Assembly: GCA_036023115.1 (NCBI GenBank)
Contig: JAYKKT010000090.1
Span: 33,526,001 to 33,590,000, forward strand
DNA from: Brasenia schreberi
Taxonomy: Eukaryota; Streptophyta; Magnoliopsida; Nymphaeales; Cabombaceae
Reading direction: 5' to 3'
DNA length: 64,000 nucleotides
Shown here: positions 1 to 64,000 of the stretch, in pieces
How positions within the stretch are numbered: the stretch's first letter is position 1
Layout of the letters: the number at the start of each line of letters is the position of its first letter
The notes under the pieces: generated by a model
Databases searched by the model: none
The model's input: only the letters and a program-made list of their open reading frames with translations
Told to the model about the DNA's origin: nothing
Made by a program: the position numbers and the translations under genes

Positions 1-1742
1 TCAATACATTAATGAAATTGTTGATTCCAATCCTCAATGCTTTCAGGTTGATGTTGTTGTTAAGTTGAAAAGATATGTAGCATCAGAGAACTATCAACTT
101 AATCTCAAATTGGATAAAATGAATGGATAAATAACATTATAAAATTTAAATATATTGTAATTACCGTTAGAAAATACCATGTAGCATGATATTAGCACAT
201 ATACTACGCATTTCTCATAGATAACTAGTTGCTCACATATCTTATAATAGCGGCATAAATGTCATTAATGACTACGTGCCATATAATGTCACTAACAATA
301 TTCATATATGAGATTTTTCAATACCATGCATGCTATTGGTGAGAATCTATCATTTAGTAGTTATAGAACACTTCAAGACTATCTTTCTTTCTAATTTTCA
401 TCATACATGGTAAACATATAATCTAGTAGCCTCATCAATCCATTTCAAATATATAAAAATATATTTCAACTTTAATGATTTTTGTAAGGTCCTTTGTCAT
501 AGTATACTCAGATTTATTCCATTTTTCCACAAAAGTATGACCTTCAAGATATAAGCCTAGATGATGTTGTGTCTCGTTGATTACATTCAACTCACAATAA
601 CCATGGACAACATCATTTTATGTCAATAAAAATAGACAGTTTACTTTCTTAATGCTCATCAACCTATTATTTTAAATATCAATATTTTTATTTATTCTAT
701 ATTTGTCACTCCTTTCACATCCAAGCCATACTACTCTTTAAACAAAGAATAATAATAACAATATTATGTTCTTTTCAAAAAGTTAATTACGATTGCTAAA
801 CATCTTTTCTATCGCAAACGTGAGTAAATAGTCAAGTCCATCATCCTCGTAGTCAATAAATATTTCTTCAACCTTATTGATGAACTAGTCAAAGAATACA
901 TTATCTAGTGCACTACAACCAACTTCTTCTTAGTTTCAATATAATAAATATTTTGTTCAGTTATCATCTTCCAAGAATTTATTCAACGGTAAATGCTTTT
1001 GCTTGAGTTGTTTTCTATTTTACAATACATAAAAGGATATAAGGTTTAAAGAATGTATAACACATAACACATGTATCTCTCATTTGATAGAGATGCAGGC
1101 TACACCATCTCCCTTTAGGAGAGAGACGTCTCAACTATGTCTTTTCTTTAAGGAGAGATACATTTGTATTGCACTTCGAATAAAAAATCTAGTGCGTGAA
1201 TCATTTGACTCAAAACCATGAAATGTCAATCAAAGTAGAAAAAATTAAAAAAACAATATAAACCTCCAAAAATACAAAAAATATTTTTAAAAATCAACCT
1301 CTTAAAACCTTAAAAATCCAAAAACTGATCAGATCAATCATCTATTTATTTTTCTTCCTTTTGTTTCATAAATCTCTATTGCGGTTTCTAAGATAATAAT
1401 CGTGTATTCATTAGCCGTGAAAAAAGCAACAATAGCTCTAAACAAATGAAATGTTGGTTATAAGAGTAAAAAGAAAGGAACATTGGAAGTGTAGGGAGAA
1501 GAGAGAACTAGTTATAGGAGTATTTTTGGTATTTTTAAATTAAAAGTGTGTGGATAGTAAAAGGATTGTGCATATGGTAATGTATCTTAAACATTATAAA
1601 AAAATTGATATTAAAAATGAACGATAAAGATCTTTAAGTAAAAAAATAAATAGTGTTGAGTGCATTTACTGTACATGCAAAAGGTACAAAAAAGATTTAA
1701 ATTTAAATTTAAATTATAGTATTAGGTTTTTGTGGGATTTTT
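1..1742. other. AT-rich non-coding sequence upstream of ACA
   Basis: Very AT-rich with stops in all frames. No recognisable gene or transposon domain is seen. There is a self-complementary ATTTAAATTTAAATTTAAAT-like run near 1697-1715. It is probably distal promoter or intergenic sequence of the ACA gene. Confidence 0.6.
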
Positions 1743-1794
1743 AATATGAAAAGTCCCAGCACCACCATCATAATCTTCGGCGGAATATGAAAAG
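1743..1794 (-). repeat. Antisense partial copies of ACA exon 1
   Basis: Bases 1775-1794 are a perfect 20-nt reverse complement of ACA exon 1 bases 2646-2665. The adjoining 1743-1774 is a second, diverged reverse-complement match to the next part of exon 1 (about 2627-2656), so two overlapping antisense pieces lie side by side about 0.85 kb upstream of the exon. They look like the scar of an old inverted duplication. A hairpin with the exon is possible but not shown. Confidence 0.6.
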
Positions 1795-2256
1795 CCTCTT
1801 TATATATATATATATGTTCATGTTTAATATTCATGCATACTTAAATCTTTTCAAACATTTTCATGGTTCGATCCATATAGTTGCTTGGGAAAATTTGAAA
1901 CCAAAACGCCATGTAGCATCATGTCTTTTACTCACATTTAATTTTTAAGGGATTTTTTTTGAAATTTAAATCTTCATCGTTTTTAACATCGATCCAATTG
2001 TAAAAAACTAGAATAAATTTAAGCATGAAATGAATTGAATTACATCAAATGAATATATATGGGCGCTATTATGAGAAGGGTACTGTTCCGGTCCCATACC
2101 CGGTGAGAGTACTTCCGGTACCCAACCACTGAGAATTGATGCGCGGGCGCCACAGAGAAGATGGTGATTTCAGGAAAGTATAATTATGTAGCAATCGACG
2201 TAGGCAGCGATGTTTCTTCTAAATATGAAGAAATACGTCCAAAAGAAAGAAAAAAA

Positions 2257-2264
2257 TATAAAAG
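2257..2264 (+). promoter_or_regulatory. Candidate TATA box of ACA
   Basis: TATAAAAG followed by GGGG, about 290 bp upstream of the chosen ACA start codon. Spacing would give a 5' UTR of roughly 260 nt containing the (AG)n run. This is a motif call only. Confidence 0.4.
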
Positions 2265-2322
2265 GGGATCTCATATCCTCGAAGGGAAGCTCGCACGAAC
2301 CTTCCTCGAATGTTTGCGACAC

Positions 2323-2344
2323 AGAGAGAGAGAGAGAGAGAGAG
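2323..2344. repeat. (AG)11 microsatellite in the presumed ACA 5' UTR
   Basis: Eleven AG dinucleotides between the candidate TATA box and the ATG at 2552. GA-rich 5' leaders are common in plant genes. The length is the same in unit 2 (42021-42042). Confidence 0.8.
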
Positions 2345-2551
2345 CAATCAAATAACGATGAATGGAACATTGAATTTGTCATTCATCGCGCGAGAAAAAT
2401 CTCTTTCGCCCCTTTTCTATTCGTTATCGTGAAAAAAGTTTGAAACTTCAACTCTTTTTGCTCGATCGTACTGGTTTCGTTTGTTTGGCTGTTTAACCGT
2501 CCTTATCATCCCTGCCGAGAAACCGTTTTCTCTGCTGCCAGGAACGATACG

Positions 2552-2698
2552 ATGAGCTTCTCGCCGTCCCCTGAAAATCGGCACCGCCGGGATGTAGAGT
2601 CCGGCGGTAGAGCAAACGGTAGCGATTCCGATGATGACGCCGGGACTTTTCATATTCCGCCGAAGAAGGCGTCCTTGGAGCGTCTCAAGCGATGGAGG
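2552..2698 (+). CDS. ACA exon 1
   Basis: 49 codons from ATG to a GT donor at 2699, phase 0. The start was chosen because it opens a short acidic leader (SGGRANGSDSDDDAG) as in ACA8/10 proteins and leads straight into LERLKRWR, the start of the calmodulin-binding autoinhibitory region completed by exon 2. Its 2646-2665 segment is repeated in antisense at 1775-1794. The following intron is 6.5 kb because of Copia-A. Confidence 0.85.
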
Positions 2699-4050
2699 GT
2701 AACGTTTTGTTAAATTTTCAGCATCCTTTCTTCTGCTTGAATGCGGGATTCTGTAACTGTGGATGGCTTGGGAATTGTAGCATTGGGTATTTGTGGCTTT
2801 GTTCCCATGCACTCAACTGTTGTAAGGGCTCTGCGTTAGCGCCACACTGATATTCACTCAATGATAAATGCGTGGTATTCGAAGAAATGTAAATATATAT
2901 AAATATCGAATAATGCCTTAACAGAATCTCCCGTTACATATTGGGACATTTCATTAGTGGTAAATTGATATTAAAAGATAAATATGTTACATTGTCAAAT
3001 TATTTAAAAATAAAACGTATGGTATTTGAAGAAAACCACTAAGGTATTATCACAGGAGGCATTTGAATTATGCAACCATAGACTAGAAACTTAGAACGGA
3101 CTGAAAAGAGAAACGATGAAAAGAGGAGGAATGAGAAGGAGAAGATTGAGGAAGAAGTAGATGAATGAAAAAAAATAATATGAAGAATAAAAAAGGGAGA
3201 AAGAAAAATGTCAACACGACCAACTTTCCGCCCCTAGCCAGTCAATTCAAAGTTCTTAACAGGCGCTTAGGCCAATTTAAGATGAACACTGCTAAACGAT
3301 GGCGCTTTAGAGCGTTGACCATGCTGAAGCAGGTGCTTAAGCATAGCGTTGACAACATACGATGGTCTTATTGAAAAAGAATATAAAATATGTGTTTCAA
3401 AGGCGCTTCGTAGTGGATCAAAGAGAGAAGATATGAAAACTTTGCTTTGCTGAACATGGGTATCAGTTGATTTTATTAATCAAATGTCCAGAAAGTACAT
3501 GAAAACTGCTTAAAAAAAAAGAAAAAGCAGAGAGAGAGGAATTCGGTGCCTATGGACACTTGAAAGTTTAAGGAAATTTTATTTTTTTCTCTAATTGGGC
3601 TGTGTTAGACGAGTGAGAATCTCATTTTCTCCTCGCTGTGTGTTTCCACTTTAAACCTCTCCTTGAAACGCCAGTAATTCCTTTCGTCTTATTTTTACGA
3701 AGAATGTAATGCATCACTGGGGTGGTGGTGGGCACTGTCCCCGGTGCTTGAAGAAGAGAAGAAGACAGGTGATACTTTTAGAAGTTCTCAGGATGGGTGG
3801 ACTAACTGTGGGGATGACTTCTAGGCGCATGCTGAAGTAGCCGTGGTCGCATGTCCAGCTGGCAGGAGAACAAAAAGTACCAAAATATGGAGCCAAAGAA
3901 TAAAAGGACTTTGCAGTTCAACAAATTCGGCCTTATCCTATAAACTGAAAGAACCATACAATCTTGCGATTCCTATCCAAGATTTAGTTATCTTGCTTTC
4001 ATGCTACAAATTGCTGGCAACAATTTTATAACTGAGCTGAGTCACATTAT
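2699..4050 (+). other. ACA intron 1, part 5' of Copia-A
   Basis: Begins at the GT donor and ends at the insertion point of Copia-A. Small ORFs (for example 3165-3374) show no known domain and unremarkable composition. No other feature is seen. The last five bases (4046-4050, ATTAT) are the left TSD of Copia-A. Confidence 0.7.
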
Positions 4051-4348
4051 TGTGAATAATTGTCGATCATCAAAGGTTGATGTTGCATCAATCAATATTA
4101 CCGAGTCGCCGAGAGTCAAATGACATTCACTGACGAATGTCTATCTTCAAGAATGATTGACAAGAGCGGAAGTATACACAAAACGAATCAAGAAGCAGTG
4201 CAAGACTGCATAATTTATTCATGGAATGAGGTCTTATTTATAGACACTTTACAAGAGGCAAGTAAGTAGCAAGAAGCAAGATCATCAAATGGGCTGAACT
4301 AGTGCTGGCTACTAGCCGTTGGGGCTTCCCAACGGTATTACATTAACA
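4051..4348 (-). repeat. Copia-A 3' LTR (left), with 77-bp deletion
   Basis: 298 bp, against 375 bp for the partner LTR at 8532-8906 and for both LTRs in unit 2. The missing 77 bp (near 4302) is most of an array of hairpins; the ends share only a GG. The rest matches the partner by eye. Confidence 0.93.
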
Positions 4349-4360
4349 CCCCCCCTCAAA
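4349..4360 (-). other. Copia-A polypurine tract
   Basis: On the minus strand TTTGAGGGGGGG directly abuts the TG of the 3' LTR, the expected place for the plus-strand primer of reverse transcription. Confidence 0.85.
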
Positions 4361-4361
4361 C

Positions 4362-7300
4362 TTACGGGGTATACACTGAAAGTTTGTCTAATAAAAACTG
4401 AAATCGAGAAGCTGAAAGAGATTTGGTGAAAAAGTCTGCGAGCTGCATCTCAGATGTGACATAACAAAGTGAGATCTTCTTATTTAGACACTCTTCTCGA
4501 ACAAAGTGACAGTCCATCTCGATGTGCTTCGTCCTCTCATGAAAAGTGTTATTGGAGGCAATGTACATGGCACTTTTGTTGTCACAATACATGATGGCGG
4601 GGTGTTTGACCTGAACGCCCATGTCTGCTAGAAGGGATGTGATCCAAGAAATCTCCATCGCAGCTGTAGCCATGGCTCGATATTCAGCTTCTGTGGATGA
4701 GAGGGACACCTTCTGTTGCTTTTTACACTTCCAAGAAACAAGAGATTCACCTAAAAACACACAAAAACCAGTGGTAGAGTGTCTATTGTTGACATCTCCA
4801 CCCCAATCAGCATCCGTATATATAGATAAATCAAAAGATGAAGAGGAAGTTAAGAGGACCCCCTTATGAGCAGTGTTTCTAATATATCGAATAATTCGCA
4901 AAACAACACTCATATGGACAGAAGTAGGTGCCTGTTGAAATTGACTGGCTGTGTGTACTGCATGAGAAATGTCTGGTCTAGTAATGGTGAGATAAGTGAG
5001 TGCACCTATAAGCTGTCGATAAGGGGTGGGATCTTCTAATTTCTCACCATCTGTGGAACGCAGTTTGGTGCCTAGGACTTCGGGTGTGTCAACAACCTTA
5101 GTATCTGTAATCCCAGATCTTTCAACAATATCGTTAGCAAATTTGGTTTGAGACATAAAGTATCCACAACTATTTTTGGTTATCTCAATACCTAAAAAGT
5201 AATTCAGCAAACCCAAGTCTTTCATATCAAATTCGTGATGCAGATTAAGTTTAACTTCAGCAATTCCCACTTCATCACTTCCTGTGATGATCATGTCATC
5301 CACATACAAAAGCAAGATAACAATACCAGATTGTGTTTTGCGTACAAATAATGCAGTATCAGTATAGCAAGTCACAAAATTATGCAAATGCATGAATTTT
5401 TCAAATCGATCAAACCAAGCTTTTGGAGCTTGTTCAGACCGTACAAGGCTTTTCGTAATTTAAGAGCATGACCAAGAGGGAGAGTAATGCCAGGAGGAGG
5501 ACTCATGAAGACTTCTTCATTCAAGTAACCGTTCAAAAAAGCATTCTTGACATCAAGTTGGTATATATTCCATTTTTTTATTGCACTAATGGTAATGAGA
5601 ATTCTAATCGTGGTCATTCTAGCTACTGGGGCAAACGTTTCATCATAGTCAATTCCATATTCTTGGGCATAACCTTTAGCAACTAATCTAGCCTTGTATC
5701 TCTCAATGTGCCCGTTGCTGTGAGTTTTGATTTTATATACCCATCGACATCCAATGACTTTCTTATCTTTAGGCAGGGGTGCAACTATCCATGTCTGAGC
5801 CTTGTCTAGGGCGTTGAGTTCATCTTTCATAGCATCTTCCCATTCTGGAATACCTTTAGCTTGATGATAGAACCTAGGTTCCTTTACTTGACGAAGGGTG
5901 GCAATCAAATTTCTTCGTTGTGGTTCAAAAGATTCATATGACACAAATCGCTGAGGTGGTCTTGAAGCCCTGGGTTCAAAGCTTGTAATATCAGGTTCAG
6001 TGTGGGCGTAATGGGTTGTTCTAGGTCGTCTGGGATAATTTGAGGGAAAGGGTTCAACAATTGACCGAGTATCAACAGTGGTGTGTGAAACATCATTGTT
6101 TTCAACATGATCTTCTTGAATGTCTTGATGATCTACTGAGTCACAATCATTATCTTCTTCTAACTCAAAAATATCTTTAGGAATGAAAGGTTCCGAATTT
6201 TCCAAGGATTTGGACTCATAATAAATGTCATTCTCAAAGAATTTCACATCCTTGGACACATACAATTTGTCTGCTATAGGATCAAAACACCTATATCCTT
6301 TTTTGTCAATGCCATAACCAAGAAAAACACATTCAATAGCTCTAGGTGACAATTTGTCATTCTTGTCTGTATACACAAAACATCTACATCCAAAAACCCT
6401 AAGTCTTTCATAATATGGAGGGATGTTATACAATTTTTCGAAAGGTGAAGTATTCTCAAGGTTAGATGAAGGCATTCTATTTATAAGATATATGGCGGTA
6501 AGAGTAGCTTCGGCCCATAAGAATTTAGGAACCTTACTAGCAATTAACATAGTTCTACAAGTTTCAATAATATGCCTATGTTTTCGTTCTGCTAGACCAT
6601 TTTGTTGAGGTGTTTTAGTGCATGATTTTTGGTGAATAATACCATTAGTTTCAATAAAGTTATGAAATTCATTAGACATGTACTCTCCTCCCGAATCGGA
6701 TCTAAAGATTTTAATGGTTGCTCCAAATTGGTTTTTGATCATGTTACAAAATATTACAAATTTTTCAAATACTTCGAATTTGTGTTTTAAAAGATATATC
6801 CATGTAAATCGAGTAAAGTCATCCACAAAAATCACATAGTATTGCAATCCTCCTTTAGAAACAATGGGCGCGGGGCCCCAAACATCCGAATGTATTAAAT
6901 CAAAAGCTTTCTTTGGTACATAATTTCTTTCTCCAAATGGAAGATGATGCATTTTTCCAAGAAGACAATCTTTACATTCAAAATTTTTCTCTCTAATGCT
7001 TTTCATCAAAGGAATGTTACACATCTTTTGAGAGTTCAAGTGTCCAAGTCTTTTATGCCATAGTCTAGCATCTTGGGTTATGTTACAAAAACCCGAATTT
7101 GGCATAACAAGATAGTCCATTTTGTATAGTCCACTTTCTCTATGGCCTTGACCAATCACCTTCTTCGATAGGTGATCCTGCACCACACAATGTTGGGATG
7201 AGAAAGTGATTATACAGTTGTTATCACATATTTGAGCAACCGAAAGTAGATTTAAATTTAGCTTAGGTATAAAACTTACATTTTGAATTTTAAAGTCTTG

Positions 7301-8414
7301 TTTTTCAAGGTTTCCTAATTTTTTGATTTGGAGTTTTGTTCCATCGGCCGTAAACACATGTTTTCCAATGGTTTCACAAGAATTAACCAAAGAATCTTCA
7401 CTATGTGTCATATGAAAAGATGCACCAGAATCTAAAAACCAAGACATACCTTGCGAAGTAGATAGAGCATTCCCGGAGATGCTTGCTTTTTCTTTAAAAA
7501 TTTCTTCTATGTACGCTTTTATGTTGTTGGGTAAGACACCTCCTTCTTCCACGGTTCCCACGTTTCCACCCCTTTTTCGGAGTAGAGGACAAGTGGTTTT
7601 AATGTGTCCACTTTCCTTGCAATAATGGCAAATTGTATCCTTGTTAGGCCATGGTCCCGTGGGCTTCTTGAATGTGCCTTCATTGTTCTTGGTATGTGGA
7701 GGCTTGTAAGTCTTCAAATTTGCTCCGGGTCTTGATGCGGCAAGTACTGCTTCTTTTGCAACATGCATGTTTTTCAATCTTGTTTCCTCCATAACAAGAT
7801 CGGCAAGAAGGTATCCCCTCTAGGTCTAGGTTTCCTATGTATAAGGCTTGATCTAATGTTTTCAAATTCGTCTCTTAGACCACGCATAAACAAGAAAAAA
7901 TATTGATTTTCCAAAAATTCTTGAAATTCGTCTAGTTTGTGAAGTTTTCCAAATTTGTCAAAACTCCTTAATTGAGTCCAAAGTTCCGAAAATGCATTGT
8001 GATAATCCCTAATGCTTAGGTTCTCTTGTTTGAGCATAATCATTCTTTCCATAAGATCAATTTGAAAGACAAAATCATCTTGAGAATGAAGCTTTTTCAA
8101 ATATTCCCAAGTTTCAAACGCATTTTCAAAAGCATTAATCCGATTTCTAAGTTTTTCATCCACGTTTTGACAAATGATCCATGTGATTTTTGCATTCATT
8201 TTTCCCACAATTTCAAATCGGTTTTGAATTTCTCATGTGCTTTGATGATTTCATCATCATCTAAGCCATCAATGTCCAAAATTGGTTCTTTTATAGTCCC
8301 ATCAATGTAATCCCAAAAATCTTTTGATAAAAAATATTTTTTCATTGTTCTAGCCCAACTTTGATAACTTTTTGGGTCTAGAATACATCTAAACGACTCA
8401 TTTTTGCCTTCCAT
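4362..8414 (-). pseudogene. Copia-A gag-pol polyprotein, frameshifted
   Basis: Retrotransposon capsid and replication polyprotein. Gag probably starts at 8414 (MEGKNESF). Domains in order: Gag; CCHC zinc knuckle (C55, C58, H63, C68 of the open frame ending at 7792); protease with DSGA near residue 121; GAG-pre-integrase HKRLGHLN; integrase core with HSDVWGP, RSDSGGEY and PQQNGLAERK; RT with ERYKARLVAKG and YVDD (residues 30-33 of the frame ending at 5393); RNase H with STEAEY and HIEMDCHF, stop at 4362. Three one-base losses break it: in a T run at 8199-8203 and near 5433 (both also in unit 2), and near 7808 (this copy only). Otherwise there are no internal stops, which fits a young element or residual sequencing error. 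Confidence 0.93.
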
Positions 8415-8519
8415 TTGTGCAAAAAATGAATATTTAAGACTAACCTCAAGTTTGATGCAAATCTTCAATTTTTGCACTTTCGGCACGCTTCCCGATGCAC
8501 TCGTTTTCTTCGATCCGAG

Positions 8520-8531
8520 GCTCTGATACCA
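8520..8531 (-). other. Copia-A primer binding site (tRNA-iMet type)
   Basis: Minus-strand TGGTATCAGAGC immediately inside the 5' LTR, the usual plant copia primer site complementary to the 3' end of initiator tRNA-Met. Confidence 0.92.
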
Positions 8532-8906
8532 TGTGAATAATTGTCGATCATCAAAGGTTGATGTTGCATCAATCAATATTACCGAGTCGCCGAGAGTCAA
8601 ATGACATTCACTGACGAATGTCTATCTTCAAGAATGATTGACAAGAGCGGAAGTATACACAAAACGAATCAAGAAGCAGTGCAAGACTGCATAATTTATT
8701 CATGGAATGAGGTCTTATTTATAGACACTTTACAAGAGGCAAGTAAGTAGCAAGAAGCAAGATCATCAAATGGGCTGAACTAGTGCTGGCCGGCCAGCAC
8801 TAGTCGTTGGGATCCAACGGCTAGTTGCTGGCTGGGCCAGCACTAGCCGTTGGGTAGCTCCAACGGCTACTAGCCGTTGGGGCTTCCCAACGGTATTACA
8901 TTAACA
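8532..8906 (-). repeat. Copia-A 5' LTR (right)
   Basis: 375 bp, TG...CA on the minus strand, adjoining the primer site on one side and the ATTAT TSD (8907-8911) on the other. It contains the full hairpin array at 8779-8896 that is lost from the left LTR. Confidence 0.95.
8779..8896. repeat. Array of palindromes in the Copia-A LTR
   Basis: Begins with a perfect 26-bp palindrome (8779-8804, centre GGCCGGCC) followed by three or four more inverted repeats built from CCAACGG/CCGTTGG and GCTGG/CCAGC, ending at CCCAACGG. Such arrays fold into hairpins and are deletion-prone, which fits the 77-bp loss in the left LTR. Confidence 0.85.
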
Positions 8907-8911
8907 ATTAT

Positions 8912-9186
8912 CACCATTCAACTTGCTTTCGTGGTTATGGATTTCTTCTTAAACTTATAGCTATCGACTGATGTTGTCATTTCCACAAATGCGTGGAAAC
9001 CAGTAGCCATACTGAGATCAAAATGTCTCAGTATCCTTTGCATGCGCTTTTTAGATCTTCATTTATTAATTAATACTTCTGGTTGGCTTTGCTGTTTGTG
9101 TATTAAATTGTGTATGCCATTAACGATGCATTTCCGCTGCTGAAATACTTGTTTAAAACATTTGCTGTTTGAATTCTTTTTAACAG
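8912..9186 (+). other. ACA intron 1, part 3' of Copia-A
   Basis: AT-rich intron sequence ending with a pyrimidine-rich tract and CAG acceptor at 9184-9186. No other feature seen. Confidence 0.7.
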
Positions 9187-9303
9187 AAAGCCGCACTCGT
9201 GTTGAATGCCACCCGCCGGTTCCGCTACACTTTAGATCTGAAAAAGGAAGAAGAAAAGAATCAAACAAGAAGAAAAATAAGGGCACATGCTCAAGCGATA
9301 AGA
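9187..9303 (+). CDS. ACA exon 2 (calmodulin-binding autoinhibitory region)
   Basis: 39 codons, phase 0 to phase 0, CAG acceptor before and GTTAGT donor after. Encodes KAALVLNATRRFRYTLDLKK and then RAHAQAIR, the conserved N-terminal calmodulin-binding and autoinhibitory block of ACA8/10-type pumps, with the aromatic and basic residues kept. Intact here and in unit 2. Confidence 0.9.
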
Positions 9304-9388
9304 GTTAGTGTTGATTTTTCAATTAGCAATAGTTCCTTTACAATCATCATGCTTTTCAATTCTGAACCTCATTACTCTTACGTGTCAG

Positions 9389-9431
9389 GCAGCATTTTTG
9401 TTCAAGGAGGCTGGAAAAGCACTGTCCTCTG
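9389..9431 (+). CDS. ACA exon 3
   Basis: Short exon encoding AAFLFKEAGKALSSG, the block that follows RAHAQAIR in ACA proteins. CAG acceptor at 9386-9388, GT donor at 9432, ending in phase 1. The open frame at 9199-9576 only reads through intron sequence and is not itself a gene. Confidence 0.88.
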
Positions 9432-9969
9432 GTATGGTTTGCAGTTTGCTATTAAATTCCTTCTTACAAATAGCTCTTTCCTCCCTCTGTTATATGTGAA
9501 TTGTCAGTTTGTCGCTACTGCATGCAATTTAACATTTTATGTTGTTTTATCCTCACAAGCCTATGGACTTTGGTAAGAGGTGCTCTTCCAGGCCTTAATT
9601 CAAGTTACTACAAGATCTCTTGGAAATAAGACCTTGAAATCTGTTAATAATGCATCCTGATTTCAAGTTGTCTTTGTTGTGGAAGATGCTAAACTAAATT
9701 TCATGTGGCATGCGTAACGCATGATTTTGTTGTGCCATTCCTTGCCAAGTCTTATCCTATTGCATGATTCCGATTTCAGGTTCTCTTGTGTATTAGTTTA
9801 CTATTTTAAGCTAGATTGAAGTAAAGATGCAGCTTTCCACGAATCATGATAATTTGAGTGCTAAAAAGTCCCAAGTGTTTGTCTTCAATCTGCTGCGTCA
9901 GATGCTAAAATTCAACAACAGCTCTGGAAAGCAGAAAATAGTTCTTCAATTTCTCGAGGTTATGGTATA
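9432..9969 (+). other. ACA intron 3, part before the transposon nest
   Basis: Intron sequence between the exon 3 donor and the first LTR. The small ORF 9827-10015 has no recognisable domain. The whole intron runs to 25396, about 16 kb. Confidence 0.65.
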
Positions 9970-10311
9970 TGTGCATAAAATAAAACATACCACTGTAACA
10001 GTTCAGATTCAATGAACTTGAGAAGATTGCCAAGGGGCAGTCGGCTGTCTCTGTGCAGCCGCCGCCGTGTGCTCTTTCTTCCTCTTCAAAACACGTCTTT
10101 TACACATAGGGTTTCCACCCCTTTAAATAACAGTAATAAAAAGAAGTAATTTACCTAAGTGTCATTAATGAGGCTTATTTAAATCTACCTTTAAAAACAT
10201 AAAGTAAAAGTTAGAAAACATAGAACATAATTAACATAAAACAAAATTATTGAAGAGTCACAGAAACTGACCCATTTTGTATGTCATCCACCCTCGTTCA
10301 TAGGCTTAACA
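9970..10311 (-). repeat. Copia-F 3' LTR
   Basis: Limits set by TG...CA ends, by the adjoining polypurine tract at 10312-10326 and by where similarity to the F2 LTR starts (TGTGCATAAAATAA). No partner LTR or TSD is present, so the left limit is approximate. Confidence 0.65.
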
Positions 10312-10318
10312 CTCCCCC

Positions 10319-11039
10319 TCAAGTTGGGTGAAAGATGAATGTTACACCTAACTTGCAAGGTAATCTGAGTAGTAGATTTCTATTAAGTGCCTTAGTGAGC
10401 ATGTCGGCATATTGACTCTCTGACCTTACATATTCAAGCTGAAATTCTTTAGTATGTATGTTGTCCCGTATAAAGTGATAATCAATTTCAATATGTTTTG
10501 TTCTCTCATGATATACCAGATTAGAAGCTATATGTATTACTCCTTTGCTGTCACAAAATATAGGAGTATAATTATCTAAGAATAGACCAATTTCCATTAG
10601 TAGGGAGCGCAACGACTTTCCTTTAGAGATTCCTGATGCAATTGCTCTATATTTTTCTTCTGTTATTGACGTTGCCACAACTAATTATTTCTTACTTTTT
10701 AATGATACTATATTACCTCCAACGAGAGTTATATATTCCTTCAGAGAGTCATGATACTATATTTCCTTCAATATGTTTTGTTCTCTCATGATATACCACA
10801 TTAGAAGCTATCTGTATTACTGCTTTGCTGTTACAAAATATAGGAGTAGAATTATCTGAGAATAGACCAATTTTCATTAGTAGGGAGCGCAACCACTTTC
10901 CTTCAGCTTCTGTTGTTGACGTTGCCACAACTGATTGTTTCTTATTTTTTAATGATACTATATTACCTCCAACGAGAGTTATATATTCAGAAAGGGAAAC
11001 ATGAAACTGCAAAATATTCTTTACAGAAGATGGTTTCAT
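10319..11039 (-). pseudogene. Copia-F RNase H, partly duplicated in tandem
   Basis: 10319-10680 encodes the RNase H end of pol ([42 protein letters not shown], stop before the polypurine tract). 10749-11039 repeats the middle ([37 protein letters not shown]) with its own changes and a missing piece after TTEAEG. Both are remnants; a lone RNase H domain has no independent role. Confidence 0.8.
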
Positions 11040-11040
11040 A

Positions 11041-11275
11041 TACTAATTATCCCAAAAAGTATCAATTGTTTGTGATGAAATTATGAATGCATATAACACT
11101 TATATTCCAAAAACATTTGAAGAAGCAGAGTAACATTTAGAGTGAAAGACAACAATGAAAGAAGAAATTACAATGTTAGTTCGAAACAAAACATGAGAAC
11201 TTTTAGATTAAGCACCAGAGAGGAAAATAGGAGGATGCAAATGGGTGTATTTAGTAAAGTACAAAGCTGATGAAA
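11041..11275 (+). pseudogene. Copia-D: RT start, upstream of the LINE
   Basis: Plus-strand copia pol fragment with FEEAE, MKEEITMLVRN and GGCKWVYLVKYKADE, the region leading into reverse transcriptase. Several tryptophan codons have become stops. Left-truncated at about 11041 against Copia-F. Bases 11259-11275 are the left copy of the LINE TSD. Confidence 0.8.
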
Positions 11276-11842
11276 GAATTCATGGAGATGTTACGCATAG
11301 AATAGATGCTCGTTGGTTAAAATGGAGAGAAGCATAAGGTATTCTTTGTGATAAGAAGATACCATTAAAATTAAAAGGTAAATATTATAGAGCAACAATT
11401 AGGCCTGCCATGTTTTATGGTTCTGAGTGTTGGGCAATTAATCATCGAACATGTACAAAAGATGTCTGTGACAGAAATGAAGATGTTGAGATGGATGAGT
11501 GGTCATACAAGAAAAGACCGTATACATAATGAGGTTATTAGGAACAAATTAGGAGTGACACCAATAGAGGATAAAATGAGAGAACATCGTTTAAGATGGT
11601 TTGGACATATAGAAAGAAGATCAAAAGAAGAACCTGTAAGAAGGTTAGAAAAACTAAATTTGGAAAGTATTAAAAGTGATAGAGGACGACCATAAAAGTG
11701 TTGGAAAGAAACAATAAAGAATGATCTAGCTTATTGGGAGTTAACTGCTAACATGGCACACGATAGGATCTGTGGAAACAAAGAATCCATGTAGCCGACC
11801 CCGTCTAGTATGAGAAAAGGCTTAATTGTTGTTGTTTTTATT
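11276..11842 (+). mobile_element. RTE-type LINE, 5'-truncated, inserted in Copia-D
   Basis: Encodes the C-terminus of a plant RTE-clade non-LTR retrotransposon protein: ARWLKWREA, IPLKLKGKYYRATIRPAMFYGSECWA (split by a frameshift), MLRWMSGHTRKDRI, LRWFGHIERR. It ends with the typical ATCCATGTAGCCGACCCC tail region and a TTG-rich 3' end. A 17-bp TSD with one mismatch flanks it (11259-11275 and 11843-11859, GTACAARGCTGATGAAA), which places it inside the Copia-D RT gene. The long 5' part is missing, as usual for LINE insertions. Confidence 0.88.
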
Positions 11843-12272
11843 GTACAAGGCTGATGAAAATATAAAAAAATACAAAGCGAGATTAGTGGCTAAGGGTTAC
11901 AGTGAATCATATAGTATTGACTATACAGAAACCTTTGCACTGGTGGTAAAAATGAATACTATCAGAATTATCTTAAGTGTGGTTATCAATAAATGATGGG
12001 ACTTATAGCAGTTGGATGTGAATAACACATTTCTTTAAGGGGACCTTATAGAAGATATGTACATGGACCTTCCACCTGGGTGTGTCCATGAACAAAAGCC
12101 ACACAAGGTATGTAAACTAAAGAAATCAATTTATAGTTTAAAACAATCTCCGCGAGCATAGTTTGAAAAATTTAGTGATGGTGTTGTGAGTTTGGGCTTC
12201 AGACGGTGTGTCAGTGATCATACACATCAAGGCAAGAAAACCATCTTACTATTGGTATACGTAGATGACATC
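11843..12272 (+). pseudogene. Copia-D: RT core, downstream of the LINE
   Basis: Continues the reading from 11275: [51 protein letters not shown]. The frame is cut exactly within the YVDD block by Copia-B, whose TSD ACATC is the last five bases (12268-12272). Scattered stops replace Trp and Gln codons. Confidence 0.85.
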
Positions 12273-12576
12273 TGTTAAGAAATGTTTTAATAGAGTCATG
12301 AAATACATGTCAAGTCATGTAATGCATGTGTTCACGTCATTTTCAGTGCTATGTCATTTTAGTAAAAATTAATACTTATTAGGGGTAGATTAGGAAATCA
12401 AGTTAGACAGGGTATTAATAGGCGTCATTAGGGTTTAGTTAATGTAATGAGAAGATAGGAGACAACTGTACAAGGGGAGCCGATTTTGGGCATAGTGCAG
12501 ATTGGAGGAATGCCTCCAATCTGCCCCGTATTGTAAGTTACTTCTCATTTGATTAATGAAGGTTTTATTTCTAAGA
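12273..12576 (+). repeat. Copia-B 5' LTR
   Basis: Starts TGTTAAGAAATG, ends CTAAGA next to the primer site. Contains an internal inverted repeat around GATTGGAGGAATGCCTCCAATC that is lacking in the 3' LTR. Several substitutions separate the two LTRs, so this insertion is older than Copia-A. Confidence 0.88.
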
Positions 12577-12589
12577 TGGTATCAGAGCC
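12577..12589 (+). other. Copia-B primer binding site
   Basis: TGGTATCAGAGCC directly after the 5' LTR, the initiator-tRNA-Met type site. Confidence 0.9.
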
Positions 12590-12956
12590 TATAAGGTCCG
12601 AAAATCTGCATTTTGTTGTTTCAAAGATTTTGATTTGTGTTGGGGAAGATGTCTGATTAGAATCCTTCATTGAAACGCGTAATTTCTGCACAAAGTAAGT
12701 GACAATATGTAGTTTTTTGGTTGTCTGAAAGTTGGTAGATGTGAACAACAAGTTAAAGGTCATGTGAGTGCCCTAGAGTCGACAACAAAACTTTTGATCT
12801 GTGCGGACGTAGACAAGGTATTCTTATAGTGTGAAGAAAAAATATTTCTAAGTGTTGCAGAATCCCGATTTCTGCCTGGTGGACTGATCAGATTGTGTTC
12901 GTTGTGGATTGATCAGATTGTGTTCTTTGTTCGTTTGGACGTGGACATGTTATTAT
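12590..12956 (+). other. Copia-B leader, left of Copia-C
   Basis: Untranslated leader between primer site and the Copia-C insertion; no coding sequence. Bases 12952-12956 (ATTAT) are the TSD of Copia-C. Confidence 0.75.
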
Positions 12957-13228
12957 TATTAGCATAAAAATATTTATTAATCAAATAGGAACAACTTACA
13001 AAGTACCACAGATTGGAGGCATTCCTCAAATCTGCCTAGAGTCTGAAAGTCGACACTCTTGATGCAGCCGCCCAACTTATTCTCTGACTAAACCCTAATC
13101 ACATATTAATACCCTATCTAACTTAATTTCCTAATATACCCCTAATAAGTATTAACTATTTCTAAGATGATATAGGACTCAAAATGACATGAATAGACCC
13201 AACTTGCATTACATGACTTTCCTTAACA
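12957..13228 (-). repeat. Copia-C 3' LTR (left)
   Basis: Begins TATTAGCATAAAA and ends CCTTAACA on the plus strand; the same sequence with changes recurs at 18242-18511. The CTCAAGTTGGG border motif follows directly. Confidence 0.9.
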
Positions 13229-13286
13229 CTTCCCCTCAAGTTGGGTGGAAAATGTTGATGACACCCAACTTGGATAATGTCTCCTT

Positions 13287-14424
13287 TAATTGTCTGGTGG
13301 TAATAGCTTTAGTTGACAAATCAGCCCTCTGTTTGATAGATTAAACATACTCTAGCTTGAATTGTTGATTAGATATCTTCTCTCTGATGAAGTGGCAGCC
13401 AATTTCTATATGTTTGGTTCTTTCATGATAAATTGGATTAGAGGCCATCTGAATTGCTGTACTGCTATCAGAGTATAGTGGTATAGAATGATTAAATGAA
13501 AATCCTAGTTCACTAATCAATGAAGATATCCATTTTCTTTCATACATAGCTTGTGTTATAGCTCTGTATTCAGCTTCCGCTATAGATCTTGCAACCACTG
13601 TTTATTTTTTACTCTTCGAAGATACAATGTTACCGCCTAGTAAGGTAACATAGCCTATAGTTGATTTCCTGTCATCATATGAACCAGCCCAGTTTGCATC
13701 AGAATAAAGTTAAATGTCCAAATTTGATGATTTTGAATAAAGTAAACCCATTCCTGAAGTTGATTTGAGGTATCAAAGAATTCTATACACTCTATCCATC
13801 TGATTCTTGGTTGGCGAATGCATATATCTACTGACAATACCAACTGTATAAGTAATGTCTGGTAGTAGCTTTAGTTAACAAATCAGCCCTCTGTTTGATA
13901 GATTGAACATACTCCAGCTTGAGTTCTTGATTAGATATCTTCTCTCTGATGAAGTGGCAGTCAATTTCTATATGTTTGGTTCTTTCATGATAAACTGGAT
14001 TAGAGGCCATCTGAATTGCTGCACTGCTATCAGAGTATAGTGGTATAGAATGATTAAATAAAAATCTCAGTTCACTAATCAATGAAGATATCCATTTTCC
14101 TTCACACATAGCTTGTGCTATAGCTTTGTATTCAGCTTCCACTATAGATCTTGCAACCACTGTTTGTTTTTTTACTCTTCGAAGATACAATGTTACCGCC
14201 TAGTAAGGTAACATAGCCTATAGTTGATTTCCTGTCATCATATGAACCAGCCCAGTTTGCATCGGAATAAAGTTGAATGTCCAAATTTGATGATTTTGAA
14301 TAAAGTAAACCCATTCCTAAAGTTGATTTGAGGTATCGAAGAATTCTATACACTGTATCCATCTGATGCTTGGTTGGCAAATGTATATAGCTGCTCATAA
14401 TACCAACTGCATAAGTAATGTTTG
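13287..14424 (-). repeat. 569-bp tandem duplication of the RNase H region in Copia-C
   Basis: The RNase H end of pol occurs twice in direct order: about 13287-13855 and about 13856-14424. Both contain SIAEAEYRAI/SIVEAEYKAI, SLISEL, IPLYSDSS and [10 protein letters not shown]. Copia-B has it once, so the duplication arose in C. The two units differ by point changes, so it is not recent. Confidence 0.85.
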
Positions 14425-15971
14425 GTTGAGTAATAGTTAAATATATAAGCTTACCAACCAGCTTCTGATATTTGTGAATGTCTTTGAACTCTTCACTGTC
14501 ATCGTAAAAAAATTTCTGGTTTACTTCCATATGGACGTCACTGAGTTTACACTCAAGCATATTTGTTTCTTTAAGAAGATCTATTTAAGTATTTCCGCTG
14601 AGTTAAGAAAATACCTTTGTTGGAATAGAGAACTTCTATGCCCAAGAAATAGTGGAGCCTACCCAAATCCTTAATATCAAATAATTTATGAAGATTCATT
14701 TTCAACTTTGAAATTTCTTGAAGGTCATCTCCTATAACAATATGCAAACGTTTCTATATAATCAATGCCATATGACTGACTATATCCTTTAAAACCAATC
14801 TGGCTTTATATCTCTCCATTGTTCCATCTGCCTTATATTTAATAGTAAGCACCCACTTACATCCTACAATATTCCTATCAGAAGATAACTGTGTGATGGT
14901 CCATATATTGTTTTTCACCAGTGTATTCAATTCTTCTTCAATTGCAGCTTTCCATAAAAGGCACTTGATTGCTTCTTCAAACTTTGAAAGGATCTTATGT
15001 TTTTCAGCATTCATAACAAAGCTTTGAAAACTTTGAGAAGTGTTGGCATATGAAACATAATTAGAAATGAGATACCGTGCACATGATAGAGGAGAGTTAT
15101 GGCTACTTTCATAATATGACGATTTTTCCGTTCAACAATACCATTCTGTTGGGGTGTATAAGGATAGGTAGTCTGATGAACAATCCCCTGTGATCGTAAA
15201 TATTCTTGTAACTGAGTGCCAATGTATTCTCCCCCATTATCTAACCGAAGAATTATTGAATTGAGTACAAATAAATTTATGCACAATGGGAAAAATAGAG
15301 GAAACTTCAGACTTTGTTTTTATTAAGCAAGCAATTGTAGGACGTGTACAATCATTAATAAAGGAGATAAAATACTTATGACCAAACAAAGAAGTGATTG
15401 GACTTGGACCCCATATATCAGAATGAAGAAGTTCAAAAGGTTTAGATCGTCGAGAATCACTTAAAGGATAAGAAGCTCTGTGGTGTTTCCCGAGCCGACA
15501 AACTTCACATTCAAACAGAGATTTATTTGACCAGACTCTAAGTTGAGGTATAACATATGGAATTTTTGACACAGGGAGATGGCCTAGACGATAATGCCAA
15601 AGTCTAATATCAACATCCTGAACTGTTGCTGCTGAAACACTGTAAGAAGTTGAAGGCTGAGAGTGATCTTCAAGAATATATAATCATTTATGTAGTTTAC
15701 CATGTCCAAAGATTTTTCCCGTCTTGAGATCCTAAAATACACAGTCAGTGGGATGAAAGGTTACACAACAGTCGAAGGCACGAGTTAAAGAGCTAACTGA
15801 GAGAAGATTTATTGAAAAACTGGGAACATGATATCCGGATGGTAAATCTGAAATACATGTAGGTACACTTCTGTGTCGAAGCATATAAGTGACAGTGCCA
15901 TCTGTCAATTTAATTGGTTCATGTTCTTTAAGAGTCCTGTAGGCTGAAAAATATGATAATTCTCCTACCAT
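13341..15971 (-). pseudogene. Copia-C pol remnant
   Basis: Reading on the minus strand: protease-side block MVGELSYFSAYRTL (15971), GAG-pre-integrase SKIPYVIPQL with CEVCRLGKHHRASYPL (15572 onward), integrase core HSDIWGPSP, RLDNGGEYIG and TPQQNGIVERKNRHI, then a jump to the RT entry block EEAIKCLLWKAAIEEELN and CKWVLTIKYKADG. RT then jumps from IETFA to GDDLQEI, deleting the palm with YVDD. RT tail and RNase H follow (QKLVGKLIYLTITQPNI, YSDANWAGS), with RNase H duplicated. Many stops and frameshifts. No activity is possible. Confidence 0.85.
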
Positions 15972-16910
15972 ATGATCTATAGCTTATGAATCAATTATCT
16001 AAGTTTTAGAGTGAGAGGGAGAGGAGTGGTTATCCTTTACAGTATGTGTAGCCTAAGCCACTGTAGCTTGGGAAGAAGAAGATGATTTTTCAGATAATCT
16101 CTGTTCAAGACCCTCTATTCTTTTTATAATCTCTTGAATAACATCATTGTTTGGAGTTAACTTTTTGCAGAATGAACTAAGGTATTGTGATTTCTATAGT
16201 AATCTGGTTTACCATGTAATTCCCAACAGTGATCTTTGGTATGACTCGATTTGCCATAATAGGAGCAAACTAGTTTTTCTCTCATATGAATTAAATCGAC
16301 CACGGCCACGTCCACAACTCTGGTGTCCACCTCTGCGTGACATCCGGATGATAACTGAGAGAAGATTTATTGAAAAACTGGGAACATGATATCCGGATGG
16401 TAAATCTGAAATACATATAGGTACACTTCCGTGTTGAAGCATATAAGTGACAGTGCCATCTGCCAATTTAATTGGTTCATATTCTTTAAGAGTCCTGTAG
16501 GCTGAAAAATATGATAATTCTCCTACCATATGATCTGTAGCTTATGAATCAATTATCTAAGTTTTAGAGTGAGAGGGAGAGGAGTGGTTACCCTTTACAG
16601 TATATGTAGCATAAGCCACTGTAGCTTGGGAAGAAGAAGAAGATGATTTTTCAGATAATCTCTATTCAAGACCCTCTATTCTTTTTATAATCTCTTGAAT
16701 AACATCATTGTTTGGAGCTAACTTTTTGTAGAATGAACTAAGGTATTGCGATTTCTATAGTAATCTGGTTTACCATGTAATTCCCAACAGTGATCTTTGG
16801 TATGACTCGATTTGCCATAATGGGAGCAAACTAGTTTTTCTCTCATCTGAATTAAATCGACCACGGCCACGTCCACAACTCTGGTGTCCACCTCTGCCAC
16901 GAAAGTGAGA
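15795..16910 (-). repeat. 558-bp tandem duplication of the gag/protease junction in Copia-C
   Basis: The stretch from the gag zinc-knuckle region to the protease occurs twice at a spacing of 558 bp (15795-16352 and 16353-16910). The join near 16338-16352 carries a few extra bases. Copia-B has the region once. Confidence 0.85.
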
Positions 16911-17635
16911 ACTATCTCCTCTTACCTGAAGAGCATGCTGATCTGTACTAATAACATGATCCTTCTCAAGATTCCTGCGATCTTCTTCTCTGATTAATAA
17001 GGAATAAACGGTGCCCATGGAAGAAATCTCTTCTCTGCCTAAGATATTCGATTTTACTGACTCAAATTCTGGATTCACACCCTACAATAAATCAAATACT
17101 TTCTTCTTTTAAATCTTAGTGTTTCTTTCATTATAACAAGCAGAACACTTGATATTCGTATAGTAGAGGAGTTCATCCCAAAGACCTCGAAGATCTGCAT
17201 AATATTCACTGATAGACCGATTGACTTGTTTGCACTTTCTGATTCTTTTCAGTATCTCATATTCTTTTGTAACATTTTTTTTTGGGAATAAGCCTCTACT
17301 ACTGCACACCAAATCTCGTGAGCAGATTCTAAAAACATAAAAGTTTTGGCAATTAATGGAATCGTTGACTGTAGCAACCAAGATGATATAAATGCATCTT
17401 TTCTTTTCCAGGTAGGATAGAGAATATCTTGAGGCTCTGGAATTGGAGTATGACCCATTAGATGTGCCCATCTCCCCCTTGCTACAATCGCAAGTTCCAC
17501 AGATCTTGCCCATTCCAAGTAATTTTGACCATCTAATTTAGTTGTTGTAATATGGAGAATTTCTGTTTTTTCTAACGAACAAGATTGCTCACCTGTATGA
17601 AAAGAACTTTCAATACCTTTACCTTTGCCCGCCAT
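16545..17635 (-). pseudogene. Copia-C gag remnant
   Basis: Starts with MAGKGKGIESSFHTGEQSC at 17635 and continues through YLEWARSVELAI, AHEIWCAVVEAYSQKK, RSISEYYADLRGLWDELLYY, the RG-rich stretch and a zinc knuckle CSHYGKSSHTKDHC in which the second cysteine is tyrosine. A frameshift lies at the run of T at 17274-17281 and a stop near 17112. Homologous to Copia-B gag at 18752. Confidence 0.85.
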
Positions 17636-18229
17636 TGATCAGGAAGTCTGAAACAAAACTGAATCGAGTCTGTCTTTTGAAATCTGAATCTTGTACTTTG
17701 GCAAATCAGAAGAATAGGTCTTCTTCTATGAATGAAACAAAGGCTAAAATTTATATCCTTGAGATGAAGATACCCAAAATTCAGTTTCGTGACATGTGTA
17801 CCAGTCTCACACACTGATTTCAAACAAGGAAGTCCATTGAATGGGAAAAGTGCATCAATATCCACAACGATGACTTGAAGTAGTCCACGTGATGCAAGTA
17901 GCAATCCACTATGAACCAGCCGTATGAATCAATATCAACGAGCCACGTGATTTTAACAAAAATCGATTCACTATTGATCAATAGATCAATATGCACCATC
18001 GATTTTCCCTAATTTCACTGCTTCAATAAAAAGTTCTGAAATAATCAGATTCACAAATCAAATTTCTGAAATAATCTGATTCACCAAGTCTACTGGTAAG
18101 TCTTCAAGGATTCAATAGTAGATTCATGTTGATTGAAGGACCCAATATCGCATTTTTGTCAAAGCACTTTCTGAAAAACACGCTTCTCACTGATTTTCTT
18201 CAATCATATCATAAAAAAACATCATATAA
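17636..18229 (-). other. Copia-C leader
   Basis: Non-coding leader between gag and primer site, minus strand. Small ORFs on either strand here show no domain. Confidence 0.7.
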
Positions 18230-18241
18230 GCTCTGATACTA
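18230..18241 (-). other. Copia-C primer binding site
   Basis: Minus-strand TAGTATCAGAGC next to the 5' LTR; one change from the standard TGGTATCAGAGC. Confidence 0.85.
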
Positions 18242-18511
18242 TATTAGCATAAAAATATTTATTAATCAAATAGGAACAACTTGCAAAGTTCTGCATTCCT
18301 CCAATCTGCCCAGAGTCTGAAAGTCGGCACTCTGGATGCAGTTGCCCAACACCTTTTTCTTATTCTCTGACTAAACCCTAATCACCTATTAATACCCTAT
18401 CTAACTTAATTTTCTAATCTACCCCTAATAAGTATTAATTATTTCTAAGATGACATAGGACTCAAAATGACATGAATAGACCCGACTTGCATTACACAAC
18501 TTTCCTTAACA
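18242..18511 (-). repeat. Copia-C 5' LTR (right)
   Basis: Partner of 12957-13228, lacking a short internal piece and with point differences. Ends CCTTAACA before TSD ATTAT at 18512-18516. Confidence 0.9.
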
Positions 18512-18751
18512 ATTATCTAAGTTGAGCCATTGTGAGTGACTATTGTAAAAAAATTGATTTGGTAAAGCAGTGAATATTCAAGAATTGGAATTACAACAGA
18601 TTACAGTTTGTTATCTTCTAGTGAAATCTGAAATCGTGATCATCTATATCCACACCCTAGTTCTAATTCATGTTGATCTAGGGCAGATTTACAGATTCAC
18701 ATCCAAGTTTAAAGGAGCAGACTTGATAAAAGTAGATATACTTTCTGATCA

Positions 18752-19604
18752 ATGGTCGACAAAGGGAAAGGGATTGAAAGTTCCTCTCATACAGGTGAAC
18801 AATCTTTTTTATTGGAAAAGACTGAAAATTTTCAAATCACGACTACTAAACTAGATGGCAGAAATTGTTTGGAATGGGCTAGGTCTGTAGAACTGGCTAT
18901 TTAGCAAGGGGGAGATGGGCACAACTTATGGGTCACACTCCGATTCCAGAGACACATAATTCCCTATATCCTTCCTAGAAACGAGAAGATGCTTTAATAT
19001 CATCTTGGTTGCTACAATCAATAGTTCCATCAATTGCAAAAACTTTTATGATTTTAGAATTTGCTCATGAAATTTGGTGTGCAGTTGCAGAAGCCTATTC
19101 GAGAAAAAAAAATGTTGCCAAAGAATATGAGACACTGGAAAGAATAAGAAAATGTAAGCAAGGCACTCGGTCTATCAGCGATTATTATACAGATCCCCGA
19201 GGTCTCTGGGATGAACTCCTTTATTACACGAATATCAAGTGTTCTGCTTGTTATAGTGAAAGGAATATTGAGATAGAAAAGAAGAAAGTATTTTATTTAT
19301 TGTGGGGTGTAAATTCTGAATTTGAGTTAGTAAAATTGAATATCTTAGGCAGAGAAGAGCTTCCTTCCCTGGGCATTGTATACTCTTTATTAATTAGAGA
19401 AGAAGATCGCAAAAATCTTCAAAGGGATTATGTTCTTGGTATAGATCAACAGGCTATTCAAGTAAGAGGAGACAGTTTTCATTTCCGTGGCAGAGGTAGA
19501 CACCAGAGTCGTGGCCGTGGACATGGAAGACCTTATTCTGATGAGAAAGAAAAACTTGTTTGTTCATATTGTGGCAAATCATATCACACCAGAGATCACT
19601 CTTG
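18752..19604 (+). pseudogene. Copia-B gag remnant
   Basis: Start chosen at MVDKGKGIES, aligned with MAGKGKGIES of Copia-C. Blocks: LEWARSVELAI then a stop at 18904, AHEIWCAVAEAYSRKKNVAK, RSISDYYTDPRGLWDELLYY, RGRGRHQSRGRGHGRPYS, zinc knuckle CSYCGKSYHTRDH whose last cysteine codon is serine before a stop. An intact stretch is 19009-19605. Encodes the former capsid/nucleocapsid precursor; not functional as it stands. Confidence 0.88.
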
Positions 19605-22255
19605 AGAATTACACGGCAAACCTGATTATTATAGAAATCGCAATCCCTCGGTTCATTCTGTAGACAGTTCAACTCAAAGCATAGATGGAATTGAAGACAT
19701 TATAAAAAGGATAGAGGGTCTAGAACATAAATTATCTGAAAAATCCTCATCTTCTTCGTCCCAGGCTATAATGGCACAGGCTACACATACCGTGAAGGGT
19801 AACCACTTCTCACATTCTCACTCTAAAACTTGGATAATTGATTCAGGGGCTACAGACCATATGGTAGGAGAATTATCGTATTTCTCATCATACATGACTC
19901 CAAAAACAGGAGCCAATTAAGTTGATAGATGGTTCTTACTTATATACGATTGGACAGGGAAGTGTACTTACATGTTTCTCAGATTTATAATCAGTATATC
20001 ATGTTCCCAGTTTTTCGATAAATCTGCTTTCTGTTAGCTCTTTAACTCGTGCCTTGGACTGTTGTGTAACCTTTCATCCTACTGACTGTGTATTTAAGGA
20101 TCTGAAAACGGGAAAAATCTTTGAACATGGTAAACTACAGAAATGATTATATATTCTTGAAGATCACTCTAGCCTTCAACTTCTTACAGTGTTTCAGCAA
20201 CAACAGTTCAAGATGCTGATATTAGTCTTTGGCATTGTCGTCTGAGCCATCTCCCTATGTCAAAAATTTCATATGTTATTCCTCAACTTAGAGTCCAGTC
20301 CAATAAATCTTCGTTTGAATGTGAAGTTTATCAGCTCGGGAAACACCACAGAGCTTCTTATCCTTTAAGTGATTCTCGACGATCTAAACCTTTTGAACTT
20401 CTTCATTCTGATATATGGGGTCCAAGTCCAATCACTTCTTTGTTTGGTCATAAGTATTTTGTCTCCTTTATTAATGATTGTACACGTCCTACAATTGTTT
20501 ACTTAATAAAAACAAAGTATGAAGTTTCCTATATTTTTCCCATTGTGCATAAATTTATTTGTACTCAATTCAATGCTTCTGTGAAAATTTTTCAGTTAGA
20601 TAATGAGGGAGAATAGATTGGCACTCAGTTACAAGAATATTTACGGTCACAGGGGATTGTTCATCAGACTACCTATCCTTATATACCCCAACAAAATGGT
20701 ATTGTTGAACGGAAAAATTGTCATATTATGGAAGTAGCCATAACTCTCCTCTATCATGTGCACGGTATCTCATTTCTAATTATGTTTCATATGCCAACAC
20801 TTCTCAAAGTTATCAAAGCTTTGTTATGAATGCTGAAAAACATAAGATCCCTTCAAAGTTTGAAGAAGCAATCAAGTGCCTTTTATGGAAAGCTGGAATT
20901 GAAGAAGAATTGAATACACTAGTGAAAAACAATACATGGACCATCACACAGTTATCTTCTCATAGGAATATTGTAGGATGTAAGTGGGTGTTTACTATTA
21001 AATATAAGGCAGATGGAACAATGGAGAGATATAAAGCCATATTGGTTTTAAAGGATATAGTCAGTCATATGGCATTGATTATATAGAAACGTTTGCACCC
21101 GTGGCTAAACTTACTTCAATCAGAATATTTCTCAGTATGGGAGCAAACTTGGGATGGGATTTATGGCAACTGAATGTTAAAAACGCTTTATTACAGGGAG
21201 ATTTAAATGAAGAGGTGTATATGGAACTACCTCCAAGAATGATCAGAAATTTGTATATTCTAATAGAGTGTATAAACTCAATAAAGCAATATATGGGTTG
21301 AAACAGTCTCCAAGAGCTTGGTTTGATAAATTCTGTTTATGTTGATACATTATTGTTACAGGAGATGATCTTGAAGAAATATCAAAGTTGAAAATGAATC
21401 TTCATAAATTATTTGATATTAAGGATTTGGGTAGGCTCCACTATTTCTTGGGCATAGAAATTCTCTATTCCAACAAAGGTATTTTCTTAACTCAACGAAA
21501 ATACTTAATGGATCTTCTTAAAGAAACACATATGCTTTAGTGTAAACTCAGTGACATCCATATGAAAGTAAACCAGAAATTTTTCTACGATGACAGTGAA
21601 GAGTTCAAAGACATTCACAAATATCAGAAGCTGGTTGGTAAGCTTATATATTTAACTATTACTCAACCAAACATTACTTATGAAGTTGGTATTATGAGCA
21701 GCTATATGCATTCGCCAACCAAGCATCAGATGGATACAGTGTATAGAATTCTTCGATACCTCAAATCAACATCAGGAATGGGTTTACTTTATTCAAAATA
21801 ATCAAATTTGGACATTTAACTTTATTCTGATGCAGACTAGGCTGGTTCATATGATGACAGGAAATCAACTATAAGCTATGTTACCTTACTAGGCGGTAAC
21901 ATTGTATCTTCGAAGAGTAAAAAACAAACAGTGGTTGCAAGATCTATAGCGGAAGCTGAATACAGAGCTATAGCACAAGCTATGTGTGAAGGAAAATGGA
22001 TATCTTCATTGATTAGTGAACTAGGATTTTCATTTAATCATTCTATACCACTATACTCTGATAGCAGTGCAGCAATTCAGATGGCCTCTAATCCAATTTA
22101 TCATTAAAGAACCAAACATATAGAAATTGACTGCCATTTCATCAGAGAGAAGATATCTAATCAAGAATTCAAGCTGGAGTATGTTTAATCTATCAAACAG
22201 AGGGCTGATTTCTTAACTAAAGCTACTACCAGGAGACGATTAAAGGAGATATTAT
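19605..22255 (+). pseudogene. Copia-B pol remnant
   Basis: Order of copia: protease DSGATDHMVGELSYF (19842 onward), GAG-pre-integrase SLWHCRLSHLPMSKISYVIP, integrase HSDIWGPSPIT and PQQNGIVERKN, then a deletion junction after EVAITLLYHVHGI leading to EEAIKCLLWKAGIEEELN, RT entry CKWVFTIKYKADG, QLNVKNALLQGDLNEEVYME, a second loss that removes YVDD (PRAWFDKF joins to VTGDDLEEI), RT tail and RNase H (GGNIVSSKSKKQTVVARSIA, IPLYSDSSAAIQMASN, HIEIDCHFIREK), ending before the polypurine tract at 22288-22300. Many stops. Confidence 0.88.
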
Positions 22256-22300
22256 CAAAGTTGGGTGTTATCAACATCCTTCACCCAACTTGAGGGGGAG

Positions 22301-22582
22301 TGTTAAGAAATGTTTTAATAGAGTCATGAAATACATGTCGAGTCATGTAATGCATGTGTTCGCGTCATTTTGAGTGCTATGTCATTTTAGTAATAGTTAA
22401 TACTTATTAGGGATAGATTCAGAAATCAAGTTAGACAGGGTATTAATAGGCGTCATTAGGGTTTAGTTAATGTAATGAGAAGATAGGGGACGGCTGCACA
22501 AGGGGAGCCAATTTTGGGCATAGTGCAGGCCGCATATTGTAAGTTACTTCTTATTTGATTAATGAATGTTTTATTTCTAATA
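22301..22582 (+). repeat. Copia-B 3' LTR
   Basis: TGTTAAGAAATG start after AACTTGAGGGGGAG, end CTAATA before TSD ACATC (22583-22587). 22 bp shorter than the 5' LTR because the GGAGGAATGCCTCC hairpin piece is absent. Confidence 0.9.
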
Positions 22583-22587
22583 ACATC

Positions 22588-23501
22588 ATCATTATAGGTG
22601 ATGATAAAGTAGGGATAACTATTCTGAAAAAACAACTGTGTTATTTGACTTAAAGGACTTGGGCAGATTATATTATTTCTTGGGGATTTAAATTATTCAT
22701 AGTAAAGATTGTTTATTTTTAAGTCAAAGAAAATATATTCTAGACTTATTGAAAGAAACTAAAATGGAGGATTGTCGGATATATTCTACTCCAATTGAAA
22801 TCTCGAAGGAAGATAATGATGATTCAGTTGAACCATATGAACATGTTGTTAGATATGAGAGATTGGTGGGAAAACTAATATATATTATTATCACAAGTCC
22901 TGATGTCAGTTTTGCAGTCAGATATATTAGTAGATGGATGCAATCCCCATCTAAATATTACATGAGTACAATGTTCCATATCATGAGATACTTGAAATCA
23001 TCTATCACCTATGGTTTATTATATGCTCCACATTTATCACTTGATATAGAGATTTATTCAGATGCTGATTGAGTAGGTTCCAAAGTCGATAGAAAGTCAA
23101 TATATCGTTATATGGTATGTTTAGGAGGTAATGTAGTATCTTTGAAAAGTAAGAAGCAATCTGTGGTGGCCAGGTCAAGTGCAGATGCTCAATATCGTGT
23201 TATTGCCCTAGGTATGTGTGAAGGTCTATGGATTTGTCTAGGAAAGAAGACTCCAATAAACTTTTTCATTAATAGTAAAGCAACTCTTCAAATAGCTTCT
23301 AATCCAGTCTTTCGTAAAAGGACCAAGCACATTGAAATAGACTGTCATTTTATTATAAAGAAAGTTTTCCAAGGAATCTTCAATCTCCTCCATGTCATCA
23401 ATTGACGGATATTCTCACGAAACCAGTTTTTGTTAATGAGTTAAAGAAAACTCTTGTCAAATTGAGTGTTTGAAGTCTTCAAAACCCAACTTGAGGGGGC
23501 G
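22588..23501 (+). pseudogene. Copia-D: RT tail and RNase H, after Copia-B
   Basis: Resumes the YVDD-adjacent IIIIGDD broken at 12272. Contains YERLVGKLIYIIITSPDVSFAV, MQSPSKYYMSTMFHIMRYLK, IEIYSDAD then a stop, GGNVVSLKSKKQSVVARSSA, FINSKATLQIASN, KRTKHIEIDCHFI and ILTKPV, ending at polypurine AACTTGAGGGGGCG. Frame breaks and stops mark an old insertion. Confidence 0.87.
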
Positions 23502-23808
23502 TGTTGGAGATCAAGACTAATCTTATGTTTCTGCATAATTTACATCTCTATATTTAAGTTTACGTCTTGAGTAATTTGGATCCCAATGGATATTAGTGTT
23601 ACTAAGTAAGGGTGTTTCTGTCATTTAAGTTAGAACTTTTGCTATATAAAGCCCTAAGTATGTTCATTAGGGTAACACGTTGGAATAAGATGAGAGGGAG
23701 GCTACCGTTGCCAAGAAGGGAGCTGACCCCCAATTTATGAATTTGTCCTTGTTATTCTCTGCTGTTAATTTGTGTGAAATTCTTCAGTTTTATACACTCT
23801 CGAAAACA
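23502..23808 (+). repeat. Copia-D 3' LTR
   Basis: Begins TGTTGGAGATCAAG right after the polypurine tract and ends near CGAAAACA, after which unrelated copia coding sequence (Copia-E) starts. There is no 5' LTR in the window, so the end is set by TG...CA and context only. Confidence 0.65.
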
Positions 23809-24374
23809 ACATATTGATGTAATATTCAAGATTTTGAGATACTTGAAAATACTCCCGAAAATGATATCTTATATGCTAATCATGGGCACAATAATTTGTT
23901 ATTATACACAAATGCTGATTGGGCTGGATCGATTAATGACAAAAAATCTATAATAGGGTATGTTGCATTATTTGAAGAAAATATAATTTCTTGGAAAAGT
24001 AAAAAGGAATCTGTGGATCAACCACAGAAGCAAAGTATAGAGCAATTACTCAAGAAACAAGTGAAGGAATATGGTTGATTTCATTAATCACAGAACTATA
24101 AGTAAAAGTCAATCTCCAAATACCACTATATACAGATAATCAAGCAATAGTACACATAACTATAAATATTATTCAACATGAGAGGACAAAGCACATAGAA
24201 GTGGATTGTCACTTTATTAGAAAAAAATATCAAACAAGATACTATGCTTGCAATATGTGACATCAGAGAATCAAGTTGCTGATATTTTAACCAAGGCAAT
24301 GTCTAAGAATATATTATACCGAATGTGTAGCATGTTGGGAGTTATAAATATATTTCATCCAACTTAAGGGGGAG
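23809..24374 (+). pseudogene. Copia-E RNase H remnant
   Basis: Plus-strand copia pol tail: [43 protein letters not shown] block, [28 protein letters not shown], then polypurine AACTTAAGGGGGAG. Copia-D appears to sit inside this element. Upstream portions are not in the window. Confidence 0.8.
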
Positions 24375-24621
24375 TGTGGAAGACGGAAGAGACCTTGACA
24401 TTAAGATGGATTTGAGATAAGAATAATTATTAAGGGTATTTTAGTCTTTTAAGTTAGAAAGCCCATTATATAAAGGCTTATAGTGCTGTAATCATTTTTG
24501 GAGTTTTTTGAGTATAAACAGAGTGAAGGTTGACTCCAACAAGAGGGTCAAGCCACTCTTGATTGATTTGCCGTTCCTTTCAATAAATTTTCATTTTGAT
24601 TAAATCACACTGTAATACACA
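24375..24621 (+). repeat. Copia-E 3' LTR (approximate end)
   Basis: Begins TGTGGAAGACGG after the polypurine tract; a CA terminus at 24621 is the likeliest end. No partner LTR is present to confirm it. Confidence 0.5.
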
Positions 24622-25396
24622 ACGAGTGTTCTCAGGCATAGCACTGCTGTCAAGAGATTTGAAAACTAATTAGCTCCTTAGTGCACAAAAAGCATAATAT
24701 AGTTTATACATCTAGGAGAAATATACACAAAAGCATATATGCACAAAAAGCATATTTGAAAACTAATCAACACATTTACTTCTGCTAGCATGAACTAAAT
24801 GACCTACTCAACTTTTATGTGCTTCAATTAAACATCTCAAATAATGAACTAAATGATTCTACTTGTCCAAGTTAAATTTTCCTCAATTACTTGCTCAAAA
24901 ATTTAATTGAAACTAAAATAGAAATATGTGTAGAGTTGGTAATTAGTTGGGCCAAGTTGAGGACAATTCTGAGTCACAAACCTAGTGACTCAGCTAATCT
25001 GTTGTCAGGTGCATCGGGTTGAGTCACCAAGTCAATTCAGTTGAATTGGTCAGTTAACCAACTATGAAAATAAAGTACGTTGTATGGAATAGTTGATATA
25101 ATGGATCAGATAATGCATGTTAATGATTGAACTGCTGCTAGATTTCTTGCCTAAATTTTAGTATGTGTGATTTGTAACACGTACATTTGAGCATATGAGA
25201 CAAGATCTCTACGAAAGTGAGACTTGTAACATGCATATTGGAGCATATGAGAATGATCTTGTCTCGCCAACAAGGCAGTGAAATCTGTCTATGCTTCTTG
25301 GTTTTGATTCCTGTATGATCTCATGTATTAGCAGCTTGTTAAGTTGCTTAAAGATTGGTGGGTGCATGTTCCATCATATCTGTGTGTCTTCTTCAG
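24622..25396 (+). other. ACA intron 3, part after the transposon nest
   Basis: AT-rich, no gene or repeat recognised. Ends in a pyrimidine-rich tract and CAG acceptor at 25394-25396. Confidence 0.65.
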
Positions 25397-25512
25397 CAGC
25401 ACGTGCTTTAGAGGAATTTCCTCCTGCTGCTCATGGCTTTGGAATTGGATGCGAGAGGCTTGCTGCTTTGACCCGGGAACATGATACCTCTTGCTTACAA
25501 GAACATGGCAGG
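25397..25512 (+). CDS. ACA exon 4
   Basis: Completes the phase-1 codon of exon 3 and encodes ARALEEFPPAAHGFGIGCERL, then LTREHDTSCLQEHGR, matching the ACA segment before the first membrane helix. The donor is GC (AGG|GCAAGT) instead of GT. The reading is open with no stop. Confidence 0.85.
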
Positions 25513-25597
25513 GCAAGTTTTGGAAGACTGAAGCACATATTGAATCTTTCTATGTTTTATCATTTGAATAGCCCGTGCTTATACAGTGTATTTCCAG
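25513..25597 (+). other. ACA intron 4, GC-AG type
   Basis: 85-bp intron with donor GCAAGT after AGG and acceptor TTTCCAG. The exons on both sides are conserved, so the position is secure. GC-AG introns are a known minor class with otherwise strong donor consensus, as here. Confidence 0.8.
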
Positions 25598-25732
25598 GTT
25601 GAAGGGCTGGCAAAATTGCTCAAAACTGATTTGGATAAAGGAATTCCTGGAGATGATAGTGAAACATTAGTTCTAAGGAGGGAGGCATTTGGTTCAAACA
25701 CATATCCTCGTAAAAAGGGGAAGAGTTTTTCT
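25598..25732 (+). CDS. ACA exon 5
   Basis: 45 codons, phase 0: VEGLAKLLKTDLDKGIPGDD, then REAFGSNTYPRKKGKSFS, the conserved ACA block just before the first membrane helix. GTATGA donor follows. Confidence 0.88.
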
Positions 25733-25913
25733 GTATGAACTTCATTACTTTATGTGCATATCCTCATGAAAAGGGGAGAGTGTTTTAGTTTTGTAACTTG
25801 ATTTTACTTTATAAACTTATGATATTTCTTATTGTCATGTAAGACAATTATTTGGTTGTTAAATATCTTCAAGTTGCATGTTATTGTTTTTGCTAATCGT
25901 TATTGCCTTTTAG

Positions 25914-26003
25914 GTCTTTCTTTGGGAAGCTTCTCAAGACAAAACGCTTATTGCCTTAATGATAGCTGTTGCTCTTTCACTTGGATTCGGCATTAAGGCC
26001 GAG
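25914..26003 (+). CDS. ACA exon 6 (first transmembrane helix)
   Basis: 30 codons, TAG acceptor and GTCTAA donor: VFLWEASQDKTLIALMIAV then ALSLGFGIKAE. The hydrophobic run is membrane helix 1 of the pump. The next exon is 7 kb away. Confidence 0.88.
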
Positions 26004-26445
26004 GTCTAATCTTTGTTTTCTTTCTTCAGTTCTATATTCTTTTCCCTTTGCATATATTGTCTATAAAATGTTTCCTCAATGCAGCAGTATAAGATTCATT
26101 TGTTCCCCATCGTTTTTCTTTCAATTGCAGTTGCAATTTTCTTGTTCTTGTTGACCTTTCCTCTGGAGTTACAAGTATATGACATGTTATTATGAAAAAT
26201 GTACATCTTATAAGCCACTCTGTTAGAAGATAGTTTTCGAATATCACATTTAATCACCACCAAAATTTGGTTTAGAAAATTTGAGGAGTTAAACCTATTC
26301 CTCTCTAGTTTTTCAAAAATTCTTGAGATTTTTAAAAGAATTGGTTATATGTTTGGAAAATGTAGCCAAGCATATCTGGTGCGATCTAGAAAAGTAATAT
26401 AATATCCATAACCTTGTTTGTATATGATTGGGGGGGACTGTCATG
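26004..26445 (+). other. ACA intron 6, part before Copia-F2
   Basis: AT-rich intron sequence; no coding signal recognised. Confidence 0.65.
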
Positions 26446-26770
26446 TGTGCATAAAATAAGATGAGATAAACTGAAATTGCAGAATCAACACATACAATAA
26501 GATGGCTCAGGTGCAGTCGGCAGTCAGAGTGTTGCCGCCACCTTCTGCACTTTCTTATTTCCTTTCTCCAAAAGATTACAGCTGATAGGGTTTTCACCCT
26601 TTAAATATCAGCATACAAAAAGATTAATTTACCCAATTGCCATTAATGAAGCTTATTTAAAATTACCTTTAAAAATATACTTAAATTATATAAAAGAGAC
26701 AAAAATACTAGACAAAAGCATAAATGCAGAATAAGCTTTGCAGGTCGTCAACTCTTATAATTTCCTAACA
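26446..26770 (-). repeat. Copia-F2 3' LTR
   Basis: Starts TGTGCATAAAATAA and ends CCTAACA on the plus strand, next to CTCCCCCTCAAGTTGGG. Related to the Copia-F LTR at 9970-10311. No partner LTR. Confidence 0.65.
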
Positions 26771-26779
26771 CTCCCCCTC

Positions 26780-27334
26780 AAGTTGGGTGAAAGATAGATT
26801 TTACACCCAACTTGGTACAGAACTTGAGCAATGAATTTCTGTTAAGAGCCTTAGTTAACATGTCTGCACATTGGTTATCTGACTTCACATGTTCAAGCTG
26901 AAATTCTTTAGTCTGTATACAGTCCTATATAAAGTGACAATAAAGTTCAATATGTTTTGTTCTCTATGATATATCGGATTAGAGGCTATCTGTATTGTTG
27001 CTTTACTGTCGCAAAATATAGGAATAGAATTATTTGAAAATAGACTGATTTCCATCAGTAGAGAGCGCAACTATTTCCCTTCACATATTCTTAATGCAAT
27101 TGCTCTATATTCTGCTTCTGTTGTAGACCTTGCCAAAACATATTGTTTCTTGCTTTTCCATGATACTATGTTACCTCCAACAAGTGTTATATATCCTGTA
27201 GTTGATTTTATATCTTCTATAGAGCCTGCCCAATTAGCGTCTATACAGATTTCAATTTTTGTACGAATACATTATTCCTTATCCACGAGTTGCTTTAAGT
27301 ATCTTAGTATATGAAAAATTGTGTTCATATGGTA
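26780..27334 (-). pseudogene. Copia-F2 RNase H portion
   Basis: RSLLMEISLFSNNSIPIFCD, SKATIQIASNPIYH and the upstream KILRYLKQLVDKE-like block, with frameshifts (for example after YH, where ERTKHIE is broken). Continues on the far side of LTR-G at 30278. Confidence 0.8.
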
Positions 27335-27339
27335 CTTAG
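27335..27339. repeat. LTR-G target-site duplication, left
   Basis: CTTAG, identical to 30273-30277. It lies in the Copia-F2 pol sequence. Confidence 0.93.
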
Positions 27340-27627
27340 TGTTGAAGAATATGATTTTATGGTCAGTTTTAGTAAATTTGATGTTTTAGGTATTATTGTA
27401 ATTGCCCGTAGTATTAAGGGCATTTTGATTATTTTCTATTTTACAGCCCATTATATAAAGGCTGGAAGTTTGTATTAGGCTTAAGAGGTTGATATTAAGA
27501 AAGAGAGAAAGACGGGGGGCCTTCCATTGGAGGTCTGCCCCCTTCTCCGATCTCCCATATTTTTTCTCTTCAATGTTCTTAATCTTTGTTGTTTGATCTT
27601 CTGCTACGCTACTTCTGAATTCCAACA
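27340..27627 (+). repeat. LTR-G 5' LTR
   Basis: TGTTGAAGAATATG...TTCCAACA. Contains CCCATTATATAAAGGCTGG, a plausible TATA element near 27448-27462. Confidence 0.92.
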
Positions 27628-27639
27628 TGTTATCAGAGC
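27628..27639 (+). other. LTR-G primer binding site
   Basis: TGTTATCAGAGC, one change from the initiator-tRNA-Met site, directly abutting the 5' LTR. Confidence 0.88.
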
Positions 27640-27756
27640 AGCTTGATCGATGGGACCAGTGACAATAGTGACTGACTGCGGATGCATGTCAATGAGTATG
27701 GGTAGTGGTGTCGGCTAGCTGGGTAGCAAGGCTTTGCCAAAGCATAAAAATCGTAT

Positions 27757-27987
27757 ATGTGGTTCCTCCCATGTTCTTACCCCATTTGCTATGAATATCT
27801 TGATCTCAAGAATTATAGCTTCTTCCTATGTTCTTGCGGGTTCCGGCAATGCCTTTTCTGCCATAAGAAGATCCTGAAAGTGGATGGACGGTGCCCTGGT
27901 TGTAGAAAGCAGTACAAGCCTTTAGATGAGGGCACAAAGGGATTCCCACCAGTAACGTATTTGTCCGCTCTTGTAGGATGCGTTTGA
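27757..27987 (+). pseudogene. Captured CNOT4-type RING finger fragment (in LTR-G)
   Basis: Open frame with C...PICYEYLDL, FFLCSCGFRQCLFCHKKIL and GRCPGCRKQYKPL, the C4C4 RING of CNOT4/NOT4-like E3 ubiquitin ligases. The first zinc ligand is displaced (CSYPIC in place of the usual CP-x-C), so the finger may not fold. After KQYKPL the sequence departs from the family. Only about 55 residues of a much larger protein are present, with no intron. It lies sense to the element. Confidence 0.78.
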
Positions 27988-28049
27988 GAATTTAGAGGGC
28001 TCCCTTCAATGGGACTATGCAACCTCAGAATAAAAGAAATACAGACTTG

Positions 28050-28368
28050 CACGCTAATTATTTGATGAAATGCCCAATAAAATTTGCAATATTATGATGG
28101 GCGGATATATGGAAAACTTGGACATTGAAGCTGCATACGAGATGTTTGTTGAAATGCATGAGAGAGATGGATTCCTCGTCTTGTTAAGCTTCAAAGAGTT
28201 GCTTGAGCAAGAGAAGCATAAAGCCATGGTGTGCAGTTATGCTCAGAATGCGAAGCCCAAAGAAGCTCTTAAGTGTTTTATGAAATGTGTTCTGTTGGTG
28301 TGCCTATTAGTGAGGCTGAAGCAGGCATTGAAAACAAGATTCAAGCATTTGGTTTTTTGAAAATAATT
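28050..28368 (+). pseudogene. Captured PPR-protein fragment (in LTR-G)
   Basis: LFDEMPNKICNIMMGGYMEN, then DIEAAYEMFVEMHERDG, then MVCSYAQNAKPKEALKCF and, one frame over, FYEMCSVGVPISEAEAG: two to three pentatricopeptide repeats of the plant PLS type (organelle RNA processing proteins). A stop precedes LFDEM and a frameshift follows KCF. Not a functional gene. Confidence 0.8.
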
Positions 28369-28753
28369 ATGACACTGGAACTGGGGACCATTATTCGTTT
28401 AGACAAATGTGCGATTAATTTTATATCCGAGGTGGTGGCCACAACTGCTTTAAAGACAGTGATGAAGCTTGGATGAGAATAAAAAAGGAAAAAGTTCTGG
28501 GATAAAGCTGTGGATGTAGATGAACTGTGCAGTTCTGGCGAAAAATGGTGGGGAGTTAGAGGGGAGATGCGAGACAATTTCAATCACAGCAACAAGGCAA
28601 TATCTCATACTGAGTATTTTGAGAACAGCAGGTATGTGGAGTTGGTTGTTGATGTCTATTGGGAGCTTCCACCAGTGGTAGGGCCTTCCCAAACACATCA
28701 GATGAGATATGATCCTGCACGTGTAGTTGATCCCATTGTTGAAGATGGCAGGA
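28369..28753 (+). other. LTR-G interior, unrecognised part
   Basis: Contains an open frame (28510-28761) with KWWGVRGEMRDNF and YFENSRYVELVVDVYWELPP that I do not recognise; it may be another captured fragment. No transposon domain. Confidence 0.5.
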
Positions 28754-28828
28754 CTACGTGATCTGATTGTTCTTGTCATCAGAGGCTTTTCTCAGAGATT
28801 TGACAGTACCTCACTAAATTTGCTTTAG
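28754..28828 (+). pseudogene. Captured AIR9 C-terminal tail (in LTR-G)
   Basis: LRDLIVLVIRGFSQRFDSTS then LNLL and a stop, which resembles the C-terminal end of plant AIR9 (auxin-induced-in-root-cultures 9, a cortical microtubule-associated protein). It lies upstream of the more N-terminal AIR9 piece at 28857-29190, so the order is reversed relative to the source gene while the orientation is the same. The assignment rests on memory of the family. Confidence 0.65.
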
Positions 28829-28856
28829 GCGACTTAGATGTGAATGCATCGTGACC

Positions 28857-29243
28857 GATATATTTGGGAGATTAAGTGAGGCATCATGTTCTGTGTCTGA
28901 TCCAATCATACCAGGGTTTCCTAAAATAGGCAAGCTAGAGATTGAAGGCAGAGGCTTTCATACAAACTTATATGCTATTCGTGGCATTTACAGTGGAGGA
29001 AAGGAAGGCCAGAGCAGAATTCAGTGGTTGAGGTCCATGGTCGGCAGTCCCCACCTTATTTCAATCCCTGGTGAGATAGGTCGGATGTATGAGGCCAATG
29101 TGGATGATGTTGGCTATAGTCTTGTGGCTATCTATACTCCTGTAAGAGAAGATGGGCTTGAAGATGGACAACCAGTTTCAACATCAACTGCTTCCAATTT
29201 GTGCGAGAGAAAACTTGATGATGATGCTATTGTTGATGCTTAA
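28857..29243 (+). pseudogene. Captured AIR9 inner fragment with an A9-type repeat (in LTR-G)
   Basis: Open frame: IFGRLSEASCSVSDPIIPGF, KLEIEGRGFHTNLYAIRGIY, SRIQWLRSMVGSPHLISIPG, EIGRMYEANVDDVGYSLVAI, YTPVREDG, closely like the A9 repeat region of AIR9. About 115 residues with no stop and no intron. After QPVSTSTAS it diverges to unrelated sequence before the stop at 29241. Direct neighbour of the AIR9 tail fragment; both probably derive from AIR9 transcripts or genes joined by template switching. Confidence 0.78.
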
Positions 29244-29324
29244 ATGGGCCAAACTGATGAGACATCTAGGAAATATTGCAAAGTCTTGTGACTGTAAGTG
29301 TACCAGTCACCAATGAGCATTGTA

Positions 29325-29480
29325 GACCAACTGTTTGATTCAATGCCTAAGAGAGATGTCTTCGCAGCATATTAACTGTTTGATGAAATGTTTCTGCACG
29401 TCAAGTGTTCGTTGAAATGCTTAAGAAGAGATTATTAACATGCACATCAAGTGTTCGACAAAATGCTCAAGAGAGCTGAA
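29325..29480 (+). pseudogene. Further PPR-like motifs (in LTR-G)
   Basis: LFDSMPKRDVFAAY, FVEMLKRD and HQVFDKMLKRA, separated by stops, resemble the repeated ends of PPR motifs. Too short to assign; possibly another piece of the PPR source gene. Confidence 0.55.
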
Positions 29481-29634
29481 AAATTCAAAAAAAATTTTAT
29501 AAAAGAATGAGATTGGATGGATTGCCATACTGATGAATTAAGCAAGAACGAGAGCTAGCCCTGTGTGGGCACCAAAGTGGAGTTGTGGGCAGATTGGATG
29601 GAATGTCTCTAATCTGTCGATTCTTGTAAAGATT

Positions 29635-29903
29635 GCAGTCATGAGGACTGTTAAAATGGGTTTTGCAGCCATGAGGTTGTTGAAATTTGCAGCCAAAGAA
29701 GCTAATAAAAATGTTGCAGCCATAAAAGCTGCTGAAAATTGGTGAGAAAGACTAAGTTAAAGATGTCGGAGCTAAAGAAGCTGCTGAAGATCACCAACCA
29801 TGAAGGTTGAGTTGAAGTTGTTGTAGCTAAGAAGCTGCTAAAGATTGGTGCAACCATGAAGGCTAATGAAGAATATTGCAACTAGGATGGTTGCTGAAAA
29901 GCG
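29635..29903 (+). repeat. Degenerate about 24-bp tandem repeat in LTR-G
   Basis: Variants of GCAGCCATGAAGGCTGCTGAA-type units recur (for example at 29635, 29658, 29688 and 29717) with decay towards 29903. One frame reads AAMRLLKF, AAKEANKN, AAIKAAEN. Function unknown. A stretch just before it (about 29590-29625) resembles the GGAGGAATGCCTCCAATCTG part of the Copia-B LTR. Confidence 0.6.
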
Positions 29904-29984
29904 AACACCCAAGAGGGTTGGGAAAATTAAAAAAAAATCAATCTTTTGGCAAGTTTGGAGTTCGAAGTATCTCACTCCCAACTT

Positions 29985-29994
29985 GTGGGGGGGG
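29985..29994 (+). other. LTR-G polypurine tract
   Basis: GTGGGGGGGG-type purine run immediately before the TG of the 3' LTR, after CCCAACTT. Confidence 0.85.
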
Positions 29995-30272
29995 TGTTGA
30001 AGAATATGATTTTATGGTTAGTTTAGTAAATTTGATGTTTTACGTATTATTGTAATTGCCCGTAGTACTAAGGGTATTTTGGTCATTTTTTGTTTTACAA
30101 CCTATTATATAAGGGGTGAAAGTTTGTATTAGGGTTAAGAGGTTGATATTAAGAAAGAGAGAAAGAGAGGGGGGTGGCCTCCATTGGAGGTCTGCCCCCT
30201 CCTCCAGTCTCCCATGTTTTTCCTCTTCAATGTTCTTAATATCTTTCGCTACACTACTCCTGAATTCCAACA
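29995..30272 (+). repeat. LTR-G 3' LTR
   Basis: Same sequence as 27340-27627 with scattered changes; ends TTCCAACA before TSD CTTAG (30273-30277). Confidence 0.92.
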
Positions 30273-30277
30273 CTTAG

Positions 30278-31880
30278 AAGGTGATTGCATGAATCAACTT
30301 ACAATGCTTACTGCATATGCTATGTATGAGCGTGTAATAGTTAAATATATTAATTTTCCAATTAGTTGCTGATATCTGGTTACATCCATTTTATCAGCTC
30401 CATCCTCCAATTGTAGCTTATGATTAACATCCATGGGAGCATGAATTGATTTACAATTTTCATCTTAACTTCTCACAATAAGTCTAAGGTATACTTTCTT
30501 TGATTTAAACAAATATTTGTACCTAAGTAAGCTACTTCAATGCCCAAGAAATAATTTAGTCTTATGATGTCCTTGATATCAAATAGCTGATGAAGATCTT
30601 CCTTTAGCATTTGTATTTCCTCAAAATCATCTCCTGTCACAATAATATCAACATATACCAATAACAATGTCAACTTTTCTCCCTTTTTAAAGAATAAAGT
30701 GTGATTACTCACACTCTTTTGATAACCCAAGTTTATAATACTATTGTTGAATTTCTCAAACGAGACTCTACGGGACTGTTTTAGTCCATAGATTGCATTC
30801 TTTAATCTGCAAACTTTGTTTTCTGGATTTTCATAACCAGGTGGTAATTCCATATAGACTTCTTCTTTAAGTTATTCTTGTAAAAATGCATTCTTCACAT
30901 CAAGCTGCCACATAGTCCAATTCTTTTGGGTTGCAATACTAATAATGACCTGTATAGACGTGAACTTTATCACTGGTGCAAAAGTCTCCTCGTAGTCAAT
31001 TCCATATGATTAACTATAATCCCAAGCCACTAATCTTGCTTTGTATCTCTCCAATGTGCCATCTGCTCTGAATTTTAGAGTATACACCCATTTACAACCA
31101 ATTGTTTTTCTGTCTGGTGGTAGATGACTAACCTCTCATGTATGATTCTTTTCAAGTGCCTGAAGTTCAGATGTCATGGCTTCAACCTAGTGTTCATGTA
31201 GTGAAGCTTCAAGAAAATTTTTAGGAACTTAGTATAATTCAGCTTTAAAGATAAATTCTGATAGCTGGATGATAACTGATCATATGAGATAAATCGTGAA
31301 ATGAGTCTTTTCGAATGGCTATGAGAACATCCAAATCATCACTACTTGCTTCTTCCATATTTTCAGTTGAATCTAAGGAAGGTTCTCCCCCTTGGCTCGT
31401 GATGTCCATGGGATTGTGTATGATTATATTTCTCCTCTCCTTTTTATATACTTGCATCTCCTTTCCTTCTTGTTCGTGATTATCCTTTGCAAGAGAATAA
31501 TCTTCATCTGTTGCATCACTCGTAATGTTCAATGGAAGGACAATCTTCAACAGTAGACTTTGACAAGTAAGAAGATTTTTGGAAAAAGGAAGTGGTTTCA
31601 AAGAACGTTACATCCTTAGAGATGTATTTCCTATGAGAGTTAGGATCGTAACAAACATATGTTTCTTTTCACAGGAATATCCAATAAAGACACATTTAAT
31701 CGGAATATCCAATAAAGACACATTTAATCGCCCTTGGATCCAGTTTATCTCGAAATTGATTATATACGTGAATATAACAAACACATCCAAGCACTCTGGG
31801 AATAAGATGAAAATGATTAGTTTCATTCGAGTTAAATGGATATTTTCCATCAGGGACTACAAAAAGAAGTCTATTCATTA
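30278..31880 (-). pseudogene. Copia-F2 RT and integrase C-terminal portion
   Basis: Minus strand: LPRVLGCVCYIHVYNQFRD, KLDPRAIKCVFIGYS (integrase C-terminal domain), an acidic linker, RT with MELPPGYENPENKVCRLKNA, YGLKQSRRVSFEKFN, TLLLVYVDIIVTGDDFEEI and FLGIEVAYL. The catalytic YVDD has lost one aspartate codon (YVDII). A 29-bp direct duplication lies at 31678-31735. Stops and frameshifts elsewhere. Truncated at about 31880. Confidence 0.83.
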
Positions 31881-32127
31881 GATATATTATACTGCAATGT
31901 CATGCACACACTTCTGCTATTGTACTGCACCACGTTAAATAGTCTAATGCTCAAACCGTTCTGGGTCTATATATTTTGTGCTATAAATGAGTATGATGAT
32001 TGTAATCGTCCTCTTCCATACCTAATACTTAGGACACACTTCTTGCTTGTCTATATGTTGTATTTCGTTAACAGGCATGGGCCATCTGTTGTACCTATTT
32101 GCACCATAAACTTATGATGCAGACTAA
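31881..32127 (+). other. ACA intron 6, unassigned
   Basis: No gene or transposon recognised between the end of Copia-F2 and the inverted-repeat element. Confidence 0.6.
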
Positions 32128-32808
32128 GTCACACGGACACTTCTAAGAGGTGTAGTGTCGACCTCGACACGGGTACGACACCGACACCGTGTCGGTGTGG
32201 CATGGCAAAAAAAAATGTAAATTATTATTATTATTTTTGGTAACTCACAATTCTACCGTCTACGGTGTATTTATCCTGGAGAACCCGATCAAAGAGGGAG
32301 TGATCCGCGAAGATGATGAAACTGAAGCCTCTTAGTCGACTCGTGACCTTATCTCCCATGATGACCACCTGAATTACCTCACCATAGTTTCCAAAATGCT
32401 CATTCAGCTTGTCTTCCATCATCTCCCATGAAACTCTGCCGATGAACATAGAAAAATATCTCAACGAGGACCTTCTTCACTTCCTTTTACATGGATATTT
32501 CACACTTCAAAATTTGGTATCGATTTTGAAGTTCGGGTCTTTTTGGATAAATGAGTCTGGATCTGTGAAGATTGATTTGTGCATAATGAAATTAGTAGTT
32601 GTTTACCGTTTATGTGTTTTGCTTTAATATAAAGTTGTGTACTTGCTATTGTCATATACTTATGTTAATTGATGTCTCACTTGTTCTAGCTTGAATATTA
32701 TATATAATATATAATATTATATACCCTAGCCATGTTGCCGCACCCAAAATTTTTGAAATTTGCCGTATCCTGCACCCACACCCGCACCCGCACCCGCACC
32801 CGTGTGAC
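32128..32808. mobile_element. Possible small inverted-repeat element carrying an RRM fragment
   Basis: GTCACACGG at 32128-32136 and its exact complement CCGTGTGAC at 32800-32808 bracket the RRM fragment. Inside each end lie CGACACGGG/CACCCG-type repeats (ACCGACACCGTGTCGGTG near 32189-32206; four CACCCG units near 32779-32802). No convincing TSD. It could be a DNA transposon that captured a gene piece, or chance. Confidence 0.4.
32231..32464 (-). pseudogene. hnRNP-type RRM fragment
   Basis: About 75 residues of one RNA recognition motif: MFIGRVSWEMMEDKLNEHFG (RNP2-like), YGEVIQVVIMGDKVTSRLRG then FSFIIFAD (RNP1 RGFSFIIF, with the usual third aromatic changed), and TVDGRIVSYQK. Resembles plant RNP1/Musashi-like heterogeneous nuclear ribonucleoproteins, which have two RRMs and a Gly-rich tail; only one RRM is here. 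No intron and no flanking exons, so a captured or retro-copied fragment. Confidence 0.78.
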
Positions 32809-32852
32809 ATAGGATGAGAAGTTCTCACGTCTACTACTTAAAGCCTTTTTCT

Positions 32853-32871
32853 GGGGGGGGGGGGGGGGGGG
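32853..32871 (+). repeat. G19 homopolymer
   Basis: Nineteen consecutive G in the ACA intron after the inverted-repeat element. G-quadruplex-prone; its exact length may be unreliable. Confidence 0.85.
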
Positions 32872-33043
32872 TTAAGCCATTTATGGTCCTAGTGGATGTG
32901 TAACTTGGAGAAAACATGAATTTTGATTGACATTGATGAAGTTCTTTTTGGTAACATGACATTGCTCAAACACATAAAAGTAGAACTTGATTCCTCTGCT
33001 TTCATAATTGGTCATTTATTTAATTTTTTTTTGGTACTTTCAG

Positions 33044-33082
33044 GGCATTAAGGAGGGATGGTATGACGGCGCAAGCATAGCT
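33044..33082 (+). pseudogene. ACA exon 7, truncated
   Basis: After the CAG acceptor at 33041-33043 the frame reads GIKEGWYDGASIA, the ACA block between membrane helices 1 and 2. Conserved sequence ends near 33082, before membrane helix 2, and the next recognisable codons belong to ASHH1. The reading frame meets TGA at 33092-33094. Confidence 0.8.
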
Positions 33083-33097
33083 TGTGACTTTTGACTG
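33083..33097 (+). other. Seam between ACA and ASHH1 sequence
   Basis: About 15 bases that fit neither gene clearly, including the in-frame TGA (33092-33094). ASHH1-like codons (FKTNSHGWGLLAEEDLK) start at about 33098 in the same frame. No transposon end is seen at the join. Confidence 0.65.
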
Positions 33098-36000
33098 TTC
33101 AAAACCAACAGTCACGGATGGGGCCTTCTAGCTGAAGAAGATTTAAAGGTAACTTGTGACTTTTGTATAAGCAGGTTCTACTCGGTGGTCCTGAGTGTAG
33201 CAGTAGCTGAACTTCGTCTTTTCTGACATTTTCAGGCTGGGCAGTTCGTTATTGAGTATTGTGGAGAAGTAATTACATGGAAAGAAGCAGAGAGAAGGGC
33301 CAAAGTCTATGAAAGAGAAGGTAGTAAATCTTTACTGAAACTGCAATCTAACAGCCATTTGTGGAGTTAAAAGCATGACACTACCTTGTTATAGGAATGG
33401 AAGACGCATTTATCATTTCTCTGGATGCATCTGAGTTGGTTGATGGAACCAAAAAGGGAAGTCTTGCTCGATTCATCAATCATTCATGGTGAGTACTTCG
33501 CAAAGGAGGATAGAAGTAGAACATAGTTATATAGAATTTGTTCCAACTTTTCTTTTCAGTACCAATCTGTAGTACCTTGGCATTTGCTGAAGACTTCTAT
33601 TTTATTTGTTTTGTTTTTCTTGCTTTTGTTTCAATATTTTTTAATTTTAGGCTATTCTTTAGCAACAACCAAGCATATCTAATTTGTAGTTCTCATGTTA
33701 AAGGGTGCATTGGTGCTTTAACAAATGATCTTTCGTTAAACAATATTTATGATTCTCTTTTGACATCTGATTTCAGTTTTGTTGAAGAATGCAGTGAGCC
33801 AAATTGTGTGATCAGGAATTGGACTGTCTTGGGAGAAATAAAGGTTGGGATATTTGCAAAAAAGAACATTCCAGCTGGTACATAACTATCTTAAGATTAT
33901 AATTTCCAATGGTTCGGAGGTGCAAAGGTTCGCTGCCTCTGCGGGACAGCATCTTGTACTGGATTTCTTGGTGCAAAATCTTGTGGGTTTCAGGTAGACC
34001 GTTATTAGATATAGAAAATCTTTTACAATACAGCCACATAAAATTTCTGGGTTGGGAACTTTTGGGAGCATATTTTGCATGTGCCCATGGGCTAATATCG
34101 TGGATTCATCTGTTATTTCAAGTTTTATAGAGATTAGTTACTGTTTTTTTGCAGTTGCATTTGGTTAGGTTTACCTTTTCAGCAGTTTGGCCTTTTTATA
34201 CCGATGATATATTTTTTTATATCCACGTGTTGTGGATGAAGGGGGGAATCTTTTCCTTTGTGGTCTCATCTGTCACACTCACAGTTGCTTCTTTTTGAAC
34301 TTTTTCCCTTTTATTGTTCTTAAGAGGTTCCCGGGATGCTTATCGGAAAAGAAAAAATTTCATTTTTGCATGTTTTGCTTTCATGCAATGATGACTTAAA
34401 GGGAGAAGATCTAGTTTTAGTCTTATTGGATCATTGGTGATTGGGGCTGTCTACGTCATTTATAACATGGATCTTCACTGATGGGAATGGTTCTGCTCTC
34501 CACCGAGATGTCTTTGTTATCAGTCTCTGAGATCTAAGCAATTCAGTCTTGAGGTCTTGGTTGGCAACTCACCGAGTGAAACTGCTGGACTAAGTGACTC
34601 TGACTGAGTCAGATGCCGAATGAGTTGTGGGTTTAAATTAACTCATTTTGTTTTGGACATAACCGGTTGACTCAACTCTTTTTTGAGAAAACTGGCTCCG
34701 CTAAAACATATAGTGCTGGAAGTGTAAAAGGAACTTAATTAGATGGTACGGTCTGCTTGCTTCATTCTTTTCCTATTTGATTTTCGTTTTGCTTCTTTTT
34801 TTCGAGAGAACAAGGCAATGTATATCTCTCTTGTGGCTGAAATTGGCAAGTCGCAACAACATACAGACACACCCGAACCAAATAATTGTCACGTTTCAGT
34901 TATCATATCCTTTTTACTATTATTCTGACGATTATTGTATACTTTTCGTATAAGCATTAGCACATTTCAATTTGTCATCATTATAGTTCTACACTCATCC
35001 ATGTTTTCTTCATATTTTTTTGATATTCTAGATGAACTTCTCAATTTATCTACATGTATTAAAAGGAATTCTCCAGTTAGTTCAATTCGAGTCAAGGAGG
35101 GAGCCAGCTATGATTTCACGGATCCTTCTAGAGTTTTATAGTAGCTTATTGAAATATTCATGCATGTTTGCAGGAGGACACGTACCTCTGGGAAGATGAT
35201 GATGGCAGGTGATTTACCTTTCTGATGCTATACGCTGTTCTAAAAGGGTTATATTTTTCAAGTATCGTTAGACATATTCTTTAGTATCGATTTTTGTTTT
35301 TGACGTTTTATTTGTGAGAACAGATAAAGAAAAGCACAAAGGTGTCCACTCACTTTGACCATGCACACGCTCATATGACGTCATTGCATGCATGTGCGAA
35401 AGTTGGGTGCCTATGTGTGCCTCCGAGTGTGTGTGCCTACTGTTCTGAGCAGAATTTTTTTGCATATGTTTAGGTTCTCTATTGAGAATGTCCCTCTCTA
35501 TGATTCTGAAGATGTACCAAATTCAAAGCTCCTCAAACCTATGGATCTATCAAAAGATTCTTCTTTGGTAAATGGAAAACAGGATGGTAATCTGACGGAT
35601 AGACTTTCATATCATCATATCGATGAGTGGAACGGTTTTTGATATTCAAAACGTCATTCCTGACCCTCGTGTCAGGTTCAACAGAGGATGATATGATGAA
35701 TGAGGATATAAAACTGGAGGAAGATGAAGATGCAAAAATGCAGTCACGAGATTCTCAAGTCTTTTCAGATAAAAGCGTTCCCTCCCTTATTGATGGTAGA
35801 AATATATCGCATGACCATCAAGCGAAAGCTACCTGCAACAGACTCTCACAGAGCAATCTGGGTGGAAGGTCAAAGCATCCCGTGCAAAAGCAAGTCAACG
35901 TAAAACTTATTAGCCAACTCTTGCCATCAAAACTAGCATAAGAAGAGATTTTGGCATTAGAGGTACTTTGTGCATCGCCTGTTTTCCTTTTTATCATCTC

Positions 36001-36501
36001 TCTCTCTCTCTTGAATATGATGCGGGACTCACGTTTCATCTAATTCTTGTCATAATGCATGGTCGACAGTTGATTCTCTCATTTGTTTATTCCGGTCAAG
36101 TTTTAACCGGTTGTGGCTTTATCTTTAAACCCCTTGGTTATCACCTTTGAGATGTTCTAGGTGCAGCGGTTCTTGCATTTTTCTTTTTGTTTCTAATATA
36201 TTGCTGGATGTAAATTTGATGATTTAAACAGGAAGCTAGGAACCTTGCCAAGACGCAACTGGATTCTTTATATGATGAAATAAGGCCAGCCATTGAAGGG
36301 CATGAGAAAGATAGTCAGGATAGCGTTTCAACCAATGTTGCAGAGAAATGGATCGGATCGTGCTGTGCAGAACTAAAAGCTGAGTTTGATCTCCACTTCG
36401 CCATCATCAAGAATGTGGCAAGCAGCCAGGGCAAGCTGCCACAAGAAGAAGCACGCTTGAAAATTGAAGGACGTGAACATTTGTTAAATTTTACTGGTTG
36501 A
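33095..36501 (+). pseudogene. ASHH1: ASHH1/SDG26-type SET-domain histone methyltransferase, 5'-truncated and nonsense-mutated
   Basis: Homologue of plant ASHH1 (SDG26), a nuclear histone H3 lysine methyltransferase linked to flowering control. Exons: to 33148, 33236-33320, 33395-33488, 33795-33993, 35174-35208, 35474 to about 35622, 35673-35962, 36232-36501. SET motifs GWGLLAEEDLK, FVIEYCGEVITWKEAERR, GSLARFINHS|CEPNC and post-SET CLCGTASCTGFLG are clear; the C-terminal block has LYDEIRPAIEG and DSQDSVSTNVAEKW. Splice sites are good throughout. TAA stops at 33883 and 33892 fall in the catalytic ELxYDY motif and another at 35939. The N-terminus and AWS domain are missing; the gene begins at the seam with ACA and has no promoter of its own. 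A decayed partial copy. Confidence 0.88.
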
Positions 36502-36799
36502 CATCTGAAATTGCTGTGCGTGAACTGACAACAAAACAGTCATCCCAACTGTTTTCCCATTCTTTTAGCTTTTTCTCTTCTTTGATTTGATTGTACTGGA
36601 TAACTACTAATGTTGGTTGCTTGATTTAACGAAAATCTGCTAATTTCCATCAACCACAAAGACTAAGAACTTCCGATTAAATTTTATCGCAACTAAGGGT
36701 TGTCGAGGGAAGTTGGGCTTCACCAGCATGCGTGCTCACGTGTGCACTCCTGCACTTTGAGACGTGAGACTAATAACGTTATTAAAAAAATTGTTGGTG
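36502..36799 (+). other. Presumed former 3' region of ASHH1
   Basis: Non-coding sequence after the TGA at 36499; T-rich with no clear feature. Confidence 0.5.
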
Positions 36800-37050
36800 T
36801 AAGACTAATAAGAAAAAATATGAGCGACACTCGATATGGCTTGGAGATTTGAAGAAAGCAGATGGATTTCTTGTGAAGAGGTGTCCTAAATGAGATATTG
36901 AAGGAGAGTAAAGTCTCTCAATTGTTGAGAGTAACCAATAAAATTTGATGTTGCTTTGTGGGTGTTAGATTAATGCTAATATGGTATAAGATGAAGTCCA
37001 TATAGCTGACCTCACTTAGTGTGGGGAAAGGGTTGGTTTTGGTTTTGTAA
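36800..37050 (+). mobile_element. Remnant of a LINE 3' end
   Basis: GAAGTCCATATAGCTGACCT followed by CACTTAGTGTGGG-AAAGG and a GTTTTG-rich tail matches the typical 3' end of plant RTE-type LINEs (compare ATCCATGTAGCCGACC at 11787). The coding part is decayed beyond recognition. Confidence 0.55.
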
Positions 37051-37709
37051 AAGGTACGTGGTAATGTTAAAAAGACCGTAGACTATAAGATTCTATGGTT
37101 AAATTTGAGATTATTTTTTAATCTCGTGACAAATTTTCTTTATCTTTCAATAAATAATATTAAAGTATAGCCTAAACAACAACACGATCAGATACTCTTG
37201 AAGAACTTTGTAGAAGCAAAGAGTCTCCTATAAATGTCAACCTCAATCAACCTTACAAAAGACATAGGATGGAGCAATAACAGGATGCATTTGCGATAAT
37301 CAATTTATATAGAACAACATGAAGGATCAATATCAAGTTTATATCAGTTTACTTTGGTTGTAGATGAACTAACAAAACGTATTTAAGCTAAAGTGTCATG
37401 TTAAATGCAAATTACGTTGTGTTAATATTAATAGACGAGACAAGCAAAACAATTTACTACTTGAACTTTAGAGAGAAACTTTACAAATAAAGTTTTTGAT
37501 TTTTTTATTACAGGGAGGCCAAAGTGAGGTTTGCACGTGCTTGCTGTTGAACTCAAGAACTTCATCTTGTGGTCGAGCTCCCTACCAAGTGAGCTAACAC
37601 TAGGAGTGCAAAAAAGTGACGGTTTTCAACATAGTAGAGAAAATTTAAATATATATGAAATACAATTTTGAGATTTTAGTGGAAATCATTGACACAAATG
37701 TTGGAATCG
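37051..37709 (+). other. Intergenic, no feature seen
   Basis: AT-rich, stops in all frames, nothing recognised. Confidence 0.55.
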
Positions 37710-38100
37710 GTACACATGCATCCTTAAGAAAAAAAATGGATGATTGGGATCAATGTTGAAAAGCAAAAGGCCTGATGGAGGCAACATGCTCGCAATCAAT
37801 TCAAGTAGGCTCAAGTAGAGAGGATCATCAAAGGTAGAGATACTAACACAAAGACTAGTAATAAATACCCTATAGTGTCGGTACACATGCAAAAGGCCTG
37901 ATGGAGGCAACATGCTCGCAATCAATTCAAGTACACATGCATCCTTAAGAAAAAAAATGGATAATTGGGATCAATGTTGAAAAGCAAAAGGCCTGATGGA
38001 GGCAACATGCTCGCAATCAATTCAAGTAGGCTCAAGTAGAGAGGATCGTCAAAGGTAGAGATACTAACATAAAGACTAGTAATAAATACCCTATAGTGTC
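37710..38100. repeat. Local direct repeat, 221-bp period
   Basis: A 170-bp unit (37710-37879) recurs at 37931-38100 with a few changes, and the 51 bp between them are a partial third copy (AAAGGCCTGATGGAGGCAAC...). Open frames across it follow from the repetition and are not a gene. Confidence 0.88.
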
Positions 38101-38540
38101 AACTGCTGGAGAGGTCAACCACCAATTAAATGCTTGCCATTCTTATGAAGGCAAGAAATACAAACAGAAGCTATCATCTAATAAGCAACACACTAAGGTG
38201 CAAGAATGCCAGTCAGGAAATAAGCTTTTGAAACGGCCAATTGAGGGAAAACATATTTTTAACGATAGATATTAAGCAAAAACTTATTTAAACCCATTGA
38301 TATTTTATTTCTTTACTTGTTTATAGCTCTGCAACCAAGGGTGGTGTCCACTAATTTTTCTGATTTTTGGCTCTATGTAGATCCAACAACTGCATGTGAC
38401 TGCCTGCACTTTCCCTTCCAAAGGAAAAGAAGTAGAGCTACTTAACACGAGCACACTTGACCAAACCATCAATGGTGGTAGACATTATAGACGAAGTGGT
38501 TCTAATATTATATATATACATGTATGTGTATATGTGTGTG
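38101..38540 (+). other. Intergenic, no gene
   Basis: Non-coding; ends in a TA/TG microsatellite at about 38508-38540. Confidence 0.55.
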
Positions 38541-38710
38541 CAGTGGTGGATCTAGAATTTTATGTGGAGTAAGGCTGTTCGACCATTTAGGATGAGGTGA
38601 ATTATGTATACTAGCAGTGGATTCGATTGTGTCTTTTAATATTTTTATTGGCTTTTCGAATTTCAGATGGGGCAGGTGTCCCACCTCATCTCAATGAGGA
38701 TCCGCTGCTG
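38541..38710. mobile_element. hAT-like MITE remnant
   Basis: 170 bp with imperfect terminal inverted repeats CAGTGGTGGATCT and AGGATCCGCTGCTG, a common terminus type among plant hAT-like miniature elements. It sits in a TG microsatellite, so a TSD (TGTGTGTG against TGTGTATA) is only suggestive. Confidence 0.5.
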
Positions 38711-39696
38711 TGTGTATATATATTTATGTGTGTGGACGGATGGATGCATCTCCCAGTCCTTGGTTATCCACTTTAGTATGTCTTGATACGGTGGTTCTCA
38801 AGCAGACGAAGTATACTGTTTCTACGTATTCTTGATAGAGCTCTCTACATACTCTCAATAAATAGGTCACGTAAAGTCAAAACGTTTCTACGTATTTTTC
38901 ATTAGAGTTGATTGAGTGAATAGCCCATTATGGGCTCGGTATTGTACTGTAGCCTGGACGAGTAAGCGTTTCCTAATATTTTTCCAATTTTTGGATGAAC
39001 CCGTATCTACAACCAGGCGGGTCGGGAGACATGCATTCCGGCCATACCTAGACTTCAATGTTATGCTTGGCAACCCATATCTACAATCGAGGAATGTATC
39101 CCTCTGTGTTAAGCTTGATCACTTTGGGCTTCAAGCAACGTATTATCATGAGTGCGATGAGTTATATATAGAGTGATATTTCTCGGATGCATCGGTTTAT
39201 TCTAAGAGATTCTATAATTAGTTATGTCTAACTTGTCTAACTTCATCTAGGCAACAAGATATATCATTCTTCATATAGGTAAATAAATAATTGTATATAT
39301 TAATATGGTCTTTAACTTTGTTTTTATTTAATTATAATACTAATTTTCATAATTATTTACTTATACCAGTGTTTTACCGTAATACATAACACACTAGTAC
39401 CAACTTTAGTACATTAGGAGCTCGTGTCATAGTCATTATCGGATAACCCTACATTACTCAAGTTACTAGATAATATAAACAACGCTACCAACGAGCATAT
39501 CAATTGACTATATGTGATGATAATGGTGAAGATGTGTGAAATTTTGGTTCATTATTCTTGGATCTCATTATATACAACAATTATGAAATAATACTTTTGA
39601 AAATAACTATATTTACAAACTGTGAATAATATTTAATTGTCGTCCTCAATGTCGTGTACAACATCATCGTCTATTCCTCTCATTTGTATATACATA
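38711..39696 (+). other. Intergenic up to the end of unit 1
   Basis: An 86-codon ORF at 38916-39176 has no domain I recognise and is probably chance. The rest is AT-rich with nothing seen. Confidence 0.5.
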
Positions 39697-42249
39697 TCAA
39701 TACATTAATGAAATTGTTGATTCCAATCCTCAATGCTTTCAGGTTGATGTTGTTGTTAAGTTGAAAAGATATGTAGCATCAGAGAACTATCAACTTAATC
39801 TCAAATTGGATAAAATGAATGGATAAATAACATTATAAAATTTAAATATATTGTAATTACCGTTAGAAAATACCATGTAGCATGATATTAGCACATATAC
39901 TACGCATTTCTCATAGATAACTAGTTGCTCACATATCTTATAATAGCGGCATAAATGTCATTAATGACTACGTGCCATATAATGTCACTAACAATATTCA
40001 TATATGAGATTTTTCAATACCATGCATGCTATTGGTGAGAATCTATCATTTAGTAGTTATAGAACACTTCAAGACTATCTTTCTTTCTAATTTTCATCAT
40101 ACATGGTAAACATATAATCTAGTAGCCTCATCAATCCATTTCAAATATATAAAAATATATTTCAACTTTAATGATTTTTGTAAGGTCCTTTGTCATAGTA
40201 TACTCAGATTTATTCCATTTTTCCACAAAAGTATGACCTTCAAGATATAAGCCTAGATGATGTTGTGTCTCGTTGATTACATTCAACTCACAATAACCAT
40301 GGACAACATCATTTTATGTCAATAAAAATAGACAGTTTACTTTCTTAATGCTCATCAACCTATTATTTTAAATATCAATATTTTTATTTATTCTATATTT
40401 GTCACTCCTTTCACATCCAAGCCATACTACTCTTTAAACAAAGAATAATAATAACAATATTATGTTCTTTTCAAAAAGTTAATTACGATTGCTAAACATC
40501 TTTTCTATCGCAAACGTGAGTAAATAGTCAAGTCCATCATCCTCGTAGTCAATAAATATTTCTTCAACCTTATTGATGAACTAGTCAAAGAATACATTAT
40601 CTAGTGCACTACAACCAACTTCTTCTTAGTTTCAATATAATAAATATTTTGTTCAGTTATCATCTTCCAAGAATTTATTCAACGGTAAATGCTTTTGCTT
40701 GAGTTGTTTTCTATTTTACAATACATAAAAGGATATAAGGTTTAAAGAATGTATAACACATAACACATGTATCTCTCATTTGATAGAGATGCAGGCTACA
40801 CCATCTCCCTTTAGGAGAGAGACGTCTCAACTATGTCTTTTCTTTAAGGAGAGATACATTTGTATTGCACTTCGAATAAAAAATCTAGTGCGTGAATCAT
40901 TTGACTCAAAACCATGAAATGTCAATCAAAGTAGAAAAAATTAAAAAAACAATATAAACCTCCAAAAATACAAAAAATATTTTTAAAAATCAACCTCTTA
41001 AAACCTTAAAAATCCAAAAACTGATCAGATCAATCATCTATTTATTTTTCTTCCTTTTGTTTCATAAATCTCTATTGCGGTTTCTAAGATAATAATCGTG
41101 TATTCATTAGCCGTGAAAAAAGCAACAATAGCTCTAAACAAATGAAATGTTGGTTATAAGAGTAAAAAGAAAGGAACATTGGAAGTGTAGGGAGAAGAGA
41201 GAACTAGTTATAGGAGTATTTTTGGTATTTTTAAATTAAAAGTGTGTGGATAGTAAAAGGATTGTGCATATGGTAATGTATCTTAAACATTATAAAAAAA
41301 TTGATATTAAAAATGAACGATAAAGATCTTTAAGTAAAAAAATAAATAGTGTTGAGTGCATTTACTGTACATGCAAAAGGTACAAAAAAGATTTAAATTT
41401 AAATTTAAATTATAGTATTAGGTTTTTGTGGGATTTTTAATATGAAAAGTCCCAGCACCACCATCATAATCTTCGGCGGAATATGAAAAGCCTCTTTATA
41501 TATATATATATATGTTCATGTTTAATATTCATGCATACTTAAATCTTTTCAAACATTTTCATGGTTCGATCCATATAGTTGCTTGGGAAAATTTGAAACC
41601 AAAACGCCATGTAGCATCATGTCTTTTACTCACATTTAATTTTTAAGGGATTTTTTTTGAAATTTAAATCTTCATCGTTTTTAACATCGATCCAATTGTA
41701 AAAAACTAGAATAAATTTAAGCATGAAATGAATTGAATTACATCAAATGAATATATATGGGCGCTATTATGAGAAGGGTACTGTTCCGGTCCCATACCCG
41801 GTGAGAGTACTTCCGGTACCCAACCACTGAGAATTGATGCGCGGGCGCCACAGAGAAGATGGTGATTTCAGGAAAGTATAATTATGTAGCAATCGACGTA
41901 GGCAGCGATGTTTCTTCTAAATATGAAGAAATACGTCCAAAAGAAAGAAAAAAATATAAAAGGGGATCTCATATCCTCGAAGGGAAGCTCGCACGAACCT
42001 TCCTCGAATGTTTGCGACACAGAGAGAGAGAGAGAGAGAGAGCAATCAAATAACGATGAATGGAACATTGAATTTGTCATTCATCGCGCGAGAAAAATCT
42101 CTTTCGCCCCTTTTCTATTCGTTATCGTGAAAAAAGTTTGAAACTTCAACTCTTTTTGCTCGATCGTACTGGTTTCGTTTGTTTGGCTGTTTAACCGTCC
42201 TTATCATCCCTGCCGAGAAACCGTTTTCTCTGCTGCCAGGAACGATACG
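39697..42249 (+). other. Unit 2: ACA upstream region
   Basis: Copy of 1-2551, with two more bases in the (TA)n run near 41507. Candidate TATA box at 41955-41962, (AG)11 at 42021-42042, and antisense exon-1 pieces at about 41439-41490. Confidence 0.85.
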
Positions 42250-42396
42250 ATGAGCTTCTCGCCGTCCCCTGAAAATCGGCACCGCCGGGATGTAGAGTCC
42301 GGCGGTAGAGCAAACGGTAGCGATTCCGATGATGACGCCGGGACTTTTCATATTCCGCCGAAGAAGGCGTCCTTGGAGCGTCTCAAGCGATGGAGG
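42250..42396 (+). CDS. Unit 2: ACA exon 1
   Basis: Same 49 codons as 2552-2698, GT donor at 42397. Confidence 0.85.
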
Positions 42397-43748
42397 GTAA
42401 CGTTTTGTTAAATTTTCAGCATCCTTTCTTCTGCTTGAATGCGGGATTCTGTAACTGTGGATGGCTTGGGAATTGTAGCATTGGGTATTTGTGGCTTTGT
42501 TCCCATGCACTCAACTGTTGTAAGGGCTCTGCGTTAGCGCCACACTGATATTCACTCAATGATAAATGCGTGGTATTCGAAGAAATGTAAATATATATAA
42601 ATATCGAATAATGCCTTAACAGAATCTCCCGTTACATATTGGGACATTTCATTAGTGGTAAATTGATATTAAAAGATAAATATGTTACATTGTCAAATTA
42701 TTTAAAAATAAAACGTATGGTATTTGAAGAAAACCACTAAGGTATTATCACAGGAGGCATTTGAATTATGCAACCATAGACTAGAAACTTAGAACGGACT
42801 GAAAAGAGAAACGATGAAAAGAGGAGGAATGAGAAGGAGAAGATTGAGGAAGAAGTAGATGAATGAAAAAAAATAATATGAAGAATAAAAAAGGGAGAAA
42901 GAAAAATGTCAACACGACCAACTTTCCGCCCCTAGCCAGTCAATTCAAAGTTCTTAACAGGCGCTTAGGCCAATTTAAGATGAACACTGCTAAACGATGG
43001 CGCTTTAGAGCGTTGACCATGCTGAAGCAGGTGCTTAAGCATAGCGTTGACAACATACGATGGTCTTATTGAAAAAGAATATAAAATATGTGTTTCAAAG
43101 GCGCTTCGTAGTGGATCAAAGAGAGAAGATATGAAAACTTTGCTTTGCTGAACATGGGTATCAGTTGATTTTATTAATCAAATGTCCAGAAAGTACATGA
43201 AAACTGCTTAAAAAAAAAGAAAAAGCAGAGAGAGAGGAATTCGGTGCCTATGGACACTTGAAAGTTTAAGGAAATTTTATTTTTTTCTCTAATTGGGCTG
43301 TGTTAGACGAGTGAGAATCTCATTTTCTCCTCGCTGTGTGTTTCCACTTTAAACCTCTCCTTGAAACGCCAGTAATTCCTTTCGTCTTATTTTTACGAAG
43401 AATGTAATGCATCACTGGGGTGGTGGTGGGCACTGTCCCCGGTGCTTGAAGAAGAGAAGAAGACAGGTGATACTTTTAGAAGTTCTCAGGATGGGTGGAC
43501 TAACTGTGGGGATGACTTCTAGGCGCATGCTGAAGTAGCCGTGGTCGCATGTCCAGCTGGCAGGAGAACAAAAAGTACCAAAATATGGAGCCAAAGAATA
43601 AAAGGACTTTGCAGTTCAACAAATTCGGCCTTATCCTATAAACTGAAAGAACCATACAATCTTGCGATTCCTATCCAAGATTTAGTTATCTTGCTTTCAT
43701 GCTACAAATTGCTGGCAACAATTTTATAACTGAGCTGAGTCACATTAT

Positions 43749-44123
43749 TGTGAATAATTGTCGATCATCAAAGGTTGATGTTGCATCAATCAATATTACC
43801 GAGTCGCCGAGAGTCAAATGACATTCACTGACGAATGTCTATCTTCAAGAATGATTGACAAGAGCGGAAGTATACACAAAACGAATCAAGAAGCAGTGCA
43901 AGACTGCATAATTTATTCATGGAATGAGGTCTTATTTATAGACACTTTACAAGAGGCAAGTAAGTAGCAAGAAGCAAGATCATCAAATGGGCTGAACTAG
44001 TGCTGGCCGGCCAGCACTAGTCGTTGGGATCCAACGGCTAGTTGCTGGCTGGGCCAGCACTAGCCGTTGGGTAGCTCCAACGGCTACTAGCCGTTGGGGC
44101 TTCCCAACGGTATTACATTAACA
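43749..44123 (-). repeat. Unit 2: Copia-A 3' LTR (full length)
   Basis: 375 bp including the complete palindrome array. Confidence 0.94.
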
Positions 44124-44136
44124 CCCCCCCTCAAAC

Positions 44137-47100
44137 TTACGGGGTATACACTGAAAGTTTGTCTAATAAAAACTGAAATCGAGAAGCTGAAAGAGATTTG
44201 GTGAAAAAGTCTGCGAGCTGCATCTCAGATGTGACATAACAAAGTGAGATCTTCTTATTTAGACACTCTTCTCGAACAAAGTGACAGTCCATCTCGATGT
44301 GCTTCGTCCTCTCATGAAAAGTGTTATTGGAGGCAATGTACATGGCACTTTTGTTGTCACAATACATGATGGCGGGGTGTTTGACCTGAACGCCCATGTC
44401 TGCTAGAAGGGATGTGATCCAAGAAATCTCCATCGCAGCTGTAGCCATGGCTCGATATTCAGCTTCTGTGGATGAGAGGGACACCTTCTGTTGCTTTTTA
44501 CACTTCCAAGAAACAAGAGATTCACCTAAAAACACACAAAAACCAGTGGTAGAGTGTCTATTGTTGACATCTCCACCCCAATCAGCATCCGTATATATAG
44601 ATAAATCAAAAGATGAAGAGGAAGTTAAGAGGACCCCCTTATGAGCAGTGTTTCTAATATATCGAATAATTCGCAAAACAACACTCATATGGACAGAAGT
44701 AGGTGCCTGTTGAAATTGACTGGCTGTGTGTACTGCATGAGAAATGTCTGGTCTAGTAATGGTGAGATAAGTGAGTGCACCTATAAGCTGTCGATAAGGG
44801 GTGGGATCTTCTAATTTCTCACCATCTGTGGAACGCAGTTTGGTGCCTAGGACTTCGGGTGTGTCAACAACCTTAGTATCTGTAATCCCAGATCTTTCAA
44901 CAATATCGTTAGCAAATTTGGTTTGAGACATAAAGTATCCACAACTATTTTTGGTTATCTCAATACCTAAAAAGTAATTCAGCAAACCCAAGTCTTTCAT
45001 ATCAAATTCGTGATGCAGATTAAGTTTAACTTCAGCAATTCCCACTTCATCACTTCCTGTGATGATCATGTCATCCACATACAAAAGCAAGATAACAATA
45101 CCAGATTGTGTTTTGCGTACAAATAATGCAGTATCAGTATAGCAAGTCACAAAATTATGCAAATGCATGAATTTTTCAAATCGATCAAACCAAGCTTTTG
45201 GAGCTTGTTCAGACCGTACAAGGCTTTTCGTAATTTAAGAGCATGACCAAGAGGGAGAGTAATGCCAGGAGGAGGACTCATGAAGACTTCTTCATTCAAG
45301 TAACCGTTCAAAAAAGCATTCTTGACATCAAGTTGGTATATATTCCATTTTTTTATTGCACTAATGGTAATGAGAATTCTAATCGTGGTCATTCTAGCTA
45401 CTGGGGCAAACGTTTCATCATAGTCAATTCCATATTCTTGGGCATAACCTTTAGCAACTAATCTAGCCTTGTATCTCTCAATGTGCCCGTTGCTGTGAGT
45501 TTTGATTTTATATACCCATCGACATCCAATGACTTTCTTATCTTTAGGCAGGGGTGCAACTATCCATGTCTGAGCCTTGTCTAGGGCGTTGAGTTCATCT
45601 TTCATAGCATCTTCCCATTCTGGAATACCTTTAGCTTGATGATAGAACCTAGGTTCCTTTACTTGACGAAGGGTGGCAATCAAATTTCTTCGTTGTGGTT
45701 CAAAAGATTCATATGACACAAATCGCTGAGGTGGTCTTGAAGCCCTGGGTTCAAAGCTTGTAATATCAGGTTCAGTGGGCGTAATGGGTTGTTCTAGGTC
45801 GTCTGGGATAATTTGAGGGAAAGGGTTCAACAATTGACCGAGTATCAACAGTGGTGTGTGAAACATCATTGTTTTCAACATGATCTTCTTGAATGTCTTG
45901 ATGATCTACTGAGTCACAATCATTATCTTCTTCTAACTCAAAAATATCTTTAGGAATGAAAGGTTCCGAATTTTCCAAGGATTTGGACTCATAATAAATG
46001 TCATTCTCAAAGAATTTCACATCCTTGGACACATACAATTTGTCTGCTATAGGATCAAAACACCTATATCCTTTTTTGTCAATGCCATAACCAAGAAAAA
46101 CACATTCAATAGCTCTAGGTGACAATTTGTCATTCTTGTCTGTATACACAAAACATCTACATCCAAAAACCCTAAGTCTTTCATAATATGGAGGGATGTT
46201 ATACAATTTTTCGAAAGGTGAAGTATTCTCAAGGTTAGATGAAGGCATTCTATTTATAAGATATATGGCGGTAAGAGTAGCTTCGGCCCATAAGAATTTA
46301 GGAACCTTACTAGCAATTAACATAGTTCTACAAGTTTCAATAATATGCCTATGTTTTCGTTCTGCTAGACCATTTTGTTGAGGTGTTTTAGTGCATGATT
46401 TTTGGTGAATAATACCATTAGTTTCAATAAAGTTATGAAATTCATTAGACATGTACTCTCCTCCCGAATCGGATCTAAAGATTTTAATGGTTGCTCCAAA
46501 TTGGTTTTTGATCATGTTACAAAATATTACAAATTTTTCAAATACTTCGAATTTGTGTTTTAAAAGATATATCCATGTAAATCGAGTAAAGTCATCCACA
46601 AAAATCACATAGTATTGCAATCCTCCTTTAGAAACAATGGGCGCGGGGCCCCAAACATCCGAATGTATTAAATCAAAAGCTTTCTTTGGTACATAATTTC
46701 TTTCTCCAAATGGAAGATGATGCATTTTTCCAAGAAGACAATCTTTACATTCAAAATTTTTCTCTCTAATGCTTTTCATCAAAGGAATGTTACACATCTT
46801 TTGAGAGTTCAAGTGTCCAAGTCTTTTATGCCATAGTCTAGCATCTTGGGTTATGTTACAAAAACCCGAATTTGGCATAACAAGATAGTCCATTTTGTAT
46901 AGTCCACTTTCTCTATGGCCTTGACCAATCACCTTCTTCGATAGGTGATCCTGCACCACACAATGTTGGGATGAGAAAGTGATTATACAGTTGTTATCAC
47001 ATATTTGAGCAACCGAAAGTAGATTTAAATTTAGCTTAGGTATAAAACTTACATTTTGAATTTTAAAGTCTTGTTTTTCAAGGTTTCCTAATTTTTTGAT

Positions 47101-48188
47101 TTGGAGTTTTGTTCCATCGGCCGTAAACACATGTTTTCCAATGGTTTCACAAGAATTAACCAAAGAATCTTCACTATGTGTCATATGAAAAGATGCACCA
47201 GAATCTAAAAACCAAGACATACCTTGCGAAGTAGATAGAGCATTCCCGGAGATGCTTGCTTTTTCTTTAAAAATTTCTTCTATGTACGCTTTTATGTTGT
47301 TGGGTAAGACACCTCCTTCTTCCACGGTTCCCACGTTTCCACCCCTTTTTCGGAGTAGAGGACAAGTGGTTTTAATGTGTCCACTTTCCTTGCAATAATG
47401 GCAAATTGTATCCTTGTTAGGCCATGGTCCCGTGGGCTTCTTGAATGTGCCTTCATTGTTCTTGGTATGTGGAGGCTTGTAAGTCTTCAAATTTGCTCCG
47501 GGTCTTGATGCGGCAAGTACTGCTTCTTTTGCAACATGCATGTTTTTCAATCTTGTTTCCTCCATAACAAGATCGGCAAGAAAGGTATCCCCTCTAGGTC
47601 TAGGTTTCCTATGTATAAGGCTTGATCTAATGTTTTCAAATTCGTCTCTTAGACCACGCATAAACAAGAAAAAATATTGATTTTCCAAAAATTCTTGAAA
47701 TTCGTCTAGTTTGTGAAGTTTTCCAAATTTGTCAAAACTCCTTAATTGAGTCCAAAGTTCCGAAAATGCATTGTGATAATCCCTAATGCTTAGGTTCTCT
47801 TGTTTGAGCATAATCATTCTTTCCATAAGATCAATTTGAAAGACAAAATCATCTTGAGAATGAAGCTTTTTCAAATATTCCCAAGTTTCAAACGCATTTT
47901 CAAAAGCATTAATCCGATTTCTAAGTTTTTCATCCACGTTTTGACAAATGATCCATGTGATTTTTGCATTCATTTTTCCCACAATTTCAAATCGGTTTTG
48001 AATTTCTCATGTGCTTTGATGATTTCATCATCATCTAAGCCATCAATGTCCAAAATTGGTTCTTTTATAGTCCCATCAATGTAATCCCAAAAATCTTTTG
48101 ATAAAAAATATTTTTTCATTGTTCTAGCCCAACTTTGATAACTTTTTGGGTCTAGAATACATCTAAACGACTCATTTTTGCCTTCCAT
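44137..48188 (-). pseudogene. Unit 2: Copia-A gag-pol polyprotein, frameshifted
   Basis: Same domains as the unit 1 copy. Here gag to integrase is one open frame (47982 down to 45772, 736 codons with the zinc knuckle, protease DSGA and integrase motifs), because the A run at 47580-47583 has the base that unit 1 lacks. In exchange a TG pair is missing after 45775 in the linker between integrase and RT, so RT falls out of frame there. The breaks at the T run (47973-47977) and in RT (about 45208) are shared with unit 1. Confidence 0.92.
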
Positions 48189-48305
48189 TTGTGCAAAAAA
48201 TGAATATTTAAGACTAACCTCAAGTTTGATGCAAATCTTCAATTTTTGCACTTTCGGCACGCTTCCCGATGCACTCGTTTTCTTCGATCCGAGGCTCTGA
48301 TACCA

Positions 48306-48680
48306 TGTGAATAATTGTCGATCATCAAAGGTTGATGTTGCATCAATCAATATTACCGAGTCGCCGAGAGTCAAATGACATTCACTGACGAATGTCTATC
48401 TTCAAGAATGATTGACAAGAGCGGAAGTATACACAAAACGAATCAAGAAGCAGTGCAAGACTGCATAATTTATTCATGGAATGAGGTCTTATTTATAGAC
48501 ACTTTACAAGAGGCAAGTAAGTAGCAAGAAGCAAGATCATCAAATGGGCTGAACTAGTGCTGGCCGGCCAGCACTAGTCGTTGGGATCCAACGGCTAGTT
48601 GCTGGCTGGGCCAGCACTAGCCGTTGGGTAGCTCCAACGGCTACTAGCCGTTGGGGCTTCCCAACGGTATTACATTAACA
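48306..48680 (-). repeat. Unit 2: Copia-A 5' LTR
   Basis: 375 bp, matches 43749-44123 by eye. Confidence 0.95.
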
Positions 48681-48960
48681 ATTATCACCATTCAACTTGC
48701 TTTCGTGGTTATGGATTTCTTCTTAAACTTATAGCTATCGACTGATGTTGTCATTTCCACAAATGCGTGGAAACCAGTAGCCATACTGAGATCAAAATGT
48801 CTCAGTATCCTTTGCATGCGCTTTTTAGATCTTCATTTATTAATTAATACTTCTGGTTGGCTTTGCTGTTTGTGTATTAAATTGTGTATGCCATTAACGA
48901 TGCATTTCCGCTGCTGAAATACTTGTTTAAAACATTTGCTGTTTGAATTCTTTTTAACAG

Positions 48961-49077
48961 AAAGCCGCACTCGTGTTGAATGCCACCCGCCGGTTCCGCT
49001 ACACTTTAGATCTGAAAAAGGAAGAAGAAAAGAATCAAACAAGAAGAAAAATAAGGGCACATGCTCAAGCGATAAGA
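48961..49077 (+). CDS. Unit 2: ACA exon 2
   Basis: Copy of 9187-9303; autoinhibitory and calmodulin-binding region intact. Confidence 0.9.
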
Positions 49078-49162
49078 GTTAGTGTTGATTTTTCAATTAG
49101 CAATAGTTCCTTTACAATCATCATGCTTTTCAATTCTGAACCTCATTACTCTTACGTGTCAG

Positions 49163-49205
49163 GCAGCATTTTTGTTCAAGGAGGCTGGAAAAGCACTGTC
49201 CTCTG
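49163..49205 (+). CDS. Unit 2: ACA exon 3
   Basis: Copy of 9389-9431, phase 1 donor at 49206. Confidence 0.88.
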
Positions 49206-49743
49206 GTATGGTTTGCAGTTTGCTATTAAATTCCTTCTTACAAATAGCTCTTTCCTCCCTCTGTTATATGTGAATTGTCAGTTTGTCGCTACTGCATGCA
49301 ATTTAACATTTTATGTTGTTTTATCCTCACAAGCCTATGGACTTTGGTAAGAGGTGCTCTTCCAGGCCTTAATTCAAGTTACTACAAGATCTCTTGGAAA
49401 TAAGACCTTGAAATCTGTTAATAATGCATCCTGATTTCAAGTTGTCTTTGTTGTGGAAGATGCTAAACTAAATTTCATGTGGCATGCGTAACGCATGATT
49501 TTGTTGTGCCATTCCTTGCCAAGTCTTATCCTATTGCATGATTCCGATTTCAGGTTCTCTTGTGTATTAGTTTACTATTTTAAGCTAGATTGAAGTAAAG
49601 ATGCAGCTTTCCACGAATCATGATAATTTGAGTGCTAAAAAGTCCCAAGTGTTTGTCTTCAATCTGCTGCGTCAGATGCTAAAATTCAACAACAGCTCTG
49701 GAAAGCAGAAAATAGTTCTTCAATTTCTCGAGGTTATGGTATA

Positions 49744-50814
49744 TGTGCATAAAATAAAACATACCACTGTAACAGTTCAGATTCAATGAACTTGAGAAGA
49801 TTGCCAAGGGGCAGTCGGCTGTCTCTGTGCAGCCGCCGCCGTGTGCTCTTTCTTCCTCTTCAAAACACGTCTTTTACACATAGGGTTTCCACCCCTTTAA
49901 ATAACAGTAATAAAAAGAAGTAATTTACCTAAGTGTCATTAATGAGGCTTATTTAAATCTACCTTTAAAAACATAAAGTAAAAGTTAGAAAACATAGAAC
50001 ATAATTAACATAAAACAAAATTATTGAAGAGTCACAGAAACTGACCCATTTTGTATGTCATCCACCCTCGTTCATAGGCTTAACACTCCCCCTCAAGTTG
50101 GGTGAAAGATGAATGTTACACCTAACTTGCAAGGTAATCTGAGTAGTAGATTTCTATTAAGTGCCTTAGTGAGCATGTCGGCATATTGACTCTCTGACCT
50201 TACATATTCAAGCTGAAATTCTTTAGTATGTATGTTGTCCCGTATAAAGTGATAATCAATTTCAATATGTTTTGTTCTCTCATGATATACCAGATTAGAA
50301 GCTATATGTATTACTCCTTTGCTGTCACAAAATATAGGAGTATAATTATCTAAGAATAGACCAATTTCCATTAGTAGGGAGCGCAACGACTTTCCTTTAG
50401 AGATTCCTGATGCAATTGCTCTATATTTTTCTTCTGTTATTGACGTTGCCACAACTAATTATTTCTTACTTTTTAATGATACTATATTACCTCCAACGAG
50501 AGTTATATATTCCTTCAGAGAGTCATGATACTATATTTCCTTCAATATGTTTTGTTCTCTCATGATATACCACATTAGAAGCTATCTGTATTACTGCTTT
50601 GCTGTTACAAAATATAGGAGTAGAATTATCTGAGAATAGACCAATTTTCATTAGTAGGGAGCGCAACCACTTTCCTTCAGCTTCTGTTGTTGACGTTGCC
50701 ACAACTGATTGTTTCTTATTTTTTAATGATACTATATTACCTCCAACGAGAGTTATATATTCAGAAAGGGAAACATGAAACTGCAAAATATTCTTTACAG
50801 AAGATGGTTTCATA
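49744..50814 (-). mobile_element. Unit 2: Copia-F fragment
   Basis: Copy of 9970-11040: LTR 49744-50085, RNase H 50093-50454, and its partial tandem repeat 50523-50813. Confidence 0.82.
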
Positions 50815-51049
50815 TACTAATTATCCCAAAAAGTATCAATTGTTTGTGATGAAATTATGAATGCATATAACACTTATATTCCAAAAACATTTGAAGAAGC
50901 AGAGTAACATTTAGAGTGAAAGACAACAATGAAAGAAGAAATTACAATGTTAGTTCGAAACAAAACATGAGAACTTTTAGATTAAGCACCAGAGAGGAAA
51001 ATAGGAGGATGCAAATGGGTGTATTTAGTAAAGTACAAAGCTGATGAAA
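50815..51049 (+). pseudogene. Unit 2: Copia-D RT start
   Basis: Copy of 11041-11275, ending with the left LINE TSD (51033-51049). Confidence 0.8.
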
Positions 51050-51617
51050 GAATTCATGGAGATGTTACGCATAGAATAGATGCTCGTTGGTTAAAATGGA
51101 GAGAAGCATAAGGTATTCTTTGTGATAAGAAGATACCATTAAAATTAAAAGGTAAATATTATAGAGCAACAATTAGGCCTGCCATGTTTTATGGTTCTGA
51201 GTGTTGGGCAATTAATCATCGAACATGTACAAAAGATGTCTGTGACAGAAATGAAGATGTTGAGATGGATGAGTGGTCATACAAGAAAAGACCGTATACA
51301 TAATGAGGTTATTAGGAACAAATTAGGAGTGACACCAATAGAGGATAAAATGAGAGAACATCGTTTAAGATGGTTTGGACATATAGAAAGAAGATCAAAA
51401 GAAGAACCTGTAAGAAGGTTAGAAAAACTAAATTTGGAAAGTATTAAAAGTGATAGAGGACGACCATAAAAGTGTTGGAAAGAAACAATAAAGAATGATC
51501 TAGCTTATTGGGAGTTAACTGCTAACATGGCACACGATAGGGATCTGTGGAAACAAAGAATCCATGTAGCCGACCCCGTCTAGTATGAGAAAAGGCTTAA
51601 TTGTTGTTGTTTTTATT
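51050..51617 (+). mobile_element. Unit 2: RTE-type LINE
   Basis: Copy of 11276-11842 with one extra G at 51541 that lengthens the GG run in the coding tail; TSD 51033-51049 and 51618-51634. With this base the frame reads ANMAHDRDLWKQRIHVADPV, as expected for the RTE C-terminus, so the unit 1 version has the deletion. Confidence 0.87.
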
Positions 51618-52047
51618 GTACAAGGCTGATGAAAATATAAAAAAATACAAAGCGAGATTAGTGGCTAAGGGTTACAGTGAATCATATAGTATTGACTATA
51701 CAGAAACCTTTGCACTGGTGGTAAAAATGAATACTATCAGAATTATCTTAAGTGTGGTTATCAATAAATGATGGGACTTATAGCAGTTGGATGTGAATAA
51801 CACATTTCTTTAAGGGGACCTTATAGAAGATATGTACATGGACCTTCCACCTGGGTGTGTCCATGAACAAAAGCCACACAAGGTATGTAAACTAAAGAAA
51901 TCAATTTATAGTTTAAAACAATCTCCGCGAGCATAGTTTGAAAAATTTAGTGATGGTGTTGTGAGTTTGGGCTTCAGACGGTGTGTCAGTGATCATACAC
52001 ATCAAGGCAAGAAAACCATCTTACTATTGGTATACGTAGATGACATC
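51618..52047 (+). pseudogene. Unit 2: Copia-D RT core
   Basis: Copy of 11843-12272, interrupted at YVDD by Copia-B. Confidence 0.85.
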
Positions 52048-53115
52048 TGTTAAGAAATGTTTTAATAGAGTCATGAAATACATGTCAAGTCATGTAATGC
52101 ATGTGTTCACGTCATTTTCAGTGCTATGTCATTTTAGTAAAAATTAATACTTATTAGGGGTAGATTAGGAAATCAAGTTAGACAGGGTATTAATAGGCGT
52201 CATTAGGGTTTAGTTAATGTAATGAGAAGATAGGAGACAACTGTACAAGGGGAGCCGATTTTGGGCATAGTGCAGATTGGAGGAATGCCTCCAATCTGCC
52301 CCGTATTGTAAGTTACTTCTCATTTGATTAATGAAGGTTTTATTTCTAAGATGGTATCAGAGCCTATAAGGTCCGAAAATCTGCATTTTGTTGTTTCAAA
52401 GATTTTGATTTGTGTTGGGGAAGATGTCTGATTAGAATCCTTCATTGAAACGCGTAATTTCTGCACAAAGTAAGTGACAATATGTAGTTTTTTGGTTGTC
52501 TGAAAGTTGGTAGATGTGAACAACAAGTTAAAGGTCATGTGAGTGCCCTAGAGTCGACAACAAAACTTTTGATCTGTGCGGACGTAGACAAGGTATTCTT
52601 ATAGTGTGAAGAAAAAATATTTCTAAGTGTTGCAGAATCCCGATTTCTGCCTGGTGGACTGATCAGATTGTGTTCGTTGTGGATTGATCAGATTGTGTTC
52701 TTTGTTCGTTTGGACGTGGACATGTTATTATTATTAGCATAAAAATATTTATTAATCAAATAGGAACAACTTACAAAGTACCACAGATTGGAGGCATTCC
52801 TCAAATCTGCCTAGAGTCTGAAAGTCGACACTCTTGATGCAGCCGCCCAACTTATTCTCTGACTAAACCCTAATCACATATTAATACCCTATCTAACTTA
52901 ATTTCCTAATATACCCCTAATAAGTATTAACTATTTCTAAGATGATATAGGACTCAAAATGACATGAATAGACCCAACTTGCATTACATGACTTTCCTTA
53001 ACACTTCCCCTCAAGTTGGGTGGAAAATGTTGATGACACCCAACTTGGATAATGTCTCCTTTAATTGTCTGGTGGTAATAGCTTTAGTTGACAAATCAGC
53101 CCTCTGTTTGATAGA

Positions 53116-55746
53116 TTAAACATACTCTAGCTTGAATTGTTGATTAGATATCTTCTCTCTGATGAAGTGGCAGCCAATTTCTATATGTTTGGTTCTTTCA
53201 TGATAAATTGGATTAGAGGCCATCTGAATTGCTGTACTGCTATCAGAGTATAGTGGTATAGAATGATTAAATGAAAATCCTAGTTCACTAATCAATGAAG
53301 ATATCCATTTTCTTTCATACATAGCTTGTGTTATAGCTCTGTATTCAGCTTCCGCTATAGATCTTGCAACCACTGTTTATTTTTTACTCTTCGAAGATAC
53401 AATGTTACCGCCTAGTAAGGTAACATAGCCTATAGTTGATTTCCTGTCATCATATGAACCAGCCCAGTTTGCATCAGAATAAAGTTAAATGTCCAAATTT
53501 GATGATTTTGAATAAAGTAAACCCATTCCTGAAGTTGATTTGAGGTATCAAAGAATTCTATACACTCTATCCATCTGATTCTTGGTTGGCGAATGCATAT
53601 ATCTACTCACAATACCAACTGTATAAGTAATGTCTGGTAGTAGCTTTAGTTAACAAATCAGCCCTCTGTTTGATAGATTGAACATACTCCAGCTTGAGTT
53701 CTTGATTAGATATCTTCTCTCTGATGAAGTGGCAGTCAATTTCTATATGTTTGGTTCTTTCATGATAAACTGGATTAGAGGCCATCTGAATTGCTGCACT
53801 GCTATCAGAGTATAGTGGTATAGAATGATTAAATAAAAATCTCAGTTCACTAATCAATGAAGATATCCATTTTCCTTCACACATAGCTTGTGCTATAGCT
53901 TTGTATTCAGCTTCCACTATAGATCTTGCAACCACTGTTTGTTTTTTTACTCTTCGAAGATACAATGTTACCGCCTAGTAAGGTAACATAGCCTATAGTT
54001 GATTTCCTGTCATCATATGAACCAGCCCAGTTTGCATCGGAATAAAGTTGAATGTCCAAATTTGATGATTTTGAATAAAGTAAACCCATTCCTAAAGTTG
54101 ATTTGAGGTATCGAAGAATTCTATACACTGTATCCATCTGATGCTTGGTTGGCAAATGTATATAGCTGCTCATAATACCAACTGCATAAGTAATGTTTGG
54201 TTGAGTAATAGTTAAATATATAAGCTTACCAACCAGCTTCTGATATTTGTGAATGTCTTTGAACTCTTCACTGTCATCGTAAAAAAATTTCTGGTTTACT
54301 TCCATATGGACGTCACTGAGTTTACACTCAAGCATATTTGTTTCTTTAAGAAGATCTATTTAAGTATTTCCGCTGAGTTAAGAAAATACCTTTGTTGGAA
54401 TAGAGAACTTCTATGCCCAAGAAATAGTGGAGCCTACCCAAATCCTTAATATCAAATAATTTATGAAGATTCATTTTCAACTTTGAAATTTCTTGAAGGT
54501 CATCTCCTATAACAATATGCAAACGTTTCTATATAATCAATGCCATATGACTGACTATATCCTTTAAAACCAATCTGGCTTTATATCTCTCCATTGTTCC
54601 ATCTGCCTTATATTTAATAGTAAGCACCCACTTACATCCTACAATATTCCTATCAGAAGATAACTGTGTGATGGTCCATATATTGTTTTTCACCAGTGTA
54701 TTCAATTCTTCTTCAATTGCAGCTTTCCATAAAAGGCACTTGATTGCTTCTTCAAACTTTGAAAGGATCTTATGTTTTTCAGCATTCATAACAAAGCTTT
54801 GAAAACTTTGAGAAGTGTTGGCATATGAAACATAATTAGAAATGAGATACCGTGCACATGATAGAGGAGAGTTATGGCTACTTTCATAATATGACGATTT
54901 TTCCGTTCAACAATACCATTCTGTTGGGGTGTATAAGGATAGGTAGTCTGATGAACAATCCCCTGTGATCGTAAATATTCTTGTAACTGAGTGCCAATGT
55001 ATTCTCCCCCATTATCTAACCGAAGAATTATTGAATTGAGTACAAATAAATTTATGCACAATGGGAAAAATAGAGGAAACTTCAGACTTTGTTTTTATTA
55101 AGCAAGCAATTGTAGGACGTGTACAATCATTAATAAAGGAGATAAAATACTTATGACCAAACAAAGAAGTGATTGGACTTGGACCCCATATATCAGAATG
55201 AAGAAGTTCAAAAGGTTTAGATCGTCGAGAATCACTTAAAGGATAAGAAGCTCTGTGGTGTTTCCCGAGCCGACAAACTTCACATTCAAACAGAGATTTA
55301 TTTGACCAGACTCTAAGTTGAGGTATAACATATGGAATTTTTGACACAGGGAGATGGCCTAGACGATAATGCCAAAGTCTAATATCAACATCCTGAACTG
55401 TTGCTGCTGAAACACTGTAAGAAGTTGAAGGCTGAGAGTGATCTTCAAGAATATATAATCATTTATGTAGTTTACCATGTCCAAAGATTTTTCCCGTCTT
55501 GAGATCCTAAAATACACAGTCAGTGGGATGAAAGGTTACACAACAGTCGAAGGCACGAGTTAAAGAGCTAACTGAGAGAAGATTTATTGAAAAACTGGGA
55601 ACATGATATCCGGATGGTAAATCTGAAATACATGTAGGTACACTTCTGTGTCGAAGCATATAAGTGACAGTGCCATCTGTCAATTTAATTGGTTCATGTT
55701 CTTTAAGAGTCCTGTAGGCTGAAAAATATGATAATTCTCCTACCAT
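53116..55746 (-). pseudogene. Unit 2: Copia-C pol remnant
   Basis: Copy of 13341-15971, with the same integrase/RT deletion junction and duplicated RNase H. Confidence 0.84.
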
Positions 55747-56319
55747 ATGATCTATAGCTTATGAATCAATTATCTAAGTTTTAGAGTGAGAGGGAGAGGA
55801 GTGGTTATCCTTTACAGTATGTGTAGCCTAAGCCACTGTAGCTTGGGAAGAAGAAGATGATTTTTCAGATAATCTCTGTTCAAGACCCTCTATTCTTTTT
55901 ATAATCTCTTGAATAACATCATTGTTTGGAGTTAACTTTTTGCAGAATGAACTAAGGTATTGTGATTTCTATAGTAATCTGGTTTACCATGTAATTCCCA
56001 ACAGTGATCTTTGGTATGACTCGATTTGCCATAATAGGAGCAAACTAGTTTTTCTCTCATATGAATTAAATCGACCACGGCCACGTCCACAACTCTGGTG
56101 TCCACCTCTGCGTGACATCCGGATGATAACTGAGAGAAGATTTATTGAAAAACTGGGAACATGATATCCGGATGGTAAATCTGAAATACATATAGGTACA
56201 CTTCCGTGTTGAAGCATATAAGTGACAGTGCCATCTGCCAATTTAATTGGTTCATATTCTTTAAGAGTCCTGTAGGCTGAAAAATATGATAATTCTCCTA
56301 CCATATGATCTGTAGCTTA

Positions 56320-57410
56320 TGAATCAATTATCTAAGTTTTAGAGTGAGAGGGAGAGGAGTGGTTACCCTTTACAGTATATGTAGCATAAGCCACTGTAGC
56401 TTGGGAAGAAGAAGAAGATGATTTTTCAGATAATCTCTATTCAAGACCCTCTATTCTTTTTATAATCTCTTGAATAACATCATTGTTTGGAGCTAACTTT
56501 TTGTAGAATGAACTAAGGTATTGCGATTTCTATAGTAATCTGGTTTACCATGTAATTCCCAACAGTGATCTTTGGTATGACTCGATTTGCCATAATGGGA
56601 GCAAACTAGTTTTTCTCTCATCTGAATTAAATCGACCACGGCCACGTCCACAACTCTGGTGTCCACCTCTGCCACGAAAGTGAGAACTATCTCCTCTTAC
56701 CTGAAGAGCATGCTGATCTGTACTAATAACATGATCCTTCTCAAGATTCCTGCGATCTTCTTCTCTGATTAATAAGGAATAAACGGTGCCCATGGAAGAA
56801 ATCTCTTCTCTGCCTAAGATATTCGATTTTACTGACTCAAATTCTGGATTCACACCCTACAATAAATCAAATACTTTCTTCTTTTAAATCTTAGTGTTTC
56901 TTTCATTATAACAAGCAGAACACTTGATATTCGTATAGTAGAGGAGTTCATCCCAAAGACCTCGAAGATCTGCATAATATTCACTGATAGACCGATTGAC
57001 TTGTTTGCACTTTCTGATTCTTTTCAGTATCTCATATTCTTTTGTAACATTTTTTTTTGGGAATAAGCCTCTACTACTGCACACCAAATCTCGTGAGCAG
57101 ATTCTAAAAACATAAAAGTTTTGGCAATTAATGGAATCGTTGACTGTAGCAACCAAGATGATATAAATGCATCTTTTCTTTTCCAGGTAGGATAGAGAAT
57201 ATCTTGAGGCTCTGGAATTGGAGTATGACCCATTAGATGTGCCCATCTCCCCCTTGCTACAATCGCAAGTTCCACAGATCTTGCCCATTCCAAGTAATTT
57301 TGACCATCTAATTTAGTTGTTGTAATATGGAGAATTTCTGTTTTTTCTAACGAACAAGATTGCTCACCTGTATGAAAAGAACTTTCAATACCTTTACCTT
57401 TGCCCGCCAT
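56320..57410 (-). pseudogene. Unit 2: Copia-C gag remnant
   Basis: Copy of 16545-17635 with the same frameshift in the T run and the same lost zinc-knuckle cysteine. Confidence 0.84.
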
Positions 57411-58526
57411 TGATCAGGAAGTCTGAAACAAAACTGAATCGAGTCTGTCTTTTGAAATCTGAATCTTGTACTTTGGCAAATCAGAAGAATAGGTCTTCTT
57501 CTATGAATGAAACAAAGGCTAAAATTTATATCCTTGAGATGAAGATACCCAAAATTCAGTTTCGTGACATGTGTACCAGTCTCACACACTGATTTCAAAC
57601 AAGGAAGTCCATTGAATGGGAAAAGTGCATCAATATCCACAACGATGACTTGAAGTAGTCCACGTGATGCAAGTAGCAATCCACTATGAACCAGCCGTAT
57701 GAATCAATATCAACGAGCCACGTGATTTTAACAAAAATCGATTCACTATTGATCAATAGATCAATATGCACCATCGATTTTCCCTAATTTCACTGCTTCA
57801 ATAAAAAGTTCTGAAATAATCAGATTCACAAATCAAATTTCTGAAATAATCTGATTCACCAAGTCTACTGGTAAGTCTTCAAGGATTCAATAGTAGATTC
57901 ATGTTGATTGAAGGACCCAATATCGCATTTTTGTCAAAGCACTTTCTGAAAAACACGCTTCTCACTGATTTTCTTCAATCATATCATAAAAAAACATCAT
58001 ATAAGCTCTGATACTATATTAGCATAAAAATATTTATTAATCAAATAGGAACAACTTGCAAAGTTCTGCATTCCTCCAATCTGCCCAGAGTCTGAAAGTC
58101 GGCACTCTGGATGCAGTTGCCCAACACCTTTTTCTTATTCTCTGACTAAACCCTAATCACCTATTAATACCCTATCTAACTTAATTTTCTAATCTACCCC
58201 TAATAAGTATTAATTATTTCTAAGATGACATAGGACTCAAAATGACATGAATAGACCCGACTTGCATTACACAACTTTCCTTAACAATTATCTAAGTTGA
58301 GCCATTGTGAGTGACTATTGTAAAAAAATTGATTTGGTAAAGCAGTGAATATTCAAGAATTGGAATTACAACAGATTACAGTTTGTTATCTTCTAGTGAA
58401 ATCTGAAATCGTGATCATCTATATCCACACCCTAGTTCTAATTCATGTTGATCTAGGGCAGATTTACAGATTCACATCCAAGTTTAAAGGAGCAGACTTG
58501 ATAAAAGTAGATATACTTTCTGATCA

Positions 58527-59379
58527 ATGGTCGACAAAGGGAAAGGGATTGAAAGTTCCTCTCATACAGGTGAACAATCTTTTTTATTGGAAAAGACTGA
58601 AAATTTTCAAATCACGACTACTAAACTAGATGGCAGAAATTGTTTGGAATGGGCTAGGTCTGTAGAACTGGCTATTTAGCAAGGGGGAGATGGGCACAAC
58701 TTATGGGTCACACTCCGATTCCAGAGACACATAATTCCCTATATCCTTCCTAGAAACGAGAAGATGCTTTAATATCATCTTGGTTGCTACAATCAATAGT
58801 TCCATCAATTGCAAAAACTTTTATGATTTTAGAATTTGCTCATGAAATTTGGTGTGCAGTTGCAGAAGCCTATTCGAGAAAAAAAAATGTTGCCAAAGAA
58901 TATGAGACACTGGAAAGAATAAGAAAATGTAAGCAAGGCACTCGGTCTATCAGCGATTATTATACAGATCCCCGAGGTCTCTGGGATGAACTCCTTTATT
59001 ACACGAATATCAAGTGTTCTGCTTGTTATAGTGAAAGGAATATTGAGATAGAAAAGAAGAAAGTATTTTATTTATTGTGGGGTGTAAATTCTGAATTTGA
59101 GTTAGTAAAATTGAATATCTTAGGCAGAGAAGAGCTTCCTTCCCTGGGCATTGTATACTCTTTATTAATTAGAGAAGAAGATCGCAAAAATCTTCAAAGG
59201 GATTATGTTCTTGGTATAGATCAACAGGCTATTCAAGTAAGAGGAGACAGTTTTCATTTCCGTGGCAGAGGTAGACACCAGAGTCGTGGCCGTGGACATG
59301 GAAGACCTTATTCTGATGAGAAAGAAAAACTTGTTTGTTCATATTGTGGCAAATCATATCACACCAGAGATCACTCTTG
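58527..59379 (+). pseudogene. Unit 2: Copia-B gag remnant
   Basis: Copy of 18752-19604; same early stop and broken zinc knuckle. Confidence 0.87.
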
Positions 59380-62030
59380 AGAATTACACGGCAAACCTGA
59401 TTATTATAGAAATCGCAATCCCTCGGTTCATTCTGTAGACAGTTCAACTCAAAGCATAGATGGAATTGAAGACATTATAAAAAGGATAGAGGGTCTAGAA
59501 CATAAATTATCTGAAAAATCCTCATCTTCTTCGTCCCAGGCTATAATGGCACAGGCTACACATACCGTGAAGGGTAACCACTTCTCACATTCTCACTCTA
59601 AAACTTGGATAATTGATTCAGGGGCTACAGACCATATGGTAGGAGAATTATCGTATTTCTCATCATACATGACTCCAAAAACAGGAGCCAATTAAGTTGA
59701 TAGATGGTTCTTACTTATATACGATTGGACAGGGAAGTGTACTTACATGTTTCTCAGATTTATAATCAGTATATCATGTTCCCAGTTTTTCGATAAATCT
59801 GCTTTCTGTTAGCTCTTTAACTCGTGCCTTGGACTGTTGTGTAACCTTTCATCCTACTGACTGTGTATTTAAGGATCTGAAAACGGGAAAAATCTTTGAA
59901 CATGGTAAACTACAGAAATGATTATATATTCTTGAAGATCACTCTAGCCTTCAACTTCTTACAGTGTTTCAGCAACAACAGTTCAAGATGCTGATATTAG
60001 TCTTTGGCATTGTCGTCTGAGCCATCTCCCTATGTCAAAAATTTCATATGTTATTCCTCAACTTAGAGTCCAGTCCAATAAATCTTCGTTTGAATGTGAA
60101 GTTTATCAGCTCGGGAAACACCACAGAGCTTCTTATCCTTTAAGTGATTCTCGACGATCTAAACCTTTTGAACTTCTTCATTCTGATATATGGGGTCCAA
60201 GTCCAATCACTTCTTTGTTTGGTCATAAGTATTTTGTCTCCTTTATTAATGATTGTACACGTCCTACAATTGTTTACTTAATAAAAACAAAGTATGAAGT
60301 TTCCTATATTTTTCCCATTGTGCATAAATTTATTTGTACTCAATTCAATGCTTCTGTGAAAATTTTTCAGTTAGATAATGAGGGAGAATAGATTGGCACT
60401 CAGTTACAAGAATATTTACGGTCACAGGGGATTGTTCATCAGACTACCTATCCTTATATACCCCAACAAAATGGTATTGTTGAACGGAAAAATTGTCATA
60501 TTATGGAAGTAGCCATAACTCTCCTCTATCATGTGCACGGTATCTCATTTCTAATTATGTTTCATATGCCAACACTTCTCAAAGTTATCAAAGCTTTGTT
60601 ATGAATGCTGAAAAACATAAGATCCCTTCAAAGTTTGAAGAAGCAATCAAGTGCCTTTTATGGAAAGCTGGAATTGAAGAAGAATTGAATACACTAGTGA
60701 AAAACAATACATGGACCATCACACAGTTATCTTCTCATAGGAATATTGTAGGATGTAAGTGGGTGTTTACTATTAAATATAAGGCAGATGGAACAATGGA
60801 GAGATATAAAGCCATATTGGTTTTAAAGGATATAGTCAGTCATATGGCATTGATTATATAGAAACGTTTGCACCCGTGGCTAAACTTACTTCAATCAGAA
60901 TATTTCTCAGTATGGGAGCAAACTTGGGATGGGATTTATGGCAACTGAATGTTAAAAACGCTTTATTACAGGGAGATTTAAATGAAGAGGTGTATATGGA
61001 ACTACCTCCAAGAATGATCAGAAATTTGTATATTCTAATAGAGTGTATAAACTCAATAAAGCAATATATGGGTTGAAACAGTCTCCAAGAGCTTGGTTTG
61101 ATAAATTCTGTTTATGTTGATACATTATTGTTACAGGAGATGATCTTGAAGAAATATCAAAGTTGAAAATGAATCTTCATAAATTATTTGATATTAAGGA
61201 TTTGGGTAGGCTCCACTATTTCTTGGGCATAGAAATTCTCTATTCCAACAAAGGTATTTTCTTAACTCAACGAAAATACTTAATGGATCTTCTTAAAGAA
61301 ACACATATGCTTTAGTGTAAACTCAGTGACATCCATATGAAAGTAAACCAGAAATTTTTCTACGATGACAGTGAAGAGTTCAAAGACATTCACAAATATC
61401 AGAAGCTGGTTGGTAAGCTTATATATTTAACTATTACTCAACCAAACATTACTTATGAAGTTGGTATTATGAGCAGCTATATGCATTCGCCAACCAAGCA
61501 TCAGATGGATACAGTGTATAGAATTCTTCGATACCTCAAATCAACATCAGGAATGGGTTTACTTTATTCAAAATAATCAAATTTGGACATTTAACTTTAT
61601 TCTGATGCAGACTAGGCTGGTTCATATGATGACAGGAAATCAACTATAAGCTATGTTACCTTACTAGGCGGTAACATTGTATCTTCGAAGAGTAAAAAAC
61701 AAACAGTGGTTGCAAGATCTATAGCGGAAGCTGAATACAGAGCTATAGCACAAGCTATGTGTGAAGGAAAATGGATATCTTCATTGATTAGTGAACTAGG
61801 ATTTTCATTTAATCATTCTATACCACTATACTCTGATAGCAGTGCAGCAATTCAGATGGCCTCTAATCCAATTTATCATTAAAGAACCAAACATATAGAA
61901 ATTGACTGCCATTTCATCAGAGAGAAGATATCTAATCAAGAATTCAAGCTGGAGTATGTTTAATCTATCAAACAGAGGGCTGATTTCTTAACTAAAGCTA
62001 CTACCAGGAGACGATTAAAGGAGATATTAT
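59380..62030 (+). pseudogene. Unit 2: Copia-B pol remnant
   Basis: Copy of 19605-22255; same two internal deletions in integrase/RT and the same stops. Confidence 0.87.
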
Positions 62031-62362
62031 CAAAGTTGGGTGTTATCAACATCCTTCACCCAACTTGAGGGGGAGTGTTAAGAAATGTTTTAATAGAGTC
62101 ATGAAATACATGTCGAGTCATGTAATGCATGTGTTCGCGTCATTTTGAGTGCTATGTCATTTTAGTAATAGTTAATACTTATTAGGGATAGATTCAGAAA
62201 TCAAGTTAGACAGGGTATTAATAGGCGTCATTAGGGTTTAGTTAATGTAATGAGAAGATAGGGGACGGCTGCACAAGGGGAGCCAATTTTGGGCATAGTG
62301 CAGGCCGCATATTGTAAGTTACTTCTTATTTGATTAATGAATGTTTTATTTCTAATAACATC

Positions 62363-63276
62363 ATCATTATAGGTGATGATAAAGTAGGGATAACTATTCT
62401 GAAAAAACAACTGTGTTATTTGACTTAAAGGACTTGGGCAGATTATATTATTTCTTGGGGATTTAAATTATTCATAGTAAAGATTGTTTATTTTTAAGTC
62501 AAAGAAAATATATTCTAGACTTATTGAAAGAAACTAAAATGGAGGATTGTCGGATATATTCTACTCCAATTGAAATCTCGAAGGAAGATAATGATGATTC
62601 AGTTGAACCATATGAACATGTTGTTAGATATGAGAGATTGGTGGGAAAACTAATATATATTATTATCACAAGTCCTGATGTCAGTTTTGCAGTCAGATAT
62701 ATTAGTAGATGGATGCAATCCCCATCTAAATATTACATGAGTACAATGTTCCATATCATGAGATACTTGAAATCATCTATCACCTATGGTTTATTATATG
62801 CTCCACATTTATCACTTGATATAGAGATTTATTCAGATGCTGATTGAGTAGGTTCCAAAGTCGATAGAAAGTCAATATATCGTTATATGGTATGTTTAGG
62901 AGGTAATGTAGTATCTTTGAAAAGTAAGAAGCAATCTGTGGTGGCCAGGTCAAGTGCAGATGCTCAATATCGTGTTATTGCCCTAGGTATGTGTGAAGGT
63001 CTATGGATTTGTCTAGGAAAGAAGACTCCAATAAACTTTTTCATTAATAGTAAAGCAACTCTTCAAATAGCTTCTAATCCAGTCTTTCGTAAAAGGACCA
63101 AGCACATTGAAATAGACTGTCATTTTATTATAAAGAAAGTTTTCCAAGGAATCTTCAATCTCCTCCATGTCATCAATTGACGGATATTCTCACGAAACCA
63201 GTTTTTGTTAATGAGTTAAAGAAAACTCTTGTCAAATTGAGTGTTTGAAGTCTTCAAAACCCAACTTGAGGGGGCG
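62363..63276 (+). pseudogene. Unit 2: Copia-D RT tail and RNase H
   Basis: Copy of 22588-23501, followed by the Copia-D 3' LTR at 63277-63583. Confidence 0.86.
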
Positions 63277-63583
63277 TGTTGGAGATCAAGACTAATCTTA
63301 TGTTTCTGCATAATTTACATCTCTATATTTAAGTTTACGTCTTGAGTAATTTGGATCCCAATGGATATTAGTGTTACTAAGTAAGGGTGTTTCTGTCATT
63401 TAAGTTAGAACTTTTGCTATATAAAGCCCTAAGTATGTTCATTAGGGTAACACGTTGGAATAAGATGAGAGGGAGGCTACCGTTGCCAAGAAGGGAGCTG
63501 ACCCCCAATTTATGAATTTGTCCTTGTTATTCTCTGCTGTTAATTTGTGTGAAATTCTTCAGTTTTATACACTCTCGAAAACA
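63277..63583 (+). repeat. Unit 2: Copia-D 3' LTR
   Basis: Copy of 23502-23808; right limit approximate. Confidence 0.65.
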
Positions 63584-64000
63584 ACATATTGATGTAATAT
63601 TCAAGATTTTGAGATACTTGAAAATACTCCCGAAAATGATATCTTATATGCTAATCATGGGCACAATAATTTGTTATTATACACAAATGCTGATTGGGCT
63701 GGATCGATTAATGACAAAAAATCTATAATAGGGTATGTTGCATTATTTGAAGAAAATATAATTTCTTGGAAAAGTAAAAAGGAATCTGTGGATCAACCAC
63801 AGAAGCAAAGTATAGAGCAATTACTCAAGAAACAAGTGAAGGAATATGGTTGATTTCATTAATCACAGAACTATAAGTAAAAGTCAATCTCCAAATACCA
63901 CTATATACAGATAATCAAGCAATAGTACACATAACTATAAATATTATTCAACATGAGAGGACAAAGCACATAGAAGTGGATTGTCACTTTATTAGAAAAA
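63584..64000 (+). pseudogene. Unit 2: Copia-E RNase H remnant (cut by the window end)
   Basis: Copy of 23809-24225, including YTNADWAGSINDKKSIIGYV; the window ends inside the block corresponding to [13 protein letters not shown]. Confidence 0.8.

What the first reader, a model, noticed from the sequence alone, without database searches (positions are those of the whole stretch)
27340..30272. LTR-G: a complete LTR retrotransposon whose cargo is a mosaic of host-gene fragments
The element has every structural mark of an LTR retrotransposon (paired LTRs, TSD CTTAG, initiator-tRNA-Met primer site, polypurine tract) but no gag or pol. Its interior holds, all in sense orientation, a CNOT4-type RING piece, PPR pieces, two AIR9 pieces, unrecognised ORFs and a degenerate 24-bp repeat. 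Capture of cellular sequence by LTR elements is known (Bs1 in maize), but several unrelated genes in a 2.4-kb interior is unusual and could represent an undescribed non-autonomous family that shuffles exons. Insertion into Copia-F2 coding sequence is proven by the uninterrupted reading on both sides.
Basis: partly seen in the sequence, partly recalled or inferred. Interest (0 to 1): 0.9.

Follow-up and report, generated by a model that had tools for sequence, protein, structure and literature searches.

The report
Mobile element carrying swapped gene pieces
This is one copy of a plant jumping-gene family that has no protein genes for moving and that, in most copies examined, carries a different set of pieces of ordinary plant genes, in the tested cases copied from spliced messenger RNA, so it works as a natural gene-fragment shuffler.

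Summary
Confirmed, and larger than the finding. Window 27340-30272 is an LTR retrotransposon without gag/pol domains (LTRs 89.5% identical, TSD CTTAG, PBS, purine tract) inserted in Copia pol. The host assembly (1.06 Gb) holds many relatives (40 of 40 scored LTR places, its own included); I paired LTRs for 22 distinct elements. They share LTRs and a 3' tail of 0.5-1.0 kb; sequence 5' of it is mostly private: among 19 elements (171 pairs) 6 pairs share 100 nt or more beyond leader and tail. Of these 19, 14 have host-gene Pfam domains above cut-off in sense, 3 weaker, 2 none; antisense of the 8 tested: none. At least 6 of 19 carry two or more unrelated families. In LTR-G a gene X intron and an AIR9 intron are missing exactly; in L019 seven helicase exon blocks are fused. 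Siblings lack AIR9, so it was added late. One relative (TSD CTCTC) looks like one insertion joining two family pieces and a Copia piece. Best mechanism: template switching of reverse transcriptase among co-packaged RNAs, keeping a constant 3' tail. Multi-gene capture is known (Bs1, GmaRetroS15); I found no described family in which most examined copies differ in cargo. Helper, species and transcription remain unknown.

The parts
27335..27339 (+). target-site duplication CTTAG, left copy
27340..27627 (+). 5' LTR (TG...CA)
   Evidence: 40 of 40 scored places in the genome incl. its own
27628..27639 (+). primer-binding site TGTTATCAGAGC; several relatives read TGGTATCAGAGC
   Evidence: complementarity to initiator tRNA-Met is recalled
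27776..28002 (+). cargo: CNOT4-type RING fragment (zf-RING_4); donor-like C85:14585244 (91%), C49 (90%)
28003..28312 (+). cargo: PPR-type fragment; 28003-28170 is 89% to C91:20312776-20312944(-), whose nature was not checked; right limit approximate
28313..28752 (+). cargo: gene X, two exons fused (one intron absent), a conserved protein of about 145-158 residues; donor-like C80:6081770-6082448(-), C51:4406175-4406874
28754..28825 (+). cargo: unassigned piece between gene X and AIR9
28826..29190 (+). cargo: AIR9 fragment, three exons fused; first intron read at both ends, second seen as a 2.1-kb gap with its donor end read; donor-like C68:6007957-6011092
29191..29260 (+). cargo: unassigned piece between AIR9 and tail
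29261..29994 (+). constant 3' tail of the family: PPR-like motifs (about 29321-29480), degenerate 24-bp repeats, purine tract 29985-29994
29995..30272 (+). 3' LTR
30273..30277 (+). target-site duplication CTTAG, right copy

Best explanation
LTR-G is one member of a large non-autonomous LTR retrotransposon family. The constant parts are the LTRs, the primer site and a 3' tail of about 0.5-1.0 kb ending in the purine tract; between primer site and tail sits a replaceable payload of host mRNA fragments. Proposed working: the LTR-driven RNA is packaged by a helper (unknown, perhaps Copia); minus-strand synthesis jumps to the 3' end and copies LTR and tail; reverse transcriptase then switches to a co-packaged host or Copia RNA, copies part of it, switches again, and finally returns to a family RNA upstream. 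The mosaic integrates and may be amplified. Shown: the family, the constant tail, mostly private sense-strand cargo, exact intron loss in two elements (LTR-G, L019), stepwise build-up in LTR-G's siblings, and one TSD-flanked unit of three RNA-derived pieces. Inferred: helper, packaging, switching as the cause, the PPR-like motifs in the tail as landing sites, and that the cargo does nothing for the element.
For: Constant tail, private cargo: each of 15 interiors shares tail sequence with all 14 others; among 19 elements 6 of 171 pairs share 100 nt or more beyond leader and tail. Sense host domains above Pfam cut-off in 14 of 19, weaker in 3 (L012, L012b, L013), none in 2 (L023, L047); no antisense hit in the 8 of 19 tested (24 frames). 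Introns missing exactly, GT..AG read at both ends in the donor: gene X (two paralogues) and the first AIR9 intron, two helicase introns of 122 and 89 nt for L019; seven collinear helicase blocks fused. Donor-like places on different contigs within one element: C85, C80/C51, C68 (LTR-G); C68, C69 (L019); C85, C70 (L011). Siblings L031, L032 and L042 have gene X but no AIR9, share its right edge (28753) and the tail entry (29261), and differ at the left edge (27734, 28205, 28565). Divergences fit a late AIR9 capture: AIR9-host 0.037, gene X-host 0.049-0.062 (C80), RING-host 0.094, LTR-LTR 0.107, i.e. about 0.054 per branch. L025:882-5087 = LTR, DYW cargo, tail, truncated LTR, Copia RT/RNase H, tail end, LTR, with CTCTC on both sides.
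Against: No transcript data. Junction homology was looked at in one join only and is weak: nine bases CTTTAGGCG are shared by LTR-G and two of the three siblings (the third has CTTTAGGTG), of which TAGGC is also in host AIR9, but further left LTR-G does not match the siblings. No helper was found; the Copia piece in L025 is cargo. Intron loss was tested in two elements; L011's donor-like places match in single blocks, which say nothing. The third helicase junction gave no clean GT..AG in my script. Two short hits of L019's leading piece on C78 are not collinear and are not counted as a donor. Apart from RING and AIR9 (Pfam) and gene X (homologues), donor-like places were not checked to be genes rather than other elements. 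LTR-G is old (10.7% LTR divergence). DNA recombination between elements after integration could make some sibling mosaics. CTCTC is low-complexity, so that TSD could be partly chance.
Confidence: 0.85

Rival explanations
1. Read-through transduction: element RNA runs into neighbouring genes, is spliced and later recombines, one neighbour at a time, as described for Bs1.
For: Would give sense, spliced cargo; review PMC13317346 (passages) describes Bs1 as three transductions.
Against: Cargo lies between PBS and tail, inside the element, and pieces from several contigs sit in one copy; in LTR-G AIR9 lies where its siblings have other sequence between gene X and tail. Transduction alone needs a further switch to get inside. 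Whether donors neighbour family LTRs was not searched.
Confidence: 0.09
2. DNA-level patchwork: gene pieces came in by ectopic recombination, gene conversion or filler DNA at break repair after integration.
For: Some siblings differ by modules, and tails hold repeats that could recombine; microhomology also marks end joining.
Against: Introns are absent exactly; detected cargo is sense only in the 8 elements scanned both ways; L025's mosaic has a TSD around the whole unit.
Confidence: 0.04
3. A local rearrangement between two solo LTRs.
For: Solo LTRs with TSD exist in the family (L016 ATAAG, L018 ATTTC).
Against: TSD at the outer ends, PBS and PPT in place, 21 other paired elements with the same tail.
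Confidence: 0.01

Closest known systems
Bs1 of maize (seen through passages of review PMC13317346; the original PMC2899935 is not held)
   Same: LTR element with fragments of three unrelated host genes
   Different: There a low-copy element with a chimeric gene reported transcribed and translated; here a family whose examined copies mostly have different cargo, a constant 3' tail, and stops in the captured frames of LTR-G
Gene-carrying TRIMs, e.g. GmaRetroS15 of soybean (PMC4717578, passages)
   Same: Exons only, without introns; fragments of three genes in one element
   Different: 30 elements in 7 of 289 subfamilies, 1.17-1.45 kb; here elements of 2.2-3.6 kb, cargo in 17 of 19 examined and mostly different between copies
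LTR elements with captured genes in maize, rice, sorghum and pepper (PMC2774510, PMC3726574, PMC5664825; passages)
   Same: Capture of spliced mRNA by LTR elements; PMC5664825 also mentions cases of two or three genes inside single LTR elements
   Different: In maize no single element was found with fragments of more than one standard nuclear gene; here at least 6 of 19 elements (5 if L021 and L028, which share cargo, count once) carry two or more unrelated families
Template-switch chimeras Veju and BARE-2/Wis-2 (review PMC13317346, passages)
   Same: Abnormal template switching joins unrelated RNAs in an LTR element
   Different: Those join transposon or unknown sequence; here mostly host-gene sequence, repeatedly
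Pack-MULEs and gene-carrying Helitrons
   Same: Families whose copies carry many different host gene fragments (recalled; passages)
   Different: DNA transposons; Pack-MULEs keep introns. Here LTRs, 5-bp TSD, introns gone where tested

Membership tests
non-autonomous LTR retrotransposon | two direct LTRs with TG...CA ends and a short TSD | tested here: met
   Relatives: exact TSD in L011, L012, L012b, L014, L015, L020, L031 and the L025 unit; one mismatch in L009, L013, L019, L021; not matched as printed in L010, L023, L028 and L039, L047; not readable or not examined in L040, L032, L042, L046
non-autonomous LTR retrotransposon | PBS after the 5' LTR and PPT before the 3' LTR | tested here: met
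non-autonomous LTR retrotransposon | no gag or pol domains | tested here: met
   no RVT_2, rve or gag family at E 0.01 in sense scans of 19 elements (for the window six ORFs, for L010, L039, L040, L046 and L047 the cargo only), except RVT_2 in the second L025 unit, which is Copia cargo
Ty1/Copia superfamily | pol with integrase before RT | not testable with these tools
   no pol; LTR ends, PBS type and 5-bp TSD are compatible; helper not found
Bs1-type gene-capturing LTR element | several unrelated host genes, without introns, in one element | tested here: met
Bs1-type gene-capturing LTR element | expressed chimeric open frame | not tested
   no transcripts; captured frames of LTR-G hold stops
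TRIM | very short element (gene-bearing TRIMs 1.17-1.45 kb in PMC4717578) | tested here: not met
   2.9 kb for LTR-G; 2.2-3.6 kb and interiors 1.66-3.01 kb in the 14
LARD | long non-coding interior, over about 4 kb (recalled) | tested here: not met
   interior 2.37 kb in LTR-G, at most 3.01 kb in the 14
Pack-type DNA transposon or Helitron | terminal inverted repeats or Helitron ends; introns kept | tested here: not met
   no inverted repeats of 20 nt or more in 26500-31000; introns absent; Helitron ends not searched as such

The most novel reading that the evidence does not exclude
A dedicated mRNA-shuffling retroelement family: the constant 3' tail, with its PPR-like motifs near the border between constant and variable parts, acts as a landing pad at which reverse transcriptase leaves and re-enters the element RNA, so that lineage after lineage re-samples the host transcriptome and assembles new multi-gene mosaics, with a strong bias to PPR mRNAs.
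Probability: 0.3. Interest if true: 0.88.

Novelty: new variant of a known kind. Interest (0 to 1): 0.74.

Why it matters
Gene capture by LTR elements is usually known as scattered cases. Here one family gives many captures between the same fixed ends, so the direction of copying, junction rules, template preference and rate could be read from one genome. It also supplies many ready-made exon fusions beside LTR promoters.

Tried and rejected
Rejected: solo-LTR rearrangement, DNA filler, Pack-type transposon (see rivals and membership). Rejected after a test: that the Copia RT/RNase H in L025 belongs to the family's autonomous partner; of the 40 scored places only L025 itself matches the query beyond base 1326, where the family tail begins (about 1319), so the Copia piece is cargo. 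The L011 zinc knuckle was considered a gag remnant; it matches C70 and C81 at 95 and 92%, and its Pfam model is not a gag family by name; whether those places are genes was not checked. A C78 donor for L019 was dropped because its two hits are not collinear. Gene X has no Pfam hit in its donor-like locus L034 but 36 homologues, two of them named plants. My earlier count of cargo-sharing pairs (from, which was filtered) was too low and is replaced. Literature searches for a family of this kind gave only the cases cited; I saw listings and passages, and subscription papers are mostly not held.
Full report
Observation. The element at 27340-30272 is real: paired LTRs, TSD CTTAG, PBS and PPT in the sequence, insertion in a minus-strand Copia pol whose frame reads through the rejoined site, although two stops lie in the stretch shown. 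Of six sense ORFs scanned, three give RING (9.9e-14), PPR (2.6e-7) and the AIR9 A9 domain (2.5e-18) (at E 0.001 the RING matches three solved structures, all NOT4); the antisense frames give nothing at 0.01.

Family. The window lies in a 1.055-Gb assembly of 92 contigs. The 5' LTR matched in 40 of 40 scored places, its own and that of a local duplicate included (3196 candidates, so a lower bound); several are pairs 2.0-3.4 kb apart. From 20 fetched stretches I paired 14 further elements (one search printed 17 pairings; one each in L010 and L012 and the second L025 unit were dropped); from loci seven more (in L040, L042 and L046 one LTR is partial or cut by the locus end): 22 distinct with the window's. 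Of the seven stretches without a pair, three LTRs look solo (L016 ATAAG and L018 ATTTC exact, L017 four of five), three are followed by a PBS-like stretch (L024, L026, L027; the last two have identical flanks) and one is preceded by a PPT (L022). Tail bases 29481-29994 matched in 40 of 40 scored places (1648 candidates).

Constant and variable parts. Each of the 15 interiors first compared shares tail sequence with all 14 others. Measured on 19 elements, the uninterrupted tail is 0.5-1.0 kb; in L009 and L023, which share it, an insert of about 0.8 kb interrupts the tail. Beyond tail and leader, 6 of 171 pairs share 100 nt or more: L009-L023, L009-L025 (465 nt), L021-L028 (about 2 kb), L019-L028 and L019-L021 (about 117 nt, GUCT), L039-L040 (about 140 nt); there are also a 66-nt match (L020-L040) and two PPR-like matches at 63 and 68%. 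A leader of 46-130 nt after the PBS is shared by subsets. In 13 of 14 relatives the leftmost base of the tail match in the E 1e-5 search lies at window 29261-29423, in or beside the PPR-like motif zone; in L012b it lies farther right. Some PPR cargo also matches the tail motifs weakly.

Cargo. Sense Pfam hits (E at most 0.01): L009 DYW and NPH3; L010 calreticulin; L011 FAF and zinc knuckle; L012 E1 dehydrogenase (below cut-off); L012b mitochondrial carrier (below cut-off); L013 PPR (below cut-off); L014 SAUR; L015 PPR and XPG_N (the latter below cut-off); L019 PPR, helicase C and GUCT; L020 Spb1_C; L021 and L028 EF-hand, PPR, E motif, GUCT (below cut-off); L023 none; L025 DYW; L039 ArfGAP; L040 HMG box; L046 PPR; L047 none. 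Counting the window's element and leaving out its siblings L031, L032 and L042 (for L042's left piece a scan gave nothing): 14 of 19 above cut-off, 3 weaker only, 2 none. Two or more unrelated families: LTR-G, L009, L011, L019, L021, L028, i.e. 6 of 19. Antisense was scanned for 8 of 19 (window, L009, L011, L013, L015, L019, L021, L023): no hit in 24 frames. PPR-type domains occur in 9 of 19 (L013 below cut-off), or 7 of 17 if L009/L025 and L021/L028 count once; that this far exceeds the share of PPR genes in plants is recalled, not measured.

Spliced origin. In LTR-G the donor-like genes break at GT..AG introns where the element is continuous: gene X (C80 and C51) and the first AIR9 intron (C68), read at both ends; the second AIR9 intron is a 2.1-kb gap on C68 of which only the donor end was read. 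Host identity is supported by zf-RING_4 in L036 and AIR9 in L044. Gene X has 36 homologues, up to 79% identical; the two named ones are plants (Ipomoea batatas 'transmembrane protein, putative', Solanum commersonii). In L019 the helicase cargo matches seven collinear blocks on C69, C91 and C74; two introns on C69 were read at base level (122 and 89 nt), a third did not resolve. Its PPR part matches C68 in one block at 95%. L011 joins single-block matches on C85 (82%) and C70 (95%), which do not test splicing.

History of LTR-G. L031, L032 and L042 share gene X up to 28753 and the tail from 29261, but have about 120-170 nt of other sequence where LTR-G has AIR9; their left edges differ; L033 shares the left side only to 28317. 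At the left AIR9 join, CTTTAGGCG is found in LTR-G and two of three siblings, and TAGGC also in host AIR9; further left LTR-G is unlike the siblings, so this is suggestive only. Divergence from host is 0.037 for AIR9 (248 nt), 0.049-0.062 for gene X against C80 and 0.069-0.090 against C51, 0.094-0.105 for RING; LTR-G differs from L031 by 0.081; the LTRs differ by 0.107, about 0.054 per branch. This fits AIR9 captured last, near the time of insertion, with the caveat that genes differ in constraint. At 1.3e-8 per site per year (the rate used in PMC5664825) the insertion would be about 4 million years old; the rate for this species is unknown.

A mosaic caught whole. L025:882-5087 runs LTR, DYW cargo, tail, LTR cut at base 258, Copia RT/RNase H, end of tail, LTR, with CTCTC on both sides (RVT_2 4e-18). 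The Copia piece matches 40 of 40 scored places, and only L025 itself continues into the family tail. One cDNA made from two family RNAs and a Copia RNA would look like this.

Mechanism and limits. Sense, spliced, internal, tail-anchored cargo fits switching during minus-strand synthesis. Helper, packaging signal, transcription and junction statistics are open. 

Known work. Bs1 (three genes), gene-bearing TRIMs (GmaRetroS15, three genes, exons only), and captures in maize, rice, sorghum and pepper are the precedents (passages read). In seven searches I saw no family with a constant 3' tail and different multi-gene cargo per copy; these cover open-licence papers only, seen as listings with starts of abstracts.

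Noticed in passing
window 1-24225 and 39697-64000: Near-perfect direct duplication (99.95-99.98%) with a period of about 39.7 kb; a second copy of LTR-G, identical in the 5' LTR, interior and tail stretches compared, lies 39,775 bp downstream at C90:33593115, outside the window. Either a very recent tandem duplication or an assembly artefact.
   Followed up: partly
L025:882-5087: Unit with an internal LTR truncated at base 258, possibly the end of R, as if reverse transcriptase had jumped onto the 3' end of a second family RNA.
   Followed up: yes
29321-29480 and the same zone in relatives: The constant tail carries PPR-like motifs (about TTTGATGAAATGCC), 43-46 nt apart in L014 and L025, while PPR is also the commonest cargo; the motif may guide switching or be an old PPR capture.
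   Followed up: partly
L011 cargo bases 694-1067: The zinc-knuckle piece next to the tail recurs at several places with different left edges (784, 928, 950, 992, 1006) and right edges at 1066-1067, the query's end: either tail-anchored copies in relatives or host gene copies.
   Followed up: no
window 14743-16336 and 19490-21097; 13859-14742 and 21351-22232; 16352-17647 and 18740-20036: Large inverted repeats at 82-96% identity within each duplicated half.
   Followed up: no
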